Part shown: positions 1 through 64,000 of the stretch, piece after piece
Position numbering within the stretch: position 1 is the stretch's first letter
How the letters are laid out: each line of letters begins with the position of its first letter
Source: Myxosarcina sp. GI1
Lineage (GTDB): Bacteria > Cyanobacteriota > Cyanobacteriia > Cyanobacteriales > Xenococcaceae
Reading direction: 5' to 3'
Assembly: GCF_000756305.1 (NCBI RefSeq)
Contig: NZ_JRFE01000014.1
Span: 587,006 to 651,005, forward strand
Length of the DNA: 64,000 nucleotides
The notes under the pieces: model-generated
The model's database searches: none
What the model saw: only the letters and a program-made list of their open reading frames with translations
What the model was told of the DNA's origin: nothing
Made by a program: the position numbers and the translations under genes

Positions 1-147
1 ACTGAGTAATATTGGCGAATTTTCCGAGATTTTTTATGATTTATGTTTCAAAATATTTAAACTTTAGTTAATTTGTAGATTGTAACTATAGCTCGTGATA
101 CTTTTAGAAAGTACTTTACTATACAAAATTTTCTTGGGACAGAATTA

Positions 148-348
148 ATGAATATTCAGCACGCAGATAACCAACCAAAATTATTTCGTGAAGATATTAG
201 CGAATATGTCGCACAGTTACAGTTGCACATGACTTTGCAAGCCCGCAACTTAGTCCCTACCCTTACAGAAGCAACAGACAGTAGAAAACAGATGCTTCAA
301 GAAACTCAGGCAGCGGTAGAAAAATTAGCGTCTCGTCAATGCTTCTAA
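148..348 (+). CDS. Small hypothetical protein (66 aa)
   Basis: Family not recognised. The product is a short, polar, probably helical and soluble protein with no signal peptide or membrane segment and one cysteine near the C-terminus. The ATG follows an AT-rich leader without a clear Shine-Dalgarno. A strong hairpin with a T-run begins about 18 bases after the stop, which supports a short monocistronic unit that is really expressed. Its role cannot be stated; it could be a small conserved cyanobacterial protein. Confidence 0.55.
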   Translation: MNIQHADNQPKLFREDISEYVAQLQLHMTLQARNLVPTLTEATDSRKQMLQETQAAVEKLASRQCF

Positions 349-366
349 TTTAAACAGATTCTTTTT

Positions 367-420
367 AGCAAGTATGGTTTGAGTTTTTTGAGATTAACAT
401 TCAAACTATACTTGTTTTTA
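367..420 (+). terminator. Rho-independent terminator of the 66-aa gene
   Basis: Arms CAAGTATGGTTTGA (369-382) and TCAAACTATACTTG (401-414) form a 14-bp stem with one G-U pair and an 18-nt loop, followed by TTTTTA. It lies just past the stop at 348. Confidence 0.75.
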
Positions 421-930
421 TTTCTTTATTGTTAGTGGTTTTTTGATGATACTTGGTTTTGTTTCTAAATATTTATTTTTTATTGCATGGGTTTTAAATC
501 TTTGCTTAAAAGCAATAAATTAGTGGTTTGACGACAACCTGACATTTAAATAAGCTGTTAATAATTTAAAACGAATACCTGGTTCGTTGTACGCTCGCGT
601 TAAATACCAATTAAAATTTTTGGTTGGCTGTGGGTAATTATCTCTAACCTCATTTTAGGTTAGTGCGATCGGTATATTTATTTAGACTGTTTCTAAATAT
701 TAGTGATATAAAGGTGATGTAAGAAAGTAAGCCTTTATAGCATGACTTAGCGCCAGCAGAACGATTAAAAAACTTAAGACACTAGTTACTATCTAATTTG
801 CTACGATCGCTCAATTATCGAGCGAAAGTTTTCGAGTAGGTTTAATCGATCCACTCGCCTAAAAAAGTTGATTTGTCAAAACTAACGGTGTTTGACTGTA
901 TTTAAAAGTTATTTATTGCCAAACAATATA
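421..930. other. Long AT-rich leader before the diguanylate cyclase
   Basis: No coding frame is convincing here. Close to the downstream gene there are two small potential hairpins: CGCTC/GAGCG around 808-824, and CGAGT(A)GG/CCACTCG at 833-857. They could be part of a structured 5' untranslated region. No known riboswitch consensus was recognised. Confidence 0.4.
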
Positions 931-2328
931 ATGAACCAAATATGCAACATTAGATCGCAAAAAAATATTTTAATCGTAGAAGATCTTCCAGAAAGCCTAC
1001 AGCTTTTGTATTCATTGTTGACCAAACAGGGCTATAACGTTACCTGTCTTAATGATGGACAAATGGCACTACAAGCTATTGAGAATGACCTTCCCGATCT
1101 GATCGTACTAGATATCATGCTGCCAACTATTGATGGCTATAAAGTTTGTGAAATTCTTAAAGCTCAAGAACGCACTTGTCATATACCAATTATTTTTTTG
1201 AGTGGCTTGGATTCAGAAATTGATAAAGTCCAAGCATTTAAAATAGGAGCGGCAGACTATATTAGCAAACCTTTTTTTATTGAAGAAGTTATTGCTCGCG
1301 TACAAAATCAATTAAAAATACTCAGCCAATACCAAGAACTGCAAGCAACCATACACCAGCAGCTTGTTTCTCATCAAGCTATCGAACGACAATTAAAACG
1401 CTCTCGCAATTTATTGTATGGGGTATTAGATAGTTCTCTAGATGGCGTGGCAGTATTTGAAGCCGTTCGCGATATTAAAGGGCAAATTATTGATTTTAGA
1501 TGGTTGCTTGCCAATACTGTCGCCATGATGACTGTAGGAGAAACCAAAGAAGGCGTAATTGGCAAAAGTTTATTTGCAGAAAAATCTCCAAGAAATTTAT
1601 TTGATAAATTGTTCGATTCATTTGTGCGAGTAGTAGAAAATTGTACCGTTTTAAACAAAGAATACTACTATAATTCAGTTGCTCTTAAAACTTGGATTCA
1701 TGTCGTGGCTGTTAAATTAGGAGATGGATTTGCCATGACGTTTCGAGACATTAGCGAGCGCAAGCAAATAGAAATTGCTTTAGAATCAGCTAATATCAGA
1801 CTGCAATCGCAGGTAAATTATGACAGTCTTACCAAAGTTTATAATCGCCGACGTTTTGATGAATATATCGCTAGCGAATGGTTGAGGTGCGCTCGGGAAC
1901 AACAATACATTTCGCTAATTTTATGCGATATCGATCGCTTTAAAGCCTACAATGATACTTATGGACACGTACTTGGCGATCGCTGCCTCCAACAGGTGGC
2001 ACAAGGCATCGATAGAGGAGTTCAGCGTCCCGCCGATTTGGTATTTCGCTATGGGGGAGAAGAATTTGCTATTGTTCTGCCCAATACCGATATCGGTGGG
2101 GCGGTTAAAGTTGCCGAACAGATTCGGCAAGATATCGAGCAGTTGCAAATTGCCCATAGTTCGTCGGCGGCAGGTTATGTAACTTTGAGTATGGGAGTAT
2201 TTAGTATGATTCCCAATGCTCATACAGAACATCAGGTTTTAATTACTGGAGCCGATCGCGCTTTATATCAAGCCAAAGCACAAGGACGCGATCGAGTAGT
2301 TGCCAATATCAATACGAGCGGTAGTTAG
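931..2328 (+). CDS. Response regulator with GGDEF domain (probable diguanylate cyclase)
   Basis: Predicted to make cyclic di-GMP from two GTP under control of an N-terminal receiver. Numbered from a possible TTG start at 892, the receiver covers residues 24-145 with the phospho-acceptor Asp in LIVLDIMLP (about 74) and the conserved Lys in ISKPF. A PAS-like sensor segment follows (about 170-300). The C-terminal GGDEF domain has the active loop as RYGGEEF (386-392). An RPAD motif five residues before GGEEF matches the product-inhibition I-site (RxxD). The ATG at 931 is preferred over the TTG because it leaves the receiver complete. The stop overlaps the stop of the opposing channel gene by four bases. 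No EAL domain is present. The input signal and partner kinase are not visible. Confidence 0.9.
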   Translation: MNQICNIRSQKNILIVEDLPESLQLLYSLLTKQGYNVTCLNDGQMALQAIENDLPDLIVLDIMLPTIDGYKVCEILKAQERTCHIPIIFLSGLDSEIDKVQAFKIGAADYISKPFFIEEVIARVQNQLKILSQYQELQATIHQQLVSHQAIERQLKRSRNLLYGVLDSSLDGVAVFEAVRDIKGQIIDFRWLLANTVAMMTVGETKEGVIGKSLFAEKSPRNLFDKLFDSFVRVVENCTVLNKEYYYNSVALKTWIHVVAVKLGDGFAMTFRDISERKQIEIALESANIRLQSQVNYDSLTKVYNRRRFDEYIASEWLRCAREQQYISLILCDIDRFKAYNDTYGHVLGDRCLQQVAQGIDRGVQRPADLVFRYGGEEFAIVLPNTDIGGAVKVAEQIRQDIEQLQIAHSSSAAGYVTLSMGVFSMIPNAHTEHQVLITGADRALYQAKAQGRDRVVANINTSGS

Positions 2329-4037
2329 AGTAAGGCACGGTCTAAAGCTATTTCTTCTGAGGGCGGAACTCGCCATAATTGTTCCAAACCGTTAGCAGGA
2401 ATAGTTAAGTACAAAACATCTTCAGATTTTAAAAAAGTTTCGAGCAGTTGCCAACCGTGAATAGTTTTGCCTTTTCTTTCTAAATATAAAGGCACAAAAT
2501 CGGCTTGAATAGCAGCATTACCTACAGACTGACCGCAGAAAGGATGTTTGGGAGTAATCATTGTTGCCAGAGCTACCCAAAGTAAATCTTGGGTCATGCC
2601 GTTGCCCAAAATTCTCCCCCCCAAAGCCGCAGCGGCAAAAGAATGAGTAGCTAACTCTATAGGAGATAAAACACAGTCAAATTCAAACACTTCCTGCATT
2701 GATTGAGCAAATTGCGGGTCGTAACTGCGAACGATAGTTCTCAAGTAAGGTGCGATTGCCTTGGCGGTAAGCGAAATCTCTAAGTTAGCCATATCATTAC
2801 TGGTAACTGCAATTAAAGCTTTAGCCCGTTGAATATTAGCGGCTCTTAAAGTAGCAGCCAGACTAGCATCTTCAATAATTACGGGAATACCCAGAGAACG
2901 AGCGCCGTGCATAAAGCGATTGTTGGGATCTTGTTCGATCGCTACTACTTCATGTCCTTGCTGGTGTAATTGACGGGCAATTTGAATGCCAATTCCTCCC
3001 AGACCACAGATAACATAGTGATTGCGAGTGGGAACTCTAGCAACATCCCAAGCTTGTTTTAAGCGACTGCCTAAAACAAAATCGTTGATCAAAGCGTAGC
3101 AAATGCCAATGACACCCGCACCGACGATCATCATTACTGCCGTAAAAATTTTAATCGTGTCGGGAGCATATTCGGCGACTTCTTCTTTGCCTCCCGCTCC
3201 CGTAATCATCCCGACCGAAAAATAAAGAGCATCAGCTATGGAAATATTAAAGTTGACGCTCATATAAACAATTGTCGCTAAAAAGACAACCGCTAGCAGT
3301 GATAGACTTACTAAGGCGACGGGACGAGCATAGTGTTGATATCGCGGTAAATTAGAAACGGCTTTAGCAACTTTGCGCCACCAGGGATTGCTTCGGGTAC
3401 GAACTTTGGGTTTGGTTCCGACAATCAAGCGATCGCCAACTTCTAAAACTTTTTTTTGATGTATTGCCGAAACTAGATCGATTTCGCTTTTAGCAGACAA
3501 ATAATAAATTAGCATGCGATGGGGATTGTCCCAGAGTTCGGCTAGCTGCCTACCCAACCAGGGATGGTTGCTGTCAATAACTTCTTCTCGTATGGGCCAG
3601 GTACGATTGAATAGCTTTAGCTGACCGATGGCGCGATCGCCCAAAGCGGCAAAAGTAAAAATTGGTGCTGCCAGAGCCGCAACGCTCATGGTAAAGTGAG
3701 CCGATAGAGTCATATCGAGCCGTTCGCCTAAAGTTTGGTTAAACAAACGATTGATAATGCGGATGCGGGGATTAATAACTCTAGCTTGAGTTAAAACTGC
3801 AAGATTGAGAGCATCATCATTATTAGCCAAAACTAAAGTTTGCGCCTGCTTGACTCCTGCCTGAATTAAAGTAGTAGCCGCTCGCGGATCGCCAACCACG
3901 ATAGTTTCATTGCGGCGCGTTACCATCGAGCGATCGCTTATACCCACTACTTCTGCTCTTTGCTGCCGCAATAGACTATAAATTTTATATCCAGTACGCC
4001 CCAAGCCACAAACAATTATTTTGGGTTTCATACACAT
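2325..4037 (-). CDS. Double-RCK potassium-channel-like protein (TrkA-N/NAD-binding)
   Basis: About 570 residues with three parts. An N-terminal RCK/TrkA-N Rossmann domain has IVCGLGRTG at 8-16. A two-helix channel unit follows (TM1 about 238-260, pore loop 266-285, TM2 about 294-318). A second RCK domain starts with VICGLGGIG at 342-350, with an acidic EQD at the end of beta-2. Such proteins gate ion flow at the plasma membrane in response to nucleotides. The pore loop reads ALYFSVGMITGAGGKEE, so the usual TVGYG filter is replaced by ITGAGG. Potassium selectivity is therefore uncertain. The sequence offers a start at residue 1 or at Met3. No other transport gene is adjacent, and the gene runs convergently into the diguanylate cyclase. 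Confidence 0.85.
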   Translation of the reverse strand: MCMKPKIIVCGLGRTGYKIYSLLRQQRAEVVGISDRSMVTRRNETIVVGDPRAATTLIQAGVKQAQTLVLANNDDALNLAVLTQARVINPRIRIINRLFNQTLGERLDMTLSAHFTMSVAALAAPIFTFAALGDRAIGQLKLFNRTWPIREEVIDSNHPWLGRQLAELWDNPHRMLIYYLSAKSEIDLVSAIHQKKVLEVGDRLIVGTKPKVRTRSNPWWRKVAKAVSNLPRYQHYARPVALVSLSLLAVVFLATIVYMSVNFNISIADALYFSVGMITGAGGKEEVAEYAPDTIKIFTAVMMIVGAGVIGICYALINDFVLGSRLKQAWDVARVPTRNHYVICGLGGIGIQIARQLHQQGHEVVAIEQDPNNRFMHGARSLGIPVIIEDASLAATLRAANIQRAKALIAVTSNDMANLEISLTAKAIAPYLRTIVRSYDPQFAQSMQEVFEFDCVLSPIELATHSFAAAALGGRILGNGMTQDLLWVALATMITPKHPFCGQSVGNAAIQADFVPLYLERKGKTIHGWQLLETFLKSEDVLYLTIPANGLEQLWRVPPSEEIALDRALL

Positions 4038-4133
4038 TAATTTGTATATTTATATACTTAAAAAGGCAAAAGCCCATCATACTTTATTGTTAACAGACAA
4101 AATACCCGAACAACTGTAGCCAAAAACACCGAG

Positions 4134-4811
4134 TTAAGACTGTTCGATTGCTTGGCTACCGATCGCTGAATTGTCATTACCGCTTAAAGAAGGGCGCAGA
4201 CAAAGATAGGCTAAAGTTCCTAGCAAAGGTGTGAGACTAATTGCCCAAAAAATTTTGTTGCTTTCGATACGCCGACGCGCCAGATCGTCTTTTACAGCTA
4301 GAGGAAAAAACACACACAACAGGCAAAAATCCAAACTCATAACGTGAATAAACCTGCTGGTTTGCCACTGTCTGACAAAATCAGACCAGTCACCTTGAGT
4401 AAATCCTAATACTAGTAGGAAGATCGCACTCAAAGTCAAAATAATTCCACAAGCTCGCGAATCTAAAATTTTTAATAACCAACTGCGCTCGCCGTTCCAT
4501 TTGGGATTGGGCTGACGCAGCACGAAATAAGGTAATAGAGCAAAAATTCCCACACCAAAAGATAAAGCGACAAAAGGTGCGGCAGGAAATTTTTGACCTC
4601 GACCGTCAAACAACAGCATACAGGCATAAACTGCCGGCAATACGCCCATAATATTAAACAAAGCTATAATTAGGGGATTTATTTCTCCCCAGTTGCCTGT
4701 AGCCAAATCGGCAATGAGAGCAAAAGTATCGGGCTGTTGGGGAGGAGCAAACACAAAGGCATAAAAGCTAAAGCCAATCCAAATTAAAGCTAAAGTTACT
4801 TTTCTCGGCAT
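4134..4811 (-). CDS. Conserved multi-pass membrane protein
   Basis: About 225 residues with at least five hydrophobic segments, including the N-terminal VTLALIWIGFSFYAFVFA, one around NPLIIALFNIMGVLPAVYA, and others near residues 80-95, 120-136, 155-171 and 187-204. It resembles a cyanobacterial and plastid-lineage membrane protein family of unknown function, recalled from memory and not searched. Only 39 bases separate its start from the divergent protease-WD40 gene, so the two likely share a promoter region. Plasma- or thylakoid-membrane placement is inference. Confidence 0.75.
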   Translation of the reverse strand: MPRKVTLALIWIGFSFYAFVFAPPQQPDTFALIADLATGNWGEINPLIIALFNIMGVLPAVYACMLLFDGRGQKFPAAPFVALSFGVGIFALLPYFVLRQPNPKWNGERSWLLKILDSRACGIILTLSAIFLLVLGFTQGDWSDFVRQWQTSRFIHVMSLDFCLLCVFFPLAVKDDLARRRIESNKIFWAISLTPLLGTLAYLCLRPSLSGNDNSAIGSQAIEQS

Positions 4812-4850
4812 TATTTATTTATTACAAAAAGTTAAGACGGTCTTCTTTTA

Positions 4851-6479
4851 GTGTATAACTTATTTTTCAAAACCACTTTTGGCTTAGTCATAACCACAGT
4901 TAGTTCGATCGAGATATCTGCGCAGTCTGTGGTTGCCGCTACTCCTCAAGAAATTGCCAGACAGATTACCGTACAAATTGTCGGTAACTCCAATCGCGGT
5001 AGCGGAGTTATTGTCAGCAGAGAGGACAATACTTTTTCAGTTTTAACTAATGCCCATGTTGTCAACCAAACTGGCAATTATCGAGCGATTACTGCCGATG
5101 GGATCGCTCATCAGATTAGCGATCGCACGCTAATTCCCAATCTTGATTTGGCTTTACTAACTTTTACCAGCAGCAATAATTACTCTGTTGCCGCCATAGA
5201 CAATACTATTCCTTCGGTGGGAGAAACTATTTATGTCGCGGGTTGGCCTCGTTCGGGAGGCAGTCTCAGACAGCCAATTTTTAAAGTCACTAGCGGAGAA
5301 ATACGCCAGCCTAATCTCTCTTTACCTCTAGGTTATTCCCTTAACTACACTAACTTGGTACGTGCGGGAATGAGTGGAGGTGCGATCTTAAATGCTGAGG
5401 GTAAATTAATTGGTATTAATGGTTTGGTAAGATTAGAAGCTTCTGGCGCTCGCGCCATCTCCTCAGGAATTGCGATCGATGCCTATTTGCGCTGGCATGG
5501 CAGTAAGGCTAATACTGCAACCGATCTATCTGTCACGATCGCAGAGCCAAATTTACCTAACAATTCTAATTACAATCTATCCCAAAAAATTTCTCTACCA
5601 AAGGGCGGAGTAAATGCTTTAGCATACCATAATGCCAGTCAAACGCTTATCAGTGGCAGTAGCGCGGGTATCATTGCTGTTTGGCAAACAGCAACTGAAG
5701 AGCAATTAGTTAGCTGGCAAGCACATTCGTCTGTTAACGCAATCGCAGTTTCTGCCGATGGTAAAGTTCTAGCTAGTGGCGGTGACGATGGCACGATTGC
5801 CCTTTGGGATTTGACTGAATTACGTTCTTCTAACAAAGTCTCTTTGACTCAACCGCAATTAATCCGTACTCTCCAGGGTCATAAAGGTGCAATTACCAGT
5901 CTGGTTTTTAGTGCCGATGGTAATTTATTTAGCAGCAGTTGGGATAAGACCGTTCGTCAGTGGCAAATCGAATCTGGTAAAGCAATTAAAGATTTTATCG
6001 GACATACTCAAATTGTAAATGCGATCGCGCTTTCTGATGATGGCAAAATTTTGGCTAGTGGAGGACAAGATAAAACTATTCGTCTTTGGGATGTAGCTAC
6101 AGGCAAGTTACGCTCTACCTTAAATGGTCACTCCCTGGCAATTTTGTCTCTCGATATCAGTGCGGATAATAAAATTTTAGTTAGCGGTAGTGGAGATAGC
6201 GCGATTAAGCTTTGGAATCTCAACACTAATAAATTAATCGATACTTTACAAGGTCATACTGACGGAGTTTGGCAAGTGGCTATCTCCTCAGATCTTCAGA
6301 CTTTAATTAGCGGTAGCTGGGACAAAACGATTAAAGTCTGGAATCTTAAAACTAGTACACTTCAAAATACTTTAGTCGAACACCAGGATTATATTAGTGC
6401 TTTAGCTATTAGTTCTGATGGCAAAATGTTTGTTTCTGGTGATTGGCAAGGACGAATTTGTTGGTGGCAAAAATTATAA
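4851..6479 (+). CDS. Exported trypsin-like serine protease fused to seven WD40 repeats
   Basis: The start is GTG at 4851. A hydrophobic N-terminus (about 10-30, ending SVVAA) looks like a signal peptide or anchor. Residues 33-215 form a trypsin-fold (S1C/DegP-like) protease: GSGVIVS, His in LTNAHVV (69), Asp in NLDLALL (99) and Ser in GMSGGA (175). The catalytic triad is complete, so the enzyme is probably active. From about 243 to the C-terminus there are seven WD40 repeats, each ending in a W-D/N/Q-type strand, enough for one closed beta-propeller. No PDZ domain is present, so the propeller may replace PDZ as the substrate- or partner-binding module. Predicted location is the periplasm or outer face of the membrane. 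Substrate unknown. Confidence 0.9.
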   Translation: MYNLFFKTTFGLVITTVSSIEISAQSVVAATPQEIARQITVQIVGNSNRGSGVIVSREDNTFSVLTNAHVVNQTGNYRAITADGIAHQISDRTLIPNLDLALLTFTSSNNYSVAAIDNTIPSVGETIYVAGWPRSGGSLRQPIFKVTSGEIRQPNLSLPLGYSLNYTNLVRAGMSGGAILNAEGKLIGINGLVRLEASGARAISSGIAIDAYLRWHGSKANTATDLSVTIAEPNLPNNSNYNLSQKISLPKGGVNALAYHNASQTLISGSSAGIIAVWQTATEEQLVSWQAHSSVNAIAVSADGKVLASGGDDGTIALWDLTELRSSNKVSLTQPQLIRTLQGHKGAITSLVFSADGNLFSSSWDKTVRQWQIESGKAIKDFIGHTQIVNAIALSDDGKILASGGQDKTIRLWDVATGKLRSTLNGHSLAILSLDISADNKILVSGSGDSAIKLWNLNTNKLIDTLQGHTDGVWQVAISSDLQTLISGSWDKTIKVWNLKTSTLQNTLVEHQDYISALAISSDGKMFVSGDWQGRICWWQKL

Positions 6480-6697
6480 GGGTGCAAGTTCAAACATCTT
6501 AATTGTTGCCCCTATTAATTTAAAAAAACCGTCTTTATTAAGCGTAAAATAGTTTTTTTTGTTTACATATAATTTAACAATTATAGTTTTATATTTATTT
6601 TTTTGGTTGGTACTGGTATTATTATAAATATATAAGATATTTATTTAAAATTAAAAATTTATAAACAATTTGTTTAATAATCTTTTTTAAAATAAAC

Positions 6698-7522
6698 ATG
6701 ACTCGGATTTTGATACTTGATGATTTTAATTTTACCAGACAGGCACTCAAAACTATTTTAGAAAAAGAAGAAGATCTAGAAATTATCGGGCAAGCTAATA
6801 ACGCAACTCAAGCTTTAGAATATCTCGAACGAATAGAAGTAGATATAGTAATTGCAGATATAGAAATGCCCGAAGTTAGCGGCATAACTATGACTAAAAT
6901 AGTTACGCAGCAGTTTCCTGATGTTAAAGTTATTATTTTTACTTCTCACGATGACGAACAAAACATTAATGCCGCTATTGAAGCTGGAGCCAAAGGATAC
7001 ATTTCAAAAAACACTTCTACAACTATATTAGTAGAGGTAATTCGTAACGTTCGACAGGGTTATTTTCAATTAGGACCGGGAATTTTTGAAAAATCTCTCG
7101 CGGCTGTAATTCGACAACAACAATCGAGTTTGGCTTACCTGTCTCAGATAGAAGAAAAATGCGCTCAACTTGATAAGAGAGATCGAGAAGAGATTTTTAA
7201 TGAACTATACTTTCAACTAGATAATCTTAAAACAGAATTGCGAGAAGGATTAAATATTTTTCAAAATCGCGTCAATCATCAAGTTCAAATAGGCTTAGAT
7301 GAGTTCTCAAAATCTAGCGATCGCCTTAATTTGCTAAGTGAAATTAAAAAACAAATAGGCATTCAAAACTCAGAGTATCAAATTTATCTGCGAAACCTGT
7401 TTGTGTCTACCAAAAGTTCTGTCGAAAAGCTAGAGCAGCAAGTGTCTTTTATTCGTTATTTAGTTATCTTTCTCGGCATCGCTTTTTTTGCCGAACATCT
7501 AGCGGGTTTTTTTTGGCGATGA
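6698..7522 (+). CDS. NarL-type receiver with coiled coil and C-terminal membrane anchor
   Basis: A receiver domain fills residues 1-120 (RILILDDFNFTRQ at the N-terminus, phospho-Asp in IVIADIEMPE, Lys in GYISKN). It is followed by VRNVRQGYFQLGPG, where NarL/LuxR regulators would carry a linker and HTH. No HTH is present. Instead there is a long charged helical region (about 140-245), then a hydrophobic segment (IRYLVIFLGIAFFAEHLAGF) at the extreme C-terminus. It is probably a membrane-tethered phospho-switch rather than a transcription factor. A second protein of the same design lies at 9886-10638, on the other side of groEL. An AT-rich spacer of about 215 bases precedes it. Output and kinase are unknown. 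Confidence 0.85.
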   Translation: MTRILILDDFNFTRQALKTILEKEEDLEIIGQANNATQALEYLERIEVDIVIADIEMPEVSGITMTKIVTQQFPDVKVIIFTSHDDEQNINAAIEAGAKGYISKNTSTTILVEVIRNVRQGYFQLGPGIFEKSLAAVIRQQQSSLAYLSQIEEKCAQLDKRDREEIFNELYFQLDNLKTELREGLNIFQNRVNHQVQIGLDEFSKSSDRLNLLSEIKKQIGIQNSEYQIYLRNLFVSTKSSVEKLEQQVSFIRYLVIFLGIAFFAEHLAGFFWR

Positions 7523-7591
7523 ACTTTTTTGCCAAACTGAGGTTCGGTAATTTCGCTCTAGCAAGGATTTTTGAAATTGATATGATAAACT

Positions 7592-7618
7592 TTAGCACTC
7601 TCCATGCAAGAGTGCTAA
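7592..7618 (+). promoter_or_regulatory. CIRCE operator (HrcA-binding site) before groEL
   Basis: Perfect TTAGCACTC (7592-7600), nine-base spacer, GAGTGCTAA (7610-7618). This is the full CIRCE consensus, placed 43 bases before the groEL ATG. A TATGAT box at 7581-7586 is a plausible -10 element just upstream, so HrcA binding would block transcription. Heat-shock control by HrcA is inferred from the established role of CIRCE. Confidence 0.97.
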
Positions 7619-7640
7619 ATAACGCATATAGAATACATAA

Positions 7641-9338
<1,698 letters not shown>

Positions 9339-9380
9339 CCCAAACGCCTATAGCTCATTCGTCACATTAATGGCTATTCT

Positions 9381-9410
9381 GGGGCAGCTTCAAGCGAGCT
9401 GCCCTTTTAA
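9381..9410 (+). terminator. Rho-independent terminator of groEL
   Basis: GGGCAGCT (9382-9389) and AGCTGCCC (9397-9404) form an 8-bp GC-rich stem with a 7-nt loop, followed by TTTTAATTTTT. It lies 43 bases past the groEL stop. Confidence 0.88.
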
Positions 9411-9424
9411 TTTTTCAAACTGTC

Positions 9425-9796
9425 TTATTGGTTCTTGTTTGAGTTAAGCTGCAAAAGCCGTTCGAGTATTTTTACTATAACGAAACCAATAACTAAGCCC
9501 GCAATGTTGGCTGCTAGATCTTTAAACTCTCCGTAACGGTTGACAAAAGGTTGTAATAATTCAATAGCTCCGCTCCAGCAAACAAAAAATAAACCAATTG
9601 CTGGCAAATAATTGGGTTTTTTTACTGCTGCTGGAAACATCAATAGAGCATAAGCAACGAGATGATGAGTTTTATCGCTGCCTGGTGCGGGAGGTAATTT
9701 GTCTCGTGGATAAAGAGACAAAAAAGTAATAACTGTCAGGATAAATAGTGTAATAGATATCCAATATCTTTTGATAAGCGTCAATAGTGTGAGCAT
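9425..9796 (-). CDS. VanZ-like membrane protein
   Basis: Small membrane protein of the VanZ-like type. There are hydrophobic segments near the N-terminus (ISITLFILTVITFLSLYP), then the family-like stretch GSDKTHHLVAYALLMF, a third segment with the conserved acidic position (SGAIELLQPFVNRYGEFKDL), and a C-terminal helix (NIAGLVIGFVIVKIL). VanZ relatives are linked to envelope functions, but the activity of most is unknown. The ATG at 9796 is preferred to an upstream TTG (9829), which would add 11 polar residues. It is convergent with groEL and separated from it by the terminator. Confidence 0.8.
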   Translation of the reverse strand: MLTLLTLIKRYWISITLFILTVITFLSLYPRDKLPPAPGSDKTHHLVAYALLMFPAAVKKPNYLPAIGLFFVCWSGAIELLQPFVNRYGEFKDLAANIAGLVIGFVIVKILERLLQLNSNKNQ

Positions 9797-9885
9797 TGAG
9801 TTTTGCACGACTGACTTACAATTATACAAATTCGATTTTTGGAGTAATTTACACTCGTCAGTCAGAAAACTCTATCGATTGACAA

Positions 9886-10638
9886 TTAAAAAACCAAGTT
9901 AGTCAAAATGACATAGCAGCAATATCCAACCGCAATAAACAATATTAAATTGCAAACCAGCTGAATTTTTGCCAGTAAACTAAGATTTTTTTCTAGTCTT
10001 TTTAACTTTTGCTGTAGTCGGTCAATTTTATACTGTAAATTGGCATCCCGTTCTTTTCTAAGATTTATTTCCTGTTTAACTGTATTTTCAATGGTTTGAT
10101 TGAGTTTTTTGGGGGTTAATTCTTGTAAATTGCTAAATTTGCCCTCGACTTTAGCTAAAACCGTATCTAAAATATCAAGCTTTTTGTCTAGTTCTTGTTT
10201 GTCTGTTAATTGTGAATCTAACTGTGAGGTTGGAGGTTGATATTTATCAATTAATTCTAGAGCTAGTTGAAAATATCCCTTGTGAACGTAGCGAACTGCA
10301 TTTGCAAGCTCTTTAGCGGTGGTGTTTTTTAGCCAGTATCCTTTAGCTCCCGCTTTAAAAGCGCGATCGAGATGTTCTTGATTGTTTTGAATTGTCAGAA
10401 TTAAAATTTTAGGATGGGTATAGTGTTGCACGATAATTTGAGTAGCACTCAAGCCATCCATAATGGGCATTTCAATATCCATCAACACCACATCGGGATT
10501 TAGTGCTGCTACTCGTTCGATCGCTTCTTTGCCGTTATTGGCAAAACCAACTATATTTAGATCTGGTTCTGACTCTAAATAAGTTTTTAAAGTTTTATGG
10601 ACGAAGGTTCGATCGTCAACTATAAGAATATTTATCAT
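9886..10638 (-). CDS. NarL-type receiver with coiled coil and C-terminal membrane anchor (second copy)
   Basis: This has the same architecture as the protein at 6698-7522. The receiver has ILIVDD, phospho-Asp in DVVLMDIEMPIMDG, and AKGYWLKN with the conserved Lys. Then comes VRYVHKGYFQLALEL, matching the linker of the other copy. A charged coiled-coil region (about 140-225, rich in Lys, Glu, Leu and Gln) and a C-terminal hydrophobic helix (VCNLILFIAVGYCCYVIL) follow. There is no DNA-binding domain. ATG 10638 is chosen over TTG 10659 because it starts right at the receiver. A 12-bp inverted repeat lies just upstream. It probably acts as a membrane-bound signalling platform; partner unknown. 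Confidence 0.85.
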   Translation of the reverse strand: MINILIVDDRTFVHKTLKTYLESEPDLNIVGFANNGKEAIERVAALNPDVVLMDIEMPIMDGLSATQIIVQHYTHPKILILTIQNNQEHLDRAFKAGAKGYWLKNTTAKELANAVRYVHKGYFQLALELIDKYQPPTSQLDSQLTDKQELDKKLDILDTVLAKVEGKFSNLQELTPKKLNQTIENTVKQEINLRKERDANLQYKIDRLQQKLKRLEKNLSLLAKIQLVCNLILFIAVGYCCYVILTNLVF

Positions 10639-10653
10639 ACGAAAATAGCTCGT

Positions 10654-10691
10654 ACTCAATCGTATTAGTTGGGTTACTCATACGATTGAGT
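10654..10691 (-). promoter_or_regulatory. Perfect 12-bp inverted repeat before the receiver gene
   Basis: ACTCAATCGTAT (10654-10665) and ATACGATTGAGT (10680-10691) are exact reverse complements separated by 14 bases. The repeat sits 15 bases upstream of the ATG at 10638, so it is either an operator or a hairpin in the mRNA leader. The binding protein is unknown. Confidence 0.6.
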
Positions 10692-10904
10692 TTTATTAGT
10701 ATCTAAAGAACATACGAAGGCTTTACCGACAATGAAATACAATATATAGAAAATATATTAAGTTTATGTAGGCAATTTTACGTAACGTTTAAAATTTCTT
10801 TAGATTTACGTTTATTTTCGTTTAATAGCTTTTCAACAATCGAAAATCGATCGATACATTATCCGAACAATTTGTCAAATTTGTCAATTATCAATAACTC
10901 GCGT

Positions 10905-11288
10905 TCAAAGCTCTTGAGGAATATCGGAGCGATCGCCGTCTGATTCGGATTTAACCTCTTTATCAGACAAGCTTTCGACTTTCTCAGCCTCGGTAACAGT
11001 CGATGTATTTGCTAGTTCGGCAGAACGTCTAACCTTACGAATTGGTAAATTAGCAGTAAGAGAGGTAATACGATGGTCGTTAGATAGAGAAAACTCCATT
11101 TCATCGCGATCTACATCTACGTATCGCGCTACTACTTCGAGAATTTCTTCGCGCATCGAACTCATCATTTCGGGATTAATGGCAGCGCGGTCATGAGCTA
11201 TAACTAGCTTGAGACGACGTTTGGCATTATCGCGGCTATTGGCATTATTTTTCCAGGGAAAAAGCATTTTTAAAAGCTCTTTAAACAT
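10905..11288 (-). CDS. minE: Cell division topological specificity factor MinE
   Basis: The N-terminal membrane-targeting segment MFKELLKMLFPWK is followed by the anti-MinCD domain (KRRLKLVIAHDRAAINPE, LEVVARYVDVD). MinE stimulates MinD ATPase and confines the division inhibitor to the poles. At 127 residues it is longer than the roughly 90 of E. coli: an acidic Ser/Glu/Asp-rich tail of about 35 residues follows the conserved core. It is the last gene of a minC-minD-minE set on the minus strand, 98 bases after minD. Confidence 0.96.
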   Translation of the reverse strand: MFKELLKMLFPWKNNANSRDNAKRRLKLVIAHDRAAINPEMMSSMREEILEVVARYVDVDRDEMEFSLSNDHRITSLTANLPIRKVRRSAELANTSTVTEAEKVESLSDKEVKSESDGDRSDIPQEL

Positions 11289-11386
11289 AACTAAAACTAT
11301 TTAAATTGGAAAAACCCAGCGCATCGCGGACTGGGGAAAACTAAAAACAACGCTGTGCTTTAACTAAACTCGATCTATTTTGCCGT

Positions 11387-12184
11387 CTAACCACCAAAAA
11401 TACGGCGCAAGCGCGATAGTAGACTTTCATGATATGCTATTAAATCTATAAATGGAACTTTCTCGCCTTCTAACCGCAAGGCAATGTTGTTGATAGTTAT
11501 TGCTGGTAAGGAATCTCGTTCTCCAATTACTAAAGGTTCGCCCCTATTGGTAGCAACAATTACTTTTTCATCATCGGGAATGACTCCCAGTAAAGGTACT
11601 CCCAATAACTCTAGCACGTCTTCAACACTCATCATTTTATTGCTCTGAACCATAGCTGGCTTGACCCTATTGACGACTAAATTAATCTTGTGAATGCCTT
11701 CGGCTTCGAGCAAGCCAATGACACGATCGGCATCCCTCACTGCTGCAATTTCTGGCGTAGTGACAATTAAAGCCTCTTTAGCAGCAGCGATCGCGTTGCG
11801 AAAGCCTAGTTCGATTCCTGCGGGGCAATCTAAAATAACGTAGTCATACTCTTCCGTCAGCGCGTCTACAATTTTTTGCATTTGTTCTGGCTGCACTGAT
11901 TCTTTATTGCGATTTTGCGCCGCAGGTAATAAAACCAATCCTTTAAGTCGTTTATCTTTGACTAATGCCTGATTTAGTCGGCAGTCTCCAGCCAAAACGT
12001 CTAAAGCCGTGTAAACGACACGCTCTTCTAAACCCAATAGCAAATCGAGGTTTCTCAAGCCAAAATCAGCATCTACCAGAGCTACTTTACGATCTAAACT
12101 GGCTAGTGCCGCTCCTATATTAGAAGTAAATGTGGTTTTACCCACTCCTCCTTTACCAGAAGTAACAACAATTATACGAGTCAT
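11387..12184 (-). CDS. minD: Septum site-determining ATPase MinD
   Basis: 265 residues. The deviant Walker A motif KGGVGKTT is at about 10-17 and the Walker B-like ILDCPAG follows. The C-terminal amphipathic helix (SLLSRLRRIFGG) is the membrane-targeting sequence. MinD binds the membrane in its ATP form, recruits MinC, and is released by MinE. The ATG at 12184 is clear and lies 21 bases after minC, so the genes are probably co-transcribed. Confidence 0.97.
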   Translation of the reverse strand: MTRIIVVTSGKGGVGKTTFTSNIGAALASLDRKVALVDADFGLRNLDLLLGLEERVVYTALDVLAGDCRLNQALVKDKRLKGLVLLPAAQNRNKESVQPEQMQKIVDALTEEYDYVILDCPAGIELGFRNAIAAAKEALIVTTPEIAAVRDADRVIGLLEAEGIHKINLVVNRVKPAMVQSNKMMSVEDVLELLGVPLLGVIPDDEKVIVATNRGEPLVIGERDSLPAITINNIALRLEGEKVPFIDLIAYHESLLSRLRRIFGG

Positions 12185-12205
12185 ATTGTTTATTGTTAGC
12201 AGTAT

Positions 12206-13018
12206 TTAATTGATTCGATTTTTCTCGACCCAACCGCCGCCAGACGGCGAAAAAGTATAGGTTTTGTTAAAGTCTAACGCCTTCGCCAAACGTATCCCTT
12301 CCGTAGTCATAAAGGCTAACTCTGGTGCATACTGTTTGGGTCTGGTTTTTGGCGATCTGGCAACGGCATCGGCTATACGCAGTTGGGTAAACTCCATCTG
12401 CAATGCCGCAATGCGACAGCGGCGATCGCCATCCGCTCCTGCATGAGCTATGCCTCGCAAACGACCCCAGACAAAAATATCGCCTGCGGCGATCGCTTGC
12501 CCACCTGGATTTAAGTCACCACAAACAATTATTGTCCCCCGATGGCGAATTTCAACACCCGAACGAACGGTGTTGCGTACGTAAAGAGGCTTGGCTAACA
12601 GCGAGATTGCCGCTTCTTGAGTAGTAGAGGTCAAATCTTGCTGTTCGACTGAGTAGCCGCTAGTTGCTGCCGCTACTGCTGTTTGTCTGCGATTAGTACT
12701 AACGCTAGTCAAACGCAGTTCCACATCCTCTAGAGTGTCGGCAATAGTCTGTAGCTGTCTGGCATCGAGCAGGCGATCGCCTGCAACCAAAAACACAGGC
12801 GTACCAGGCTGCCACGACTGTTCTTCAATCCGCAGCAAATGTTTGAATTCCTGCCAGTTTTCCGACCACAGTAATTCTGAGTCAACTTCTGCTTGAGTCG
12901 GTAACACTAGCAACAGTTTATCGCCCTCAGTGGTTAAAGTTATGGACGAATAACGTTTGCGCTCGGAAGAAGACGGCTCATCAGTTTCATCTAAGGAGAA
13001 AGTAGGCTCTAGAGTCAT
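12206..13018 (-). CDS. minC: Septum site-determining protein MinC
   Basis: 270 residues. The C-terminal domain is diagnostic: RSGVEIRHRGTIIVCGDLNPG followed by GDIFVWGRLRGIAHAG and IAALQMEFTQLRIAD. This is the beta-helix that dimerises and binds MinD. The N-terminal half, which would inhibit FtsZ polymerisation, is less conserved, and the first 30 residues are polar and probably disordered. It is the first gene of the min set. A plausible promoter region of about 125 bases separates it from the downstream end of the acid-sugar kinase gene. Confidence 0.94.
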   Translation of the reverse strand: MTLEPTFSLDETDEPSSSERKRYSSITLTTEGDKLLLVLPTQAEVDSELLWSENWQEFKHLLRIEEQSWQPGTPVFLVAGDRLLDARQLQTIADTLEDVELRLTSVSTNRRQTAVAAATSGYSVEQQDLTSTTQEAAISLLAKPLYVRNTVRSGVEIRHRGTIIVCGDLNPGGQAIAAGDIFVWGRLRGIAHAGADGDRRCRIAALQMEFTQLRIADAVARSPKTRPKQYAPELAFMTTEGIRLAKALDFNKTYTFSPSGGGWVEKNRIN

Positions 13019-13143
13019 GCAAATATCCTATTGTCTGCAGAGCGAGCCTCATTTCCACACGATTAAAATAAATGTAGATTATCTCGCTTTAGCAGGTCTA
13101 TTTTCTCTTGCACATATTAGCGTAAGTTAAGCGCAATAAAAAA

Positions 13144-14466
13144 TTAGAAATTTGTTAAACGCTGCCAAACTTCCACTAATCCTCGTTCGTCGCCAACATT
13201 GCCAGGGAACAAAACTACGGGCAAATTGGGACGAAAATGAGTTTGGGGGGTACGAACTACCGAACATCCAGGTAAAATTTGTCCTAAAAGCCGCGCCGTC
13301 TCTAAGTTTAGCCCCGTACTCAAAACATCATTAGAAGTAATACCGCCTTTACTAATTAGAAAGCTAATGTCTTTGGGTAGATTTTGCACCACATCCATAA
13401 GTAGAGCCGAAACGCTGGCTCCAAATTCAAGTCGTTGACTAGTATCGGCAAAACTCAATTCTTCCCTGCTAGTGTAAACTGCAGGAGTTTTACCACGGTC
13501 GAAAATTTGCCGTACTCGCTCGATAGTTGTCTGTAAAATAGCGTCTCGTTCTTCGGGACGGTCGCGCAAACGTACTACGTCTACTTCAATGCCTTCTACC
13601 TCTGGCTCTTGTAGCAGTTTTTCTAACTGTTGGGTAGTTTTACGAACGTGAGAACCAATTAAGACCGCTCCTGGCTTTTGGGTGGGTTTGTATTGAGACA
13701 TCTCGGTAGGAGGGACTGGCTGTTCTCCTAGTTGGGCTAAAGAAGTTAACAAACTGGCAGCAGAACGGAATAAAAAGCGTTTGCCTTTTGCCGCAGTAGC
13801 TAACAATGCCGTTGCCAAACGGTCGAAGTCGGCTTGAGTTTCGCCATCGACGACTACACATTGATTGTCATGAAACTCTAACAATCGTTCTCGCAGGCAA
13901 TCGCCACGTAAATCGGCAAGCAACAATCTTGCTACTGTATCTGCGGCAATTTTCCCTTGAGTTTTTTCGGCGACATAATCTGGTAAATAGCTGTGAGAAT
14001 AGCCAAACACCGAATCGTTGGCAAATTCTGTTTCGGCTACGGGAGTTTTAACTCCATCAATAATTAAATAGTGAACGCTATCAATGGTAACTCTTCCTCC
14101 TTCAAAAAAAGCAGGGGTAAGAAAATGAGCGTCAAAATCTCCCAATTCTTCGGCAATAATATTGGTTTCTACAGGATAGTGTCCCCGCAGCGTCGAATCA
14201 GAACGGCTAACTACCAAAAAATCTTCGATTCCCACTTCAGCGATCGCCTGCTGCAAATTATGACAGACTTCCTTGGTAGTATCGGCAGCCGCTTCGGGAC
14301 TCATAGCTCTGGTATTGGTCAAAATAAACAAAATTGGTGCGGTATCCTCAAGTGCCTGTTTGAGAGTTGCCACATCCCAGACCATTAACAACAGGCAACT
14401 ATGAACGGTTTGTGACCCTGTAGGATCGTCGTCGAGAACGATAATTTTGGGTTGAGAAGATTTCAT
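13144..14466 (-). CDS. Four-carbon acid sugar kinase family protein (DUF1537/OtnK-like)
   Basis: 440 residues. The N-terminal sugar-binding domain has the family signature IIVLDDDPTGSQTV and FILTNTRAMSP, then SRSDSTLRGHYPVE. The C-terminal nucleotide-binding domain has VLIGSHVRKT and a glycine-rich LISKGGITSNDV. Relatives phosphorylate four-carbon acid sugars such as threonate, erythronate or 2-oxo-tetronate. The usual partner genes (aldolase, dehydrogenase, isomerase) are absent here, so the substrate is unknown. It is on the same strand as the min genes and upstream of minC, with a 125-base gap, so possibly separate from them. Confidence 0.88.
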   Translation of the reverse strand: MKSSQPKIIVLDDDPTGSQTVHSCLLLMVWDVATLKQALEDTAPILFILTNTRAMSPEAAADTTKEVCHNLQQAIAEVGIEDFLVVSRSDSTLRGHYPVETNIIAEELGDFDAHFLTPAFFEGGRVTIDSVHYLIIDGVKTPVAETEFANDSVFGYSHSYLPDYVAEKTQGKIAADTVARLLLADLRGDCLRERLLEFHDNQCVVVDGETQADFDRLATALLATAAKGKRFLFRSAASLLTSLAQLGEQPVPPTEMSQYKPTQKPGAVLIGSHVRKTTQQLEKLLQEPEVEGIEVDVVRLRDRPEERDAILQTTIERVRQIFDRGKTPAVYTSREELSFADTSQRLEFGASVSALLMDVVQNLPKDISFLISKGGITSNDVLSTGLNLETARLLGQILPGCSVVRTPQTHFRPNLPVVLFPGNVGDERGLVEVWQRLTNF

Positions 14467-14799
14467 TTTTATTTACAAAAATTTACTGAGAAAGCTATTT
14501 TCACCAAATATTTAGCAATATGTTATTCAATCTGAAAAATTTACGCTAAAATGCTGGCAAAAATGAATTGGCAGTTTTTAGAGCTAAACTACTCAAGGCT
14601 AATCCAACAGTCGAACGGCAGCGCGTCTAAAATTACAATCGACAATAATTAAACTTGTTACCTTAAAATCGATCGAATACAGTGGTAACGCGGTTATTCG
14701 ATAGTGCCAGCAACATCAAATTGCTAAAGAGATGAAGATTAATTTTTTCACATCTCTAGATGTTTTTACTTATTAAATCTTTCCATATTTTCACCTACT
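14467..14799. other. Divergent intergenic region between the acid-sugar kinase gene and ftn2
   Basis: 333 AT-rich bases between divergent genes. It must hold promoters for both sides, but no strong box or repeat stands out. No coding frame was recognised. Confidence 0.4.
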
Positions 14800-17124
14800 A
14801 TGGCAGTCAAATCTAGCCAACAAATGAAGTTAACAGTGCAAATACCTCTCGATTACTACAGGATTTTGAGTGTTCCCGTTATGGCTTCGGAGCAACAGTT
14901 AGAGCAGGCTTATCGCGATCGCCTCCAGCAAAAACCTCGTAGAGAATACAGTGAGGGAGCAATTACCGCTCGGCAAGAACTAATTGAGTTTGCCTACAAA
15001 CTTCTATCAGACTCTCAGTGTAGGGCAGATTATAATAAGCAGTTTTTTGGCAATTATAGTTTTGAAGAGCGATTGGTAGAGGCTACAGGCTCGGAAACCA
15101 CAACTACAACGGTCACTCCCACTCTACCAGAGTTAGCTTTACCCAATCCGACTATTGATGTTCTGACCGAACAAATGTCGGGAGTCTTGCTGATTTTGCA
15201 AGAATTGGGAGAATACGAATTAGTTTTAAGATTGGGCATCGATTATTTAAATAGTCTTGAAGCGGAGATGCAGCAACAGCAACAAAAAATTTCTCCTGCC
15301 GAGCGAGAAGATGTTGTCCTTTCTCTAGCACTGGCGTATTTAGAGTTAGGCAGAGATCAGTGGATTCGTCGAGAATACGAACGCGCCGCTCTTTCTGGTC
15401 AAATGGGGTTAAAGCTACTAGCAAGAGAAAATTTATTTCCCAAAGTCAGAAAAGAACTAGAAGTAGACTTGTTTCGACTACAACCATACCGTATTTTAGA
15501 ATTAATCGCTCACAATCCAGTAAATTCGTCTCAGAGAAACAAAGGATTGCAGCTACTAATTAATACAATTCGACAGCGTCAGGAGTTTGAAGGGCAAAGA
15601 CAGGATAAATCTAGCCAGAACTTCGAGCAATTTTTGGGTTTTATTCAGCAAATTAGAACTTACTTAACCTCAGCCGAGCAAGAACGAGTGTTTGTTAGCG
15701 AAGCAAAACTCACTTCGGCTACAGGTGATTATCTAGCTGCTTATGTTTCACTAGCCAGAGGATTGGCTCTCAAGCAACCAGTTTTAGTGCTGCGTGCCGA
15801 AAGAATGCTGGAAACTATGAGCCAGCGTCAAGACGTGTATTGGGAACTAGCAATAACTTCGCTACTGTTAGGTTTGAGCGATCGCGCTATCGACCGCCTA
15901 CAGCAAAGCCAAGAAAAAATTCGGGTTAAAGAGATCGAGCAGTACTGTCGCGGTGGAGACTTATTACCTGGACTGTATGTTTATGGCGAACAATGGCTGA
16001 AACAAGAGGTTTTCTCTCAGTTTTGCGATTTAGCACGCCTACCTGTAACTCTTAATGAATACTTTGCCGATCCTCAAGTACAAGCCGATTTAGAGGAAAT
16101 AGATTCGGCAATAGCCTCTAGCGAAGAAACTAAGACAACGTCTCAACCGACAGCGGCAAATGCTGAACTTTCCCCTAAATACGGACGATTTTTTTCGCGC
16201 TGGCGCAAACAATTAAGAGCTAAAATTAAATCTGCTCCAGCATCAGCCTCGCCCAAAACAAACCCAGATGTAGCTGCTGGTGCTGCCAAAGTACCAGTTA
16301 TTTCAAGTAAGGTTAAAGCTGGCAAGTCTTCTAAACAAAAATCCGTGACTCGCGTTGCTGCTAGTGGTAGCCAAAACGGTCGAGTCAGTAATTCGCCCTC
16401 AACGACCGCAACCAAAACCAAAGTTGCCAATATTGGCTCGCCAACAGCACCACATCTAGAAAGTTTTGTCGTTAAAAAAACTAATTCATCGCGTTGCGGC
16501 AGTGGTAAATATAGGGGTAAGGCTTTCAATCCAGTTTTGTTGAGATTGGGATTGTTATTAGGTTTAATTTTTGGCATAGGTACTCTCAGCTTTGCTGCCA
16601 TGAAGCTATTTTTAGCTCGCAGTTCTCAAACCGCAGCAACAGAAACCGAGTCGCAACTGTTTATTACTATAGACCGACCGCTTTTCGAGTTACCTCAAGC
16701 TAGGGCAGAAACCAGTTCTACTCCACCTCAGCCAACTTTTACCAACGAAGCCAAAGAAGTAGTTGCCAGGTGGCTGGATAGTAAATCGGCAGCTTTTGGT
16801 GAGGAACATCAGGTAGAAAAACTCAACGAGGTGTTGATCGGTTCTTTATTAACTTCCTGGCGAGATCGCGCTTTGAGCGACAGTCAAAACAATATCTATC
16901 GAGAATACGACCACAAGCTTGAAATCGAGTCGGCAGTGGTCAATTCGGATAATCCCCAACAGGCAACTGTAACAGCAAAAGTAAAAGAAACAGCAAGATT
17001 TTATCAACAGGGAAATTTAGATAGTTCTCAGTCTTATGATGATGACCTGTTAGTACAGTACAGTTTAGTCCGCCAGGGAAATAAATGGATGATTGCGGGT
17101 TCGGAAGTATTAGAAATTCTGTAA
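14800..17124 (+). CDS. ftn2: Cyanobacterial cell division protein Ftn2/ZipN (ARC6 homologue)
   Basis: 774 residues. The N-terminal DnaJ-like domain starts IPLDYYRILSVPVMASEQQL and ends DSQCRADYNKQFF. It lacks the HPD motif, as in this family. A long helical cytosolic region with TPR-like character follows (about 110-430), then a Ser/Thr/Lys-rich linker (about 435-570) and a single membrane helix (LLRLGLLLGLIFGIGTLSFA, about 580-605). The C-terminal domain (about 650-774, ending WMIAGSEVLEIL) is the periplasmic ARC6/IMS-type domain. The protein tethers FtsZ to the inner membrane and recruits other divisome parts. It sits close to minCDE but on the opposite strand. Confidence 0.95.
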   Translation: MAVKSSQQMKLTVQIPLDYYRILSVPVMASEQQLEQAYRDRLQQKPRREYSEGAITARQELIEFAYKLLSDSQCRADYNKQFFGNYSFEERLVEATGSETTTTTVTPTLPELALPNPTIDVLTEQMSGVLLILQELGEYELVLRLGIDYLNSLEAEMQQQQQKISPAEREDVVLSLALAYLELGRDQWIRREYERAALSGQMGLKLLARENLFPKVRKELEVDLFRLQPYRILELIAHNPVNSSQRNKGLQLLINTIRQRQEFEGQRQDKSSQNFEQFLGFIQQIRTYLTSAEQERVFVSEAKLTSATGDYLAAYVSLARGLALKQPVLVLRAERMLETMSQRQDVYWELAITSLLLGLSDRAIDRLQQSQEKIRVKEIEQYCRGGDLLPGLYVYGEQWLKQEVFSQFCDLARLPVTLNEYFADPQVQADLEEIDSAIASSEETKTTSQPTAANAELSPKYGRFFSRWRKQLRAKIKSAPASASPKTNPDVAAGAAKVPVISSKVKAGKSSKQKSVTRVAASGSQNGRVSNSPSTTATKTKVANIGSPTAPHLESFVVKKTNSSRCGSGKYRGKAFNPVLLRLGLLLGLIFGIGTLSFAAMKLFLARSSQTAATETESQLFITIDRPLFELPQARAETSSTPPQPTFTNEAKEVVARWLDSKSAAFGEEHQVEKLNEVLIGSLLTSWRDRALSDSQNNIYREYDHKLEIESAVVNSDNPQQATVTAKVKETARFYQQGNLDSSQSYDDDLLVQYSLVRQGNKWMIAGSEVLEIL

Positions 17125-17140
17125 CTGGCGATCGTTATTA

Positions 17141-17533
17141 TTACGGTAGTTTATAGCTGGCAACTCTAACATTTAGCCGCCCTTGCTGGGGATTGCCTCT
17201 AAAAATAAAAGCACCTTGCTCGACTTCCTTGCTAGATAAGTAATCAATTTGTTGCGTACCAGTTTCTGTGTTGTTCGTAGGGTCGATTAACTCGGCAATT
17301 ACTTCGATCGATTCGGCAGTTTCTCCTCCTTGATTGATAACTTCAAAAGGAACGTAATACTGTTGGTTTGCCTGCCTAATTTGTTTGCCTACGGTAACTT
17401 CTAAAATTGGAGGACCATTTTCGCCGCTTATCCAGCTATAGATTAATAAAGCAAAAATTACGCTCAGAATAAACAAACAAATACTAAAGCTAATTTTTTC
17501 GGCTGTCGAACGCCGCGAAACGATGTTTTTCAT
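17141..17533 (-). CDS. TIGR02588-type protein, single membrane anchor
   Basis: 130 residues from the ATG at 17533. An upstream in-frame start at 17614 would overlap the preceding gene and is less likely. One N-terminal membrane helix (ISFSICLFILSVIFALLIYSW) is followed by an exported beta-rich domain (PILEVTVGKQIRQ, YYVPFEVINQGGETAESIEV) resembling an immunoglobulin-like fold. It matches my recollection of the TIGR02588 family, which occurs next to TIGR02587 membrane proteins, and exactly that neighbour precedes it by 49 bases. Function unknown. It could be a soluble partner of the membrane protein. Confidence 0.8.
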   Translation of the reverse strand: MKNIVSRRSTAEKISFSICLFILSVIFALLIYSWISGENGPPILEVTVGKQIRQANQQYYVPFEVINQGGETAESIEVIAELIDPTNNTETGTQQIDYLSSKEVEQGAFIFRGNPQQGRLNVRVASYKLP

Positions 17534-17582
17534 TAGTAATTTATACCATCTCTCAAAAAAAATATTTAGAGAAATATTGCTA

Positions 17583-18470
17583 TTAGATAGCCAAACGTCC
17601 TGCCGCACCACCAATACTCGCAGGCAAGCCTAGTATGATGCTATAGCGCAGCCATAAAGTCCAGGGATCTTCAAACGATAGTCTTTGAAAAAACCAGAGC
17701 ATCACTGCCGATGCTAATAGAGAAATTAAATAAGAAATAATTGTTTCGCTGCGAGGACTTTGAAACAATCCCTGTTGCTGTCTTCTTTCAGCCTGGTTGG
17801 TAAAACCAGAAGCAAACACAATTCCATAAGAAATTATCAACGAACTAAGAATAATTAATAGTGACCAAAAGGGGGAAGCCGCAGCAGCCAGAAAGGGGAC
17901 TTCATCGGTAGGAGCAATATTAAACGCGATAATAATAGCCCCAATCAGAGTCGCGCTGAGATCGGCGAAAGTATCGTGCCAAAAAGTTTTAGAGCGATCG
18001 CCAGAGTCAGATATGTCAGTTCCAGCATCTTTGGTTACTTCCCCAGTTAAAATAGAACGAGACAAAACTACTCCCAGAGCAAAAGGCACTGCTTCAAAAA
18101 TAATTTTACCCAGTGCTTCGATTAATGAAGTTTTAAAATCGACACGCTGTAATACAATTAACATTACGGTAGAACAGACGATGCCAATTGCTAAAGCCTC
18201 TATACTCTCGGTAATAGGCGAAAACTCTCCATCGTGTTGCTGACGACGAAAGCCTTCTACTTGATTGAGTAAAAATATTACTACAAATGTAATTGCAATA
18301 ATTCCCAATAAAATCGGCGGTCGAACATAGGAACCGATAAACCAAATTTCCATCGTATAGATCAGCGGAATACCAAATAAAAAACCCCCAGAAGCACCGC
18401 TAATTAATTCTCCCAATTCTTCCGACCAATCATTGGCGGCGTCAGTTTTGTCTGGGTGTTTTGTTGTCAT
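17583..18470 (-). CDS. TIGR02587/DUF2391-type integral membrane protein
   Basis: About 295 residues from the ATG at 18470; the longer frame to 18536 adds an unlikely N-terminus. It is multi-pass, with roughly seven to eight hydrophobic segments including GGFLFGIPLIYTMEIWFIG near the N-terminus and SLLIILSSLIISYGIVFASG late. A soluble loop with TKDAGTDISDSGDRS lies between the two halves. This is the family long paired with TIGR02588. No transport or enzymatic motif is visible. It is likely co-transcribed with the downstream partner. Function unknown. Confidence 0.82.
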   Translation of the reverse strand: MTTKHPDKTDAANDWSEELGELISGASGGFLFGIPLIYTMEIWFIGSYVRPPILLGIIAITFVVIFLLNQVEGFRRQQHDGEFSPITESIEALAIGIVCSTVMLIVLQRVDFKTSLIEALGKIIFEAVPFALGVVLSRSILTGEVTKDAGTDISDSGDRSKTFWHDTFADLSATLIGAIIIAFNIAPTDEVPFLAAAASPFWSLLIILSSLIISYGIVFASGFTNQAERRQQQGLFQSPRSETIISYLISLLASAVMLWFFQRLSFEDPWTLWLRYSIILGLPASIGGAAGRLAI

Positions 18471-18552
18471 TATATTTATCGAAAGGTAAAAAAATTTACT
18501 AATCTTCAATTGTAATTTAAATTGAAGTTTATTCAAACCACTCTAAAAATAT

Positions 18553-19188
18553 ATGACTGACAATATAACTATAAATGCTATTTCTCAAATGCCTGCTGAT
18601 GGCAATCCGACTTATCTCTTTGTAATGCTTCATGGCTGGGGCGCAAATTACCAAGATTTAGCTCCACTGGCACAAATTTTAAACTTACCTGAATTTGGTT
18701 ATTTATGTCCTAACGCTCCTTACGAACATTATCAAATGCCTGGTGGTAGAGCCTGGTATGCTTTGGAAAAACCAGAGTTTGATGGCTTGGTAGCAAGCAG
18801 ACAGAGTTTGCGAGAGTGGTTGTTATCTTTAGAAAACACTACTGGAGTTCCTCTAAAACGGACGATTATGGCAGGCTTTTCTCAAGGAGGAGCAATGACT
18901 CTAGATGTAGGTTTGACTTTGCCTTTAGCCGCTCTCTGTAGTCTTAGCGGCTATCTACATTATCAACCACAGCCTAATGACAATATTATTGCTTATCCTC
19001 CCGCTTTAATCGTACACGGCATACAAGATCCTATAGTTCCTCTTGCTGCTGCGAAAAAAGCTAGAGACGAACTAACTAAACTTAGCGTATCGGTACAGTA
19101 TCGAGAATTTGAGATGGGACATGAAATACAGCCACCAGCCATTGAGTGTGTAAAAAAGTTTGTTTTATCAGTAATTAGCGATCGATAA
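18553..19188 (+). CDS. Alpha/beta hydrolase (carboxylesterase/phospholipase family, YpfH-like)
   Basis: 211 residues. The oxyanion strand LFVMLHGWGANYQDL is followed by LCPNAPYEH. The nucleophile is Ser in AGFSQGGAM (about 115), with Asp in HGIQDPIVPL and His in EMGHEIQ completing a catalytic triad. The family hydrolyses short acyl esters or lysophospholipids in the cytosol. No signal peptide is seen. It is divergent from the TIGR02587 gene, with 82 bases between the starts. The natural substrate is unknown. Confidence 0.88.
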   Translation: MTDNITINAISQMPADGNPTYLFVMLHGWGANYQDLAPLAQILNLPEFGYLCPNAPYEHYQMPGGRAWYALEKPEFDGLVASRQSLREWLLSLENTTGVPLKRTIMAGFSQGGAMTLDVGLTLPLAALCSLSGYLHYQPQPNDNIIAYPPALIVHGIQDPIVPLAAAKKARDELTKLSVSVQYREFEMGHEIQPPAIECVKKFVLSVISDR

Positions 19189-19230
19189 TTTAAACTTTCT
19201 ACTTTTGCCTGCCTAAAGCCTCAAGCCTTC

Positions 19231-19560
19231 TTACTCGTACAAAAGCTCTTCAAAACAAACTTGTCCCGTTTGTACTAAAGCATCTTGCGAGGCAGGGTCT
19301 GTATTAGAAGCTATAGTTAACTGTTTGAATTCTTGAAAAGAATACTGCTGTTGAAACTTGTTTAGGGTGCAGCTACACAGTTTTTTGGCTTCGGCTGCTT
19401 CTAAGCCTTCAGCCATTGAAGTTTGCAGGCACTCTTGGGAATACTTTCTTACAAATTCAGGGGGATATTTGGCGGTCGAACTTGAATTGGCAAAAGTTGG
19501 TGCTGCTAATAAACTGCTAGCAGCAATCGCCGATAACGATGCTAAGGAGTAAATGTTCAT
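19231..19560 (-). CDS. Small exported cysteine-containing protein
   Basis: 109 residues with a clear signal peptide (SLASLSAIAASSLLAAPTFA, cleavage near 24). The mature part has four cysteines (EC, LCSC, VC) that could form two disulphides in the periplasm, and is otherwise helical and polar. The pattern resembles small cyanobacterial secreted proteins of unknown role. It is 13 bases downstream of carA on the same strand, so it may be read through from it, but a functional link is not evident. Confidence 0.75.
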   Translation of the reverse strand: MNIYSLASLSAIAASSLLAAPTFANSSSTAKYPPEFVRKYSQECLQTSMAEGLEAAEAKKLCSCTLNKFQQQYSFQEFKQLTIASNTDPASQDALVQTGQVCFEELLYE

Positions 19561-19573
19561 CTGCTTCTAGATT

Positions 19574-20710
19574 TTAGGTAACGTTTTCTCGCATTAAATT
19601 AACGAACCGCTCGAATAAATAGTCTGCATCGTGAGGTCCGGGACTAGCTTCTGGATGGTACTGCACCGAGAAAAAGGGCAGATTTTTGTGTCGCAGACCA
19701 GCTACAGTTTTGTCATTAAGATTGAGATGGGTAATTTCTACATCTGCACCGAGAGACTCAGAGGCGATCGCAAAACCGTGATTTTGACTGGTAATCTCTA
19801 CGTGTCTCTTTAGTCCTGCTGGTTGATTTAAACCTCGATGACCAAACTTAAGCTTAAAAGTTTCCGCACCCAAAGACAAACCTAAAATCTGATGTCCCAT
19901 ACAAATGCCAAAGGTAGGCTTACCTGCCTTAAGCAATTCTTTGGTAGTGGCAATCCCCTCGGTAACTGCGGCAGGATCTCCAGGTCCGTTAGAGAGAAAC
20001 ACTCCATCGGGATTATATGCCAGGATTTTCTCGACAGGAGTGTCGGCAGGAACTACAATAACGCGGCAGCCATAGCTAGCCAAACGGCGTAAAATATTGC
20101 GCTTGATACCAAAGTCAATTGCTACTACAGTTAAAGTTTTATCGCCAGGACTTTGAGGAGAAAATTCCCAACTTGTATCGGTAGTTTCCGACCACTCGTA
20201 AATATCTTTAGTAGTGACATCGTTAACTAAATTCAAGCCGTTCATGTCTGGTGCCGCAATTACCCGTTCTAACAGGCGATCGCGATCGAGAATTTCTGTA
20301 GAGATTCCTCCATTCATCGCGCCTACAGAACGAATTTTACGAGTCAAAGCCCGAGTATCAATGCCATAGATACCAGGAATGTTTTGTTGCGTCAGGTAAT
20401 CGGGAAGAGATTGGCTAGAACGCCAGTTACTAGGTCGATAAGTCACGTTGCGAGCGATTATTCCTTTAACTTTAATACCGCTGGACTCTTCATCGTCTAA
20501 ATTTACTCCCGTGTTTCCCAGTTCTGGATAGGTAAAGGTCACAATTTGCCCAGAGTAACTCGGATCGGTCATGACCTCCTGATAACCTGTCATTCCCGTA
20601 TTAAATACTACTTCTCCAATTGCCGTTCCTTTGGCACCAAAAGACTGACCTCGATAAGTAGTTCCATCGGCTAAAACGAGTAGTGCGGGCTTGGCTTTGC
20701 CTTGAAGCAT
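19574..20710 (-). CDS. carA: Carbamoyl-phosphate synthase small subunit
   Basis: 378 residues. The N-terminal CPSase small-chain domain ([32 protein letters not shown]) is followed by a class I glutamine amidotransferase domain. The nucleophile Cys lies in [15 protein letters not shown] and the His/Glu pair in [13 protein letters not shown]. It supplies ammonia from glutamine to CarB for carbamoyl phosphate in arginine and pyrimidine synthesis. carB is not in the window, which is common in cyanobacteria. Length and motifs are normal. Confidence 0.97.
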
Positions 20711-20992
20711 AATGAAATATTAGATAATGTAATGTTTTGCCTAAAGCTAAATAGGTTCGCTCGAAGAACAATTTATCAGCTCTTGGCTAAAGTCTGTTAA
20801 CAATCTATAAAATTAGCAACAAAATTTTGGTTTTGGCTGTAGTTGAAGTTACCAACATCAGTTTGACAAGATAGAATGTAAAACAGTGCCAAAAATAAAC
20901 TTAGTATGAATGTCGATTGGATGACAGTCTAAGTGTGCCTCCTCGGCAAAAAGTTACAGTTAGTATCAATAAAATAGGTTGATAGAGAAAGC

Positions 20993-21934
20993 ATGAGTCC
21001 CCGAAAACTGACAGAAGACGACAAGCAAGAAATTCTTCAGCTTTATCGCAGTTCTGAAGCCACTACATCTACTTTGGCAGACCAGTTTGAGGTGAGTAGT
21101 TCTACAATTAGCCGCTTTCTCAAAAACAAATTATCTAAATCTGAATACGAAGAATTAATTCAACAAAAACGCTTGGCGCGTACTCCTAGAGGTGATAAAT
21201 CGAGTACTGTTAAAACAAAAAGTAGTGCCTCTAAAGTCGTTGCCAAATCGAAGCGTCTAGATAAATCCGATTCGTCGGCTCTATCTAGTTTGCCAGTTAC
21301 AACCACAGAACCAGAATTAGAAACAAATTCTACAGGCGATAGAAGCGATCGCGTTGCAGACACTGCTAAGGATAATGACGAAGCTGAAACTTCAGTCAAA
21401 AAAATCCCCGAACCAGAAAGAATGATAACTAAAGCTAGCGATCGCTTAATCTTAAAAAGACAGCAAATTGAAGAAGATGATGACGAAGATGAGGTAGATG
21501 TAGCGGCACTAAGCGAGATGATTGGTGAAGATCTAATCGATCTCGAAGATGATGAAGATGATGAAGATGACGAAGATGATAGTTTGGACGCTGAAATTGA
21601 CTACCCACATACTCACTCTGGTTTTGGTCTAAAAATTATACCCCTGGCTGAGGCTGCTCTGCCCCACACCTGCTATATGGTAATCGATCGCACTGCGGAA
21701 CTAATTGTCAGACCATTAGAAGACTTTGGCGATTTAGGCTCGATCCCTGAAACGGAAGTTCGACAGAGAACTCTACCTATATTTGATAATCATCGCATCG
21801 CCAAGCGTTTCTCTCATCGCCGCGAACGAGTTATTAAAGTTCCCGATGGCACAATGTTTCAGAAAACCTCAACCCAACTGCAGGCTAAGGGAATTACCAG
21901 ACTGCTATATGATGGGCAAATTTATGCTCTCTAA
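20993..21934 (+). CDS. Helix-turn-helix protein with acidic linker
   Basis: 313 residues. Residues 1-45 form a transposase-like HTH (KLTEDDKQEILQLYRSSEA, then ADQFEVSSSTISRFLK). A basic Ser/Lys/Thr-rich segment follows, then a strongly acidic run of Asp and Glu (about 160-205). A globular C-terminal domain (about 210-313) contains PHTCYMVIDRTAELIVRP and ends GITRLLYDGQIYAL. No DDE catalytic core is present and no inverted repeats flank it, so it is not a transposase. It is more likely a conserved cyanobacterial DNA-binding regulator. Target unknown. Confidence 0.75.
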   Translation: MSPRKLTEDDKQEILQLYRSSEATTSTLADQFEVSSSTISRFLKNKLSKSEYEELIQQKRLARTPRGDKSSTVKTKSSASKVVAKSKRLDKSDSSALSSLPVTTTEPELETNSTGDRSDRVADTAKDNDEAETSVKKIPEPERMITKASDRLILKRQQIEEDDDEDEVDVAALSEMIGEDLIDLEDDEDDEDDEDDSLDAEIDYPHTHSGFGLKIIPLAEAALPHTCYMVIDRTAELIVRPLEDFGDLGSIPETEVRQRTLPIFDNHRIAKRFSHRRERVIKVPDGTMFQKTSTQLQAKGITRLLYDGQIYAL

Positions 21935-22378
21935 TTAACAAAGCAATAATTATTCAATTGTAAAATAAGTTAAGTATAGCTTTGCAGTTTTTTTGTCAGC
22001 TAAATGAATTACGAACATCGAATGAGGGCGACACTACAAATTTAGGTTAGAAATATATATATAGCAAAACTTTATTTGTTATATAAACAATACTTATTAA
22101 ATGTAGTCAATGGAAAGCAATCGACTTCTAAGACTTTACGAACAAGGATGTAGAGATTTTTCGGGAGTGAATTTAAGCGGTGCCGACTTGTCGGGAATTA
22201 CGTTGATTTCCGTGAATTTAAGGGGTGCTAATTTAATGGGAGCTAACTTAAGTCGTGCTTTTTTGACTCAATCGGATTTAAGTCAAGCTGCTCTAAATTG
22301 GGCAAATCTCAGCCATGTCAAAATGAGCGAAGTCAAACTACACCAAGCCGATTTGACTAAAGCTAATTTGAGTGGAGC

Positions 22379-22384
22379 TTTTAT
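22379..22384 (+). repeat. Target site duplication (left), TTTTAT
   Basis: TTTTAT directly abuts the left terminal repeat and recurs after the right one (23376-23381). Confidence 0.88.
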
Positions 22385-22401
22385 CCGACATTCCGCAGAA
22401 A
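22385..22401 (+). repeat. Left terminal inverted repeat of the IS element
   Basis: CCGACATTCCGCAGAAA, an exact reverse complement of 23359-23375. Confidence 0.93.
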
Positions 22402-22404
22402 AGT

Positions 22405-22983
22405 TTAAGAGAGCAGATAATATTGACGACAATAGGAATTAAAAAACTGAAGAATGTGACTTCGTTCACTAGTAAGATTACTAATTTGTTTGACTCCACC
22501 GAAGGAAACAAGATGAACCGACATAAAGCATTGAAAAACCCAACGTAGAGTAGGGGAAGTAGTCGGTTTGCCCAACTGATTAGGAATAGTTTGCCCTGCG
22601 GTTGCCAAAGCTAGTCGTAAAGCACGTTGACCCAGACTATAAACTAAAAGAGATAAGCCCATAACTATTGCCAAAGCAGCAATCCGTTTTGGGGATTTAA
22701 GAAAAACACTACTGGTAAAGAACAAAGGCTCTTTGAGAAATCGAAAACCTCGCTCAGTAGATTGTTGTGCTTTATACTCAATCAACAATTGGTCATTGCT
22801 CAACTGATGTTTGTCCAAGACATTAGTTGCCAGAATAAATCTTCCTGCTTTTCGTTCTTCTAGAGCAATAGCATTTAGATTAGGAATCAAACTAGCATCA
22901 ATTTGGTAATGAACCTGAGTTGGGAGTTGATTTTGAGGGGGTCTACCAGATTTGCCGTGACTAAAATGTGGAATTAGTTTCAC
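22405..22983 (-). pseudogene. IS1634-type transposase, C-terminal fragment
   Basis: 192 codons with a GTG at the upstream edge. The fragment has the C-terminal features of IS4/IS1634-like transposases: SHGKSGRPPQ, ATNVLDKHQLSNDQLLIEYK, then the Glu-containing STERGFRFLKEPLFFTSSVF, which carries the last residue of the DDE triad. The two catalytic Asp regions are missing. It overlaps the N-terminal fragment by four bases in a different frame, marking the deletion join. Confidence 0.85.
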
Positions 22984-23279
22984 ATCATATCGTCATTAAG
23001 ATGTTCTGGTAATATTCCTTCCCCCAGTAAATGTTCTGTAGCTTTACCCTCAAAGAATTTTGGGAACAGATATAATGGAGAGCTAATCATGCCCAAGCCA
23101 TTGATAATCATGGCTTTCACTGCTTGCCCTGTTGTTACTTTTTGGTTGCCATGAGAAGCGATAATTTTGTCTATTTCCTCTACTAGCCCAATTTCATCAA
23201 TTATTCCTGCGATTATTCCACAGTGATTTAGGTCTTTAACTTTTACTTCTGCTGTTGATGGTGTCATGATTTTTAACAT
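22980..23279 (-). pseudogene. IS1634-type transposase, N-terminal fragment (DUF4277)
   Basis: 99 codons starting MLKIMTPSTAEVKVKDLNHC and continuing GIIAGIIDEIGLVEEID, the typical DUF4277 N-terminal domain. The frame stops right at the deletion point after ILPEHLNDD. The rest of the catalytic domain has been lost. Confidence 0.87.
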
Positions 23280-23358
23280 ACCATCAACTTTTTCTTTAAT
23301 TTAACTTGATTTGATATCCAGACTTGATTCTTCCGATAATTATTCAGTTATTTTTTTA

Positions 23359-23375
23359 TTTCTGCGGAATGTCGG
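23359..23375 (+). repeat. Right terminal inverted repeat of the IS element
   Basis: TTTCTGCGGAATGTCGG, an exact reverse complement of 22385-22401. Confidence 0.93.
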
Positions 23376-23381
23376 TTTTAT
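23376..23381 (+). repeat. Target site duplication (right), TTTTAT
   Basis: Second copy of TTTTAT. Its last two bases form the start of the ATG at 23380 that reopens the host frame. Confidence 0.88.
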
Positions 23382-23991
23382 GGTTAAATCAGAGTTGATC
23401 GCAGCTAAACTTAGTGGAGCCGATCTCTCTTATACCAATCTTAGAGCCGCTAATTTACTAGCAGCAAACTTATGTGGAGCTAAATTTAAAAAAGTCAATT
23501 TGCGTCAGGCAAACTTAGAGCGAGCTAATCTCAATTGGGCAAATATCACCGAAGGAAGACTTACAGAGGCGCGTTTAAAAGCTACTACTCTATCGGAAGC
23601 TAATTGCAGTCAAACATTGCTCAAAAATGTCGATCTCAGTAATGCTAATTTGGCAGAAATTAATTTTAGCCAGGCTATACTTAGCGATTCTAATTTAACT
23701 AATGCCAACTTAACTAGAGCCAATTTAGAAGCGGCACGAATGCACAAAATAAATTTAACTGGAGCTAATTTGACTGGAGCCAAACTGTTTCGAGCCAATC
23801 TAGAACGCGCTAATTTGACTGATGCTAATTTTGTTCTAGCTGACTTACGCTTTGCTAATCTCCGACAGGCAATTTTGGCTAATGCTAATTTAGAATGGGC
23901 GGCGATCGATAATACAATATTTTCAACCGATCGCACAGAGGTCAATTATGATAATTGTTGTGCGGTATCCGTTGGTGGTAGTTCGCTATGA
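23380..23991 (+). pseudogene. 3' part of the interrupted pentapeptide-repeat gene
   Basis: 203 codons from the ATG at 23380 (MVKSELIAAKLSGADL), almost all of them pentapeptide repeats with the A(N/D)LxxA pattern, ending DRTEVNYDNCCAVSVGGSSL. The ATG was an internal Met codon of the original gene and may by chance allow re-initiation just past the inserted element, so a shortened beta-helix protein could still be made. A longer frame from 23311 lies partly inside the element and is unlikely. The stop overlaps the cutA start (ATGA), so the original gene was probably translationally coupled to cutA. Confidence 0.8.
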
Positions 23992-24314
23992 ACTCGAATG
24001 TGTCTCAATATGGCGTAATTTTAGTAACCGTTGCCTCTCCCGAAGAGGCAGAAGAGATCGCTCGCGTACTTTTAACTGAAAAGTTAGCCGCCTGTGTAAA
24101 TATTTTTCCCGTAAACTCCATTTATATCTGGCAGAAAAAAATCAATCGCGATCGCGAATGGCAGTTGACGATTAAGACCAATCTAGCTATTTTCGACAAG
24201 ATACAAGCGAAAATAAAAACACTTCATAAGAATGAAGTGCCAGAGATTATCGCCATACCAATAGTAGCTGGTTCGCCACAATATCTTAATTGGATTGAAG
24301 ACAGTCTTAAGTAG
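23988..24314 (+). CDS. cutA: Divalent-cation tolerance protein CutA
   Basis: 108 residues. It begins with a hydrophobic strand (YGVILVTVASPEEAEEIARVLL) and continues KLAACVNIFPVNSIYIW, then EVPEIIAIPI and QYLNWIEDSL, all typical of the trimeric PII-like CutA fold. The Cys in AACVN is the conserved metal-binding candidate. Its in vivo role is debated; copper or other metal tolerance is the historical name. It overlaps the preceding pentapeptide gene by four bases, so its expression could be affected by the insertion upstream. Confidence 0.95.
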   Translation: MNSNVSQYGVILVTVASPEEAEEIARVLLTEKLAACVNIFPVNSIYIWQKKINRDREWQLTIKTNLAIFDKIQAKIKTLHKNEVPEIIAIPIVAGSPQYLNWIEDSLK

Positions 24315-24488
24315 ACAAGTTATTTTTTATCGCTTTGCTTAAAGTCAAAAATATTAAGTCAAAAATAAAAATTTGTGTGCTTTAGTCTTTTGGCTTGAGT
24401 TTTGGGTATAAGACCCCCACTAAAAACCTTCGATTAAAGTTGGCATAATTTTAAGTGCCCGATCTGGATCTCGCTCTTAAAAACTTAT

Positions 24489-24516
24489 TTTTGCCTTTTG
24501 CCTTTTGCCTTTTGCC
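24489..24516 (+). repeat. Heptanucleotide tandem repeat TTTTGCC x4
   Basis: Four exact TTTTGCC units between the convergent ends of cutA and the cupin gene. Such short tandemly repeated heptamers are a known feature of cyanobacterial spacers. Confidence 0.9.
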
Positions 24517-24522
24517 TTTTTT

Positions 24523-24912
24523 TTATGCTGTTTGCTCGGAAAAGCGAATAATATCGTCATCTCCTAAGTATTCTCCATTTTGTACCTCAATCATTACCAA
24601 AGGAATAACTCCTGGATTTTCTACGCGATGGGGAGTGTTCATGGGAACATAAGTTGATTGTTTCTGCATGAGTAAAGTTTCTTTACCATCACAGGTTACT
24701 TTGGCAGTACCAGAAACTACTACCCAATGCTCGCTGCGATGATAGTGCATCTGGGTACTCATGTGTTGTCCTGGATTGACTTCGATACGATTAATTCGAT
24801 AGTATTCTCCTTCTTCTAGCATCGTAACTTTTCCCCAAGGTGGAGTACGAGTAGGCTCGGTTTTAATCGTAGAAGTATGATTTTGATTTTCTACTCTGTC
24901 AGGCTCGTTCAT
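24523..24912 (-). CDS. Cupin protein (mannose-6-phosphate isomerase type II-like)
   Basis: 129 residues making one cupin beta-barrel. The first motif is QHMSTQMHYHRSEHWVVVSG, with the His residues that bind metal. The second is YVPMNTPHRVENPG. WGKVTMLEEGEYYRINRIEV resembles the C-terminal cupin of bifunctional mannose-1-phosphate guanylyltransferase/phosphomannose isomerase. It may isomerise a sugar phosphate or bind a sugar nucleotide. As a stand-alone domain its substrate cannot be deduced. The stop lies seven bases from the heptamer repeat. Confidence 0.87.
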   Translation of the reverse strand: MNEPDRVENQNHTSTIKTEPTRTPPWGKVTMLEEGEYYRINRIEVNPGQHMSTQMHYHRSEHWVVVSGTAKVTCDGKETLLMQKQSTYVPMNTPHRVENPGVIPLVMIEVQNGEYLGDDDIIRFSEQTA

Positions 24913-25006
24913 AATTGGTTATATAATATTTTTTAGTTATTTCTTTTATACCTAGTTTAATCTCATTTTTTGTCAGGATTGAAAATCTTTTCAATCCCTT
25001 AAACAG

Positions 25007-25378
25007 CTACAGTTCTTCTGCTTTATAGATAAAAAAACTATTAAATATACCGAGAGTCTCTACTTGATAGTTAGCAACCGAAGTAGGTACTGGTAAATTG
25101 GTTTGATAAATACTAAACAACACAAAGTTGTGTCTTAGAGTGTTGCTGTCTATAGTTGCAGCTAGATAGGGACGGGCTGTATCGACTAAATTATAACAGT
25201 GAGGTTGCAACCATTCTCCGACTGTATTGTTAGACTGACGACAGAATTCTCGAAGACGGGCATTAAGAATTTGAGCGGCATACTCTCTGTATTCTTGCTG
25301 TCCTGGATTGGTCGCGATCGCGATCGCACCCAACCCAATACTGAGAATTACACCAACACCAATTAATCGTGAATTCAT
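25007..25378 (-). CDS. DUF4359-type exported or anchored protein
   Basis: 123 residues with an N-terminal hydrophobic segment (GVGVILSIGLGAIAIATNP) that is either a signal peptide or an anchor. The mature part contains two Cys (EFCRQS, PHCYNLVD) and the sequence NFVLFSIYQTNLPVP, which fits my recollection of DUF4359, a cyanobacterial family of unknown role. It stands alone between the cupin gene and tRNA-His. A periplasmic location is inference. Confidence 0.75.
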   Translation of the reverse strand: MNSRLIGVGVILSIGLGAIAIATNPGQQEYREYAAQILNARLREFCRQSNNTVGEWLQPHCYNLVDTARPYLAATIDSNTLRHNFVLFSIYQTNLPVPTSVANYQVETLGIFNSFFIYKAEEL

Positions 25379-25483
25379 TAAAGCTATCTGTAGAGATTTT
25401 TTATGCAGTCAGAAGAAGTTTCTCTGTCCTATAATTTTAAACGAACTTTGGTTGTGTTATAATAATTCGGCAACACAAACATG

Positions 25484-25556
25484 GCGGGCGTAGCCAAGTG
25501 GTTAAGGCAGTGGGTTGTGGTCCCACCACTCGCGGGTTCAAATCCCGTCGTTCGCC
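25484..25556 (+). tRNA. tRNA-His (anticodon GTG)
   Basis: All arms are visible. Acceptor GCGGGCG (25484-25490) pairs with CGTTCGC (25549-25555) through two G-U pairs. Anticodon stem GTGGG/CCCAC holds loop TTGTGGT with anticodon GTG at 25517-25519. The T-arm is GCGGG-TTCAAAT-CCCGT. G at 25483 can pair with discriminator C at 25556, the extra G-1 typical of tRNA-His. CCA is not encoded. Confidence 0.97.
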
Positions 25557-25874
25557 CTTAAAAAATGTACAATGACAGATTAAGTTTTGTTGGAGACAAA
25601 TTACTCTTATCAAGTTAAATTATGTGTCATATAGACAAATTCTTGTCACTACTTTTCGTTCTCAACTACGCTCAGTTATAAACTTTTCCAGCAATACGCT
25701 ACGCGCACATATCGGTCACTCAATTGCTTATTCTTCGCTGATTCATTTTTTAACCGAATCCTTAAAATAAGAGGGTTTTAGGTACTTTTGTTAGGCAACC
25801 AGCTTCGTATCATACCTCGATTCAGCAACGCCATAAATATTATTGTGCTGCACGGATTAATTTATCGAACTTTA
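25557..25874. other. Intergenic region after tRNA-His
   Basis: About 318 bases with no coding frame or clear hairpin-plus-T-run. It includes AT-rich DNA and a short palindromic TACGCTACGCGC-like patch near 25686. Nothing else seen. Confidence 0.35.
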
Positions 25875-26147
25875 CTATTTATGTCTGCGTTTTTTTCGAG
25901 AACTTTTTAGTGGAGTTCGATCCGAACCAAAATATTTTTCACTGCGATAACGTAACCAAACTCGGAGAACTTGAGGAATTTGGGCTTTTTGTTCTTTTGT
26001 CAGAGTATTGTAGAGCTTTAACGCCTTTTCTCTTTCACCACGACAAGCAGCATTGTTATGTGCATCCCAGTAACTTCTAGCAACTCTAATGCGGCGACAA
26101 ACTTCTTTAACTAATTCTCTCTCGCTGAGATTGGTATTGTCAGTCAT
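25875..26147 (-). CDS. Small basic conserved hypothetical protein
   Basis: 90 residues, probably helical, with NLSERELVKEVCRRIRVARSY at the N-terminus and a basic tail (SSRKKRRHK). Two cysteines are present. It has no membrane segment. The family was not recognised. Its high positive charge and tail suggest nucleic-acid or ribosome binding, but that is only inference. It is a single gene with its own spacer on both sides. Confidence 0.65.
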   Translation of the reverse strand: MTDNTNLSERELVKEVCRRIRVARSYWDAHNNAACRGEREKALKLYNTLTKEQKAQIPQVLRVWLRYRSEKYFGSDRTPLKSSRKKRRHK

Positions 26148-26283
26148 AATTTGATGCTATAGAAATTTTCGGTTAGGATAAAATACATTTCAATCTTGTT
26201 ATACTTTAAGCACTGTGATTTCCAGATAAATCAAGGGTTAGCTAGTTTTTTTCTATTAAAAAATAATGTACTCAGCTATCTAG

Positions 26284-26625
26284 CTAGTTTCGAGAATTGG
26301 TATTAATGCGGTTAATACTGTTCTCACTAGAAAAACCCTGGGGATATCTAGCTTTTAGTTTCTCAATATTTTTGGTCGCGATCGCCTCTAAGTCTAAATC
26401 TAGTTCCTCAGCCAATACTGCAAGATACCAAAGGATATCTCCAAGTTCCAAAGCAATCTTATTTTTATCTAATTGATGTCCGTGAGCAACTACTTTTTTT
26501 AAATAATCGATCGCTTCTCCAGTTTCACCAGCTAATCCCATACACCAGATAGCTATAGCTTTTTCTTTTGAGTCTGGTTGGCTAGAAGTAAGTAAAGCTT
26601 GTTGTTGATAGTCTTTAAAATCCAT
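26284..26625 (-). CDS. MazG-like nucleotide pyrophosphohydrolase
   Basis: 113 residues. It carries the all-alpha NTP-PPase signature: GETGEAIDYLKK (ExxE-type metal site) and ELGDILWYLAVLAEEL (ExxD-type site). The fold hydrolyses nucleoside triphosphates to monophosphate and pyrophosphate, usually to clear aberrant nucleotides. A single short domain is present, unlike the two-domain E. coli MazG. It precedes and may share transcription with no close partner: the downstream minus-strand neighbour is 136 bases away. Confidence 0.88.
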   Translation of the reverse strand: MDFKDYQQQALLTSSQPDSKEKAIAIWCMGLAGETGEAIDYLKKVVAHGHQLDKNKIALELGDILWYLAVLAEELDLDLEAIATKNIEKLKARYPQGFSSENSINRINTNSRN

Positions 26626-26656
26626 ATTTTTAATTTATTTTTTCTTTGTCTGAATG

Positions 26657-27559
26657 CTAATTTGATAGTTGTTCTTTTGCCGCACGATACAGTATTGAGT
26701 GGCGATAGACCAAAGCCGACATATCTTTACCATAACCACCGCCAATTACTCCAGCTACGGGGCATCCTGCTGCAAAGCAAGTACTCAAAACCAGGCGATC
26801 GCGCCGATAAATCCCCCAATCGCTTAGAGATAATTTACCCAGGACATCGTTAGTATGCACATCTACTCCAGCATCGTATAGTACCAAATCTGGTTTGACC
26901 TCAGAAAGCAAATCGGGCAAGTTTTTGGCGAGTATTTGTAAATAACCATCATCATCTAAACCTATAGGTAAGGAGATATCCAAATCGCTTTGCTGCTTAG
27001 TACCAGGGAAGTTAGCTTCACAGTGCATCGAGAAGGTAAACACGCTGTCGTCATCTTTAAAGATATCTGCCGTACCGTCTCCTTGATGTACGTCAAGATC
27101 GACAATCAAAATTTTCTTAACCAAACCGCGATGTTGCAATTCGCGAGCGGCGATCGCCAAATCGTTGAAAATACAGAATCCCGAACCATAGCTAGGAAAA
27201 GCATGATGCGTACCGCCAGCAGTATTACAAGCACATCCATGTTCTAAAGCCAGCTGCGCGGCTAAAATCGTTCCCCCGACAGCAATACGAGTACGCAGAG
27301 AGAGTTCCCGACTCCAGGGCAAACCAATACGGCGTTGAGCTTTAAATTCTAATTTCCCTTCGCAGTAAGCTCTAACGTAATCGGCAGTATGAACTAGCTC
27401 AATTGTGGAATAGCTACTTATCTGCGGTTGCTTGATTTCTTCTGGTGCAACTATGCCATCTTTAACTAATAAATCTCGCAGCAGCCCAAACTTAGCCATC
27501 GGAAATCGGTGTCCTTCTGGCATCGGCGCGACATAATCGGGGTGATAGACAATAAACAA
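26657..27559 (-). CDS. Histone-deacetylase-family protein (acetoin utilisation/AphA-like)
   Basis: About 300 residues. Zinc and catalytic motifs are intact: GGTHHAFPSYGSGFCIFND (His pair), ILIVDLDVHQGDGTA (Asp and His zinc ligands), LVLYDAGVDVHTND (Asp ligand) and GVIGGGY near the end. These enzymes deacetylate acetyl-lysine or small acetylated amines such as polyamines. The best start is TTG at 27559, because FIVYHPDYVAPMPEGHRFPM is the conserved family N-terminus and the next ATG would remove it. It begins four bases after the ABC transporter stop, so the two are probably co-transcribed. Confidence 0.9.
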   Translation of the reverse strand: MFIVYHPDYVAPMPEGHRFPMAKFGLLRDLLVKDGIVAPEEIKQPQISSYSTIELVHTADYVRAYCEGKLEFKAQRRIGLPWSRELSLRTRIAVGGTILAAQLALEHGCACNTAGGTHHAFPSYGSGFCIFNDLAIAARELQHRGLVKKILIVDLDVHQGDGTADIFKDDDSVFTFSMHCEANFPGTKQQSDLDISLPIGLDDDGYLQILAKNLPDLLSEVKPDLVLYDAGVDVHTNDVLGKLSLSDWGIYRRDRLVLSTCFAAGCPVAGVIGGGYGKDMSALVYRHSILYRAAKEQLSN

Positions 27560-27563
27560 TTTC

Positions 27564-29312
27564 TTAATTCAAAACTTCTTCTAACTGATGCTGCTGCCAC
27601 AGTGACTGATATGTTCCAGGCTGCTGCAATAGTTCTTCGTGTGTTCCATCCTGAACGATTTTGCCTTTATCCATAACCATAATGCGATCGCAAATAGCCG
27701 CAGCCGCTAGCTGATGGGAAATAAAGATTACCGATCTTCGTTCGCGTTCGGGAGAAAGATTGTTTAAAATTTCTGTTGCCGTTTCGTTATCGACGCTAGA
27801 AAGAGCATCATCTAAAATTAGCACTGGCGCGTCTACCAATAAAGCCCTCGCTAGAGATGTACGCTGTCTCTGTCCCCCAGAAAGGGTAATTCCCCTCTCT
27901 CCAACTAGAGTTTTATATTGTTGGGGAAAATTGATAATTTCAGGGTGAATTTGAGCTTGTTTGGCGGCGTATTCTATTTCTGGTGATTCTACTAAGGGTT
28001 CGCCATAACGAATGTTATTTTCAATCGAGGTACTAAAGAGAAAGCTATCTTGGGGTACATAAGCGATCGCACTACGTAAAGCGTCTAAATCTAACTGAGT
28101 AATATCGCGCTCGTCTAAAAATAGCTGTCCTGCTTCGATGTTTAATAATCTAGGAATGGCATTAGCTAACGTCGATTTACCAGAGCCAATTGCGCCAACA
28201 ATAGCCACCGTTTCTCCTGGTGCGATGGTAAAGTTGAGATCGTCTAAAGCAGGTTTATCGCTGTCGGGATAAGTATAGGTGAGATGCCGAGCAATAATTT
28301 TGCCTCTGACCGCCTTTTTTGGCAAAACAATTGCATGGGGAACATTTTTAATTTTGGGTTGAGCTTGAAATATTGCTTCGACGCGATCGATACTAACTTC
28401 ACCTCGTTGATAGGCAGTAATGGTAAATCCTAATAAGGCGGTAGGAAAAACCAAACGCTCTACTAATAGAATTAATGCTACTAAGTTTCCTACGGTAATT
28501 GCACCGCTAGCGATCGCATTAGTTCCCAGCCAGAGTAAAATTAATAAACTAATATAAGAAATCCCTTCAATAACTGGAAAGAGAATATTTCTGATTTTGG
28601 CTAGTTTGAGGTTGGCACGCAACAAACGCTGATTTTTGATCTCAAAAGCCTGTCTTTCTTGGTTTTCCTGAGCGTAAATTCTAATCAATGCCATACCGCT
28701 CATATCTTCTTGGATCAGTTCGCTTAGATCGGAAAGCTTTTCCTGCACTACTTTTTGGCGATCGCGCAGTTGCCCGCTAAATAGCTGTACGGTAATAATC
28801 ATTACGGGATATACGGCGATGGAAATCAAAGTCAGGCGCACGCTGATAGGAAACATTTCCCGTAGAGTTAAGGTATAGGCAAAAATCACGTTGACTATAC
28901 TCAATAGGGCAAATCCCACCAAACGTCTGATATTATCTACATCGCTGGTAGCGCGGTTAATTAGATCGCCAGAAGTATTATTGGCAAAATAAGCTGGTTC
29001 GATGCCTAATAAATGCTGAAAAATCTTTTGCTTCAGTAAAAATTCCACCTGTCTGCCTACCCCAAAAATCGAAAGACGAGACAGCATCCGAAAGATCCAC
29101 ATCAATACCGAAAACAGCAAAAGTAACAGCGCAAAGCGAGACAGTTCGGAAAAATCAAAGTCGTTACTAAGTCGATCGATACTGTCGCCTATTAAACGGG
29201 GAATTCTAGCTCCCAAGTAGTTAACCACCAGAAGCGCGACGACACCCAGAGAAACCATTCGCCAATGGGGACGAAGGTAGTTAAATAATTGTTGCAGCCG
29301 AGAATTTGCCAT
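27564..29312 (-). CDS. ABC transporter, fused permease and ATPase (MsbA/MDR-like half transporter)
   Basis: 582 residues. The N-terminal membrane domain has about six helices, beginning MVSLGVVALLVVNYLGARI. The C-terminal ATPase has Walker A VGAIGSGKST, Q-loop YVPQDSFLF, signature LSGGQRQR, Walker B VLILDDALSSVD and the H-loop ISHQ. It works as a homo- or heterodimeric exporter in the inner membrane. Substrate class (lipid, drug or peptide) cannot be told. Its small partner gene downstream is the deacetylase-like protein, with only four bases between. Confidence 0.93.
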   Translation of the reverse strand: MANSRLQQLFNYLRPHWRMVSLGVVALLVVNYLGARIPRLIGDSIDRLSNDFDFSELSRFALLLLLFSVLMWIFRMLSRLSIFGVGRQVEFLLKQKIFQHLLGIEPAYFANNTSGDLINRATSDVDNIRRLVGFALLSIVNVIFAYTLTLREMFPISVRLTLISIAVYPVMIITVQLFSGQLRDRQKVVQEKLSDLSELIQEDMSGMALIRIYAQENQERQAFEIKNQRLLRANLKLAKIRNILFPVIEGISYISLLILLWLGTNAIASGAITVGNLVALILLVERLVFPTALLGFTITAYQRGEVSIDRVEAIFQAQPKIKNVPHAIVLPKKAVRGKIIARHLTYTYPDSDKPALDDLNFTIAPGETVAIVGAIGSGKSTLANAIPRLLNIEAGQLFLDERDITQLDLDALRSAIAYVPQDSFLFSTSIENNIRYGEPLVESPEIEYAAKQAQIHPEIINFPQQYKTLVGERGITLSGGQRQRTSLARALLVDAPVLILDDALSSVDNETATEILNNLSPERERRSVIFISHQLAAAAICDRIMVMDKGKIVQDGTHEELLQQPGTYQSLWQQHQLEEVLN

Positions 29313-29398
29313 GATACAAATCCTAGCAATTTTTAACCACCTTACCCACCTTTCTACGGGTATATGTTTTCTTTTTGTTCTTAGCTAAAGCCTATAAA

Positions 29399-30541
29399 CT
29401 ATCTTTCTGCTATAGGAATATAGGGAGCATTATGTTTTCCTGCATACACTTGAGTAGGACGAAAAATACGATTGACGGCTAGCTGTTCTTTCCAGTGAGC
29501 CAACCAGCCTGCCACGCGAGCGATCGCAAATATGGGAGTAAACAAATCTGTAGGAATGCCTAGTTTGCGATAGACTAAACCAGAATAAAAATCGACGTTG
29601 GGATAAATACCTTTGTGTGCCAACTTTTCAGAAACCAATCTTTCTAGTTCTAAGGCAATATCGTAATAGCGATCGTAGCCCATCGAGCTAAATAGTTTTT
29701 CTGCTAATTCCTGCAAAATAGTGGCTCTAGGATCTTTAACTTTATAAACTCGATGTCCAAAGCCCATAATTCTTTTTTTCTTGGCTATATGTTCTTCTAC
29801 AAAAGGACGAACATTTGCGACCGAGCCAATTTCTTCTAGCATTAACAATACTTCTTCATTGGCACCACCGTGTAAGGGTCCTGCTAGAGTACCTACTGCT
29901 GAAGCCACTACGCCATAAGGATCGGTTAGGGTAGAAGCTGTTACCATTGCCGAAAAGGTAGACGCATTAATTGTATGTTCGGCATGCAGGGTCAAACACA
30001 CGTCAAAAACTTTAGCTGCTATCGGATCGGGTTCTTTCTCTGTCAGCATGTACAAAAAGTTAGCAGCATAGTTTAATTCGTCATTAGGTTTGATCGCATC
30101 ATTTCCCTTTCGCATTTGGTGGAAAGCTGCAACCATTGTCGGTATTTTTGCCATGAGCCGTACCACAGCTTTTCTAATGTATTCGGGATCGTCTAAAGCA
30201 CGACGAGAATAAAATAGTCCTAACGCCGCAGCAGAGGTTTGCAAGGCATCCATTGGATGTCCGCTTTCGGGAAAACATTTCATCATGTCCCGAATACGAT
30301 ACTTAATTCGGCGATGAAACAAAATATCGATTTCAAATTCTCTAAGTTCTTCCTGACTTGGTAACTTACCCCAAATAAGTAAATACGAAGTTTCTAAAAA
30401 ACTTCCTTTTTCAGCCAATTCTTTAATGTCGATCCCACGATATTCTAATATGCCTTGATTGCCATCGACATGACTAATACTAGATTTTGTAGCGGGTATT
30501 CCTTCTAAACCTGGTTTATATTCACAAAATGTAGCTGTCAT
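29399..30541 (-). CDS. gltA: Citrate synthase
   Basis: 380 residues, the short bacterial type II-like form also seen in methylcitrate synthases. Motifs: ILEYRGIDIKELAE near the N-terminus, GPLHGGANEEVLLMLEEIG (catalytic His), IMGFGHRVYKVKDPRA (second His), and a catalytic Asp in NVDFYSG. It condenses acetyl-CoA and oxaloacetate to citrate in the cytosol and feeds 2-oxoglutarate to nitrogen assimilation. The ATG at 30541 begins TATFCEYKPGLEGIPA, a typical cyanobacterial N-terminus. No neighbour is in the pathway. Confidence 0.95.
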   Translation of the reverse strand: MTATFCEYKPGLEGIPATKSSISHVDGNQGILEYRGIDIKELAEKGSFLETSYLLIWGKLPSQEELREFEIDILFHRRIKYRIRDMMKCFPESGHPMDALQTSAAALGLFYSRRALDDPEYIRKAVVRLMAKIPTMVAAFHQMRKGNDAIKPNDELNYAANFLYMLTEKEPDPIAAKVFDVCLTLHAEHTINASTFSAMVTASTLTDPYGVVASAVGTLAGPLHGGANEEVLLMLEEIGSVANVRPFVEEHIAKKKRIMGFGHRVYKVKDPRATILQELAEKLFSSMGYDRYYDIALELERLVSEKLAHKGIYPNVDFYSGLVYRKLGIPTDLFTPIFAIARVAGWLAHWKEQLAVNRIFRPTQVYAGKHNAPYIPIAER

Positions 30542-30687
30542 AAATTTTCCTATATTCTTGATAAGGATAATATATCTGAAGCTACCGTAGATAAGGAAGA
30601 GCTTAAGTGGCGACTTTTACCAAAGTAATACTAAATTTATTTTTTTAGAGCGCGATCGCTCGTTCCACAACTCTCAAATCAAAAAAA

Positions 30688-31182
30688 CTAAATCGTCCAT
30701 TTCGGCGAAGTCAACAAAAACAAATTACTTCTGGCAATTGGCGTACCACTGTCGGATATTTCTAAGCCAATAATGCCAGCTTTTTTTAAAGTCAAACGCT
30801 CTTTTACACCTCCCCACACCAACATTTCTGCCCAATTAGACAAGTCTGGTTGATGACCTACTAAAGCTAAACTGCCATTTTTATTATCCCGATACCATTG
30901 CTGCTGCCATTTAATCCATCGCTGAATATCTCCATCTGGCTTGAGAAATTCGTAGTGTTCTATATGCGAACTCAAGCCGACCTTTTGTAAGATGTTAGCT
31001 GTTTGATAAGCTCGCACCAAAGGGCTAGTCAAGATTAAGTCAAATTTTATGCCGATAGACAGTAAGCGTTGAGCTACCTGGGTTGTTTTTATCTCGCCAA
31101 TTTCCGTCAAAGGACGCTGTTCGTCATCCGTATAAGTTCCTCTTTCAGCGGCGATACCGTGCCGAATTAAATATACTTTCAT
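30688..31182 (-). CDS. sixA: Phosphohistidine phosphatase SixA-like
   Basis: 164 residues of the histidine-phosphatase superfamily. The catalytic RHG is in VYLIRHGIAAERG at the N-terminus. LILTSPLVRAYQTA supplies the second Arg, and VGHQPDLS supplies the C-terminal His. SixA removes phosphate from phosphohistidine on HPt domains or PTS proteins. The target here is not known. The adjacent upstream spacer holds the palindromic repeat at 31259-31310. Confidence 0.92.
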   Translation of the reverse strand: MKVYLIRHGIAAERGTYTDDEQRPLTEIGEIKTTQVAQRLLSIGIKFDLILTSPLVRAYQTANILQKVGLSSHIEHYEFLKPDGDIQRWIKWQQQWYRDNKNGSLALVGHQPDLSNWAEMLVWGGVKERLTLKKAGIIGLEISDSGTPIARSNLFLLTSPKWTI

Positions 31183-31258
31183 TTCATTAAAGGCAACAGG
31201 GAATAGGCAATAGGCAAATTCAGTAAAAACAGACCAAACGCAACCGCTAACGCGGCAA

Positions 31259-31280
31259 GTACAGCGCGTACGCGCTGTAC
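31259..31280. repeat. 22-bp perfect palindrome
   Basis: The 22 bases read identically on both strands (half site GTACAGCGCGT). The palindrome lies in the spacer between sixA and the DHH gene and is much more GC-rich than its surroundings, so it looks like an inserted interspersed repeat rather than local sequence. Confidence 0.88.
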
Positions 31281-31296
31281 GCAGGAGCGGTGCTTT

Positions 31297-31310
31297 GAGC
31301 CGAAAGGCTC
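31297..31310. repeat. GNRA-capped hairpin next to the palindrome
   Basis: GAGCC-GAAA-GGCTC forms a 5-bp stem with a GAAA tetraloop 16 bases from the palindrome. Together they may be one structured repeat unit. Confidence 0.7.
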
Positions 31311-31398
31311 TACAAAACAGTGAAAAAAGGTAGGTACAGCTTTTTTTCTGCTTTCACCAACTAGTTGCTTTCGCTATTTAAATAATTAAAGCATCACA

Positions 31399-32649
31399 TT
31401 AGTCGGTTTGAATTAGGTTATCTTCTGGTTGTACCAAGCGCAATAATTTTTGCTTGATTTGAATGTCGAATACTTCCCATTTAAGTCTGGCATAGTCGGA
31501 ATTGTCATTAAAACTACCCAAAAAACCAATGGGAATTTCAAATCCCCCTGCCATATAGCGACCACCGCCAAAAAATCTTCCTTGAGTATCTCTACCAAAA
31601 GTTTCTTTAATAAACTCGTCGGGATCGAGGGTTAGTTTGGCAGTTCTCAAAGAACCAATCACCAGTTCGATATCTTCATCTTCGTCATGAACGATACCGT
31701 AGACTACGGCAGTATGAATATCTTCTTCGGTAACTAAAAAGTCTGCCGCTTGGGGAATTGCATCGCGGTCATCATAGCGTAGATAACCTACTCCAGAAAT
31801 AGAAAAGTTATTTTTAATAATTCTATTTCTCAAAGCCCGCTCGATTACATCCATAACGCGACGCGACCTGGCAGATTGCATTACGGCATTGAGCAACTGA
31901 GAATCGTAATAGCGACTCAAATACGCTGCTGCCATAAAATCTTCTTCTTTTGCCTGCATCAGACGGTTGGTATCAGATCTCAGACCGTGCATCAAAGCAG
32001 TGGCGCATTTAACATGATTGTCGTTACTGGTGTCAAATTCGAGCATCCCTTCTTTGATGTATTGAGTCAAGATAGTTGCAGTAGCTCTAGTTTGAGGACG
32101 CAAATCGATAAAATCTGCTGCTAGCTCTTTTTGTTTGCTGTGATGATCTATTACTACCACCAAAGGGATTTCAGCTTCTTCTACTACTCGATATAGTTGG
32201 CTATTAGTCCCCTGACTATCAATCAAAACACAACCCTGATAAACGGATAGATCTTTAGCTTGCAAAGAATTATTTAAGATCCTTTGCGCGGGTAAAGCAG
32301 TCAATCTAACTAAAGCTATGTTTTCTTGGTGCGATACCGTTCCGCCGTAAACTATGTCGCACTCAATATCGTAATTTTCTGCTATCAACAGGTAAGCCCA
32401 AGCACTAGAAAGAGCATCGGGATCGGGAAAATCTTGAATAACAACAATTTGACGTTCTCCCTTATGTTCCTCTAATACTTGTTGCAACTTACGAACTATA
32501 GGTTTGGGACTAGTCTTTTTTTTATCTTCGCGCTCTTGTTTGGTAGAATTAGCGGAAGTTTGAGATTGTTTATCGCTTGATTCTGGCGATCTTGGTTCTG
32601 GTCGATCGAGTAAATGATTTTCTAAAGCAGTATTGTTATTTAAAGACAT
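31399..32649 (-). CDS. DHH-family phosphoesterase (NrnA-like)
   Basis: 416 residues from the ATG at 32649. A polar N-terminal extension (about 45 residues, rich in Ser, Lys and Glu) precedes the DHH domain: VVIQDFPDPDALSSAWAY (DxD metal site) and LVVVIDHHSKQ (DHH). The DHHA1-type C-terminal part has the glycine-rich FFGGGRYMAGGFEIPIGFLG, which binds substrate phosphate. The family degrades short oligoribonucleotides (nanoRNA), pAp or cyclic dinucleotides. Cyclic-dinucleotide hydrolysis is possible but no linked synthase is next to it. The extended N-terminus and slightly distinct motifs suggest the cyanobacterial subfamily. Confidence 0.88.
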   Translation of the reverse strand: MSLNNNTALENHLLDRPEPRSPESSDKQSQTSANSTKQEREDKKKTSPKPIVRKLQQVLEEHKGERQIVVIQDFPDPDALSSAWAYLLIAENYDIECDIVYGGTVSHQENIALVRLTALPAQRILNNSLQAKDLSVYQGCVLIDSQGTNSQLYRVVEEAEIPLVVVIDHHSKQKELAADFIDLRPQTRATATILTQYIKEGMLEFDTSNDNHVKCATALMHGLRSDTNRLMQAKEEDFMAAAYLSRYYDSQLLNAVMQSARSRRVMDVIERALRNRIIKNNFSISGVGYLRYDDRDAIPQAADFLVTEEDIHTAVVYGIVHDEDEDIELVIGSLRTAKLTLDPDEFIKETFGRDTQGRFFGGGRYMAGGFEIPIGFLGSFNDNSDYARLKWEVFDIQIKQKLLRLVQPEDNLIQTD

Positions 32650-32816
32650 ATACAAAATATATTAAGAATTGACCTTCAACAAAACAAGTCCGAATTAAAT
32701 TTGTTCTATCTAGGTCATTAAAGGATTTTTTGAGTTATTGAAAGGCGATCGATATTTATTTAGGCATCTAAGATCTAATTTGCCACAAAATCGCTTAGAA
32801 AGAACACCACTTTAAG

Positions 32817-33314
32817 TTAGATTCCAATGACATATTTCTTCCATTCTTGATTAGAATTGCCTTTGGTATGTTTGATAATTTCAAAATGAAGACTGCTATA
32901 AGGACGACGGGGCTGAGTCAATAAAGTCATATTGGCTTCTTTAGGAGTGCGATTTCCTTTTCTAACATTGCAACGAACACAGGCACCCACTAAGTTTTCC
33001 CAGGTATCGCCACCGCCACGAGAACGGGGAATAACATGGTCTATAGTTAGTTGATCTCCTTTCGCTTTACAATATTGGCAAATATGGCGATCGCGCTCTA
33101 AAACGTTACGGCGAGTTAAAGGTATTTCTTTGTAGGGAACTCGAACATAATAACGCAGTCTAATAACGGTAGGAAGAGGAAAATCTGAATATATTTGTCT
33201 GCCTTTATATTCGAGTTGCTCGGCTTTACCTTTCAACAGTAAAACTACCGCTCTGCGCCAACTGGTAATGTTGAGCGGCTCGTAGGAGGCGTTTAACACC
33301 AGAACCTTGCCCAT
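32817..33314 (-). CDS. HNH endonuclease family protein
   Basis: 165 residues with the zinc-supported HNH core CQYCKAKGDQLTIDHVIPRS followed by GGDTWENLVGACVRCNVRKG (two CxxC pairs, His-Asn-His motif). The N-terminus KVLVLNASYEPLNITSWRRAV is the family signature found throughout cyanobacteria. It is not within an intron or intein and has no flanking repeats, so it is a cellular family member of unknown function rather than a homing enzyme. Confidence 0.92.
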   Translation of the reverse strand: MGKVLVLNASYEPLNITSWRRAVVLLLKGKAEQLEYKGRQIYSDFPLPTVIRLRYYVRVPYKEIPLTRRNVLERDRHICQYCKAKGDQLTIDHVIPRSRGGGDTWENLVGACVRCNVRKGNRTPKEANMTLLTQPRRPYSSLHFEIIKHTKGNSNQEWKKYVIGI

Positions 33315-33483
33315 ACTCTTAATTTTTACTATTTATCTGAGATAGTAACACAAACGCACTAATTTCTGAAGTTTGGTTGGCATATCGAGTGTCGCTGAAG
33401 CCAGAACAAACGGCAACACTTGACCAAATAAATTTCTAGTTTATATTTGGGGATAATTAACCAATCGAGAATCAACTCTGCCT

Positions 33484-34680
33484 ATGTTAAGTTGGCAAAA
33501 TACAGATTTGTCTTTAAAAGACGATCGCCTGTCGTTGTTAGTAAGTCGTCAACGCGCTTGGGTAGAAATAGATCTTCAGGCATTAGCAGATAACACGCGA
33601 GCTATCTCCAGATTTATTTCGCCTCAAACCGAGCTAATGGCAGTAGTAAAAGCAGATGCTTACGGTCATGGTGCGATTGAAATAGCCAAAACAGTTTTGG
33701 CTAACGGTGCTAGCTGTTTGGCGATCGCTACTTTAGCCGAAGGGGTAGAACTGCGTCAGGCAGGGATCGACGCACCAATTTTGATTTTAGGAGCGATTAA
33801 CGCCCCCGAAGATATTAAAGCCGTTGCTGCTTGGAGTTTAGAACCAACTATTTGTAGTCCCCAACAAGCCTCTGTTTTTGCCGAGACTCTATCTGAAGTT
33901 GGACAAACGCTTTCGGTTCATCTCAAACTAGATACGGGAATGTCGCGTTTGGGAACGGACTGGAAAGACGGTGTAAAATTTGTCAACATAGTTCGGAGTT
34001 TGCCCAATCTAAACCTCAAAAGCGTTTATTCTCACTTTGCTACGGCTGACGATCCCGACAAGACCATAATGAACCAGCAGCATCGGCGTTTTTGCCAGGT
34101 GATAAGCCAGTTAGAACGATCCCAATTAACGCTGCCCTATCTGCATATAGCCAATTCTGCTGCGATGTTGAGCGATCGCTCGCTACACTACGATTTGGTT
34201 CGAGTGGGGTTGGCTCTTTACGGTCTTTATCCCGCACCCCATCTAACTGCTTCTATTCCACTCAAACCTGTTATGGCAGTTAAATCTAAGATCGCACAAA
34301 TTAAAACTATTGCCCCTGGTACGGGAGTTAGTTACGGTCATCGATTCGTCGCTCACAAAGCCACTAAAATAGCCGTAGTTGGTATCGGCTATGCAGATGG
34401 CGTTCCTCGACTGCTTTCCAATCGTTTGCGAGCGATCGTTCGCGGCAAACTAGTAGCTCAAATTGGCACGATTACTATGGATCAGCTAATGCTCGATGTC
34501 AGCAATATTCCTGATTTGCAAGCAGGAGAAGTAGTTACTTTAATCGGCAACGAGGGACAGATAACACTCACTGTCGATGATTGGGCTGAGGCTTTAAATA
34601 CTATTTCCTGGGAAATTATTTGTGGGTTTAAACATCGTTTACCGAGAGTAAATCTTAATAGTAGAGGCAATGGTTTTTAA
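33484..34680 (+). CDS. alr: Alanine racemase
   Basis: 398 residues. PLP lysine in LMAVVKADAYGHGA (about 52-65), catalytic Tyr in GVSYGHRFVA, and IAVVGIGYADGVPR. It converts L- to D-alanine for peptidoglycan. The N-terminus carries about 20 residues before RAWVEIDLQALADN, which is usual in cyanobacteria. It is tail-to-tail with mutT; the two stop codons overlap (TTAA at 34677-34680), so no terminator separates them. Confidence 0.95.
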   Translation: MLSWQNTDLSLKDDRLSLLVSRQRAWVEIDLQALADNTRAISRFISPQTELMAVVKADAYGHGAIEIAKTVLANGASCLAIATLAEGVELRQAGIDAPILILGAINAPEDIKAVAAWSLEPTICSPQQASVFAETLSEVGQTLSVHLKLDTGMSRLGTDWKDGVKFVNIVRSLPNLNLKSVYSHFATADDPDKTIMNQQHRRFCQVISQLERSQLTLPYLHIANSAAMLSDRSLHYDLVRVGLALYGLYPAPHLTASIPLKPVMAVKSKIAQIKTIAPGTGVSYGHRFVAHKATKIAVVGIGYADGVPRLLSNRLRAIVRGKLVAQIGTITMDQLMLDVSNIPDLQAGEVVTLIGNEGQITLTVDDWAEALNTISWEIICGFKHRLPRVNLNSRGNGF

Positions 34681-35093
34681 GCTAAATCTTTACACAAAGC
34701 ATTAATAATTTGAATGTTAGCTTGAGGAAACTTATATCTATTGAGATCGGCTCTATTCACCCAGGCAATTTCTTCTGACTCTAAAGCCTGTGGTTCTCTA
34801 GATATATGTAGGCAGTCATGTACGTATAGCGTGACTTTAAAAGTCTGATAAGTATGCTCGATGGTCAATAGACGGTTGCCAACCTCTATTTCTATAGCTA
34901 ATTCCTCTTCTATTTCACGTTCTATACATTGCTCTACGGTTTCTCCTGGCTCGATTTTACCTCCTGGAAACTCCCAAAGTCCGCCCATTTCACCTTCATT
35001 ACGTCTACGAGCTATCAGTATGTTTTCGTTACCATCTCTAATTACTCCTACTCCGATGATTTTGTGAGGAAGTAAAAATGACCTTTTTGTCAT
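34677..35093 (-). CDS. mutT: 8-oxo-dGTP diphosphatase MutT-like (Nudix)
   Basis: 138 residues with a Nudix box in GGLWEFPGGKIEPGETVEQC and IEREIEEELAIEI (REx2EE present, the usual Gly replaced by Ala). It begins IGVGVIRDGNENILIARRRN and continues FPGGK, typical of MutT, which removes oxidised dGTP before it is incorporated in DNA. It is convergent with alr, overlapping by four bases. Confidence 0.92.
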   Translation of the reverse strand: MTKRSFLLPHKIIGVGVIRDGNENILIARRRNEGEMGGLWEFPGGKIEPGETVEQCIEREIEEELAIEIEVGNRLLTIEHTYQTFKVTLYVHDCLHISREPQALESEEIAWVNRADLNRYKFPQANIQIINALCKDLA

Positions 35094-35234
35094 AAATATT
35101 GGTTGAATTGTTTTTAGCCAAAGTCAAATACCGCTCGCCTTGGCATCTATGCTTGAGAAGAGCGGTTGGATAGATTTCTGGTCTTTACTTGTATGCGGTA
35201 AAATTCTTATTAATAACCTGTATTAATGGAAAGT

Positions 35235-35564
35235 TTAAATTTCATGATGGCGTTCGCCTGTTAGAGAGTTTTCAAAGGTCATTCTTTGTTCTGCTTTATG
35301 TAAAAAATAACCGCTCATCATAGCAGAAGCTAATAAACGTCCCAGGTTTTCGCGACTGGTGCTAATAGCTACGTCAAATTGTTCCGATGGAAGACCTCCA
35401 AGCATACCGATAATGTTGCGTTCGATAACCTGAAATACTTCTTGAGACTCTGGTTGAGACAGTTGAGCGATAGTTTCAGGACTAAGAGATTGAACGTAAT
35501 GCCATAGTTTATTACCTTCTCCCGATTCTTTAAATATACTTTGAGAATGGTTAGATCGATCCAC
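35235..35564 (-). CDS. DUF760-type protein
   Basis: 109 residues. KLWHYVQSLSPETIAQLSQP and VIERNIIGMLGGLPSEQFDV are characteristic of DUF760, a small cyanobacterial and plastid family of unknown function. The start is GTG at 35564, supported by AAGGAG about nine bases upstream. SRENLGRLLASAMMSGYFLH is a conserved helix near the end. It is soluble. A plastid homologue suggests a chloroplast-lineage role. Confidence 0.87.
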   Translation of the reverse strand: MDRSNHSQSIFKESGEGNKLWHYVQSLSPETIAQLSQPESQEVFQVIERNIIGMLGGLPSEQFDVAISTSRENLGRLLASAMMSGYFLHKAEQRMTFENSLTGERHHEI

Positions 35565-35781
35565 TATTTGGCTCCTTTTGACTATACGTTATGTATGTTA
35601 AGTTGACAAATTCACCTAGTAATAGTGATTTATTAAAAATACCCCAGGTGTATTTGAACTAAGTCTATAAAATAATTACATCTATAATTTATCAGTTTTA
35701 ATCTGTTACTAATATTCGGTATTACCGAACTGCCAGAAGCGAATTTTCCGTACTACGTGCAGTTCGATAATTTGTTACCCA

Positions 35782-36738
35782 CTAACTTGCAAGATATTCG
35801 CGAATTGCGGTTTTGCGCTTGCGTAATTTTGATAGTGCTTCGCGTTCTATCTGTCGCACCCGCTCTCTACTAATGCTCAAACAGTCGCCAATTTTGGCTA
35901 AAGTCATAGGCTTACCATCATTCAATCCAAAGCGCAGCGAAATTACTTCTCGCTGTTGATTGGTTAAATCTCCCATCAACTTATCTAAGTCTCTTTGCAA
36001 GGAAGAATAAGTTGCAAAATCTTCTGGAGATTGTCCCGTATCTTCCAGCATATCGCCTAGTTCGGTGTCGTTATTGTCACCGACTCTTACGTCTAGTGAA
36101 ATTGGTTGGCGAGATTTTTCCAGGTAGTCGCGCACCTGCTTGGGAGTCAGATCTAGTTCTTCTGCCAGTTCGGTGATACTGGCAGTTCTACCTTTCTGCT
36201 GTGCTAGCTGTCGCTGTGCTTTTTTGATTTTGTTGAGCTTTTCGGTAATATGAATTGGCAGACGAATCGTGCGTCCTTTTTCGGCGATCGCTCTAGTAAT
36301 CGCCTGACGAATCCACCAGTAAGCATAGGTAGAAAAACGATATCCTTTAGTAGGATCGAATTTTTCTACGCCTCTTTGCATCCCAATAGTTCCTTCTTGA
36401 ATTAAATCAAGAAGATCGAGATTGCGTTTGAGGTATTTTTTGGCAACCGAAACTACTAAGCGCAAATTTGCTTCTACCATTTTGCGTTTAGCCGCTTCTC
36501 CAGCATCGATTATCGAATTCATCTGCTTAGGTGACAACTCTGCTGCTTCTGCCCACTCTGCTTCTGTGGGTTCTCGACCCAACTCTTCTTGAAGTGATTC
36601 TTTAATTCGCTCGATGGCGATCGCTTTTTGAACTCTTTTGGAATAAAGAATTTCTTCCTCATGAGTTAACAGAGGAACGCGACCTATTTCTTTCAAATAA
36701 CTTCTAACCAGATCGTTAGATTTTTTGGCTGTTTTCAT
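35782..36738 (-). CDS. Group 2 RNA polymerase sigma-70 factor (SigD-like)
   Basis: 318 residues. Region 1.2 begins [20 protein letters not shown]. Region 2 includes [31 protein letters not shown] and [20 protein letters not shown] (2.3-2.4). Region 3 follows, then region 4.2 with [19 protein letters not shown]. Region 1.1 is absent, so it is a non-essential group 2 factor. Length and N-terminus match cyanobacterial SigD, but B, C, D and E types are difficult to separate by eye, so no symbol is given. A long 640-base upstream region may carry its control sites. Confidence 0.9.
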
Positions 36739-37378
36739 GACGCGTTGTTAGTTTTCGAGATTGAGTGAAATTAATTGAAACTGCCAGCAGTTCAGTTGCG
36801 TAAGTATTTTTGTATTAAAAACGAAATGCAGCTTGATTGATGAGAGACTGTAGCTTTTTTGTTAAGAATAATGTCGAAAAACAAAGTTATCTTACCGACT
36901 GTTAGCTATCATCTGCATAATGGTTGATTGCACCAATTTACTGTTGTTTCTGGCTTTGCTTCTATATTTTTTCAGTCTGACCTCATTGTTTTCACTGTAT
37001 TTAGAGTACACTAGTATGTTAATTATTGTAACTTATTATTAGGAAATCCAAGCAATTAATAAATTTAATCTGCTATTTGGCGTAAGTAATGATATAGGAT
37101 ACTCGATCTTGGCAAATAATTATTGAAGCTTAGACAACAAAATGCTGTAATAGACCGAACCAATTTAACAATCTAACTTCGATCGCAGTTTCCTAGCTTA
37201 CCATGCTGTATTAAATTCATCTTACATATCGCGCTTTATCTGAGTTTGGCTCTGTATATCAATCTCACTTAACATACTAGCGATAGTACTATAAGAATTG
37301 GACTGACAAACTGTAGAAATAATTAAGTATTAGAGATATAAGTTCGCTTTAACCCGTAGTTTTTCTTAGTTCAATTTT
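36739..37378. other. Long divergent intergenic region between the sigma factor and S9 peptidase genes
   Basis: 640 AT-rich bases between divergent genes. No coding frame, tRNA or hairpin terminator was recognised. The length is unusual for this neighbourhood, and the region may hold several promoters or a small RNA. Confidence 0.35.
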
Positions 37379-39298
37379 ATGAATGTTTCACCCTTTGGTT
37401 CTTGGTACTCGCCGATAAGCTCGGATTTAATTGTTTCACAAGCTATTGGTATTGGTAATGTTGCTGTAGAAGAAAACTGTATTTATTGGTTAGAAAAACG
37501 CCCCACAGAAAAAGGTAGAAACGTTTTAGTTCGATACCAAGAAGGTAAGAGTACCGATGTGACTCCAGCACCATACAACGTTAGAACCAGAGTCCATGAG
37601 TATGGTGGTGGCGCGTATGTAATTGCCAAAGAAACGGTTTATTTTTCTAATTTTCAAGATAACCGAATTTATCAAAACGGACTTGGCGAAACGCCTCAGC
37701 CTCTTACACCAGAATCTGCTAAAAGATATGCCGATTTTATTTTAGATAGCGATCGCAACCGCTTAATAGCCGTTTGTGAAGACCATTCGCCAGAAGATAG
37801 CGAGGCAATTAATACGATAGTTACTATCGATTTGGCTACGGGTGAAGTTGGAGATTTAATTTCGGGTGAAGATTTTTATGCCGCACCCCGTTTGAATAAA
37901 GATGGCACACAGCTAGCCTGGTTGAGTTGGCAGCATCCCAATATGCCCTGGGATAGCTGTTATTTGTGGTTAGCTGAAGTAAATGCTGACGGTTCGATGG
38001 GTGAAGCGCAACTGGTAGCGGGAGATAAAACCGAATCTATTTGCGAACCAAAATGGTCTGAAGATGGTAGGCTTTATTTTTCTAGCGATCGCACCAACTG
38101 GTGGAATTTGTATCGCCGCAACCCAGATGGTGAAGTAGAAATTTTGCACGAAATGGCGGCAGAGTTTGCCTATCCTCACTGGGTATTTGGCTTATCTAAT
38201 TACGCTTTTAGCGGTAATTATTTAGTTTGTGCCTATACTACTGAAGGTAGCTGGCATTTAGGCAAGATAAATACTAAAAGTAAACAGTTTGAAAAAATTG
38301 ACACTCCCTATACAAGTATCTCTGACGTACAAACTACCAGTGATGGCGAGGTGGTTTTCGTCGGGGGATCGCCTACAGAAGCGACGGCAGTAGTTAAATT
38401 AAATTTAGATACTTTAGAAACTAAAATACTCAAGCGCAGCAGCAAATTAGAACTAGATTCTGGCTATCTCTCGCAACCAGAAGCGATCGCTTTTCCTACA
38501 GAAGACAATCTAACCGCTTACGCTTGGTACTACCCACCACAAAATAAAGACTACAGCGCACTAGAAGGAGAATTACCGCCTTTGGTAGTTAAAAGTCATG
38601 GTGGTCCTACCGCTGCGGCTTCGGTTACTCTCAGCCTAAAAATTCAATATTGGACGAGTCGGGGTTTTGGTTACTTAGACGTTAACTATGGCGGCAGTAT
38701 CGGCTACGGTCGCGAATATCGCCAGCGACTAGAAAATAAGTGGGGTATTGTCGATGTCGATGATTGTGTCAATGCCGCTAAATATTTAGTCGATAAAGGC
38801 AGAGTAGACGGAGAGAGATTGGTAATTACTGGCGGCAGTGCGGGAGGCTATACGACGCTAGCAGTGCTGACTTTTCGCGATACCTTTAAAGCAGGTGCCA
38901 GTCACTACGGCGTAAGCGATTTAGAGATTTTAGCCAAAGATACCCATAAGTTTGAATCTCGCTATTTAGATCGCTTGGTTGGTGATTATCCCCAACAAAA
39001 AGAAATTTATCAGGCGCGATCGCCAATTTATCATACAGAAAGTTTAAATTGTCCCGTTATCTTCTTTCAGGGGTTAGAAGATAAGGTAGTACCACCCAAT
39101 CAAGCTGAAATGATGTTTGATGCCATCAAAGCCAAAGGTTTACCCGTAGCTTACGTAACTTTTCCCGAAGAAGGACACGGTTTTCGCAGTTCGGAAAATA
39201 TTAAAAAGGCACTAGATGGCGAATTTTACTTTTACAGTCGTATTTTTGGTTTTGTGCCAGCAGATGAAATAGAACCAGTTGAGATTGTCAATTTGTAA
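37379..39298 (+). CDS. S9 prolyl-oligopeptidase-family peptidase (dipeptidyl/acylaminoacyl type)
   Basis: 639 residues. An N-terminal beta-propeller (about 10-370, repeated VYFSNF, RLYFSSDRTNWWNLYR and similar strands) guards a C-terminal alpha/beta hydrolase. Catalytic Ser is in TGGSAGGYTT (Ser487), Asp in FQGLEDKVVP (about 568) and His in PEEGHGFRS (about 600). The substrate is a short peptide that enters through the propeller. No signal peptide is present, so it is cytosolic. SHGGPTAAASVTL and DVNYGGSIGYGREYR are typical oxyanion-side sequences. Confidence 0.93.
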   Translation: MNVSPFGSWYSPISSDLIVSQAIGIGNVAVEENCIYWLEKRPTEKGRNVLVRYQEGKSTDVTPAPYNVRTRVHEYGGGAYVIAKETVYFSNFQDNRIYQNGLGETPQPLTPESAKRYADFILDSDRNRLIAVCEDHSPEDSEAINTIVTIDLATGEVGDLISGEDFYAAPRLNKDGTQLAWLSWQHPNMPWDSCYLWLAEVNADGSMGEAQLVAGDKTESICEPKWSEDGRLYFSSDRTNWWNLYRRNPDGEVEILHEMAAEFAYPHWVFGLSNYAFSGNYLVCAYTTEGSWHLGKINTKSKQFEKIDTPYTSISDVQTTSDGEVVFVGGSPTEATAVVKLNLDTLETKILKRSSKLELDSGYLSQPEAIAFPTEDNLTAYAWYYPPQNKDYSALEGELPPLVVKSHGGPTAAASVTLSLKIQYWTSRGFGYLDVNYGGSIGYGREYRQRLENKWGIVDVDDCVNAAKYLVDKGRVDGERLVITGGSAGGYTTLAVLTFRDTFKAGASHYGVSDLEILAKDTHKFESRYLDRLVGDYPQQKEIYQARSPIYHTESLNCPVIFFQGLEDKVVPPNQAEMMFDAIKAKGLPVAYVTFPEEGHGFRSSENIKKALDGEFYFYSRIFGFVPADEIEPVEIVNL

Positions 39299-39749
39299 TT
39301 ACCACAATTTATAGTCATGACTAGCATTGAGTGCATCCCAATAATGCAGTAAGCAATTAAACAGATTGGCAGACGAAATCAAAATCTCAGGTTCTCAATA
39401 GAAAACTGAAAATGTTTTCCAGGTTCTCCATCATCGATGCGCTTATCTTAATGGTTGTTTTTCCACTTAATCTGACTAAGTTTTTCTACCTGTTACATAA
39501 TTAGGATGCATTCAATATTATATATACAAACCTCAAGATCCAGCTTATAAAGAATATCTTCTTTTGTTTGAAGCAACTCAACCGTATAATCGACAAAATG
39601 CTTCTTATCGAGTTAATACATATAGAGTGGCAAGAGTGCATGAAGTTGCAGCTTTAGTAGAAGGATGTTCTAGCTCGATCTCACTACCTGGGATCGAGTT
39701 CGGTTTTATAAAGGCGATTTGGTTTTAAAGCAAGTTCTCCTAAAAATTT
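39299..39749. other. Spacer with an orphan open frame
   Basis: No complete gene. A 75-codon frame on the plus strand (39501-39725) reads as real protein in places (YKPQDPAYKEYLLLFEATQP, YRVNTYRVARVHEVAALVEG) but has no ATG and no recognised family. It may be the broken end of a former gene. Confidence 0.4.
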
Positions 39750-40062
39750 CTAGCGATCGCTCTCAGAACTCATAATTACTTGTGCTAATTCTTGACGAGT
39801 AGCCCCAGCAGTCAACAATGCCCGCACAATCAAATCTAAGGAAACCGAGGGATCGCCAGACTCAATTTTAGCTACTCGCGATTGAGACGAACCCATTTTT
39901 TTGGCTAAAGTGCCTTGAGATAGATTTCTAATTTTTCTTTGTTCTTTGGCAAATAAAGCCAGTTTTACCTTCAGTTCTACTAGTTCGGTTTCAACAGGAG
40001 TTAAACCCAGAAATTCACCAGCATCTCCTACAGTCTATCCAGACTCTTCTATTCTTTTTCAT
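39750..40062 (-). pseudogene. XRE-family antitoxin, frameshifted
   Basis: Reading upstream from the stop at 39750-39752, the frame gives an HTH_3/XRE domain typical of HigA-like antitoxins: VETELVELKVKLALFAKEQR, LSQGTLAKKMGSSQSRVAKI, and ESGDPSVSLDLIVRALLTAG. The natural ATG (40060-40062) lies in another frame. The span of 313 bases is one more than a multiple of three, and in-frame stops occur just before GDAGEFLGL, so there is a frame break near 40030. It follows a toxin remnant on the same strand. Confidence 0.75.
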
Positions 40063-40096
40063 TTTTCAGAGTTTATTGTCATTACCTCTACTTTGA

Positions 40097-40225
40097 CTAA
40101 ATTGCATCATATTCCCTCAATCTCTTCTGACATTTATCGATCGGTGCGTTTGGAGTTTTATTTGTCTTTTTAGCAAACACTTCGGATAATATTTTCCGAT
40201 CGCAACATCCTTCAATTGCTCTATT
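40097..40225 (-). pseudogene. RelE/HigB-like (DUF891/Gp49) toxin, C-terminal remnant
   Basis: A 42-codon open stretch with stop at 40097-40099 reads KILSEVFAKKTNKTP then IDKCQKRLREYDAI, matching the C-terminal end of phage-derived Gp49/RelE-type toxins. The N-terminal half is missing and there is no start. Together with the frameshifted antitoxin 34 bases downstream it marks a decayed toxin-antitoxin pair. Confidence 0.65.
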
Positions 40226-40264
40226 CTAGTTTAGGTGTGGTCTTTAGTTAAAAATACTCAATAC

Positions 40265-40966
40265 ATGAAAGCAGGAAACGATAAGGCAATTGTCAAAGAT
40301 TATTTTAATGCTACGGGGTTCGATCGCTGGCGGAGAATTTATGGCAATGCTGAAGATGTCAATAAAGTACAGCAGGATATTCGCGTTGGACATCAACAAA
40401 CTATCGATACGGTAGTTGAATGGTTGCAGCAAGACGGTAATTTAAACGAGATTTCGGTTTGCGATGCAGGTTGTGGCGTAGGTAGTCTCAGTATTCCCTT
40501 AGCTAAAGAGGGTGCAACGGTTTTTGCTAGTGATATTTCCGAAAAAATGGTAGGAGAAGCTAAAGCCAAAGCTGCAAATATTCTGGAAGATACCAGCAAA
40601 CTGACTTTTGCTGTCGAAGATTTGGAAGCCTTAGGCGGTAAATACCACACCGTTATTTGTCTGGATGTCTTGATTCACTATCCCCAAGCAGAAGCAGCGA
40701 AAATGATCGCACATTTAGCATCTTTAGCTGAGTCGCGTATTATTCTGAGTTTTGCACCCAAAACGTTTTTACTATCAATTCTTAAAAAGATCGGTGAATT
40801 TTTTCCTGGTGCTTCTAAAGCCACTCGCGCTTATCAACACAAGGAATCCAATATTATCAGTATCTTAGAGAAAAATGGCTTTGCTGTCAAACGTCAGGGA
40901 ATGACTAGCACTCGCTTTTATTATTCGCGTATTTTGGAAGCAGAACGAAAAAAAGTTAAAAGTTAA
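40265..40966 (+). CDS. bchM: Magnesium-protoporphyrin IX methyltransferase
   Basis: 233 residues from the ATG at 40265. The GTG at 40235 adds ten unlikely residues. It begins with NDKAIVKDYFNATGFDRWRR, the family signature, then the SAM-binding motif I VCDAGCGVGSLSIPLAKEG, DISEKMVGEAKAKA, and ICLDVLIHYPQ. It methylates the C13 propionate of Mg-protoporphyrin IX in chlorophyll synthesis, acting at the membrane surface. It is also called ChlM. No other chlorophyll gene is nearby. Confidence 0.94.
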   Translation: MKAGNDKAIVKDYFNATGFDRWRRIYGNAEDVNKVQQDIRVGHQQTIDTVVEWLQQDGNLNEISVCDAGCGVGSLSIPLAKEGATVFASDISEKMVGEAKAKAANILEDTSKLTFAVEDLEALGGKYHTVICLDVLIHYPQAEAAKMIAHLASLAESRIILSFAPKTFLLSILKKIGEFFPGASKATRAYQHKESNIISILEKNGFAVKRQGMTSTRFYYSRILEAERKKVKS

Positions 40967-41132
40967 AAGGAAAAAGTTAAAAGTAGCGAGTTAGATATTT
41001 TAGGCAAATGACTTTAGTAGATTTTGTCCGCTCTAAATTTGTACTCAACCTATAAACTTGCGATATCGGTAAAAATTAATATTATGGCTTGCAAAAATAA
41101 AACAACATATATAAAGACAACCTTATTTTGAC

Positions 41133-43595
41133 ATGCAGATGATTGATTCATCTCAGTTTATTGCTACCGAATCTTTGGGGAGTAAGGGAGAGACAGCAGA
41201 ACGGTTAGTTTGGGAGGGAATTAAAGCTAGTTTTGGCGAGCGCAACTGTTTGGCGTATTGGCGTTACCCAATTTTTTCTAGTACGGGTAAATTTCGCAAA
41301 GAACCAGATATTTTAATTGCCGATTATTGGTTGGGTTTAATTGTTATTGAAGTTAAGGGAATTAATATTGAAAACGTTGCTGCAATAAATGGTCATCGTT
41401 GGGAATATCGAAACTTTTATACTGACTACGGCAATCCCTATCAACAAGCAGAAAATCAATTATATAGTTTATTAGAATATTGCGATCGCGAGCCTTTATT
41501 AAATAAACGAGTTACCGCTAGAGCGATGGTAGCTTTGCCGTTAATTACCCAGGAAGAATGGCAGCAACTAGGTTTTGACAAACTACCAAATAATCCACCA
41601 ATTCTATTTAAAAATAGCTTCAGTTCGCCAACATCAACTTTAGAATCTATTACTAAAGCCTCGGTAATTAGATCTGGTGTTGGACTAACCTCAACTCAAT
41701 GGCAATTATTGCTGGCAGTTTTGGGTGGTACGACACTATATATCCAACCCTATAGAAGCAGACCAACGGGAAATGACACTCGTACTAATATTATCCAACA
41801 GGCGCGATCGCGTCTCAATCGACTGGACTTACAGCAAGAAAAGCTAGCCAAACAAATTCCACCAGGAATGCAAAGAATTAGAGGTGTTGCTGGTTCTGGC
41901 AAAACTGTAATTCTCTGTCAAAAAGCCGCACTGATGCACGTTAAATATCCACAGTGGCGGATCGCATTAGTTTTTTTTTCGCGGAGTTTGTACGAGTCGA
42001 TAACCCAACAGGTAGAGCGATGGATACGTTATTTTACTAACGGCGATCGCGGCTACGACCGACAATCCAATTTAAAAATATTACACGCCTGGGGTAGCAG
42101 AGAACAACCTGGTTTTTATAGTACTATTTGTAAACTAACGGGTGTTAGACCTTTAGGCGTTAACTATACCGAACTTCAACAGCCTAACGAAGCTTTAGCC
42201 GAAGTTTGCGTTCGCTTATTAGAAGCTACTGCCATACCGCAGCTTTACGACGCTATCTTAATCGACGAAGGACAAGATTTAATTGTCGAGCGTTGGAAAT
42301 ATCGAGACAAACAACCTTTTTACTGGTTAGCATATCAGGCTTTACGTCCCGTCAATCCCATTCATCCCGAACAAAAAAGGCTAATTTGGGCTTATGATGA
42401 ATTGCAAAGTTTGGATAGTTTGTATACTCCTGATGCTTGCGAACTGTTTGGAGAAGAACTAGGACATTTAGTTACGGGTAAGCACAGTAACGATATCAAT
42501 AAAACCGAAATTTTAACTTGTTGCTATCGTACTCCCAAACAAATTATAGTTACCGCTCATGCGATCGCAATGGGATTATTGAGAAAACAGGGAATGCTGA
42601 CGGGTTCAATTTATCCTGAAGAATGGCAGGCATTAGGTTATCAAATAAACGGTAACTTAGAAAACGGCACGTTGGTTACTCTCAAACGCCACGACAAAGA
42701 TTCACCCAATTTAGTTGGCGAACTATGGTCGGAAAATATTATCGAATTTAATAAATTTTCAACTCGTCAACAAGAATTAAGCGTTTTAGCAGACAACATT
42801 AAATATAATTTAGCCACAGATAAATTACGAAGCGATCGCGAAATTTTAGTTATAGTTTTAGGGACTTTCTATGTCGCAGCGGAACTAGAATTAGAAGTTG
42901 CTAAATTTTCAATCAGACAGGGACTTAATATTTATCTGCCTACAAATAGCGATATTAACATTTTATATACCGAACCAGATAAACGCTTACCAGACTGTTT
43001 TTGGCATAGTGGTGCAGTAACTATTTCTACTATTTATCGAGCTAAAGGACAAGAAGCAGATATGGTATATTTAGTCGGCTTAGATAACATTGCCAGACAG
43101 GAAGATAATCTGTCTTTACGCCATCAATTACTTGTTGCTCTAACTCGCTCTAAAGGTTGGGTAAATATTAGCGGTATCGGAGATTATTCTTTATACAGAG
43201 AATTAGAAGTAATTATAGCCAGTGACGATACGATTGAGTTTACTTTTAACGCTCCCATGCAAAAAACTATTGCTATAGGCGATCGCGCCGAACTATTAAC
43301 AGGTTATGCTTTAGGAAGAACCAACTTTCGACATGCTAATTTATTCCAGGCAGATTTATCAGAGTTAAACTTGGCAAATATCAATTTAATCGATGCTAAC
43401 CTATCGGAAGCCAATTTAACTAATACTAACTTATCGGGAGCAAAGCTAATTGCTGCTAATTTATCGGGAGCCAATTTAACTAATACTAACTTTACCAAAG
43501 CAAAATTAATCAGCGCAAATCTAATCAATGCAAATTTAACTAACACTAACTTTACCAAAGCCGATTTAACCAATATTATTTTGAATGACAATTAA
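41133..43595 (+). CDS. NERD nuclease - SF1 (UvrD-like) helicase - pentapeptide-repeat fusion
   Basis: 820 residues. Residues 10-140 are NERD-like: SKGETAERLVWEGI (E20/E23), FRKEPDILIAD (D59) and LIVIEVKGINIE (E73, K75), a PD-(D/E)xK nuclease pattern. A superfamily 1 helicase core follows: Walker A RGVAGSGKT (251-258), Walker B YDAILIDEGQD (D378/E379), RLIWAYDELQSLD (motif III), CCYRTP (IV), TISTIYRAKGQEADMVYLVG (V) and LLVALTRSKGWV (VI). From about 730 to the end lie some 17 pentapeptide repeats (ANLSEANLTNTNLSGAKL-type), a beta-helix that can mimic DNA. All catalytic motifs appear intact. It is a single gene, 53 bases before holA. A role in DNA repair or phage defence is inference. Confidence 0.9.
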   Translation: MQMIDSSQFIATESLGSKGETAERLVWEGIKASFGERNCLAYWRYPIFSSTGKFRKEPDILIADYWLGLIVIEVKGINIENVAAINGHRWEYRNFYTDYGNPYQQAENQLYSLLEYCDREPLLNKRVTARAMVALPLITQEEWQQLGFDKLPNNPPILFKNSFSSPTSTLESITKASVIRSGVGLTSTQWQLLLAVLGGTTLYIQPYRSRPTGNDTRTNIIQQARSRLNRLDLQQEKLAKQIPPGMQRIRGVAGSGKTVILCQKAALMHVKYPQWRIALVFFSRSLYESITQQVERWIRYFTNGDRGYDRQSNLKILHAWGSREQPGFYSTICKLTGVRPLGVNYTELQQPNEALAEVCVRLLEATAIPQLYDAILIDEGQDLIVERWKYRDKQPFYWLAYQALRPVNPIHPEQKRLIWAYDELQSLDSLYTPDACELFGEELGHLVTGKHSNDINKTEILTCCYRTPKQIIVTAHAIAMGLLRKQGMLTGSIYPEEWQALGYQINGNLENGTLVTLKRHDKDSPNLVGELWSENIIEFNKFSTRQQELSVLADNIKYNLATDKLRSDREILVIVLGTFYVAAELELEVAKFSIRQGLNIYLPTNSDINILYTEPDKRLPDCFWHSGAVTISTIYRAKGQEADMVYLVGLDNIARQEDNLSLRHQLLVALTRSKGWVNISGIGDYSLYRELEVIIASDDTIEFTFNAPMQKTIAIGDRAELLTGYALGRTNFRHANLFQADLSELNLANINLIDANLSEANLTNTNLSGAKLIAANLSGANLTNTNFTKAKLISANLINANLTNTNFTKADLTNIILNDN

Positions 43596-43648
43596 CCACT
43601 AACCACTAATTACCTCAATTAACCTCAAATTGTCGTTCTATAAAAAAG

Positions 43649-44626
43649 ATGCCTATATATTTATATTGGGGAGAAGACGATTTCGCCATCGCTAAAGCAG
43701 TAAAACAACTACACGATCGCGTTTTAGATCCTGACTGGCTACAGTTTAACTATCAAAAGCTGACAGGCGATCGCGGCGAAACAATTATTGAAGGTTTGAA
43801 TCAAGCTATAACTCCCGTATTTGGTATGGGAGAGCGTTTGACGTGGCTAGATGATACTACTATTTGCCAGCAGTGTTCGCAAGATACCTTAACTGAATTA
43901 GAACGCACATTAACTGTTATTCCCGACAATTCTCATTTACTTTTAACTACCACTAAAAAACCAGATGGAAGATTAAAGTCTACCAAGCTAATTAAAAAAC
44001 ACGCTGAGGTTAAAGAATTCAGCTTAATCCCTCCCTGGAAAACTGAAATAATTGCTAGTAAAATAAAAGATTTTGCCCAAGAAATAGACATTAACTTAAC
44101 ACCAAAGGCAATAAAACTACTAGTAGATTCTGTAGGAAACAATACCAGACAATTATGGAACGAACTAGAAAAACTACAGATTTATCAAGGAGAAAATAAG
44201 AATGCGATCGATGAAGAAATAGTCCCTAAACTAGTTGTTTGCAATACCCAAAACAGTCTCAAACTCGCCGCAGCAATTAAAGATGGCAAAACAGAAACAG
44301 CCTTAGAATTAGTTACGGGTTTGATCGATCGTAACGAACCTGCTTTAAGAATTATTGCTACTCTAGTCGGGCAGTTTCGCACCTGGACGATAGTTAAACT
44401 AATGCAGGAAGCAGGAGAAAAAGACGATCGCGCGATCGCCACAGCAGCAGAAATTAATAATCCCAATCGACTTTACTATATTCGCCAAGAAATCGCTCGC
44501 GTTTCAGGACAACAATTTATGACTGCTTTGCCGATGCTTTTAGAGCTAGAATATAGCTTAAAAAGAGGTGCCGAACCTTTAGCAACACTACAAACCAAAG
44601 CGATCGAACTAGCTAATTTATTTTAG
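43649..44626 (+). CDS. holA: DNA polymerase III delta subunit
   Basis: 325 residues of the HolA/clamp-loader delta type. It begins MPIYLYWGEDDFAIAKAVKQL and continues FGMGERLTWLDD, LLLTTTKKPDGRLKSTKLIK, and the C-terminal collar domain with RNEPALRIIATLVGQFRTW and LELEYSLKRGAEP. It opens the beta clamp for loading on DNA. No zinc site is expected in delta. It follows the NERD-helicase gene on the same strand with a gap of 53 bases, so the two may be co-transcribed. Confidence 0.93.
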   Translation: MPIYLYWGEDDFAIAKAVKQLHDRVLDPDWLQFNYQKLTGDRGETIIEGLNQAITPVFGMGERLTWLDDTTICQQCSQDTLTELERTLTVIPDNSHLLLTTTKKPDGRLKSTKLIKKHAEVKEFSLIPPWKTEIIASKIKDFAQEIDINLTPKAIKLLVDSVGNNTRQLWNELEKLQIYQGENKNAIDEEIVPKLVVCNTQNSLKLAAAIKDGKTETALELVTGLIDRNEPALRIIATLVGQFRTWTIVKLMQEAGEKDDRAIATAAEINNPNRLYYIRQEIARVSGQQFMTALPMLLELEYSLKRGAEPLATLQTKAIELANLF

Positions 44627-44663
44627 TAACATGAAAGCTTTACGATCTTTCAGTTATTTCTCG

Positions 44664-44792
44664 TCATTCATTATCGATCTCTAATTCTTCTTTACGCAGT
44701 GTTTCAGATGCTTCAACGCTATCTCGTTCTACTTCCTTCTTAATGCTTAAGTATTTTACTTCTACCAATAGCTGTAGTTCTAGCGTTCGTAT
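44664..44792 (-). pseudogene. DUF2382 (YsnF/AvaK-like) C-terminal fragment
   Basis: 43 codons ending at TGA (44664-44666) read VKYLSIKKEVERDSVEASET then LRKEELEIDNE, the repetitive end of a DUF2382 domain. No start and no earlier part are visible on the minus strand. It looks like a remnant of a stress-related gene, consistent with the stress-type neighbours downstream. Confidence 0.55.
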
Positions 44793-44892
44793 TTAAGTTG
44801 AGAAATAAATTTTTATTGTTTTTTATTACTTGACGGCGATCTCTTTTTTAAGTTAGCAAAATATAGCGATCGCCACTGCATAAATTGTAAAT

Positions 44893-45225
44893 CTATTGAC
44901 GTTCGGGTTGTTGTGGTTCTAGAGCATCGGTAGTATCTACAGAATCTTCTAAAATATCTTTATCCATTTCATCGGCATAATTTTCGTTAGTTTCTTCAAC
45001 TACACTAGTGTCTCCATCACCATCTTCTTTAGTTTCGGTGACGCTAACATCTTCATCACCTTCAATAAAATCTGCATCTTCTCGGTCTGCCGCATCTTCG
45101 ACTGGATTTTCGATGTAGTTACCGTCTATATCAGTTTCACGCTGGGCATTTACATCCTTTGCAGACACACTAATGCCCAAAATAGTAAAAATAATTACTG
45201 CTGTATATAAATTTAAAAGTTTCAT
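44893..45225 (-). CDS. Acidic exported protein
   Basis: 110 residues from the ATG at 45225. The first 28 residues (KLLNLYTAVIIFTILGISVSA) form a signal peptide with cleavage near AKDVNAQ. The mature part is almost entirely polar and very acidic, rich in Asp, Glu and Thr (DADFIEGDEDVSVTETKEDG), with no Cys and no fold predicted by eye. It is likely disordered and periplasmic. It might bind divalent cations. A frame extended to 45279 would place the signal sequence internally and is rejected. Family not recognised. Confidence 0.7.
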   Translation of the reverse strand: MKLLNLYTAVIIFTILGISVSAKDVNAQRETDIDGNYIENPVEDAADREDADFIEGDEDVSVTETKEDGDGDTSVVEETNENYADEMDKDILEDSVDTTDALEPQQPERQ

Positions 45226-45569
45226 ATTTTTAAAACTGAGATTGTAATTTACTTGGTCGCGCTCATTTATCGTTACCAAACTTAACCTTTAAAAGTTCAA
45301 AAGTAAATATGCAATTTTAATTATTTTTTCGCGTCATCAAAAAGACAAATAGCGATCGTGCACAAGTCAAATTATCTTCACTGGAAAGACATATTTACTA
45401 GATATGCTAATTTAAGTAAGTTTTGAATAACAGAAAACAGCTTTTTACTTTAGCTGAAAATATTGTGCATTCGTAAAATTAGTTCGATCCTTTTGTTTTC
45501 AAGCGAACAGACAATATTTCAAACACAAATATTTCATTAAATTAAATTGACATAGTTAGCATAAACATA
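45226..45569. other. Divergent intergenic region
   Basis: 344 AT-rich bases between the divergent acidic exported protein and DUF3102 genes. No coding frame or strong repeat seen. Confidence 0.35.
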
Positions 45570-46544
45570 ATGAGTAAAATTTCAGATGAGAGCTTTGAAT
45601 ATACCCTTTTAGATGACGAAACCAGATCGCTTGTCTGGCAACGCGCATCCGAAATCAAAAATTTAATGCGTCTTACTGCTGAAAATATTATTAATATTGG
45701 TAAAAAATTAACAGAAGTTAAAGAACAGCTAAGGCACGGTAGTTTTCAAAGGTGGTTGAGAACTGAATTTGAATGGAGCGAGCAAACAGCTCGTCAATTT
45801 ATGCAAGTATATCGCTGGGCAGAAACTTTAGAAAACAAAAATTTTGTGTTTTCCCAATTAGCTACATCCGCACTATATTTATTAGCTGCCCCATCGACAC
45901 CATCGGCAGCTAGAGAGGAAGTCATGAGTCTAGTCGATGCAGGCGAAAAAGTTACTTATACCGATGCTAAAACTATAGTAAATCACTATAAAAAACTAAC
46001 TACGACTGATGAGAAGCAAATAGAAAAGATTATTGATATTGAAGCTCGAAGCGAAGAAGATAATAGTTCTCAAATAGAATTTGCTTTTAACCGATTATAT
46101 CGTTTGGAAACTGCAAATTCAGGCTATCTTATAAGACTTTATCGAGCGGATGAACTGGAAACAATAACTAACTTAAATGTAGGAAAGACCGTCAAGATAA
46201 AGGTGGGTCGTCGTAAGGGACAAACAGCGAAAATAGTTGAAATTTTAACTGACTTACAATCAACAGAAACCGACTCAGAAGAGGTACCAATGCTACCTGC
46301 TAGTCATGAAACTCAAGCCAGCAACATTACTGTTCGCACTGTGAACAAGTCAGATTTGTATGAAGGCAGAATACAGGGTGAAACAGGCAAACAATTATTA
46401 CTTAGTTATGGCAAGGTTTGTCTGGCTGTTGAGGGAAAGGCTAAAGTTTTATCAGCCTTTATCGAACAACTACAAACTAATTCTGCTTTTGTCGAGGAGA
46501 CATTCGAGCGAGTGCAATACTGGCAACAAACTCCTGAAAGTTAG
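45570..46544 (+). CDS. DUF3102-like protein with a novel C-terminal region
   Basis: 324 residues. The N-terminal 100 residues (IKNLMRLTAENIINIGKKLT, GSFQRWLRTEFEWSEQTARQ) match DUF3102, common on phages, plasmids and in cyanobacteria. This is followed by VLSL-like helical repeats (YLLAAPSTPSAAREEVMSLV). The middle (LIRLYRADELETITNLNVGK, VKVGRRKGQTA) and C-terminal part (RTVNKSDLYEGRIQGETGKQ) are not recognised. Probably DNA-associated. Its convergent neighbour is a DUF389 gene only seven bases away. Confidence 0.75.
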   Translation: MSKISDESFEYTLLDDETRSLVWQRASEIKNLMRLTAENIINIGKKLTEVKEQLRHGSFQRWLRTEFEWSEQTARQFMQVYRWAETLENKNFVFSQLATSALYLLAAPSTPSAAREEVMSLVDAGEKVTYTDAKTIVNHYKKLTTTDEKQIEKIIDIEARSEEDNSSQIEFAFNRLYRLETANSGYLIRLYRADELETITNLNVGKTVKIKVGRRKGQTAKIVEILTDLQSTETDSEEVPMLPASHETQASNITVRTVNKSDLYEGRIQGETGKQLLLSYGKVCLAVEGKAKVLSAFIEQLQTNSAFVEETFERVQYWQQTPES

Positions 46545-46551
46545 AACGAGT

Positions 46552-47202
46552 TTATTTTCGCTGTTCTGGTCGCATTACAATTAGCGTCAAAACTCCAGAA
46601 ATAATAATAAATCCCACATTAATAACCAGTAATAGTAGTCCGCCAAAACCCATTACGGAATTTTTAGAGAGAAAAGCAATACCAGCCGCCCCAATAGCAG
46701 GAACTAAAGCTAAAGCTGCTACTACACCTACTAAGGTATCAGTTTTTTGTTTTACCAAAGCGATCGCCCCCGAAATTCCTGCTGCTATGGCGGCAATAAC
46801 GCTATACCATCCTGGTCTTACACGTTCTGCTAATAGTTCCTTATCAATTAAATTGGTTTCTGGCGGAATAACATTAGTAGTGTTTAGTAACCAAGTAGTC
46901 ATCATTGCCAACAGCATAGCTACTAAAAAGCCGAGGCAAGCCGCAACTAAACCTTTCAGTGCCAACCGAGGCTTTTTTGCTACTACTGCTAGAGAAATTA
47001 ACTCTAAAGGCGGTAGTGCGGGAGCGATAACCATCGAACCAATTAAAATCGGTACTGAGTTGGTTAATAAAGCAACTGCGGCTAGTATGCCAGACATCGC
47101 CATAAACACCAGATAGGAAGCGGTTAATTCTGCTTGCTTGGCGACTTTTTGAATAGTGCGATTGCTAACTATTGGTTTGGAAGAAGACACAAATTTACTC
47201 AA
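46552..47202 (-). CDS. DUF389 membrane protein
   Basis: 216 residues with about six membrane helices. The N-terminal helix pair and GSMVIAPALPPLELISLAVV with a Pro-rich bend are typical of the DUF389 family. Charged loops between helices include ERVRPGWYSVIAA. The function is unknown and no transport motif is evident. It is likely in the plasma membrane. It stands among several exported or membrane proteins on the same strand but 107 bases from the next one. Confidence 0.85.
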   Translation of the reverse strand: MSKFVSSSKPIVSNRTIQKVAKQAELTASYLVFMAMSGILAAVALLTNSVPILIGSMVIAPALPPLELISLAVVAKKPRLALKGLVAACLGFLVAMLLAMMTTWLLNTTNVIPPETNLIDKELLAERVRPGWYSVIAAIAAGISGAIALVKQKTDTLVGVVAALALVPAIGAAGIAFLSKNSVMGFGGLLLLVINVGFIIISGVLTLIVMRPEQRK

Positions 47203-47309
47203 TCTACCAAATTTGACTCTTCTTCATTGGACTACAAAGAGCGATCGAAGCGCAATACTAATCGCGCTTCTAGTACAGATTATTCTAGTAGCCCTTGGTC
47301 TTCCGTAGC

Positions 47310-48086
47310 CTAATTGATGCTATCTACTACCAAAACAGGTTTCTGTGAGTATTCTGCTTCAAGTTGCTCTTGTACATCTAAATCCCAAGTTAAGTCGTAG
47401 TCTCGTTCGAATTCGGCAGAGACAAAAGGACGAACCGTACCAGTGACGACTATATTTTCTTCCTCTGAAGGAATTGACTCGCCAGTAAGATTGACAACCA
47501 GCAAATCCTCACCAGCAATCAACTGTATTTCGTCGAGCCTAAAAGTGGTATCGCTCCAAATTTGACCCACTTCTCCTTCTACGGCAACTTCTTTACCATA
47601 AAAGTTTTCTGGTCTGTCGGAAATATCTCCGATACCAGGAGATAAAGTTAAAGCTTCAGCAAAAATAACTGGACGATTTTCGTAGTCTACATAGATATCG
47701 GGGTCTAAGTCGAGACCGTATAGTCTGTTAACATCTGCATAGACAAATTCACCCAGTTCCCCTGTAACCTGTAGTTCTAGCTGTTCGTCTGGCATTTCAG
47801 GCAGCATTTCGCCAGAAACATTTAGCACCAAAACATCATCTCCCTCTAAAAACCCTTCTTCGTTAATTGTGAAAGACATATCGGGTTCGACTTCTTCAAC
47901 CTGTCCTCTAACGGTTACTTCTTCACCCAAAGCTGCCGTAGGGTTTTCTTCAATATCTTCGATAGTTGTACTGCTATCAGTTTCTTGTGCTTGCAAACTA
48001 GTAGGGATAATAGTACCAAAAACTGATGCTAGGGACAATACTAAAGTGCTTGCTCCAAGTTTAATTAATAGATTATTTTTGAACAT
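47310..48086 (-). CDS. Exported protein with two OB-like domains
   Basis: 258 residues. Signal peptide: TLVLSLASVFGTIIPTSLQA. The mature part has two similar domains. The first runs about 42-140 (GEEVTVRGQVEEVEPDMSFT, DVLVLNVSGEMLP). The second runs about 150-256 (GKEVAVEGEVGQIWSDTTFR, DLLVVNLTGESIP). Each shows the beta pattern of a small OB-fold. The protein is acidic. Similar secreted proteins occur in cyanobacteria, but the function is unknown. It may bind an oligosaccharide or ion. It precedes no clear operon partner. Confidence 0.72.
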   Translation of the reverse strand: MFKNNLLIKLGASTLVLSLASVFGTIIPTSLQAQETDSSTTIEDIEENPTAALGEEVTVRGQVEEVEPDMSFTINEEGFLEGDDVLVLNVSGEMLPEMPDEQLELQVTGELGEFVYADVNRLYGLDLDPDIYVDYENRPVIFAEALTLSPGIGDISDRPENFYGKEVAVEGEVGQIWSDTTFRLDEIQLIAGEDLLVVNLTGESIPSEEENIVVTGTVRPFVSAEFERDYDLTWDLDVQEQLEAEYSQKPVLVVDSIN

Positions 48087-48141
48087 AATTTTATATTTTT
48101 TCCTTTGCTAACGACGTTTTTAAAAAATTGGTTGAGTCAAA

Positions 48142-48708
48142 CTAGACAACACCCATTCCAGATGCAGGATGATTTAGAGGCGCGCCATAAATTTCCCAAT
48201 CGCGAATTTGTTGTTGTTGTAGAATTGCCTCTGCCCCATTAATTTCAGCTTTCGTTCCTTCTAGTAAAACTATGTAGTGTCCTTCTGAAAGCATATTGTT
48301 GTAGTGTTTGGCTCGATCTTCAGGGACACCCCAACCGATTAAAGCCCCAACTAAGCCACCACCGGCAGCACCGATACCGCTACCTAAAAGAGTATTAGCC
48401 AAAACTATTCCTAATTCTGCGGCGGCACCCACGCCAGGAACTGCAAGTACGCCTAAACCTCCAATTAAGCCTAAAACTCCTCCCGTAGCCGTACCAGCTT
48501 TTGCACCTGCTTTAGCTCCACCTTTAGCTTGTTCGCCAGGGGGTTTGACTTCCGCACCACCTATACTCTCTTTTGGTTTGACATTACGAGCAATTACCGA
48601 AACTTTATCCATATTAAATCCTGCATCTCTTAGATCTTTTAAAGCAGTTTCGGCATTACCTCTCGTAGCAAATGTTCCGACAGCATGTCTGAGTTCATTA
48701 GTAGTCAT
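48142..48708 (-). CDS. General-stress-type protein (Gsp17M-like) with glycine-zipper membrane segment
   Basis: 188 residues. The N-terminal part (AVGTFATRGNAETALKDLRD, AGFNMDKVSVIARNV) resembles the alpha/beta domain of general stress protein 17M. The middle is a glycine- and alanine-rich membrane-associated stretch (GTATGGVLGLIGGLGVLAVP and GSGIGAAGGGLVGALIGWGV), a glycine zipper that may span or insert into a membrane. The C-terminal part (EDRAKHYNNMLSEGHYIVLL) repeats the N-terminal fold. Related proteins are induced by osmotic or desiccation stress. That role is inferred here. Confidence 0.75.
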   Translation of the reverse strand: MTTNELRHAVGTFATRGNAETALKDLRDAGFNMDKVSVIARNVKPKESIGGAEVKPPGEQAKGGAKAGAKAGTATGGVLGLIGGLGVLAVPGVGAAAELGIVLANTLLGSGIGAAGGGLVGALIGWGVPEDRAKHYNNMLSEGHYIVLLEGTKAEINGAEAILQQQQIRDWEIYGAPLNHPASGMGVV

Positions 48709-48946
48709 GATTTTTTTATTATTGATGTGCCAACAAAAACTTTTAAATTTGCAAGAATACCGATTTTTTTATTTCTAATAACAATTGGCATTACAACTTT
48801 ATTGTTTTTATTTTGATTAATTTTTTCATCCATCAAAAGCACTAACTAAAATTAAAATCAATGTTTAATGTACTGCATAAAAAATATGTCAATAATAATT
48901 TTAAATTTTAAAAAATCTTACTTTTATAAGTAGCTTCTTTTGAATT

Positions 48947-49798
48947 TTATTGAACCTCAGCAGATTTTATTTCTTTGGTAAGAGCTTCAATACGATTACT
49001 GTTAGTAGGATGAGTACGCAAAAATTCAGGCTGACCACCTCCTTCTAGCTGTTCGAGAAAGTTGACAAAGGCAATAGGAGGATAATCAGCTTGTTGTAAT
49101 ATTTCTAAACCAACGCGATCGGCTTCATATTCATATTCGCGGCTTTGAGGTAAATCTATCGCTAGTTGATAACCGATTTGCGCTAAGGTATTGGTATTTA
49201 CACCCGCGGTTTCGGCAATCCCTTGTGCTATTACGGCTTGCTTTAAATTTTCAATACTGTGTCTTTGATTAATATGAGCTATTTCATGGGCGATAACCGA
49301 CGCTAGTTGTGCTTGATTGTCTGCTTCTTCTACTAATCCACTAGTTACATAAACGAAACCCCCTGGAGTTGCAAAGGCATTAACTGTATCACTAGCAACC
49401 ACTTGAAAGGTATAAGGAATATCTCGACTATCGCTACTAGCTACTAATTCTTGCCCAATATTGTCTACGTATTCTTGAATTTGAGTATTATTGAAAAGTT
49501 GATACTGTTGATTTAATAACTTTTGATTAATTTGCTTGCCAATTTCTACTTCTTCTTCGTTAGAGATACTTGATATTTGCACATAGCGCACTGCATTTTT
49601 AAACAGATCGAGCAGATCTAAACTAATAACCGTACGAGATGATAAATCGATTTGCTTTTCTTTTGTTAGTGATGTAGCTTTAGCTTCTAAAGGAGCGATC
49701 GCACTAAAAACTCCAACAAAAATTAATGGTATTTGATAAACTTTACTATAGTTTTGATTTTTTTTATTGCCTACAAGATTATTTTTAAAGTTAAACAT
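48947..49798 (-). CDS. M48-family metallopeptidase (exported)
   Basis: 283 residues. The N-terminal hydrophobic segment (IPLIFVGVFSAIAPLEAKA) is a signal peptide or anchor. The zinc motif HEIAH is in LASVIAHEIAHINQRHS, with the third ligand Glu in EYEYEADRVGLEIL. YEADRVG is typical of BepA/YcaL-like M48 peptidases, which act on outer-membrane proteins in the periplasm. No TPR region follows, so it is the short form. It is divergent from hicA, with 93 bases between starts. Confidence 0.9.
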   Translation of the reverse strand: MFNFKNNLVGNKKNQNYSKVYQIPLIFVGVFSAIAPLEAKATSLTKEKQIDLSSRTVISLDLLDLFKNAVRYVQISSISNEEEVEIGKQINQKLLNQQYQLFNNTQIQEYVDNIGQELVASSDSRDIPYTFQVVASDTVNAFATPGGFVYVTSGLVEEADNQAQLASVIAHEIAHINQRHSIENLKQAVIAQGIAETAGVNTNTLAQIGYQLAIDLPQSREYEYEADRVGLEILQQADYPPIAFVNFLEQLEGGGQPEFLRTHPTNSNRIEALTKEIKSAEVQ

Positions 49799-49891
49799 AT
49801 TTATCGCCGTTTTTTTAAGCCTAATTTTTGACTAAAGCATTTTTCTTCTTACTTCAGCAGTATTTTTATTAAGCTAATAAGATATTTATTA

Positions 49892-50152
49892 ATGAGCAAA
49901 TACAAAAAACTACTGCAAAAAATTCTTACAGGAACATCCGATAACAACATCAACTTCTCCGAACTGCGACAGCTACTTAAAAAACTTGGATTTGAGGAAC
50001 GCGTCAAAGGCGGACACTATATTTTTACTAAGGTTAATGTAGAAGAAATCATTAATTTGCAGCCCAAGAGTGGCAAAGCTAAAAGTTACCAAGTTAAGCA
50101 AATTAGAAATTTAGTTGTGAAATATCGTTTAGGTGATAGTAATGTCGATTAA
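49892..50152 (+). CDS. hicA: HicA-family toxin
   Basis: 86 residues, slightly longer than typical HicA, with NINFSELRQLLKKLGFEERV and KGGHYIFTK (conserved catalytic His in the GSHxxF-like position), then LQPKSGKAKSYQVKQIRNLV. HicA is an mRNA interferase that blocks growth unless held by HicB. It overlaps the antitoxin gene by 11 bases, and the order toxin-antitoxin is usual. Both appear intact. Confidence 0.9.
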   Translation: MSKYKKLLQKILTGTSDNNINFSELRQLLKKLGFEERVKGGHYIFTKVNVEEIINLQPKSGKAKSYQVKQIRNLVVKYRLGDSNVD

Positions 50153-50354
50153 ATACGAACTAATTATTTATTGGAGTGAAGAGGATGGAGCTTTTATTGT
50201 AGAAGTCCCAGAATTACCTGGATGTATGGCAGATGGTGAAACCTATATTGAAGCAGTTAGCAATGCCGAGGTTGTTATTCGAGAGTGGATCGAAACAGCT
50301 CAAGAGTTAGGACGTTCTATTCCCACTCCTAAAGGACGGTTACTCTATGCTTGA
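50142..50354 (+). CDS. hicB: HicB-family antitoxin
   Basis: 70 residues from the ATG at 50142, overlapping the end of hicA. It shows the partial RNase H-like HicB core (YWSEEDGAFIVEVPELPGCM, ADGETYIEAVSNAEVVIREW, IETAQELGRSIPTPKGRLLY). It neutralises HicA. No DNA-binding domain follows, so autoregulation may come from the core or be absent. The coding overlap indicates tight co-translation. Confidence 0.92.
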   Translation: MSIKYELIIYWSEEDGAFIVEVPELPGCMADGETYIEAVSNAEVVIREWIETAQELGRSIPTPKGRLLYA

Positions 50355-50453
50355 TACAGAGCAAAAATTGCCCAACAAAGACGCTAAAATGCGATCCCAT
50401 TTTGAGACAGTATTTTTCAGACGCGATCGCTTTAGCAGTTGATTAAGGTTTAG

Positions 50454-51947
50454 CTATATAAATACCCGATCGCACCAGCTACCGTGTAAACCATAGGGAA
50501 TATGATGTTTGAGATGGAGGCGGGCGATCGCATCTCCTGCTAAGTTTTGTCCGTCTAAGATTGCCAAGCTGGAACGGTGTTGGCTGCCATCATAAACTAA
50601 AGTTAATACCCAGCCCGCATCTTCTTCAGTGGCACTGGGTTTGGGAACGAAAATCGGTTCGCTGACATAGCCATGTGGTGCAAAAGAATGAATGGCGCGA
50701 TCTCCTGTTTGCAGATCGGCTTTCATAATTGCTTGCAAAGGTGCATTGCCTGTCGCCTCATGAGAGATGCCCATAAATAAGTAGCGATATGCTTTACCCG
50801 CTTTATCGGGGTGAACGTAGGGAAACTCACAGCAGCGACTTTCTAATAGTTTACGTTCTACCTTTTTAGTTTGAAAGTCGTAGCTAAACCGCCATAGTTG
50901 ACCTGGATCTAACAGGGCAAAATCCACATCTTTATAGTTAGTGTCTGGCTGAACTTGGGGTAGAGATTTATAGGCAATTGAATCAATATAAAGTTTACCG
51001 TCGGTTTCAAAAGCGTTAGCGTGATGGAAGACAAAACCAGACTCGACTTTAAAGTTAATTACCTTTTTATTTTCTGGGTTACGAGGAATTAAAATTACGT
51101 TAGTTGGTTCTTTGGGTTGAAACTTAACGCACTCACCAGCACCCTGTAAGCCAAATGCAAAAGGTAGGGGATTAAAAGAAACCGCATTTTGGAAAAAGAT
51201 GCAGTAGTTGGGGGTAATGGCAAAATCGTGAATAAAACAAAAACCAGGAACGCTATGAGAACGACGACGCAATAATTTTCCTTGAGAACTAAATTCAAAT
51301 ACGGTAATCTTGCTTGAAAGTCCTGGTTCGATACGGAAATTAATCAAGCAGGGTTCGCCGTTATCTAGTTCGCAGTGAGGATCGATCCAGGGATGCGCTG
51401 CAAAAGCTTCCCCCTCTTTTAAAACACCATCTAAATAATCTATACCGATAGTTTTTAAAGTACTGGGATCTAAACGATGGGGTTCGGCGGCTTCCCAAAG
51501 TGCCAGTAATTTATCACCCCAGTAAATAATATTAGTATTAGCAATATTTTTTAATCTAAAATCGAAGGCGTTACTGAGCCAACCCCCAGGTTTTTGAGTG
51601 CCAAAAACACCACGATAAAGAGGCTTTCCTGCCTTTTCTTCCTCTACATAAGCTTTGGTACGGACATAGCGATTGCGATAGTAGGCTTTACCATCTTTAA
51701 AATAGAAAGCGTTAATCATGCCATCGCCGTCAAAGGGATGTTTTATCGGCGTACCGCCGATATCCAAACGACCAGGACCATTACGAAATAGCGTTCCCTC
51801 TAGTTCGGAGGGGATTTTTCCTTCAATATCTTCAATTTGATATTCGTATTCGTTGGGTTGGGTTTTGTAACCCTGTTGCCATTCTTCAGGGTAATAAGAT
51901 TTGCTGTTATGTGCGGTGTTTGCCTTTTGCGTAATCGTATCGATCAT
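50454..51947 (-). CDS. Carotenoid oxygenase (cleavage dioxygenase family)
   Basis: 497 residues from the ATG at 51947. The family beta-propeller carries the four iron-binding His residues: HPWIDPHCEL, FIHDFAITPNYCIFF, FVFHHANAFETDG and the C-terminal GLHGSW. PSELEGTLFRNGPGRLDIGG is the family entry motif. Enzymes of this type cleave carotenoids or apocarotenoids to retinal-like products. Subtype (apocarotenoid-15,15'-oxygenase or another) cannot be told by eye. The extended frame to 52043 lacks family similarity. Confidence 0.93.
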   Translation of the reverse strand: MIDTITQKANTAHNSKSYYPEEWQQGYKTQPNEYEYQIEDIEGKIPSELEGTLFRNGPGRLDIGGTPIKHPFDGDGMINAFYFKDGKAYYRNRYVRTKAYVEEEKAGKPLYRGVFGTQKPGGWLSNAFDFRLKNIANTNIIYWGDKLLALWEAAEPHRLDPSTLKTIGIDYLDGVLKEGEAFAAHPWIDPHCELDNGEPCLINFRIEPGLSSKITVFEFSSQGKLLRRRSHSVPGFCFIHDFAITPNYCIFFQNAVSFNPLPFAFGLQGAGECVKFQPKEPTNVILIPRNPENKKVINFKVESGFVFHHANAFETDGKLYIDSIAYKSLPQVQPDTNYKDVDFALLDPGQLWRFSYDFQTKKVERKLLESRCCEFPYVHPDKAGKAYRYLFMGISHEATGNAPLQAIMKADLQTGDRAIHSFAPHGYVSEPIFVPKPSATEEDAGWVLTLVYDGSQHRSSLAILDGQNLAGDAIARLHLKHHIPYGLHGSWCDRVFI

Positions 51948-52145
51948 AGTCCAAAATATATAGATATAGGCGATCGCCTGAGATAGTCTTCCTCCTTCCA
52001 AAATATCAATTTTTGTAAAGCAGATTCTATATCGATGGGGCAATTTATTAAATAAAGTCTTAAACTTATTCTGCTTTGGCTAGAAGTGCGTTAGGTATGG
52101 ATCGAGTATGCTTGCAGTTACACAGTAGCGATCGCTCCTGACAAT

Positions 52146-53669
52146 ATGAAAAATTTTAATTGGAAAAAACTACAAAACGGTTCGGATATTCGAGGGGTAG
52201 CTTTAGAAGGAGTTCCTGAAGAAACAGTCAACCTAACGCCTGAAGTGGCTAAAACTCTGGGACAGGCTTTTGCTAACTGGTTGAGCGAAAAAGTAGGCAA
52301 GTCGCCTGAAGAACTAGTAGTTTCAGTAGGGCGCGATAGTCGTCTGTCGGGGCAGACTTTAATCGAGTCATTTATGGAAGGAATGAGCGAATGCGGTTGC
52401 CAAGTCTACAATTTTGGGATCGCCTCTACTCCCGCCATGTTTATGAGTACCATCGACCCTAAGTTTAATTGCGATGGTGGGGTGATGCTCACCGCCAGCC
52501 ATTTACCCTTTAATCGTAACGGATTTAAGTTTTTTACCAATCGCAGCGGTTTAGATAAAAAGGATATTGCCGATATTTTAAATTTAGCCGAGCAAAACAA
52601 TTTTGCTACCGTTTCGCCAACTAAAGCGATCGAACAGCACGATTTTATCTCTGTTTATGCTGCTGGTTTAGTTGAAACCGTTCGTAATGCCGTTAATAGT
52701 TCGGAGAATTTCGATCGCCCTCTAGAAGGACTAAAAATTGTTGCCGATGCGGGTAACGGTGCGGGAGGTTTTTATGTCGATAAGGTGCTGCAACCTCTAG
52801 GCGCAGACACTACGGGAAGTCAGTTTTTAGAACCAGACGGCACTTTTCCCAATCATGTCCCCAATCCCGAAAACCAAGAGGCAATGGCTGCTATCTGTCA
52901 GGCAGTTATCGATAATGATGCCGATTTTGGTATTATCTTCGATACCGATGTCGATCGCGCCGCAGCAGTAGACCATCAAGGCAACGAACTAAATCGCAAT
53001 CGCTTGATTGCTTTAATTTCTGCGATCGTTCTCCAAGAACATCCAGGTTCGACCATTGTTACCGACTCTATTACTTCTGAAGGCTTAAGCAAATTTATTG
53101 AAAAAGACTTAAATGGCGTTCATCATCGTTTCAAACGCGGTTACAAAAATGTAATTAACGAATCGATTCGTTTAAACCAAGAAGGACAAGAATCCTGGCT
53201 GGCGATCGAAACTTCTGGACATGGGGCGATGAAAGAAAACTACTTTCTCGACGATGGGGCATATCTAGCCACCAAACTCTTAGCCGAACTCGCTAAATCC
53301 AAACAAGAAGGTAAATTCTTGACCGATTTAATTGCCAACCTGGTTGAACCAGTAGAAAGTGAAGAATATCGACTTAAAATTACAGTAGATGACTTTAAAG
53401 CTTACGGTAATAAAGTAATCGAAAAACTGCAAGAATTTGCGCGATCGCAAACGGATTGGAAGATTGTCCCCAACAATTATGAAGGTGTTCGCATATCCTG
53501 TCAGTCACCAGATGAAGACGGCTGGTTCTTATTACGCCTATCCCTCCACGACCCCGTACTACCATTGAACATTGAATCTAATGTTTCTGGAGGTGTTGAG
53601 AAAATAGTCAGCAGACTTAATGAATTTTTCCCGTCATTTAATTCACTCGATCTGTCATCTCTCAATTAA
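52146..53669 (+). CDS. Alpha-D-phosphohexomutase (phosphoglucomutase/phosphomannomutase)
   Basis: 507 residues. Active-site Ser in TASHLPFNRNGFKFF, metal loop IIFDTDVDRAAAVD (DxDxD), sugar-binding ETSGHGAMKENYFLDDG, and a phosphate-binding site near the C-terminus (NYEGVRISC). It interconverts the 1- and 6-phosphates of glucose or mannose for storage polysaccharide and cell-wall sugars. Which sugar is favoured is not certain. It stands alone on the plus strand, divergent from the carotenoid oxygenase. Confidence 0.92.
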   Translation: MKNFNWKKLQNGSDIRGVALEGVPEETVNLTPEVAKTLGQAFANWLSEKVGKSPEELVVSVGRDSRLSGQTLIESFMEGMSECGCQVYNFGIASTPAMFMSTIDPKFNCDGGVMLTASHLPFNRNGFKFFTNRSGLDKKDIADILNLAEQNNFATVSPTKAIEQHDFISVYAAGLVETVRNAVNSSENFDRPLEGLKIVADAGNGAGGFYVDKVLQPLGADTTGSQFLEPDGTFPNHVPNPENQEAMAAICQAVIDNDADFGIIFDTDVDRAAAVDHQGNELNRNRLIALISAIVLQEHPGSTIVTDSITSEGLSKFIEKDLNGVHHRFKRGYKNVINESIRLNQEGQESWLAIETSGHGAMKENYFLDDGAYLATKLLAELAKSKQEGKFLTDLIANLVEPVESEEYRLKITVDDFKAYGNKVIEKLQEFARSQTDWKIVPNNYEGVRISCQSPDEDGWFLLRLSLHDPVLPLNIESNVSGGVEKIVSRLNEFFPSFNSLDLSSLN

Positions 53670-53720
53670 TTTAAAGGCGTTGCTGATTTGAAGTATGAAA
53701 CTGAAAAGTAATCTGTTTGT

Positions 53721-53744
53721 AGCTATCAGCTATTAGCTGTTAGC
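53721..53744 (+). repeat. Degenerate heptamer repeat (AGCTATC-type)
   Basis: AGCTATC, AGCTATT, AGCTGTT and a partial AGC follow each other in the spacer between the phosphohexomutase and DUF3769 genes. Degenerate but seven-base periodic. Confidence 0.7.
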
Positions 53745-53810
53745 TTTTTATAGTCATTCTCATTAATTTTTCTATGGTAGATATGTACTATTAATAACAG
53801 GTTTAATTAT

Positions 53811-53845
53811 TACTTGCTACTTGCTACTTGCTACTCGCTACTTGT
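53811..53845 (+). repeat. Heptanucleotide tandem repeat TACTTGC
   Basis: Three exact TACTTGC units then TACTCGC and TACTTGT. A second, unrelated heptamer in the same spacer. Confidence 0.88.
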
Positions 53846-53892
53846 TTCTGGAAATCGTATGGTTTCTATTTGGAATGACTATAACTTAACTT

Positions 53893-53920
53893 CTGCCCTC
53901 TGCCCTCTGCCCTCTGCCCT
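53893..53920 (+). repeat. Heptanucleotide tandem repeat CTGCCCT x4
   Basis: Four exact CTGCCCT units immediately before the 3' end of the DUF3769 gene at 53924. A third heptamer unit type within 200 bases. Confidence 0.92.
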
Positions 53921-53923
53921 CGT

Positions 53924-56044
53924 TCAACGCTTTACTCCCTGAATCACTGGCGAAATATTATTTTCTTCAAAAGGTCGAGCATTACCCTGCCAGTTAAAAT
54001 CGTTGATTAGCAACCCAATCGAACCAATTTCCAGTACGGGATTGTAGCGTAAAATAACGTTAAAAGTGCGACGGCTGTATTCTAAAGTATAGTCGGTGCT
54101 AATTTCGTCGCTCCCCTCAAGCTCGATCGCGCTTTGGATGCCAAACCTTATTGGACCATAAATTTGTTGGCTAATCCCTAAAGATAGAACCTGTCTGTCT
54201 ACATCTCTGTCAAACAAAAAAGGTGATTCATCACCGCGAATACTTTGGGAGTAGACAATTCTAAATCCCGTATAGTCCAACCAGGAGCGAGAAAAATGTC
54301 CGAATTGCCCCTGAATTCCAATTTCACCTCGTAAAGATAGTTGCGTTTCATCATTGCTATAAATACTACCCACACCCGTAACCCCGGTAAGTAGCTGTAA
54401 ATAGGGAACCACTGGAACGGGAGTGTAGCGCAAACCTGCCTGGGGTGTGAGCGCGAGAGGTTCTCCTTGCCAGAGAGAAAAACCTTTATTAAGAAACACT
54501 GCGGCTTGATAGCGAGTTAAATTAATGCGATCGTTATCTCTATCTGCTGTTAGTAAATCTTCTCTGTCGGTATTAGCGGTAATATTTTGAATCGAACCTT
54601 GATAGCGTAAATTAATACCACTAGTACCAACGGCAATGTTGGGAGAAGTTACTACACCACCAAAACTACTATATACAGTTTGAAAACCAAGAGAGCCATT
54701 AAATAGGCGTTCGCGAAAATTATATTCCAGACCGAAATTATAGGGGTTATTAAGATCGCCAACTAACTGTCTGGCAGTTAATCTGGCACGTAAATTGTCT
54801 TCTAAATCTCCCACATCGAGACTGGTTAAGGCGGTTGCTGCCGATAGGCTAGTTCTAGCACCCAATAGGGTATTAAATTCACTTTCTACGCCAAAAGAAG
54901 AAGAGTTAAAGATACCTCCATCTTCATCATCGTTAAATTCAAAAGCGTTGGGAAACAAGGCTCGTTGCAAAAAATACTGCGGTGAGATCGTCCAGTCTAC
55001 ATTTTCGGTATTGATAATGCCAAACTTTCTCTCTACATATAAACCACCGCGATCGTCGCCGTCAAAACCTAGATTAAATAGTCCTGGTTGACGGGGACGA
55101 CTATCAAAAGTAAAGCTATTTGCTAATAAAGGTAGAGTAAAACTATCGTCGATGACTACGCGAGATTTGGTAGTGGTTAGTTTTCCTACTAAAGGTTCTA
55201 CTTGTTGATAGGTAGCAGTATCGGCTCTAAGCTCTAGTTCTGGAGGCGAAAAAGGATCGTTAGTCAGGCGAAAATTCTGGGCTTGCCAACTATTGGGTTC
55301 AAAATTGATTCGTTCGGCTTCAAACCTCAGCCGATTTATGGTTCCCGAACTATTATTGTCCCGATCGAAAAGTTCGGAATTTCTCTCACTACCAATAGTA
55401 AAGCCAACACCCTCGGTAGAAGTTACCTGGGTAAAAGGTTGGTTATTATTGAGGCGATCGCTCAGGCTATTATCGGGAATAATTGGATTGGGTGGTAATT
55501 CTGTTTGTAAGTCTCGATTCAAACGAGCGCGATCGATTTGTCCGCCTGCATCGTAAACAACACCGCGGTCTTGAACGAGATAATATTCAAACTTGCTGCC
55601 TCGTAAAACCTGTTTTCCTCTAGTCAAAACTACATTTCCCTGGGCAACCGCAATGCGATCTGCTAAATTAACCTCCAGGCGATCGCCCGTCAGCACCGAA
55701 TTGGCAAAACGCATCACTACATTACCTTCGGCGGTAATTACTTCTAGTTCGGTGTCGTATTCCTGGCGATCGGCAATAACTTCTACTACCTCGATATTGC
55801 CAATAGGTACTTCGGTTGATGACGGTTCGGTAACGGGTATTTCAAACTGTCTTCTTTCTCCCTGACGTTCTTGAGTAATTAAGTAAGTCTGATTTAATGG
55901 ATAACTGGCAATTTCCTTATTACGTTCGATTCTTATCTCATTACTTAATTCTGGCGATTTATCTACCACAAAAACTTCTGGCGGTGGCGGAATTGGCGAT
56001 CGCGCAATTACAGGAAGTTCGACTGGATAAATTAATACCATCAT
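53924..56044 (-). CDS. DUF3769 outer-membrane protein (LptA/OstA-like domain plus beta-barrel)
   Basis: 706 residues from the ATG at 56044; TTG at 56062 would add six. An N-terminal hydrophobic segment looks like a short signal peptide. EVITAEGNVVMRFANSVLTG and LEVNLADRIAVAQGNVVLTR form an OstA/LptA-type beta-jellyroll (about 105-165). The remainder alternates polar and hydrophobic residues, with many Arg/Tyr/Phe strands ending near FNVILRYNPVL, as expected for an LptD-like barrel. The likely role is transport of lipopolysaccharide or another lipid to the outer membrane. The heptamer repeat cluster follows its stop. Confidence 0.87.
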   Translation of the reverse strand: MMVLIYPVELPVIARSPIPPPPEVFVVDKSPELSNEIRIERNKEIASYPLNQTYLITQERQGERRQFEIPVTEPSSTEVPIGNIEVVEVIADRQEYDTELEVITAEGNVVMRFANSVLTGDRLEVNLADRIAVAQGNVVLTRGKQVLRGSKFEYYLVQDRGVVYDAGGQIDRARLNRDLQTELPPNPIIPDNSLSDRLNNNQPFTQVTSTEGVGFTIGSERNSELFDRDNNSSGTINRLRFEAERINFEPNSWQAQNFRLTNDPFSPPELELRADTATYQQVEPLVGKLTTTKSRVVIDDSFTLPLLANSFTFDSRPRQPGLFNLGFDGDDRGGLYVERKFGIINTENVDWTISPQYFLQRALFPNAFEFNDDEDGGIFNSSSFGVESEFNTLLGARTSLSAATALTSLDVGDLEDNLRARLTARQLVGDLNNPYNFGLEYNFRERLFNGSLGFQTVYSSFGGVVTSPNIAVGTSGINLRYQGSIQNITANTDREDLLTADRDNDRINLTRYQAAVFLNKGFSLWQGEPLALTPQAGLRYTPVPVVPYLQLLTGVTGVGSIYSNDETQLSLRGEIGIQGQFGHFSRSWLDYTGFRIVYSQSIRGDESPFLFDRDVDRQVLSLGISQQIYGPIRFGIQSAIELEGSDEISTDYTLEYSRRTFNVILRYNPVLEIGSIGLLINDFNWQGNARPFEENNISPVIQGVKR

Positions 56045-56201
56045 GCCCGAGAAACACCACAATAACTCCGTTCCGTAGTATAACCCTTCGTTCTGCTCTC
56101 CTAAAATTTTATTTCTGGCGATCGCTCAAAAAAAGTAACGAAAAGCGTAGCACTTTTTTACAAAAGTTAATACAATTGAAGACGAAATACATTGAGTATA
56201 T

Positions 56202-57821
56202 ATGCCTAGTGATATGGATAGTATTCACCTTCCTTGGCTTACGGCAACAATCTTATTACCTCTAATCGCTGCTTTTGCTATTCCTTTGATACCCGACAAA
56301 GAAGGCAAGACTGTAAGATGGTATGCTCTGTATGTCGGTTTAGCTAATTTGTCTTTAATAGTTTATGCTCTTTGGCAGGGCTACAGTTTTCAAACCACAG
56401 AATTTCAATTAATTGAAACCTACCCTTGGATTCCCCAACTAGGATTAAATTGGTCGGTAGGTGTTGATGGCGTATCGATGCCCCTGGTGGTATTATCTGG
56501 TCTGATTACTACCCTGGCAATCTTGGCTTCTTGGAAAGTAGAGCATAAAGCAAAACTATATTATTTTCTCGTATTAGTTCTCTATAGCGCGCAAATTGGC
56601 GTATTCGTTGCTAAAGACTTATTATTATTTTTTATTATGTGGGAAATCGAGCTAGTACCCGTATACTTGCTCATTTCTATTTGGGGTGGCAAAGAGCGTT
56701 TTTATGCAGCCACTAAATTTATTCTTTATACTGCCTTGGCTTCAGTCTTTATTTTAGTAGCTGGTTTGGCATTAGCTTTATATGGCGATCGTGTTACCTT
56801 CGACATTGCCGAACTAGGAGTAAAAAACTATCCTTTAACGCTAGAGTTACTTGCCTATGCTGGTTTCCTCGTTGCTTTTGGCGTAAAGCTACCAGTATTT
56901 CCCTTGCATACCTGGCTTCCCGATGCCCACAGCCAAGCTTCGGCACCAATTTCGATGATTTTAGCGGGCGTACTTTTAAAAATGGGCGGCTACGGATTAA
57001 TTCGCTTGAATTTGGAAGCTTTACCCCATGCCCATATTAAGTTTGCACCTTTACTAGTAATTTTGGGAGTTGTCAACGTCGTTTATGGTGCCTTTACCGC
57101 TTTTGGACAAACCAACCTCAAACGCCGTCTGGCATCTTCTTCTATCTCCCACATGGGTTTTGTGCTAATTGGTATTGGTTCATTTACCAACTTGGGTTTA
57201 AACGGTGCCGTTTTACAAATGATTTCTCACGGTTTGATTGCTGCGGCATTATTCTTCCTTTCTGGTGCTACTTACGATCGCACCCATACTTTAATGATGG
57301 ATGAAATGGGCGGTATGGCAAAAGCGATGCCCAAAACCTTTGCCCTATTTACCGCAGGAGCGATGGCTTCCTTAGCTTTACCTGGAATGAGCGGTTTTGT
57401 CGGGGAATTGACCGTTTTCTTAGGGTTAGCTACCAGTGATGCTTACAGTACGGCATTTAAAGTTGGCGTAACATTCTTAACTGCTGTAGGTTTAATTTTG
57501 ACTCCAATCTATCTTTTGTCAATGCTGCGTCAGGTTTTTTACGGCGACAGCAAGCCCAATTTTCAGTTAGATTGGCAAGCAGACGCACAGCCTCGCGAAA
57601 TATTTATTACCGTTTGTTTGTTAATTCCGATTATCGGTATTGGTTTGTATCCCAGACTCGCAACTAACACCTACGATCTCAAAACAGTGCAAGTTGCTAC
57701 CAAAGTACGCGGTGCTTTACCAGTAATTGCCATACAGGAACAACAAAATAAGTTAAAAGCCGATATCTTTAAACCAAATGCAACTGCTGCTATTATTCCT
57801 CAAATTCCAGCTAGCAACTAA
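56202..57821 (+). CDS. ndhD: NAD(P)H-quinone oxidoreductase chain 4 (NdhD)
   Basis: 539 residues with about fourteen helices. Typical motifs: [20 protein letters not shown], the proton-path Glu in [42 protein letters not shown] and [10 protein letters not shown]. It is the antiporter-like subunit of thylakoid NDH-1, used for cyclic electron flow and respiration (NdhD1/2 type) or CO2 uptake (NdhD3/4 type). An isolated position without ndhF3/cupA favours the respiratory-cyclic type, but this is inference. Met1 and Met5 are both possible starts. A terminator follows. Confidence 0.95.
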
Positions 57822-57850
57822 AACCTAGTTAATTCTCGATCTAAACTTTT

Positions 57851-57880
57851 ATCCCGCGCTTTAGTAACGTGGGATTTTTT
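57851..57880 (+). terminator. Rho-independent terminator of ndhD
   Basis: ATCCCGCG (57851-57858) and CGTGGGAT (57868-57875) make an 8-bp stem with one G-U pair, followed by a run of six T. It lies 29 bases past the ndhD stop. Confidence 0.88.
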
Positions 57881-58001
57881 ATTGGTTTTAAAATAATTTA
57901 TTTTTTTTCTACTTGGCATTAGTAATTACTAAGCATTCATCAAACGAGCCGTGTCACAATAAAGAAGAATAAAGAAGATTTTATAAATATAGAGAGGGGA
58001 T

Positions 58002-59729
58002 ATGGTAGCGACACCAGCTAAAACCCAGAAGCGGTTAACTATGCAAACCGCAGAGATAACTCCCGATACTACGGCTATTCGTTCTCTCGATTGGGATCGC
58101 GATCGCTTTGATATAGAATTTGGCTTACAAAATGGTACTACATACAATTCTTATTTAATTCGTGGCGATAAAACGGCTTTAGTCGATACTTCTCACGCTA
58201 AGTTTCGCCAGCTTTATTTTGATACTCTTACTGGACTGATCGATCCCCAAAAAATCGATTATTTAATTATCAGTCATACCGAACCCGATCACAGTGGTTT
58301 GGTTAAAGACTTTTTAGAAATGGCACCCCAAGCTACGGTAGTCGCTGCCAAAGTAGCGATTAAATTTCTGGAAGATTTAATTCATCGACCTTTTGAAAAA
58401 CAAGTAGTCAAAAACGGCGATACCATTGACTTAGGTAAAGGTCACGTAATTGAATTTGTTAACGCACCCAATCTACACTGGCCCGACACTATTTTTAGTT
58501 ACGATCGCGCTACTGGTATTCTGTTTACCTGCGATGCCTTTGGGATGCACTACTGTTCCGAGGCAACTTACGATGAAGATTTAAAGGCGATCGAACCAGA
58601 CTATCGTTTTTATTATGACTGTTTGATGGCTCCTAATGCCCGTTCGGTACTTTCAGCAATGAAACGTATGGATAAGTTGGGAGAAATCGAACTGGTTGCT
58701 AACGGTCACGGTCCTTTACTCTCCCATCATCTCAAAGAATTGTTAGACCGCTATCGCAAGTGGAGTAAAGCCCAAACTAAAGCCGAGAAGATGGTAGCGG
58801 TATTCTATGTCTCCGACTACGGTTACAGCGATCGCCTGTCCCAAGCTATTGCCAGAGGTATTACTAAAACAGAAGTGGCGGTAGAAATGGTCGATTTACG
58901 TTCGGCAGAAAATAACGAAGTTCACGAACTAGTATCTCGCGCTACTGGTTTGGTTTTGGGTATGCCCCCTCTTGGCAGCAATAGCCAATCGGAAATTGCC
59001 GCCAATCTGGGTACGGTTTTGGCAGCAGCGAAAGAAAAGCAGGTTATTGGCATGTTTGAATCTTATGGCGATGATGACGAACCAATAGACCCCTTACTAA
59101 CTAAGTTTCGCGATGCTGGTTTGAAAAAAGCTTTTCCTTCAATTCGCGTCAAAGATACTCCCGACGAAGCCATCTATCAACTGTGTGAAGAGTCGGGAAC
59201 CGATTTAGGACAGCTATTAAATCGCGAAAAGCTAGTCAAGCAAATGAAGTCTCTCGATAGCGATCTCGATAAGGCTATGGGACGTTTGAGTGGCGGACTG
59301 TATATTATTACTGCTACTAAAGGAGATATCAGGAGTGCGATGTTGGCATCCTGGGTATCTCAAGCTAGCTTTACTCCTCCTGGTCTGACTATTGCAGTCG
59401 CCAAAGATCGCGCGATCGAATCTTTAATGCAGGTAGGCGATCGCTTCGTGTTAAATATCCTCGAAGAAGGTAGGTATCAAAGCCTGATGAAACATTTTCT
59501 CAAACGTTTTAAACCAGGTGCAGATCGCTTTGCAGGAGTTGACACTCAAACTGCTAGCAACGGTTCTCCGATTCTCACTGAAGCTTTAGCTTATCTGGAG
59601 TGTCAAGTAGAAAGTCGCATGGAATGTAGCGATCACTGGATTGTTTATAGCAAAGTAACCACTGGTCGAGTTTCCGATCTTGATGGTTTGACCGCAGTGC
59701 ATCACCGTAAAGTAGGCAATCACTACTAA
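58002..59729 (+). CDS. Diflavin flavoprotein (flavodiiron protein, Flv A-type)
   Basis: 575 residues in three domains. The metallo-beta-lactamase-like domain (about 30-255) carries the diiron ligands in HTEPDHSG, LHWPDTIF, CDAFGMHYC and NGHGPLLSHH, all present, as in Flv3/Flv4-type rather than Flv1-type proteins. The flavodoxin domain begins VAVFYVSDYGYSDRLSQAIA (about 265-400) and the C-terminal flavin reductase domain is about 420-575. It reduces O2 to water in pseudo-cyclic electron flow with NADPH. GAGAGGGGAT just before the ATG is a good ribosome-binding site. The partner Flv gene is not in the window. Confidence 0.93.
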   Translation: MVATPAKTQKRLTMQTAEITPDTTAIRSLDWDRDRFDIEFGLQNGTTYNSYLIRGDKTALVDTSHAKFRQLYFDTLTGLIDPQKIDYLIISHTEPDHSGLVKDFLEMAPQATVVAAKVAIKFLEDLIHRPFEKQVVKNGDTIDLGKGHVIEFVNAPNLHWPDTIFSYDRATGILFTCDAFGMHYCSEATYDEDLKAIEPDYRFYYDCLMAPNARSVLSAMKRMDKLGEIELVANGHGPLLSHHLKELLDRYRKWSKAQTKAEKMVAVFYVSDYGYSDRLSQAIARGITKTEVAVEMVDLRSAENNEVHELVSRATGLVLGMPPLGSNSQSEIAANLGTVLAAAKEKQVIGMFESYGDDDEPIDPLLTKFRDAGLKKAFPSIRVKDTPDEAIYQLCEESGTDLGQLLNREKLVKQMKSLDSDLDKAMGRLSGGLYIITATKGDIRSAMLASWVSQASFTPPGLTIAVAKDRAIESLMQVGDRFVLNILEEGRYQSLMKHFLKRFKPGADRFAGVDTQTASNGSPILTEALAYLECQVESRMECSDHWIVYSKVTTGRVSDLDGLTAVHHRKVGNHY

Positions 59730-59850
59730 GGAAGACGGAAGAAGGATGAAGTTATTTTTCATTCTTCTTTAACGTTTTTCCTTTAATATACCGTCCGTCC
59801 TTTAAAAACAGGCTTACAGCTAAAAGCTACCGCGAAGCGGTTAAAACGAA

Positions 59851-59881
59851 AAAGGGTTGACTTCAATTGAGTCAACCCTTT
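59851..59881 (-). terminator. Strong hairpin between flv and ycf35 (terminator, probably of ycf35)
   Basis: AAAGGGTTGACT (59851-59862) and AGTCAACCCTTT (59870-59881) are perfect 12-bp complements with a 7-nt loop. Read on the minus strand the second arm is followed by TTTCGTTTT, which fits termination of ycf35. On the plus strand it may also stop flv transcripts. Confidence 0.85.
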
Positions 59882-59912
59882 AGTTGGGGAACGCGCTTCA
59901 AATCAAATTCTT

Positions 59913-60263
59913 TTATTGAAGAACTAATTTGACGTTGGCGTTTTGTAAACCGCGTTGCTTGACTTCGGTTAAAGTCTTATTCACGGCATATTTTTGGTTG
60001 ATAGAGTTAATTAGTTCGGTCTGATTATGCTTTTTAGCTACACCCCAAAGGTCAGCAATTAGGTCAAAAGTACCATCACTGTTTTCAGACCAGCCAAGAT
60101 CGTATTCTCCGTCTAGAACTGCAACGATGTCAGCACGTAGTCTTTGACCGTTGTAGCCGCGTACGTCAGCATTAGTTTTTACGTTAATACCAAGATCTTT
60201 AAGAGAATTAGTTAAGATTTCAGCATCGCTGATTTTAGTGCGTAGAGTGCTAAAATGTGACAT
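59913..60263 (-). CDS. ycf35: Ycf35-like protein (DUF1257)
   Basis: 116 residues. FSTLRTKISDAEILTNSLKD and VRGYNGQRLRADIVAVLDGE define the family, a plastid- and cyanobacteria-conserved protein of unknown function. GGAGGAAA eight bases before the ATG is a strong ribosome-binding site. No cofactor motif is seen. It lies downstream of ycf46 on the same strand with a gap of about 130 bases, so the two may share a transcript. Confidence 0.95.
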   Translation of the reverse strand: MSHFSTLRTKISDAEILTNSLKDLGINVKTNADVRGYNGQRLRADIVAVLDGEYDLGWSENSDGTFDLIADLWGVAKKHNQTELINSINQKYAVNKTLTEVKQRGLQNANVKLVLQ

Positions 60264-60397
60264 AAGATTTCCTCCAGTAGAAGAGATTAAGTAAACAACA
60301 ACATTTAACTCGATACGCCGTCTTAAATGACGGTTTTTATAAACTGCTAGCTTATGCTAGCCTTTGCTTCTGCAAACGCGTTACAGAAGAAAGCCTG

Positions 60398-61909
60398 TTA
60401 GAACTCCAGTCGCTGATATTCAGCAACGGAGGCAGATGCAGGTCTGGCTCTTTGTCTTGCCCAATCTCTTAGAGCCGTTACCTGCTCGGTCATCGTCCGC
60501 GAAAGAGGTAGAGTAGCTTTAATCGCAGCGATAATGTCCAACTGCGTAAACTCTCTATCTTGAGCAAAAGCATCATACATAGCGGCGATAATTGCTTGCT
60601 CGATTTCCGCGCCAGAATAACCTTCGGAAATTTTGGTTAGCTGTTCTAAGTCGAAGCGATCGATATCAGAACGTCTTTTACCTAGATGAATTCTATAAAT
60701 ATCTTGTCTTTCTTCGGGATTAGGCAAATCGACGAAGAAAATTTCATCAAATCTACCTTTTCTGAGAAATTCCCCTGGTAGCCTTTCGATGCGGTTGGCT
60801 GTAGCCATTACAAATACAGGAGATTTTTTTTCTTGCATCCAGGTGAGAAAGGAACCAAAAATCCGACTCGACGTACCGCCATCGGAATCTCCCGAACCAC
60901 TACCACCTGCAAAAGCTTTATCTAGTTCGTCGATAAACAGAATTGCTGGCGAGATTGATTCTGCCGTCTTAAGCGCATTACGAAGATTGGCTTCAGAACG
61001 ACCGACGGTAGAACCGTCGTAAACTCTACCCATATCTAGCCGAAGTAATGGCAGTCCCCAGAGGCGAGAAGTGGTTTTAGCAATTAACGACTTGCCGCAT
61101 CCAGGCACGCCCAAAATTAACATTCCTTTTGGTTGGGGAAGTCCATACTCTCTCGCTCTTTCGGTAAAAGCATTGGAACGTTGTCTCAACCAGCGTTTTA
61201 ATTCTTCTAATCCGCCTATAGAATCTAAAGTTTCATCTTCTTCGATATATTCTAAGATGCCGTTGCGGCGAATTAACTGCTTCTTCTCAGAAAGTACAAT
61301 TTCTACTTCATTTTCGGTTAAGCGACCTGCTTTCACCTGTGCCTTACGATAAACTTTTTGCGCTTCGTCTTTAGTCAATCCCAAAGCTGCTTTAAGTAAT
61401 TTTTCTCTAGTTTCTGTGGTTAAACGACTATTTTTTCCTTTTTGCAATCTTGCTGAGAGAACTCGGTCGAGTTCTGATAAATTTGGAAGGGGAAAATCTA
61501 GAACTACCGCTTCTTTCTCTAGCTCGATCGGTATCTGCTGTAGGGGAGACATCAAAATAATGGCTTTTTCCGTTCCTTTAAAGTTGGAAACGGCATCTCT
61601 CAACCATCTAGTAATTACGGGACCGTCAATAAAAGGATGTAAATCTTTGAATATGTAGATAGCAGGTTCTTTTTGCCGAATTACCCACTCTATTGCAGCC
61701 TCTGGCGAAACAGTATTATGCTGGGTCATTTGACGGGGTTGACCGTACTCAACAATGCCGTGGGTAACAGTCCACACAAAGACACGCCGATGCTCGGTAT
61801 TGCTTTTAGCAATCTTAGATATTGCTTGCTCTGCCCTTTCTTCCTCTGGTGTAACGAGATAGATTAGGGGGTATTGAGCCTGTACGAGGATATTAAGCTC
61901 TTCTTTCAT
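60398..61909 (-). CDS. ycf46: Ycf46-like AAA ATPase
   Basis: 503 residues. The N-terminal regulatory half (about 1-230) begins KEELNILVQAQYPLIYLVTP. The AAA module follows with Walker A LGVPGCGKSLIAK, Walker B ILFIDELDKAF, and the second region of homology including EFLRKGRFDEIFFVDLPN with arginine fingers. It is the cyanobacterial relative of algal plastid Ycf46, reported in Synechocystis to affect CO2 uptake and use. The gene order ycf46-ycf35 is on one strand. Confidence 0.95.
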   Translation of the reverse strand: MKEELNILVQAQYPLIYLVTPEEERAEQAISKIAKSNTEHRRVFVWTVTHGIVEYGQPRQMTQHNTVSPEAAIEWVIRQKEPAIYIFKDLHPFIDGPVITRWLRDAVSNFKGTEKAIILMSPLQQIPIELEKEAVVLDFPLPNLSELDRVLSARLQKGKNSRLTTETREKLLKAALGLTKDEAQKVYRKAQVKAGRLTENEVEIVLSEKKQLIRRNGILEYIEEDETLDSIGGLEELKRWLRQRSNAFTERAREYGLPQPKGMLILGVPGCGKSLIAKTTSRLWGLPLLRLDMGRVYDGSTVGRSEANLRNALKTAESISPAILFIDELDKAFAGGSGSGDSDGGTSSRIFGSFLTWMQEKKSPVFVMATANRIERLPGEFLRKGRFDEIFFVDLPNPEERQDIYRIHLGKRRSDIDRFDLEQLTKISEGYSGAEIEQAIIAAMYDAFAQDREFTQLDIIAAIKATLPLSRTMTEQVTALRDWARQRARPASASVAEYQRLEF

Positions 61910-61983
61910 AACACATCGACCTGGATATTACGACTACTACTTTTGTGGTTTGACCCTTGCCTGGTTGAGGTTATCTGTATACA

Positions 61984-62358
61984 TCAGATACAAGATACTA
62001 AAGTTTCCCCATGAGATTTGTCCGATTTAGAAATATCAATATCTCGCTCGGAAGTATCCACTTTGCTTCTTACCTCTAAAGGAATTTCTTCGGCAATTGC
62101 TCCCTCGCGATCGCTGATAGAAACCATTTCTCCGTCGCGCATAACTAAAGCACTATCGCATTCGGGACAAAAGTGCACTTGATGCGTCTTACCATGAATC
62201 AACTCTACTTCTTCCACCTTTTCTGGATGGTGTAGATAAAAAGAAATTGCTCTCTCTACTAAAGCTGACATAGATTCAATGTCTAGCGCAGCTTTAATTT
62301 TGAGTTTTCTATGCAGTTCTGGAGGAATGTATAAGGTTACTTTCTGCTTGTTTTGCAT
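61984..62358 (-). CDS. Ribbon-helix-helix protein with a CxxC motif
   Basis: 124 residues. VTLYIPPELHRKLKIKAALD then IESMSALVERAISFYL is a CopG/ribbon-helix-helix DNA-binding domain (about 6-46). HQVHFCPECDSALVMRDGEM contains one CPEC pair, perhaps a zinc site shared in a dimer. The acidic tail lacks structure. It is probably a transcription regulator, and it sits directly upstream of ycf46 on the same strand (74 bases). Autoregulation is possible but no operator was found. Confidence 0.8.
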   Translation of the reverse strand: MQNKQKVTLYIPPELHRKLKIKAALDIESMSALVERAISFYLHHPEKVEEVELIHGKTHQVHFCPECDSALVMRDGEMVSISDREGAIAEEIPLEVRSKVDTSERDIDISKSDKSHGETLVSCI

Positions 62359-62488
62359 AATACTAAATTTATTAATTACCCGGGTATGTAAATCAATTTA
62401 TCTACTTAATAGTTTTCTGTCAAGATGGCAAGACAGCATGACGGCATTATTGTCACAATACTTAACAAAATTCGCGTATTTTATTGTT

Positions 62489-63370
62489 TTACGAACAACT
62501 ACTTATTGTAGCCAATCGTAAAACAATTTCGTCAATAGCCTCTACTACAGCTAAGTTAGAGCTATCTTGAGGTTGATTGGTAAGAATACTAAAAATAAGA
62601 TCGCCGTATTCTGGGTGGTCTATATAACCAGACAAAGCTCTTACGCCCCTTAATGTCCCAGTTTTAGCATGAACAGTACCTTCAGCGAGGGAGCCACGAA
62701 GGCGATTTTTGAGAGTTCCACTAATTCCCGCAACTGGAAGAGAAGTAAAAAAAACATCGTTGTTTTTAGCGTGAGACATAGCTCTAAGAATAGAAACTAG
62801 AGTTCTGGGAGTAACCAAGTTGTTTCGAGATAAACCAGACCCATCTCGAAGACGATAACCGTTGGTATCGATTCCTAAAGAAGTTAAAACCTCTCCTACT
62901 GACTGAGAACCGCCTAAATAACGTAACAATATTTCTGCATAGGCATTATCACTTCTAAGATTCGTAACTGTAATCCAGTCGCGAATTGATGTAGAGCGTA
63001 TATTACCACTTAAATCAAGCTTTTGTAGGGCAGCCGCAGTTACTAACAGCTTCATGTTAGATGCGGGAATCATATATGAATCGGGATTGCGACTATAAAG
63101 AGTGTCACCTTCAGAAGTTTGAACTAAAATTGCCCATTTACCACTGGATAAAGCAGGATTTTCCAAAATGCGATCGATAATGGGTTCGATATAGGCAGTG
63201 CAAATTCCTGGGGTAGATTTTTCTGGAGGAGGAACATAAAGATCGATCGCATCGAGTTGACGGTCTAAACGAATGGCAGTATTTGCATTAACAGGAGCGA
63301 CAGTACCAATTTGAGTAGCAACTGTAGCTGCCATAGCGAGGAACTTAAAACAAGAGCGTACTGATTTCAT
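62489..63370 (-). CDS. Short D-alanyl-D-alanine carboxypeptidase/PBP4 (S13-like)
   Basis: 293 residues. Signal peptide MAATVATQIGTVAPVNANTA. Penicillin-binding motifs are present: SxxK in YMIPASNMKLLVTAAALQKL, SxN in NLRSDNAYAEILLRYLGG, and KTG in TVHAKTGTLRGV. The family is usually 450-480 residues, because domains of about 200 residues are inserted between SxxK and SxN. Here only about 36 residues separate them (SGNIRSTSIRDWITVTNL). It appears to be a natural compact form or an in-frame deletion, and it trims peptidoglycan in the periplasm if active. Confidence 0.88.
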   Translation of the reverse strand: MKSVRSCFKFLAMAATVATQIGTVAPVNANTAIRLDRQLDAIDLYVPPPEKSTPGICTAYIEPIIDRILENPALSSGKWAILVQTSEGDTLYSRNPDSYMIPASNMKLLVTAAALQKLDLSGNIRSTSIRDWITVTNLRSDNAYAEILLRYLGGSQSVGEVLTSLGIDTNGYRLRDGSGLSRNNLVTPRTLVSILRAMSHAKNNDVFFTSLPVAGISGTLKNRLRGSLAEGTVHAKTGTLRGVRALSGYIDHPEYGDLIFSILTNQPQDSSNLAVVEAIDEIVLRLATISSCS

Positions 63371-64000
63371 ATGTAGAGTAAGTAGTAAGCAAGAGAAAAA
63401 GATATAATCTCAGAACTAAAGTATTAACTTTAGAACCACGAACAACGCCGATTTACCTATCAAGCTCGTTTAGCTACTAACAAAATTTAAGAATACAAAC
63501 AAAGTACAATAAACTGTATTATCCGAACGAACGGAGATTCAAGAAAAGGTTATGCTTCTGTTTGTTGTTTTGTTGGCTGTTCATTGTAGCTCGATCGAGT
63601 AGATAGGTGAAACAGATGAATATATCGTAATTTCCATCAAGGTTTTAGTCGATCGCCTTACGTTTCGTCAAGTAAACTTTCGTAAATACAACAAATTTTT
63701 TAATAGTTAGTTGCGGCGATCGCTGATTTAGCTTTTTATACGCTACAAAAAAATTCAGTAGTCAAGCTGTGTTTGATACTCGCTGTTTTTATATTTCAAA
63801 TACAAGATTTTTTTTGGCTAGAGTTCCTCATCTATGCTTATCTACAAAACCATAAAAGATTAAAGTATAAAAATTTCTAAAATAGTCTAAAAGACACTTT
63901 GATTTTAATAATATTTTAGACAATTGAAATCGAGCAAATAACAATTAAATATTCATAATTTATATTATTTTCATTCTCTGGCAAATTAAGTAACCGTTTA
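63371..64000. other. Long non-coding tail of the window
   Basis: 630 AT-rich bases without a recognisable gene, hairpin terminator or repeat. It includes the promoter region of the S13 gene. Short Met frames of up to about 16 codons seem accidental. Confidence 0.35.

Follow-up and report, generated by a model that had tools for sequence, protein, structure and literature searches.

What can a cyanobacterial protein be for that joins a NERD domain, an SF1 helicase and a tail of pentapeptide repeats in a single chain, and is the combination anything other than the accident of one genome? The question is posed by an open frame in the 64,000-nucleotide stretch of Myxosarcina sp. GI1 DNA analysed here (the window), in which the features used below lie as follows.

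41133..43595, + strand: protein of 820 aa with NERD, SF1 helicase and pentapeptide-repeat parts (open frame; Pfam)
41184..41495, + strand: NERD nuclease domain, residues 18-121, with E23, D59, E73, K75 and Q105 (Pfam PF08378, E 6e-5)
41883..41906, + strand: Walker A GVAGSGKT, residues 251-258 (K257 in 95/95 tailed and 41/41 tail-less rows)
42264..42278, + strand: motif II DEGQD, residues 378-382 (D378, E379 and Q381 in 95/95 tailed and 41/41 tail-less rows)
42432..42479, + strand: candidate tail-docking segment, residues 434-449, between motifs III and IV (putative, from aligned ranges and conservation)
43017..43169, + strand: C-terminal helicase core with motifs V and VI, residues 629-679 (Pfam PF13538, E 2e-10)
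43305..43592, + strand: tail formed by a pentapeptide beta-helix, residues 725-820, opening with the cap YALGR-TNF (Pfam PF00805, E 4e-26)
43323..43511, + strand: conserved stripe on one face of the tail, residues 731/733, 751/753, 771/773 and 791/793 (20-residue spacing)
40235..40966, + strand: chlM, Mg-protoporphyrin IX methyltransferase, the upstream neighbour (Pfam PF07109, E 3e-39)
43649..44626, + strand: holA, DNA polymerase III delta, the downstream neighbour (Pfam PF06144)

Pfam recognises NERD, UvrD_C_2 and Pentapeptide together in the 820-aa polypeptide. The NERD match, at 23.9 bits, is a modest one (cut-off 22.1), and the pattern read from the sequence is E23, D59, E73-x-K75 and Q105; we take D...ExK to be the nuclease pattern of NERD domains, supplied here by D59, E73 and K75. 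In the helicase body the segments that we take to be motifs I, Ia and II-VI are GVAGSGKT (I, 251-258), FFSRSLY (Ia, 281-287), DEGQD (II, 378-382), AYDELQSL (III, 420-427), CCYRTP (IV, 463-468), residues 630-649 (V) and ALTRSKGW (VI, 669-676). UvrD_C_2 scores 40.9 bits over residues 629-679 (cut-off 27.4); the UvrD-helicase N-terminal family PF00580 reaches 15.2 bits, below its cut-off of 23, which marks the protein as a divergent member of the SF1 superfamily and not one of that Pfam family. Comparison of the structural model shows a body resembling the helicases UvrD, RecBCD, AddAB and SLFN11, the fold match to UvrD having a Z of 20.1 and the residues of motifs I and II being invariant. Ranked by E-value, the first Foldseek match was the Schlafen helicase SLFN11 of humans; taken over the whole model, its TM-score is low, at 0.29. 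Sequence matches to solved structures fall in the tail, and the three that touch the body have E-values of 0.8 or worse. The tail itself matches PF00805 in four stretches at 90.8 bits (cut-off 20.2). The initial annotation had placed these parts, with intact motifs, in one polypeptide, and both Pfam and the residues conserved in 95/95 tailed proteins bear this out; its repeats are likewise real, while its count of about 17 becomes 19 when repeat-like pentapeptides are counted from residue 725, the first of them belonging to the cap. Since every one of the 95 tailed proteins has D59, E73, K75, K257, D378, E379 and Q381, the motif pattern is more than chance, and the protein may be an active helicase and nuclease.

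When residues 1-716 were used as query, relatives at E 1e-30 or better were found in 26/27 genomes of the window's family, in 141/291 of its order and in 56/386 drawn from the phylum; the absence of any relative from half of the order argues against an essential function. From the matches listed, 140 near-complete loci were chosen and the best frame of each was read, giving, with the window and a paralogue from its own genome, 142 proteins: 95 tailed, 41 tail-less (40 loci and the paralogue L002) and six dropped from the counts. The six are L073 and L094, which lie at contig ends, L122 and L171, which are truncated, L162, which is tailed and lacks its N-terminus, and L180, which bears another C-terminal extension. 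L074, whose tail is broken, was entered as tailed, and L176, L182 and L002 were excluded from comparisons of residues between tailed and tail-less proteins.

In a FastTree phylogeny of residues 7-690, from which the tail is absent, the 95 tailed proteins, drawn from 18 families, make up one side of a single branch with support 100, and the 41 tail-less proteins lie outside. An earlier tree that included the linker agrees, with three truncated rows falling inside the tailed clade. By this tree the tail is of single origin, fused on once. The initial annotation had proposed a search for conservation of the fusion with intact motifs, and had named a fusion of two adjacent genes in this genome alone as what would undo its case; the fusion is conserved throughout a clade of this size and support, and the one-genome explanation fails. 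A split version was also sought: among 40 tail-less loci with neighbours, only one, L150, has a pentapeptide-like gene in reach, which encodes a different protein of 1182 aa, four genes away. All 12 tailed families with at least two rows are monophyletic, against one of seven tail-less families, a contrast weakened by the presence of several tail-less copies per genome. The tailed genes look vertically inherited, along family lines.

Other records were searched as well. Among the matches listed for named genomes, 79/80 loci gave a frame (those of L192 and L209 being broken), and 12 were tailed, all with cyanobacterial titles. Plasmid records numbering 43 were matched, and of the 20 listed none aligned beyond residue 724, with the proviso that the low-complexity filter of BLAST may hide tails; two were checked by annotation, with coding sequences of 2175 bases (L278) and 1608 bases (L279). 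In one frame read from each of 12 relatives on viral contigs, a pentapeptide tail was not found. Several tail-less plasmid relatives are annotated as 'nuclease-related domain-containing DEAD/DEAH box helicase', while L278, from a Calothrix plasmid, is called 'rfrA pentapeptide repeat-containing protein' and L279, from a Chondrocystis plasmid, 'pentapeptide repeat protein', although both are tail-less helicases. Presumably these names were carried over from tailed proteins, which would mean that tailed sequences are already in the databases.

Other members of the collection deserve mention. The tail-less paralogue in the window's own genome (G000:C43:61931-64141; L002, L003) has 764 aa, is 38% identical and has an intact NERD triad; its sister on the tree, L176, occupies the position of a gene on a Gloeocapsopsis plasmid. 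The extension of L180 (3708-6194), outside the tailed clade, is of about 100 aa. Among tailed proteins, L175, L177, L159 and L185 (families f2/f15) have some insertions near residues 163-216 and 506-512, in frames of 970-1007 aa.

Conservation of the putative nuclease follows the tail. All 95 tailed proteins have D59, E73 and K75; the 41 tail-less proteins have D59 in 41, E73 in 34 and K75 in 20, so that the complete triad is seen in only 18/41 of them, even though their helicase residues K257, D378, E379 and Q381 are intact in 41/41. The initial annotation had held that tail-less homologues with no loss of conservation would count against it: such homologues do exist, but in other lineages, and 23/41 lack at least one residue of the triad. 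Parsimony on the tree requires at least seven changes between intact and broken triads, none of them within the tailed clade, which accounts for 61 to 64% of the branch length. A branch-length argument puts the probability of this by chance at 0.0009 with seven losses and 0.018 with four, as a rough figure, seven being the parsimony count and long outgroup branches having been removed by hand. An independent-pairs test of tail against intact nuclease yields one pair only and, since the tail arose once, is unable to reach significance; for the same reason an effect of the tail is statistically inseparable from that of anything else arising on the same branch. Given that the nuclease residues are always intact where the tail is present and were lost repeatedly where it is absent, it is tempting to suggest that a mobile, defence-type NERD-helicase was domesticated once for chromosomal maintenance and that the tail is the restraint that makes an active nuclease safe, a scenario that we regard as possible, if doubtful.

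What, then, is the tail? Passages of a 2021 review define a pentapeptide repeat protein by at least eight contiguous repeats and a square beta-helix (PMC8145042). The 19 repeats found here exceed that number, and model residues 716-820 superpose on 5dns at 1.1 Å over 105 residues. The initial annotation had suggested that such a tail, by mimicking DNA, might recruit a topoisomerase or serve as a decoy, and the corresponding alternative is that gyrase is recruited or inhibited by it, in the manner of MfpA and Qnr. The fold is indeed shared, with MfpA (2bm4) aligning over 91 residues at 0.9 Å (Z 17.3), and passages of the same review liken the size, shape and electrostatics of MfpA to those of B-DNA (PMC8145042). 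Identity to MfpA is, however, 10%, and the NCBIfam scores are 17.2 bits for MfpA (cut-off 360) and 25.2 for Qnr (cut-off 240). The DNA-like acidic surface, which for MfpA is taken from that description, is not matched here: by composition only, this tail has seven positive and eight negative residues (net -1), and the 95 tails have a mean net charge of -1.8 (range -9 to +5). Tails that are nearly neutral, score far below both cut-offs and, as set out below, conserve lysines and aliphatics where acids would be expected make DNA mimicry very improbable, and the proposals of the initial annotation that depend on it are not supported.

Nor does the tail behave as a passive appendage. The dN/dS of the tail lies between 0.05 and 0.32 in the 23/24 close pairs that allowed its calculation, against 0.08-0.25 for the body in 24 close pairs, and by this measure the tail is under purifying selection in 23/24 pairs. 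Each coil of a pentapeptide helix has four faces, which places residues at a distance of 20 above one another. One face has unusually fixed outward residues: N751 with I753, K771 with I/V773 and K791 with M/V/I793, with N731 above them. In 79/95 tails N751 is accompanied by an aliphatic residue at 753, and K/R by an aliphatic at both 771/773 and 791/793. This conservation was equalled by 8/20000 random sets of four repeats, or 17/20000 with the whole five-repeat face, the true chance level being about four times the raw count, since the face was picked after inspection of the alignment. K/R plus an aliphatic, occurring twice and 20 residues apart, was seen in 1/386 repeat pairs from 19 pentapeptide frames of the window's genome. 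In the DNA of the tail, positions 43387-43561 form a tandem repeat of 60 bases, or one coil (2.9 copies, 79% match), a hint that the tail grew one coil at a time. That the tail is inert baggage, a fusion merely tolerated, might be argued from the tail-less relatives, which manage without one, and from a genome so rich in pentapeptide stretches that it gives 80 matches to the family; yet within the tailed clade the only rows short of a full tail are L073 and L094, at contig ends, and L074, a broken frame, and these facts, with purifying selection and a specific stripe, leave that idea hardly credible. The proposal that the stripe forms a dock or binds a partner is part of the explanation preferred below, and shares the even chance that we give to the whole of it.

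Structure prediction points to where a dock might lie. AlphaFold2 gave a pLDDT of 88.7 and pTM of 0.88 for the whole protein (820 aa, 38 rows); when the body was modelled by itself (712 aa, 38 rows) the values were 88.4 and 0.89. Since a floating tail should pull the pTM of the whole clearly below that of the body, the tail is predicted to be placed and not floating; a per-residue split of the pTM assigns it about 0.8 (0.74-0.89 given rounding). This argument from pTM, an indirect one, suggests that the tail is fixed rigidly to the body. In VIA-align, four matches (6omx, 2j8i, 3nb2 and 3sqv) have aligned model ranges running from residues 446, 434, 445 and 445, respectively, into the tail, the remaining pentapeptide rows beginning at residue 715 or later, which hints that the helix pair 435-447 adjoins the tail cap. 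G449 and, less strictly, H445 are conserved in tailed but not in tail-less rows, and P369, P395 and F396 also distinguish the two groups; the flanks 428-436 and 452-456 are, on the contrary, more conserved in tail-less rows, which counts against a dock, so that the candidate site at 434-449 is drawn from four VIA residue ranges and mixed local conservation. So placed, the tail may act as an autoinhibitor covering the path of the DNA, an idea already put forward in the initial annotation. It might instead be a module for oligomerisation or partner docking in a larger complex, possibly on RNA polymerase in the manner of HelD, which is among the structural matches (Z 17.1), and the conserved outward face would suit such a role. 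HelD is, however, just one of many SF1 helicases matched, the tailed clade has no universal neighbour, and the model scores favour contact of the tail with its own body, all of which makes this arrangement unlikely.

The gene neighbourhood bears on whether the protein serves the chromosome or defends it. The initial annotation had inclined to an accessory setting, which is not borne out: the gene follows family lines, and of eight neighbour clusters present in five or more tailed loci the three that are annotated are all core genes. These, which stay with the tailed gene along its lineages, are chlM, at most two genes upstream in 13 tailed loci, one truncated locus and the window; a gene for a VTT-domain protein, which we take to be DedA-like, no more than two genes away in 21 tailed loci; and AdoHcyase in nine. 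None of the three lies beside a tail-less gene; recurrent neighbours, each in 3-4 loci, are seen with tail-less genes too. When the genes called in the fetched loci were grouped by BLAST, a neighbour common to the entire tailed clade was not found, nor did any similar protein from the other 140 loci group with the window's holA; for this reason a functional link through an operon with holA was not drawn. A toxin-antitoxin pair had also been noted nearby. A HicA-like and a HicB-like gene do lie at 49892-50354, about 6 kb away, both above Pfam cut-offs (HicA barely), but a decayed pair was not identified.

The main rival to a chromosomal role is that of a resident, fixed nuclease-helicase directed against phages or plasmids, whose tail would detect a protein of the invader or keep the nuclease in check before infection. 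It is the main rival because related domains occur in defence systems and five of the eight neighbour clusters are unannotated. PADLOC matches the 'Helicase' profile PDLC03002 over residues 202-710 (1e-85) and the 'NERD+UvrD' profile PDLC01087 over residues 227-563 (4e-15), the tail being outside the aligned range of both. Passages of PMC10952713 name NERD as a component of Mokosh type I and of Nhi-like systems, and in Hachiman, according to part of PMC12278908, the helicase holds the nuclease back until DNA damage is met. Against this stand the descent of the tailed gene along family lines, the core nature of those recurrent neighbours that are annotated, and a set of 50,697 phage records in which residues 1-716 had no match at E 1e-10, and we consider a defensive role rather unlikely.

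The explanation that we prefer, with about an even chance of being right, is that the protein is a chromosomal genome-maintenance nuclease-helicase whose tail is a docked scaffold or restraint. Intact nuclease residues, family descent and core neighbours, where annotated, make the processing of chromosomal DNA the most economical account. A vertically inherited chromosomal enzyme of cyanobacteria would translocate on DNA by means of its helicase and feed the NERD nuclease within the same chain, the substrate being damaged or stalled chromosomal DNA under processing. The pentapeptide beta-helix, presumably fused on once in the ancestor of the lineage, would be held rigidly against the body of the helicase, perhaps at the stretch that separates motif III from motif IV, and the stripe of N/K plus aliphatic residues would provide the dock or partner site through which the tail positions or restrains the nuclease-helicase. 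We infer the enzymatic activity, the role in DNA maintenance and the regulatory role of the tail; the docking is predicted from the model only. The sequences themselves show the architecture, the single origin on the tree, the kept active-site residues, the selection acting on the tail and the family-wise descent. This looks like a real, unstudied kind of DNA-handling machine and not an accident of one genome. According to passages of the 2021 review, the space of structures and functions of pentapeptide proteins is for the most part uncharacterised (PMC8145042). Here, across 18 families, a pentapeptide domain with a definite conserved face is tied to a catalytic partner of recognisable activity, which makes the role of the domain directly testable.

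As far as the searches show, the architecture is undescribed: no description of a NERD-helicase-pentapeptide fusion was found in the literature searched, with most subscription journals outside its coverage; the fusion is not described in passages of PMC10853773 and PMC2743650, and the word 'helicase' is absent from the 2021 review (PMC8145042). Its nearest relatives are the tail-less NERD-SF1 helicases, which have the same body at 38-54% identity (near-complete proteins, among the matches listed), or 27-50% for those on plasmids (20 of 43 listed), and differ in lacking the tail, in a triad complete in only 18/41 and in family monophyly in only 1/7. The STM2767 family helicases of NCBIfam (NF053713) give E 9e-23 at 80.6 bits, against a cut-off of 550, and the protein is not a member. 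The alignments to UvrD (4c2t and 2is4; Z 20.1 and 19.6) and human SLFN11 (7zel; Z 18.5), over 332-365 residues, cover the helicase core only, and neither NERD nor tail.

AddAB and AdnAB also couple a helicase to a nuclease, and their SF1 core is matched with a Z of 16.5; here, in contrast, a single chain carries NERD at its N-terminus and a pentapeptide tail. RfrA, the manganese regulator of Synechocystis, is described in parts of PMC8145042 and PMC7020235 as a protein of 398 aa with N-terminal repeats. The present protein, with 820 aa and C-terminal repeats, is set apart from it, by that description, in length and layout. Alr5209 and NP275, stand-alone pentapeptide proteins of cyanobacteria, have the square beta-helix in common with the tail, at 36 and 39% identity. 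Unlike these two, and unlike MfpA and Qnr, the beta-helix described here is fused to a helicase.
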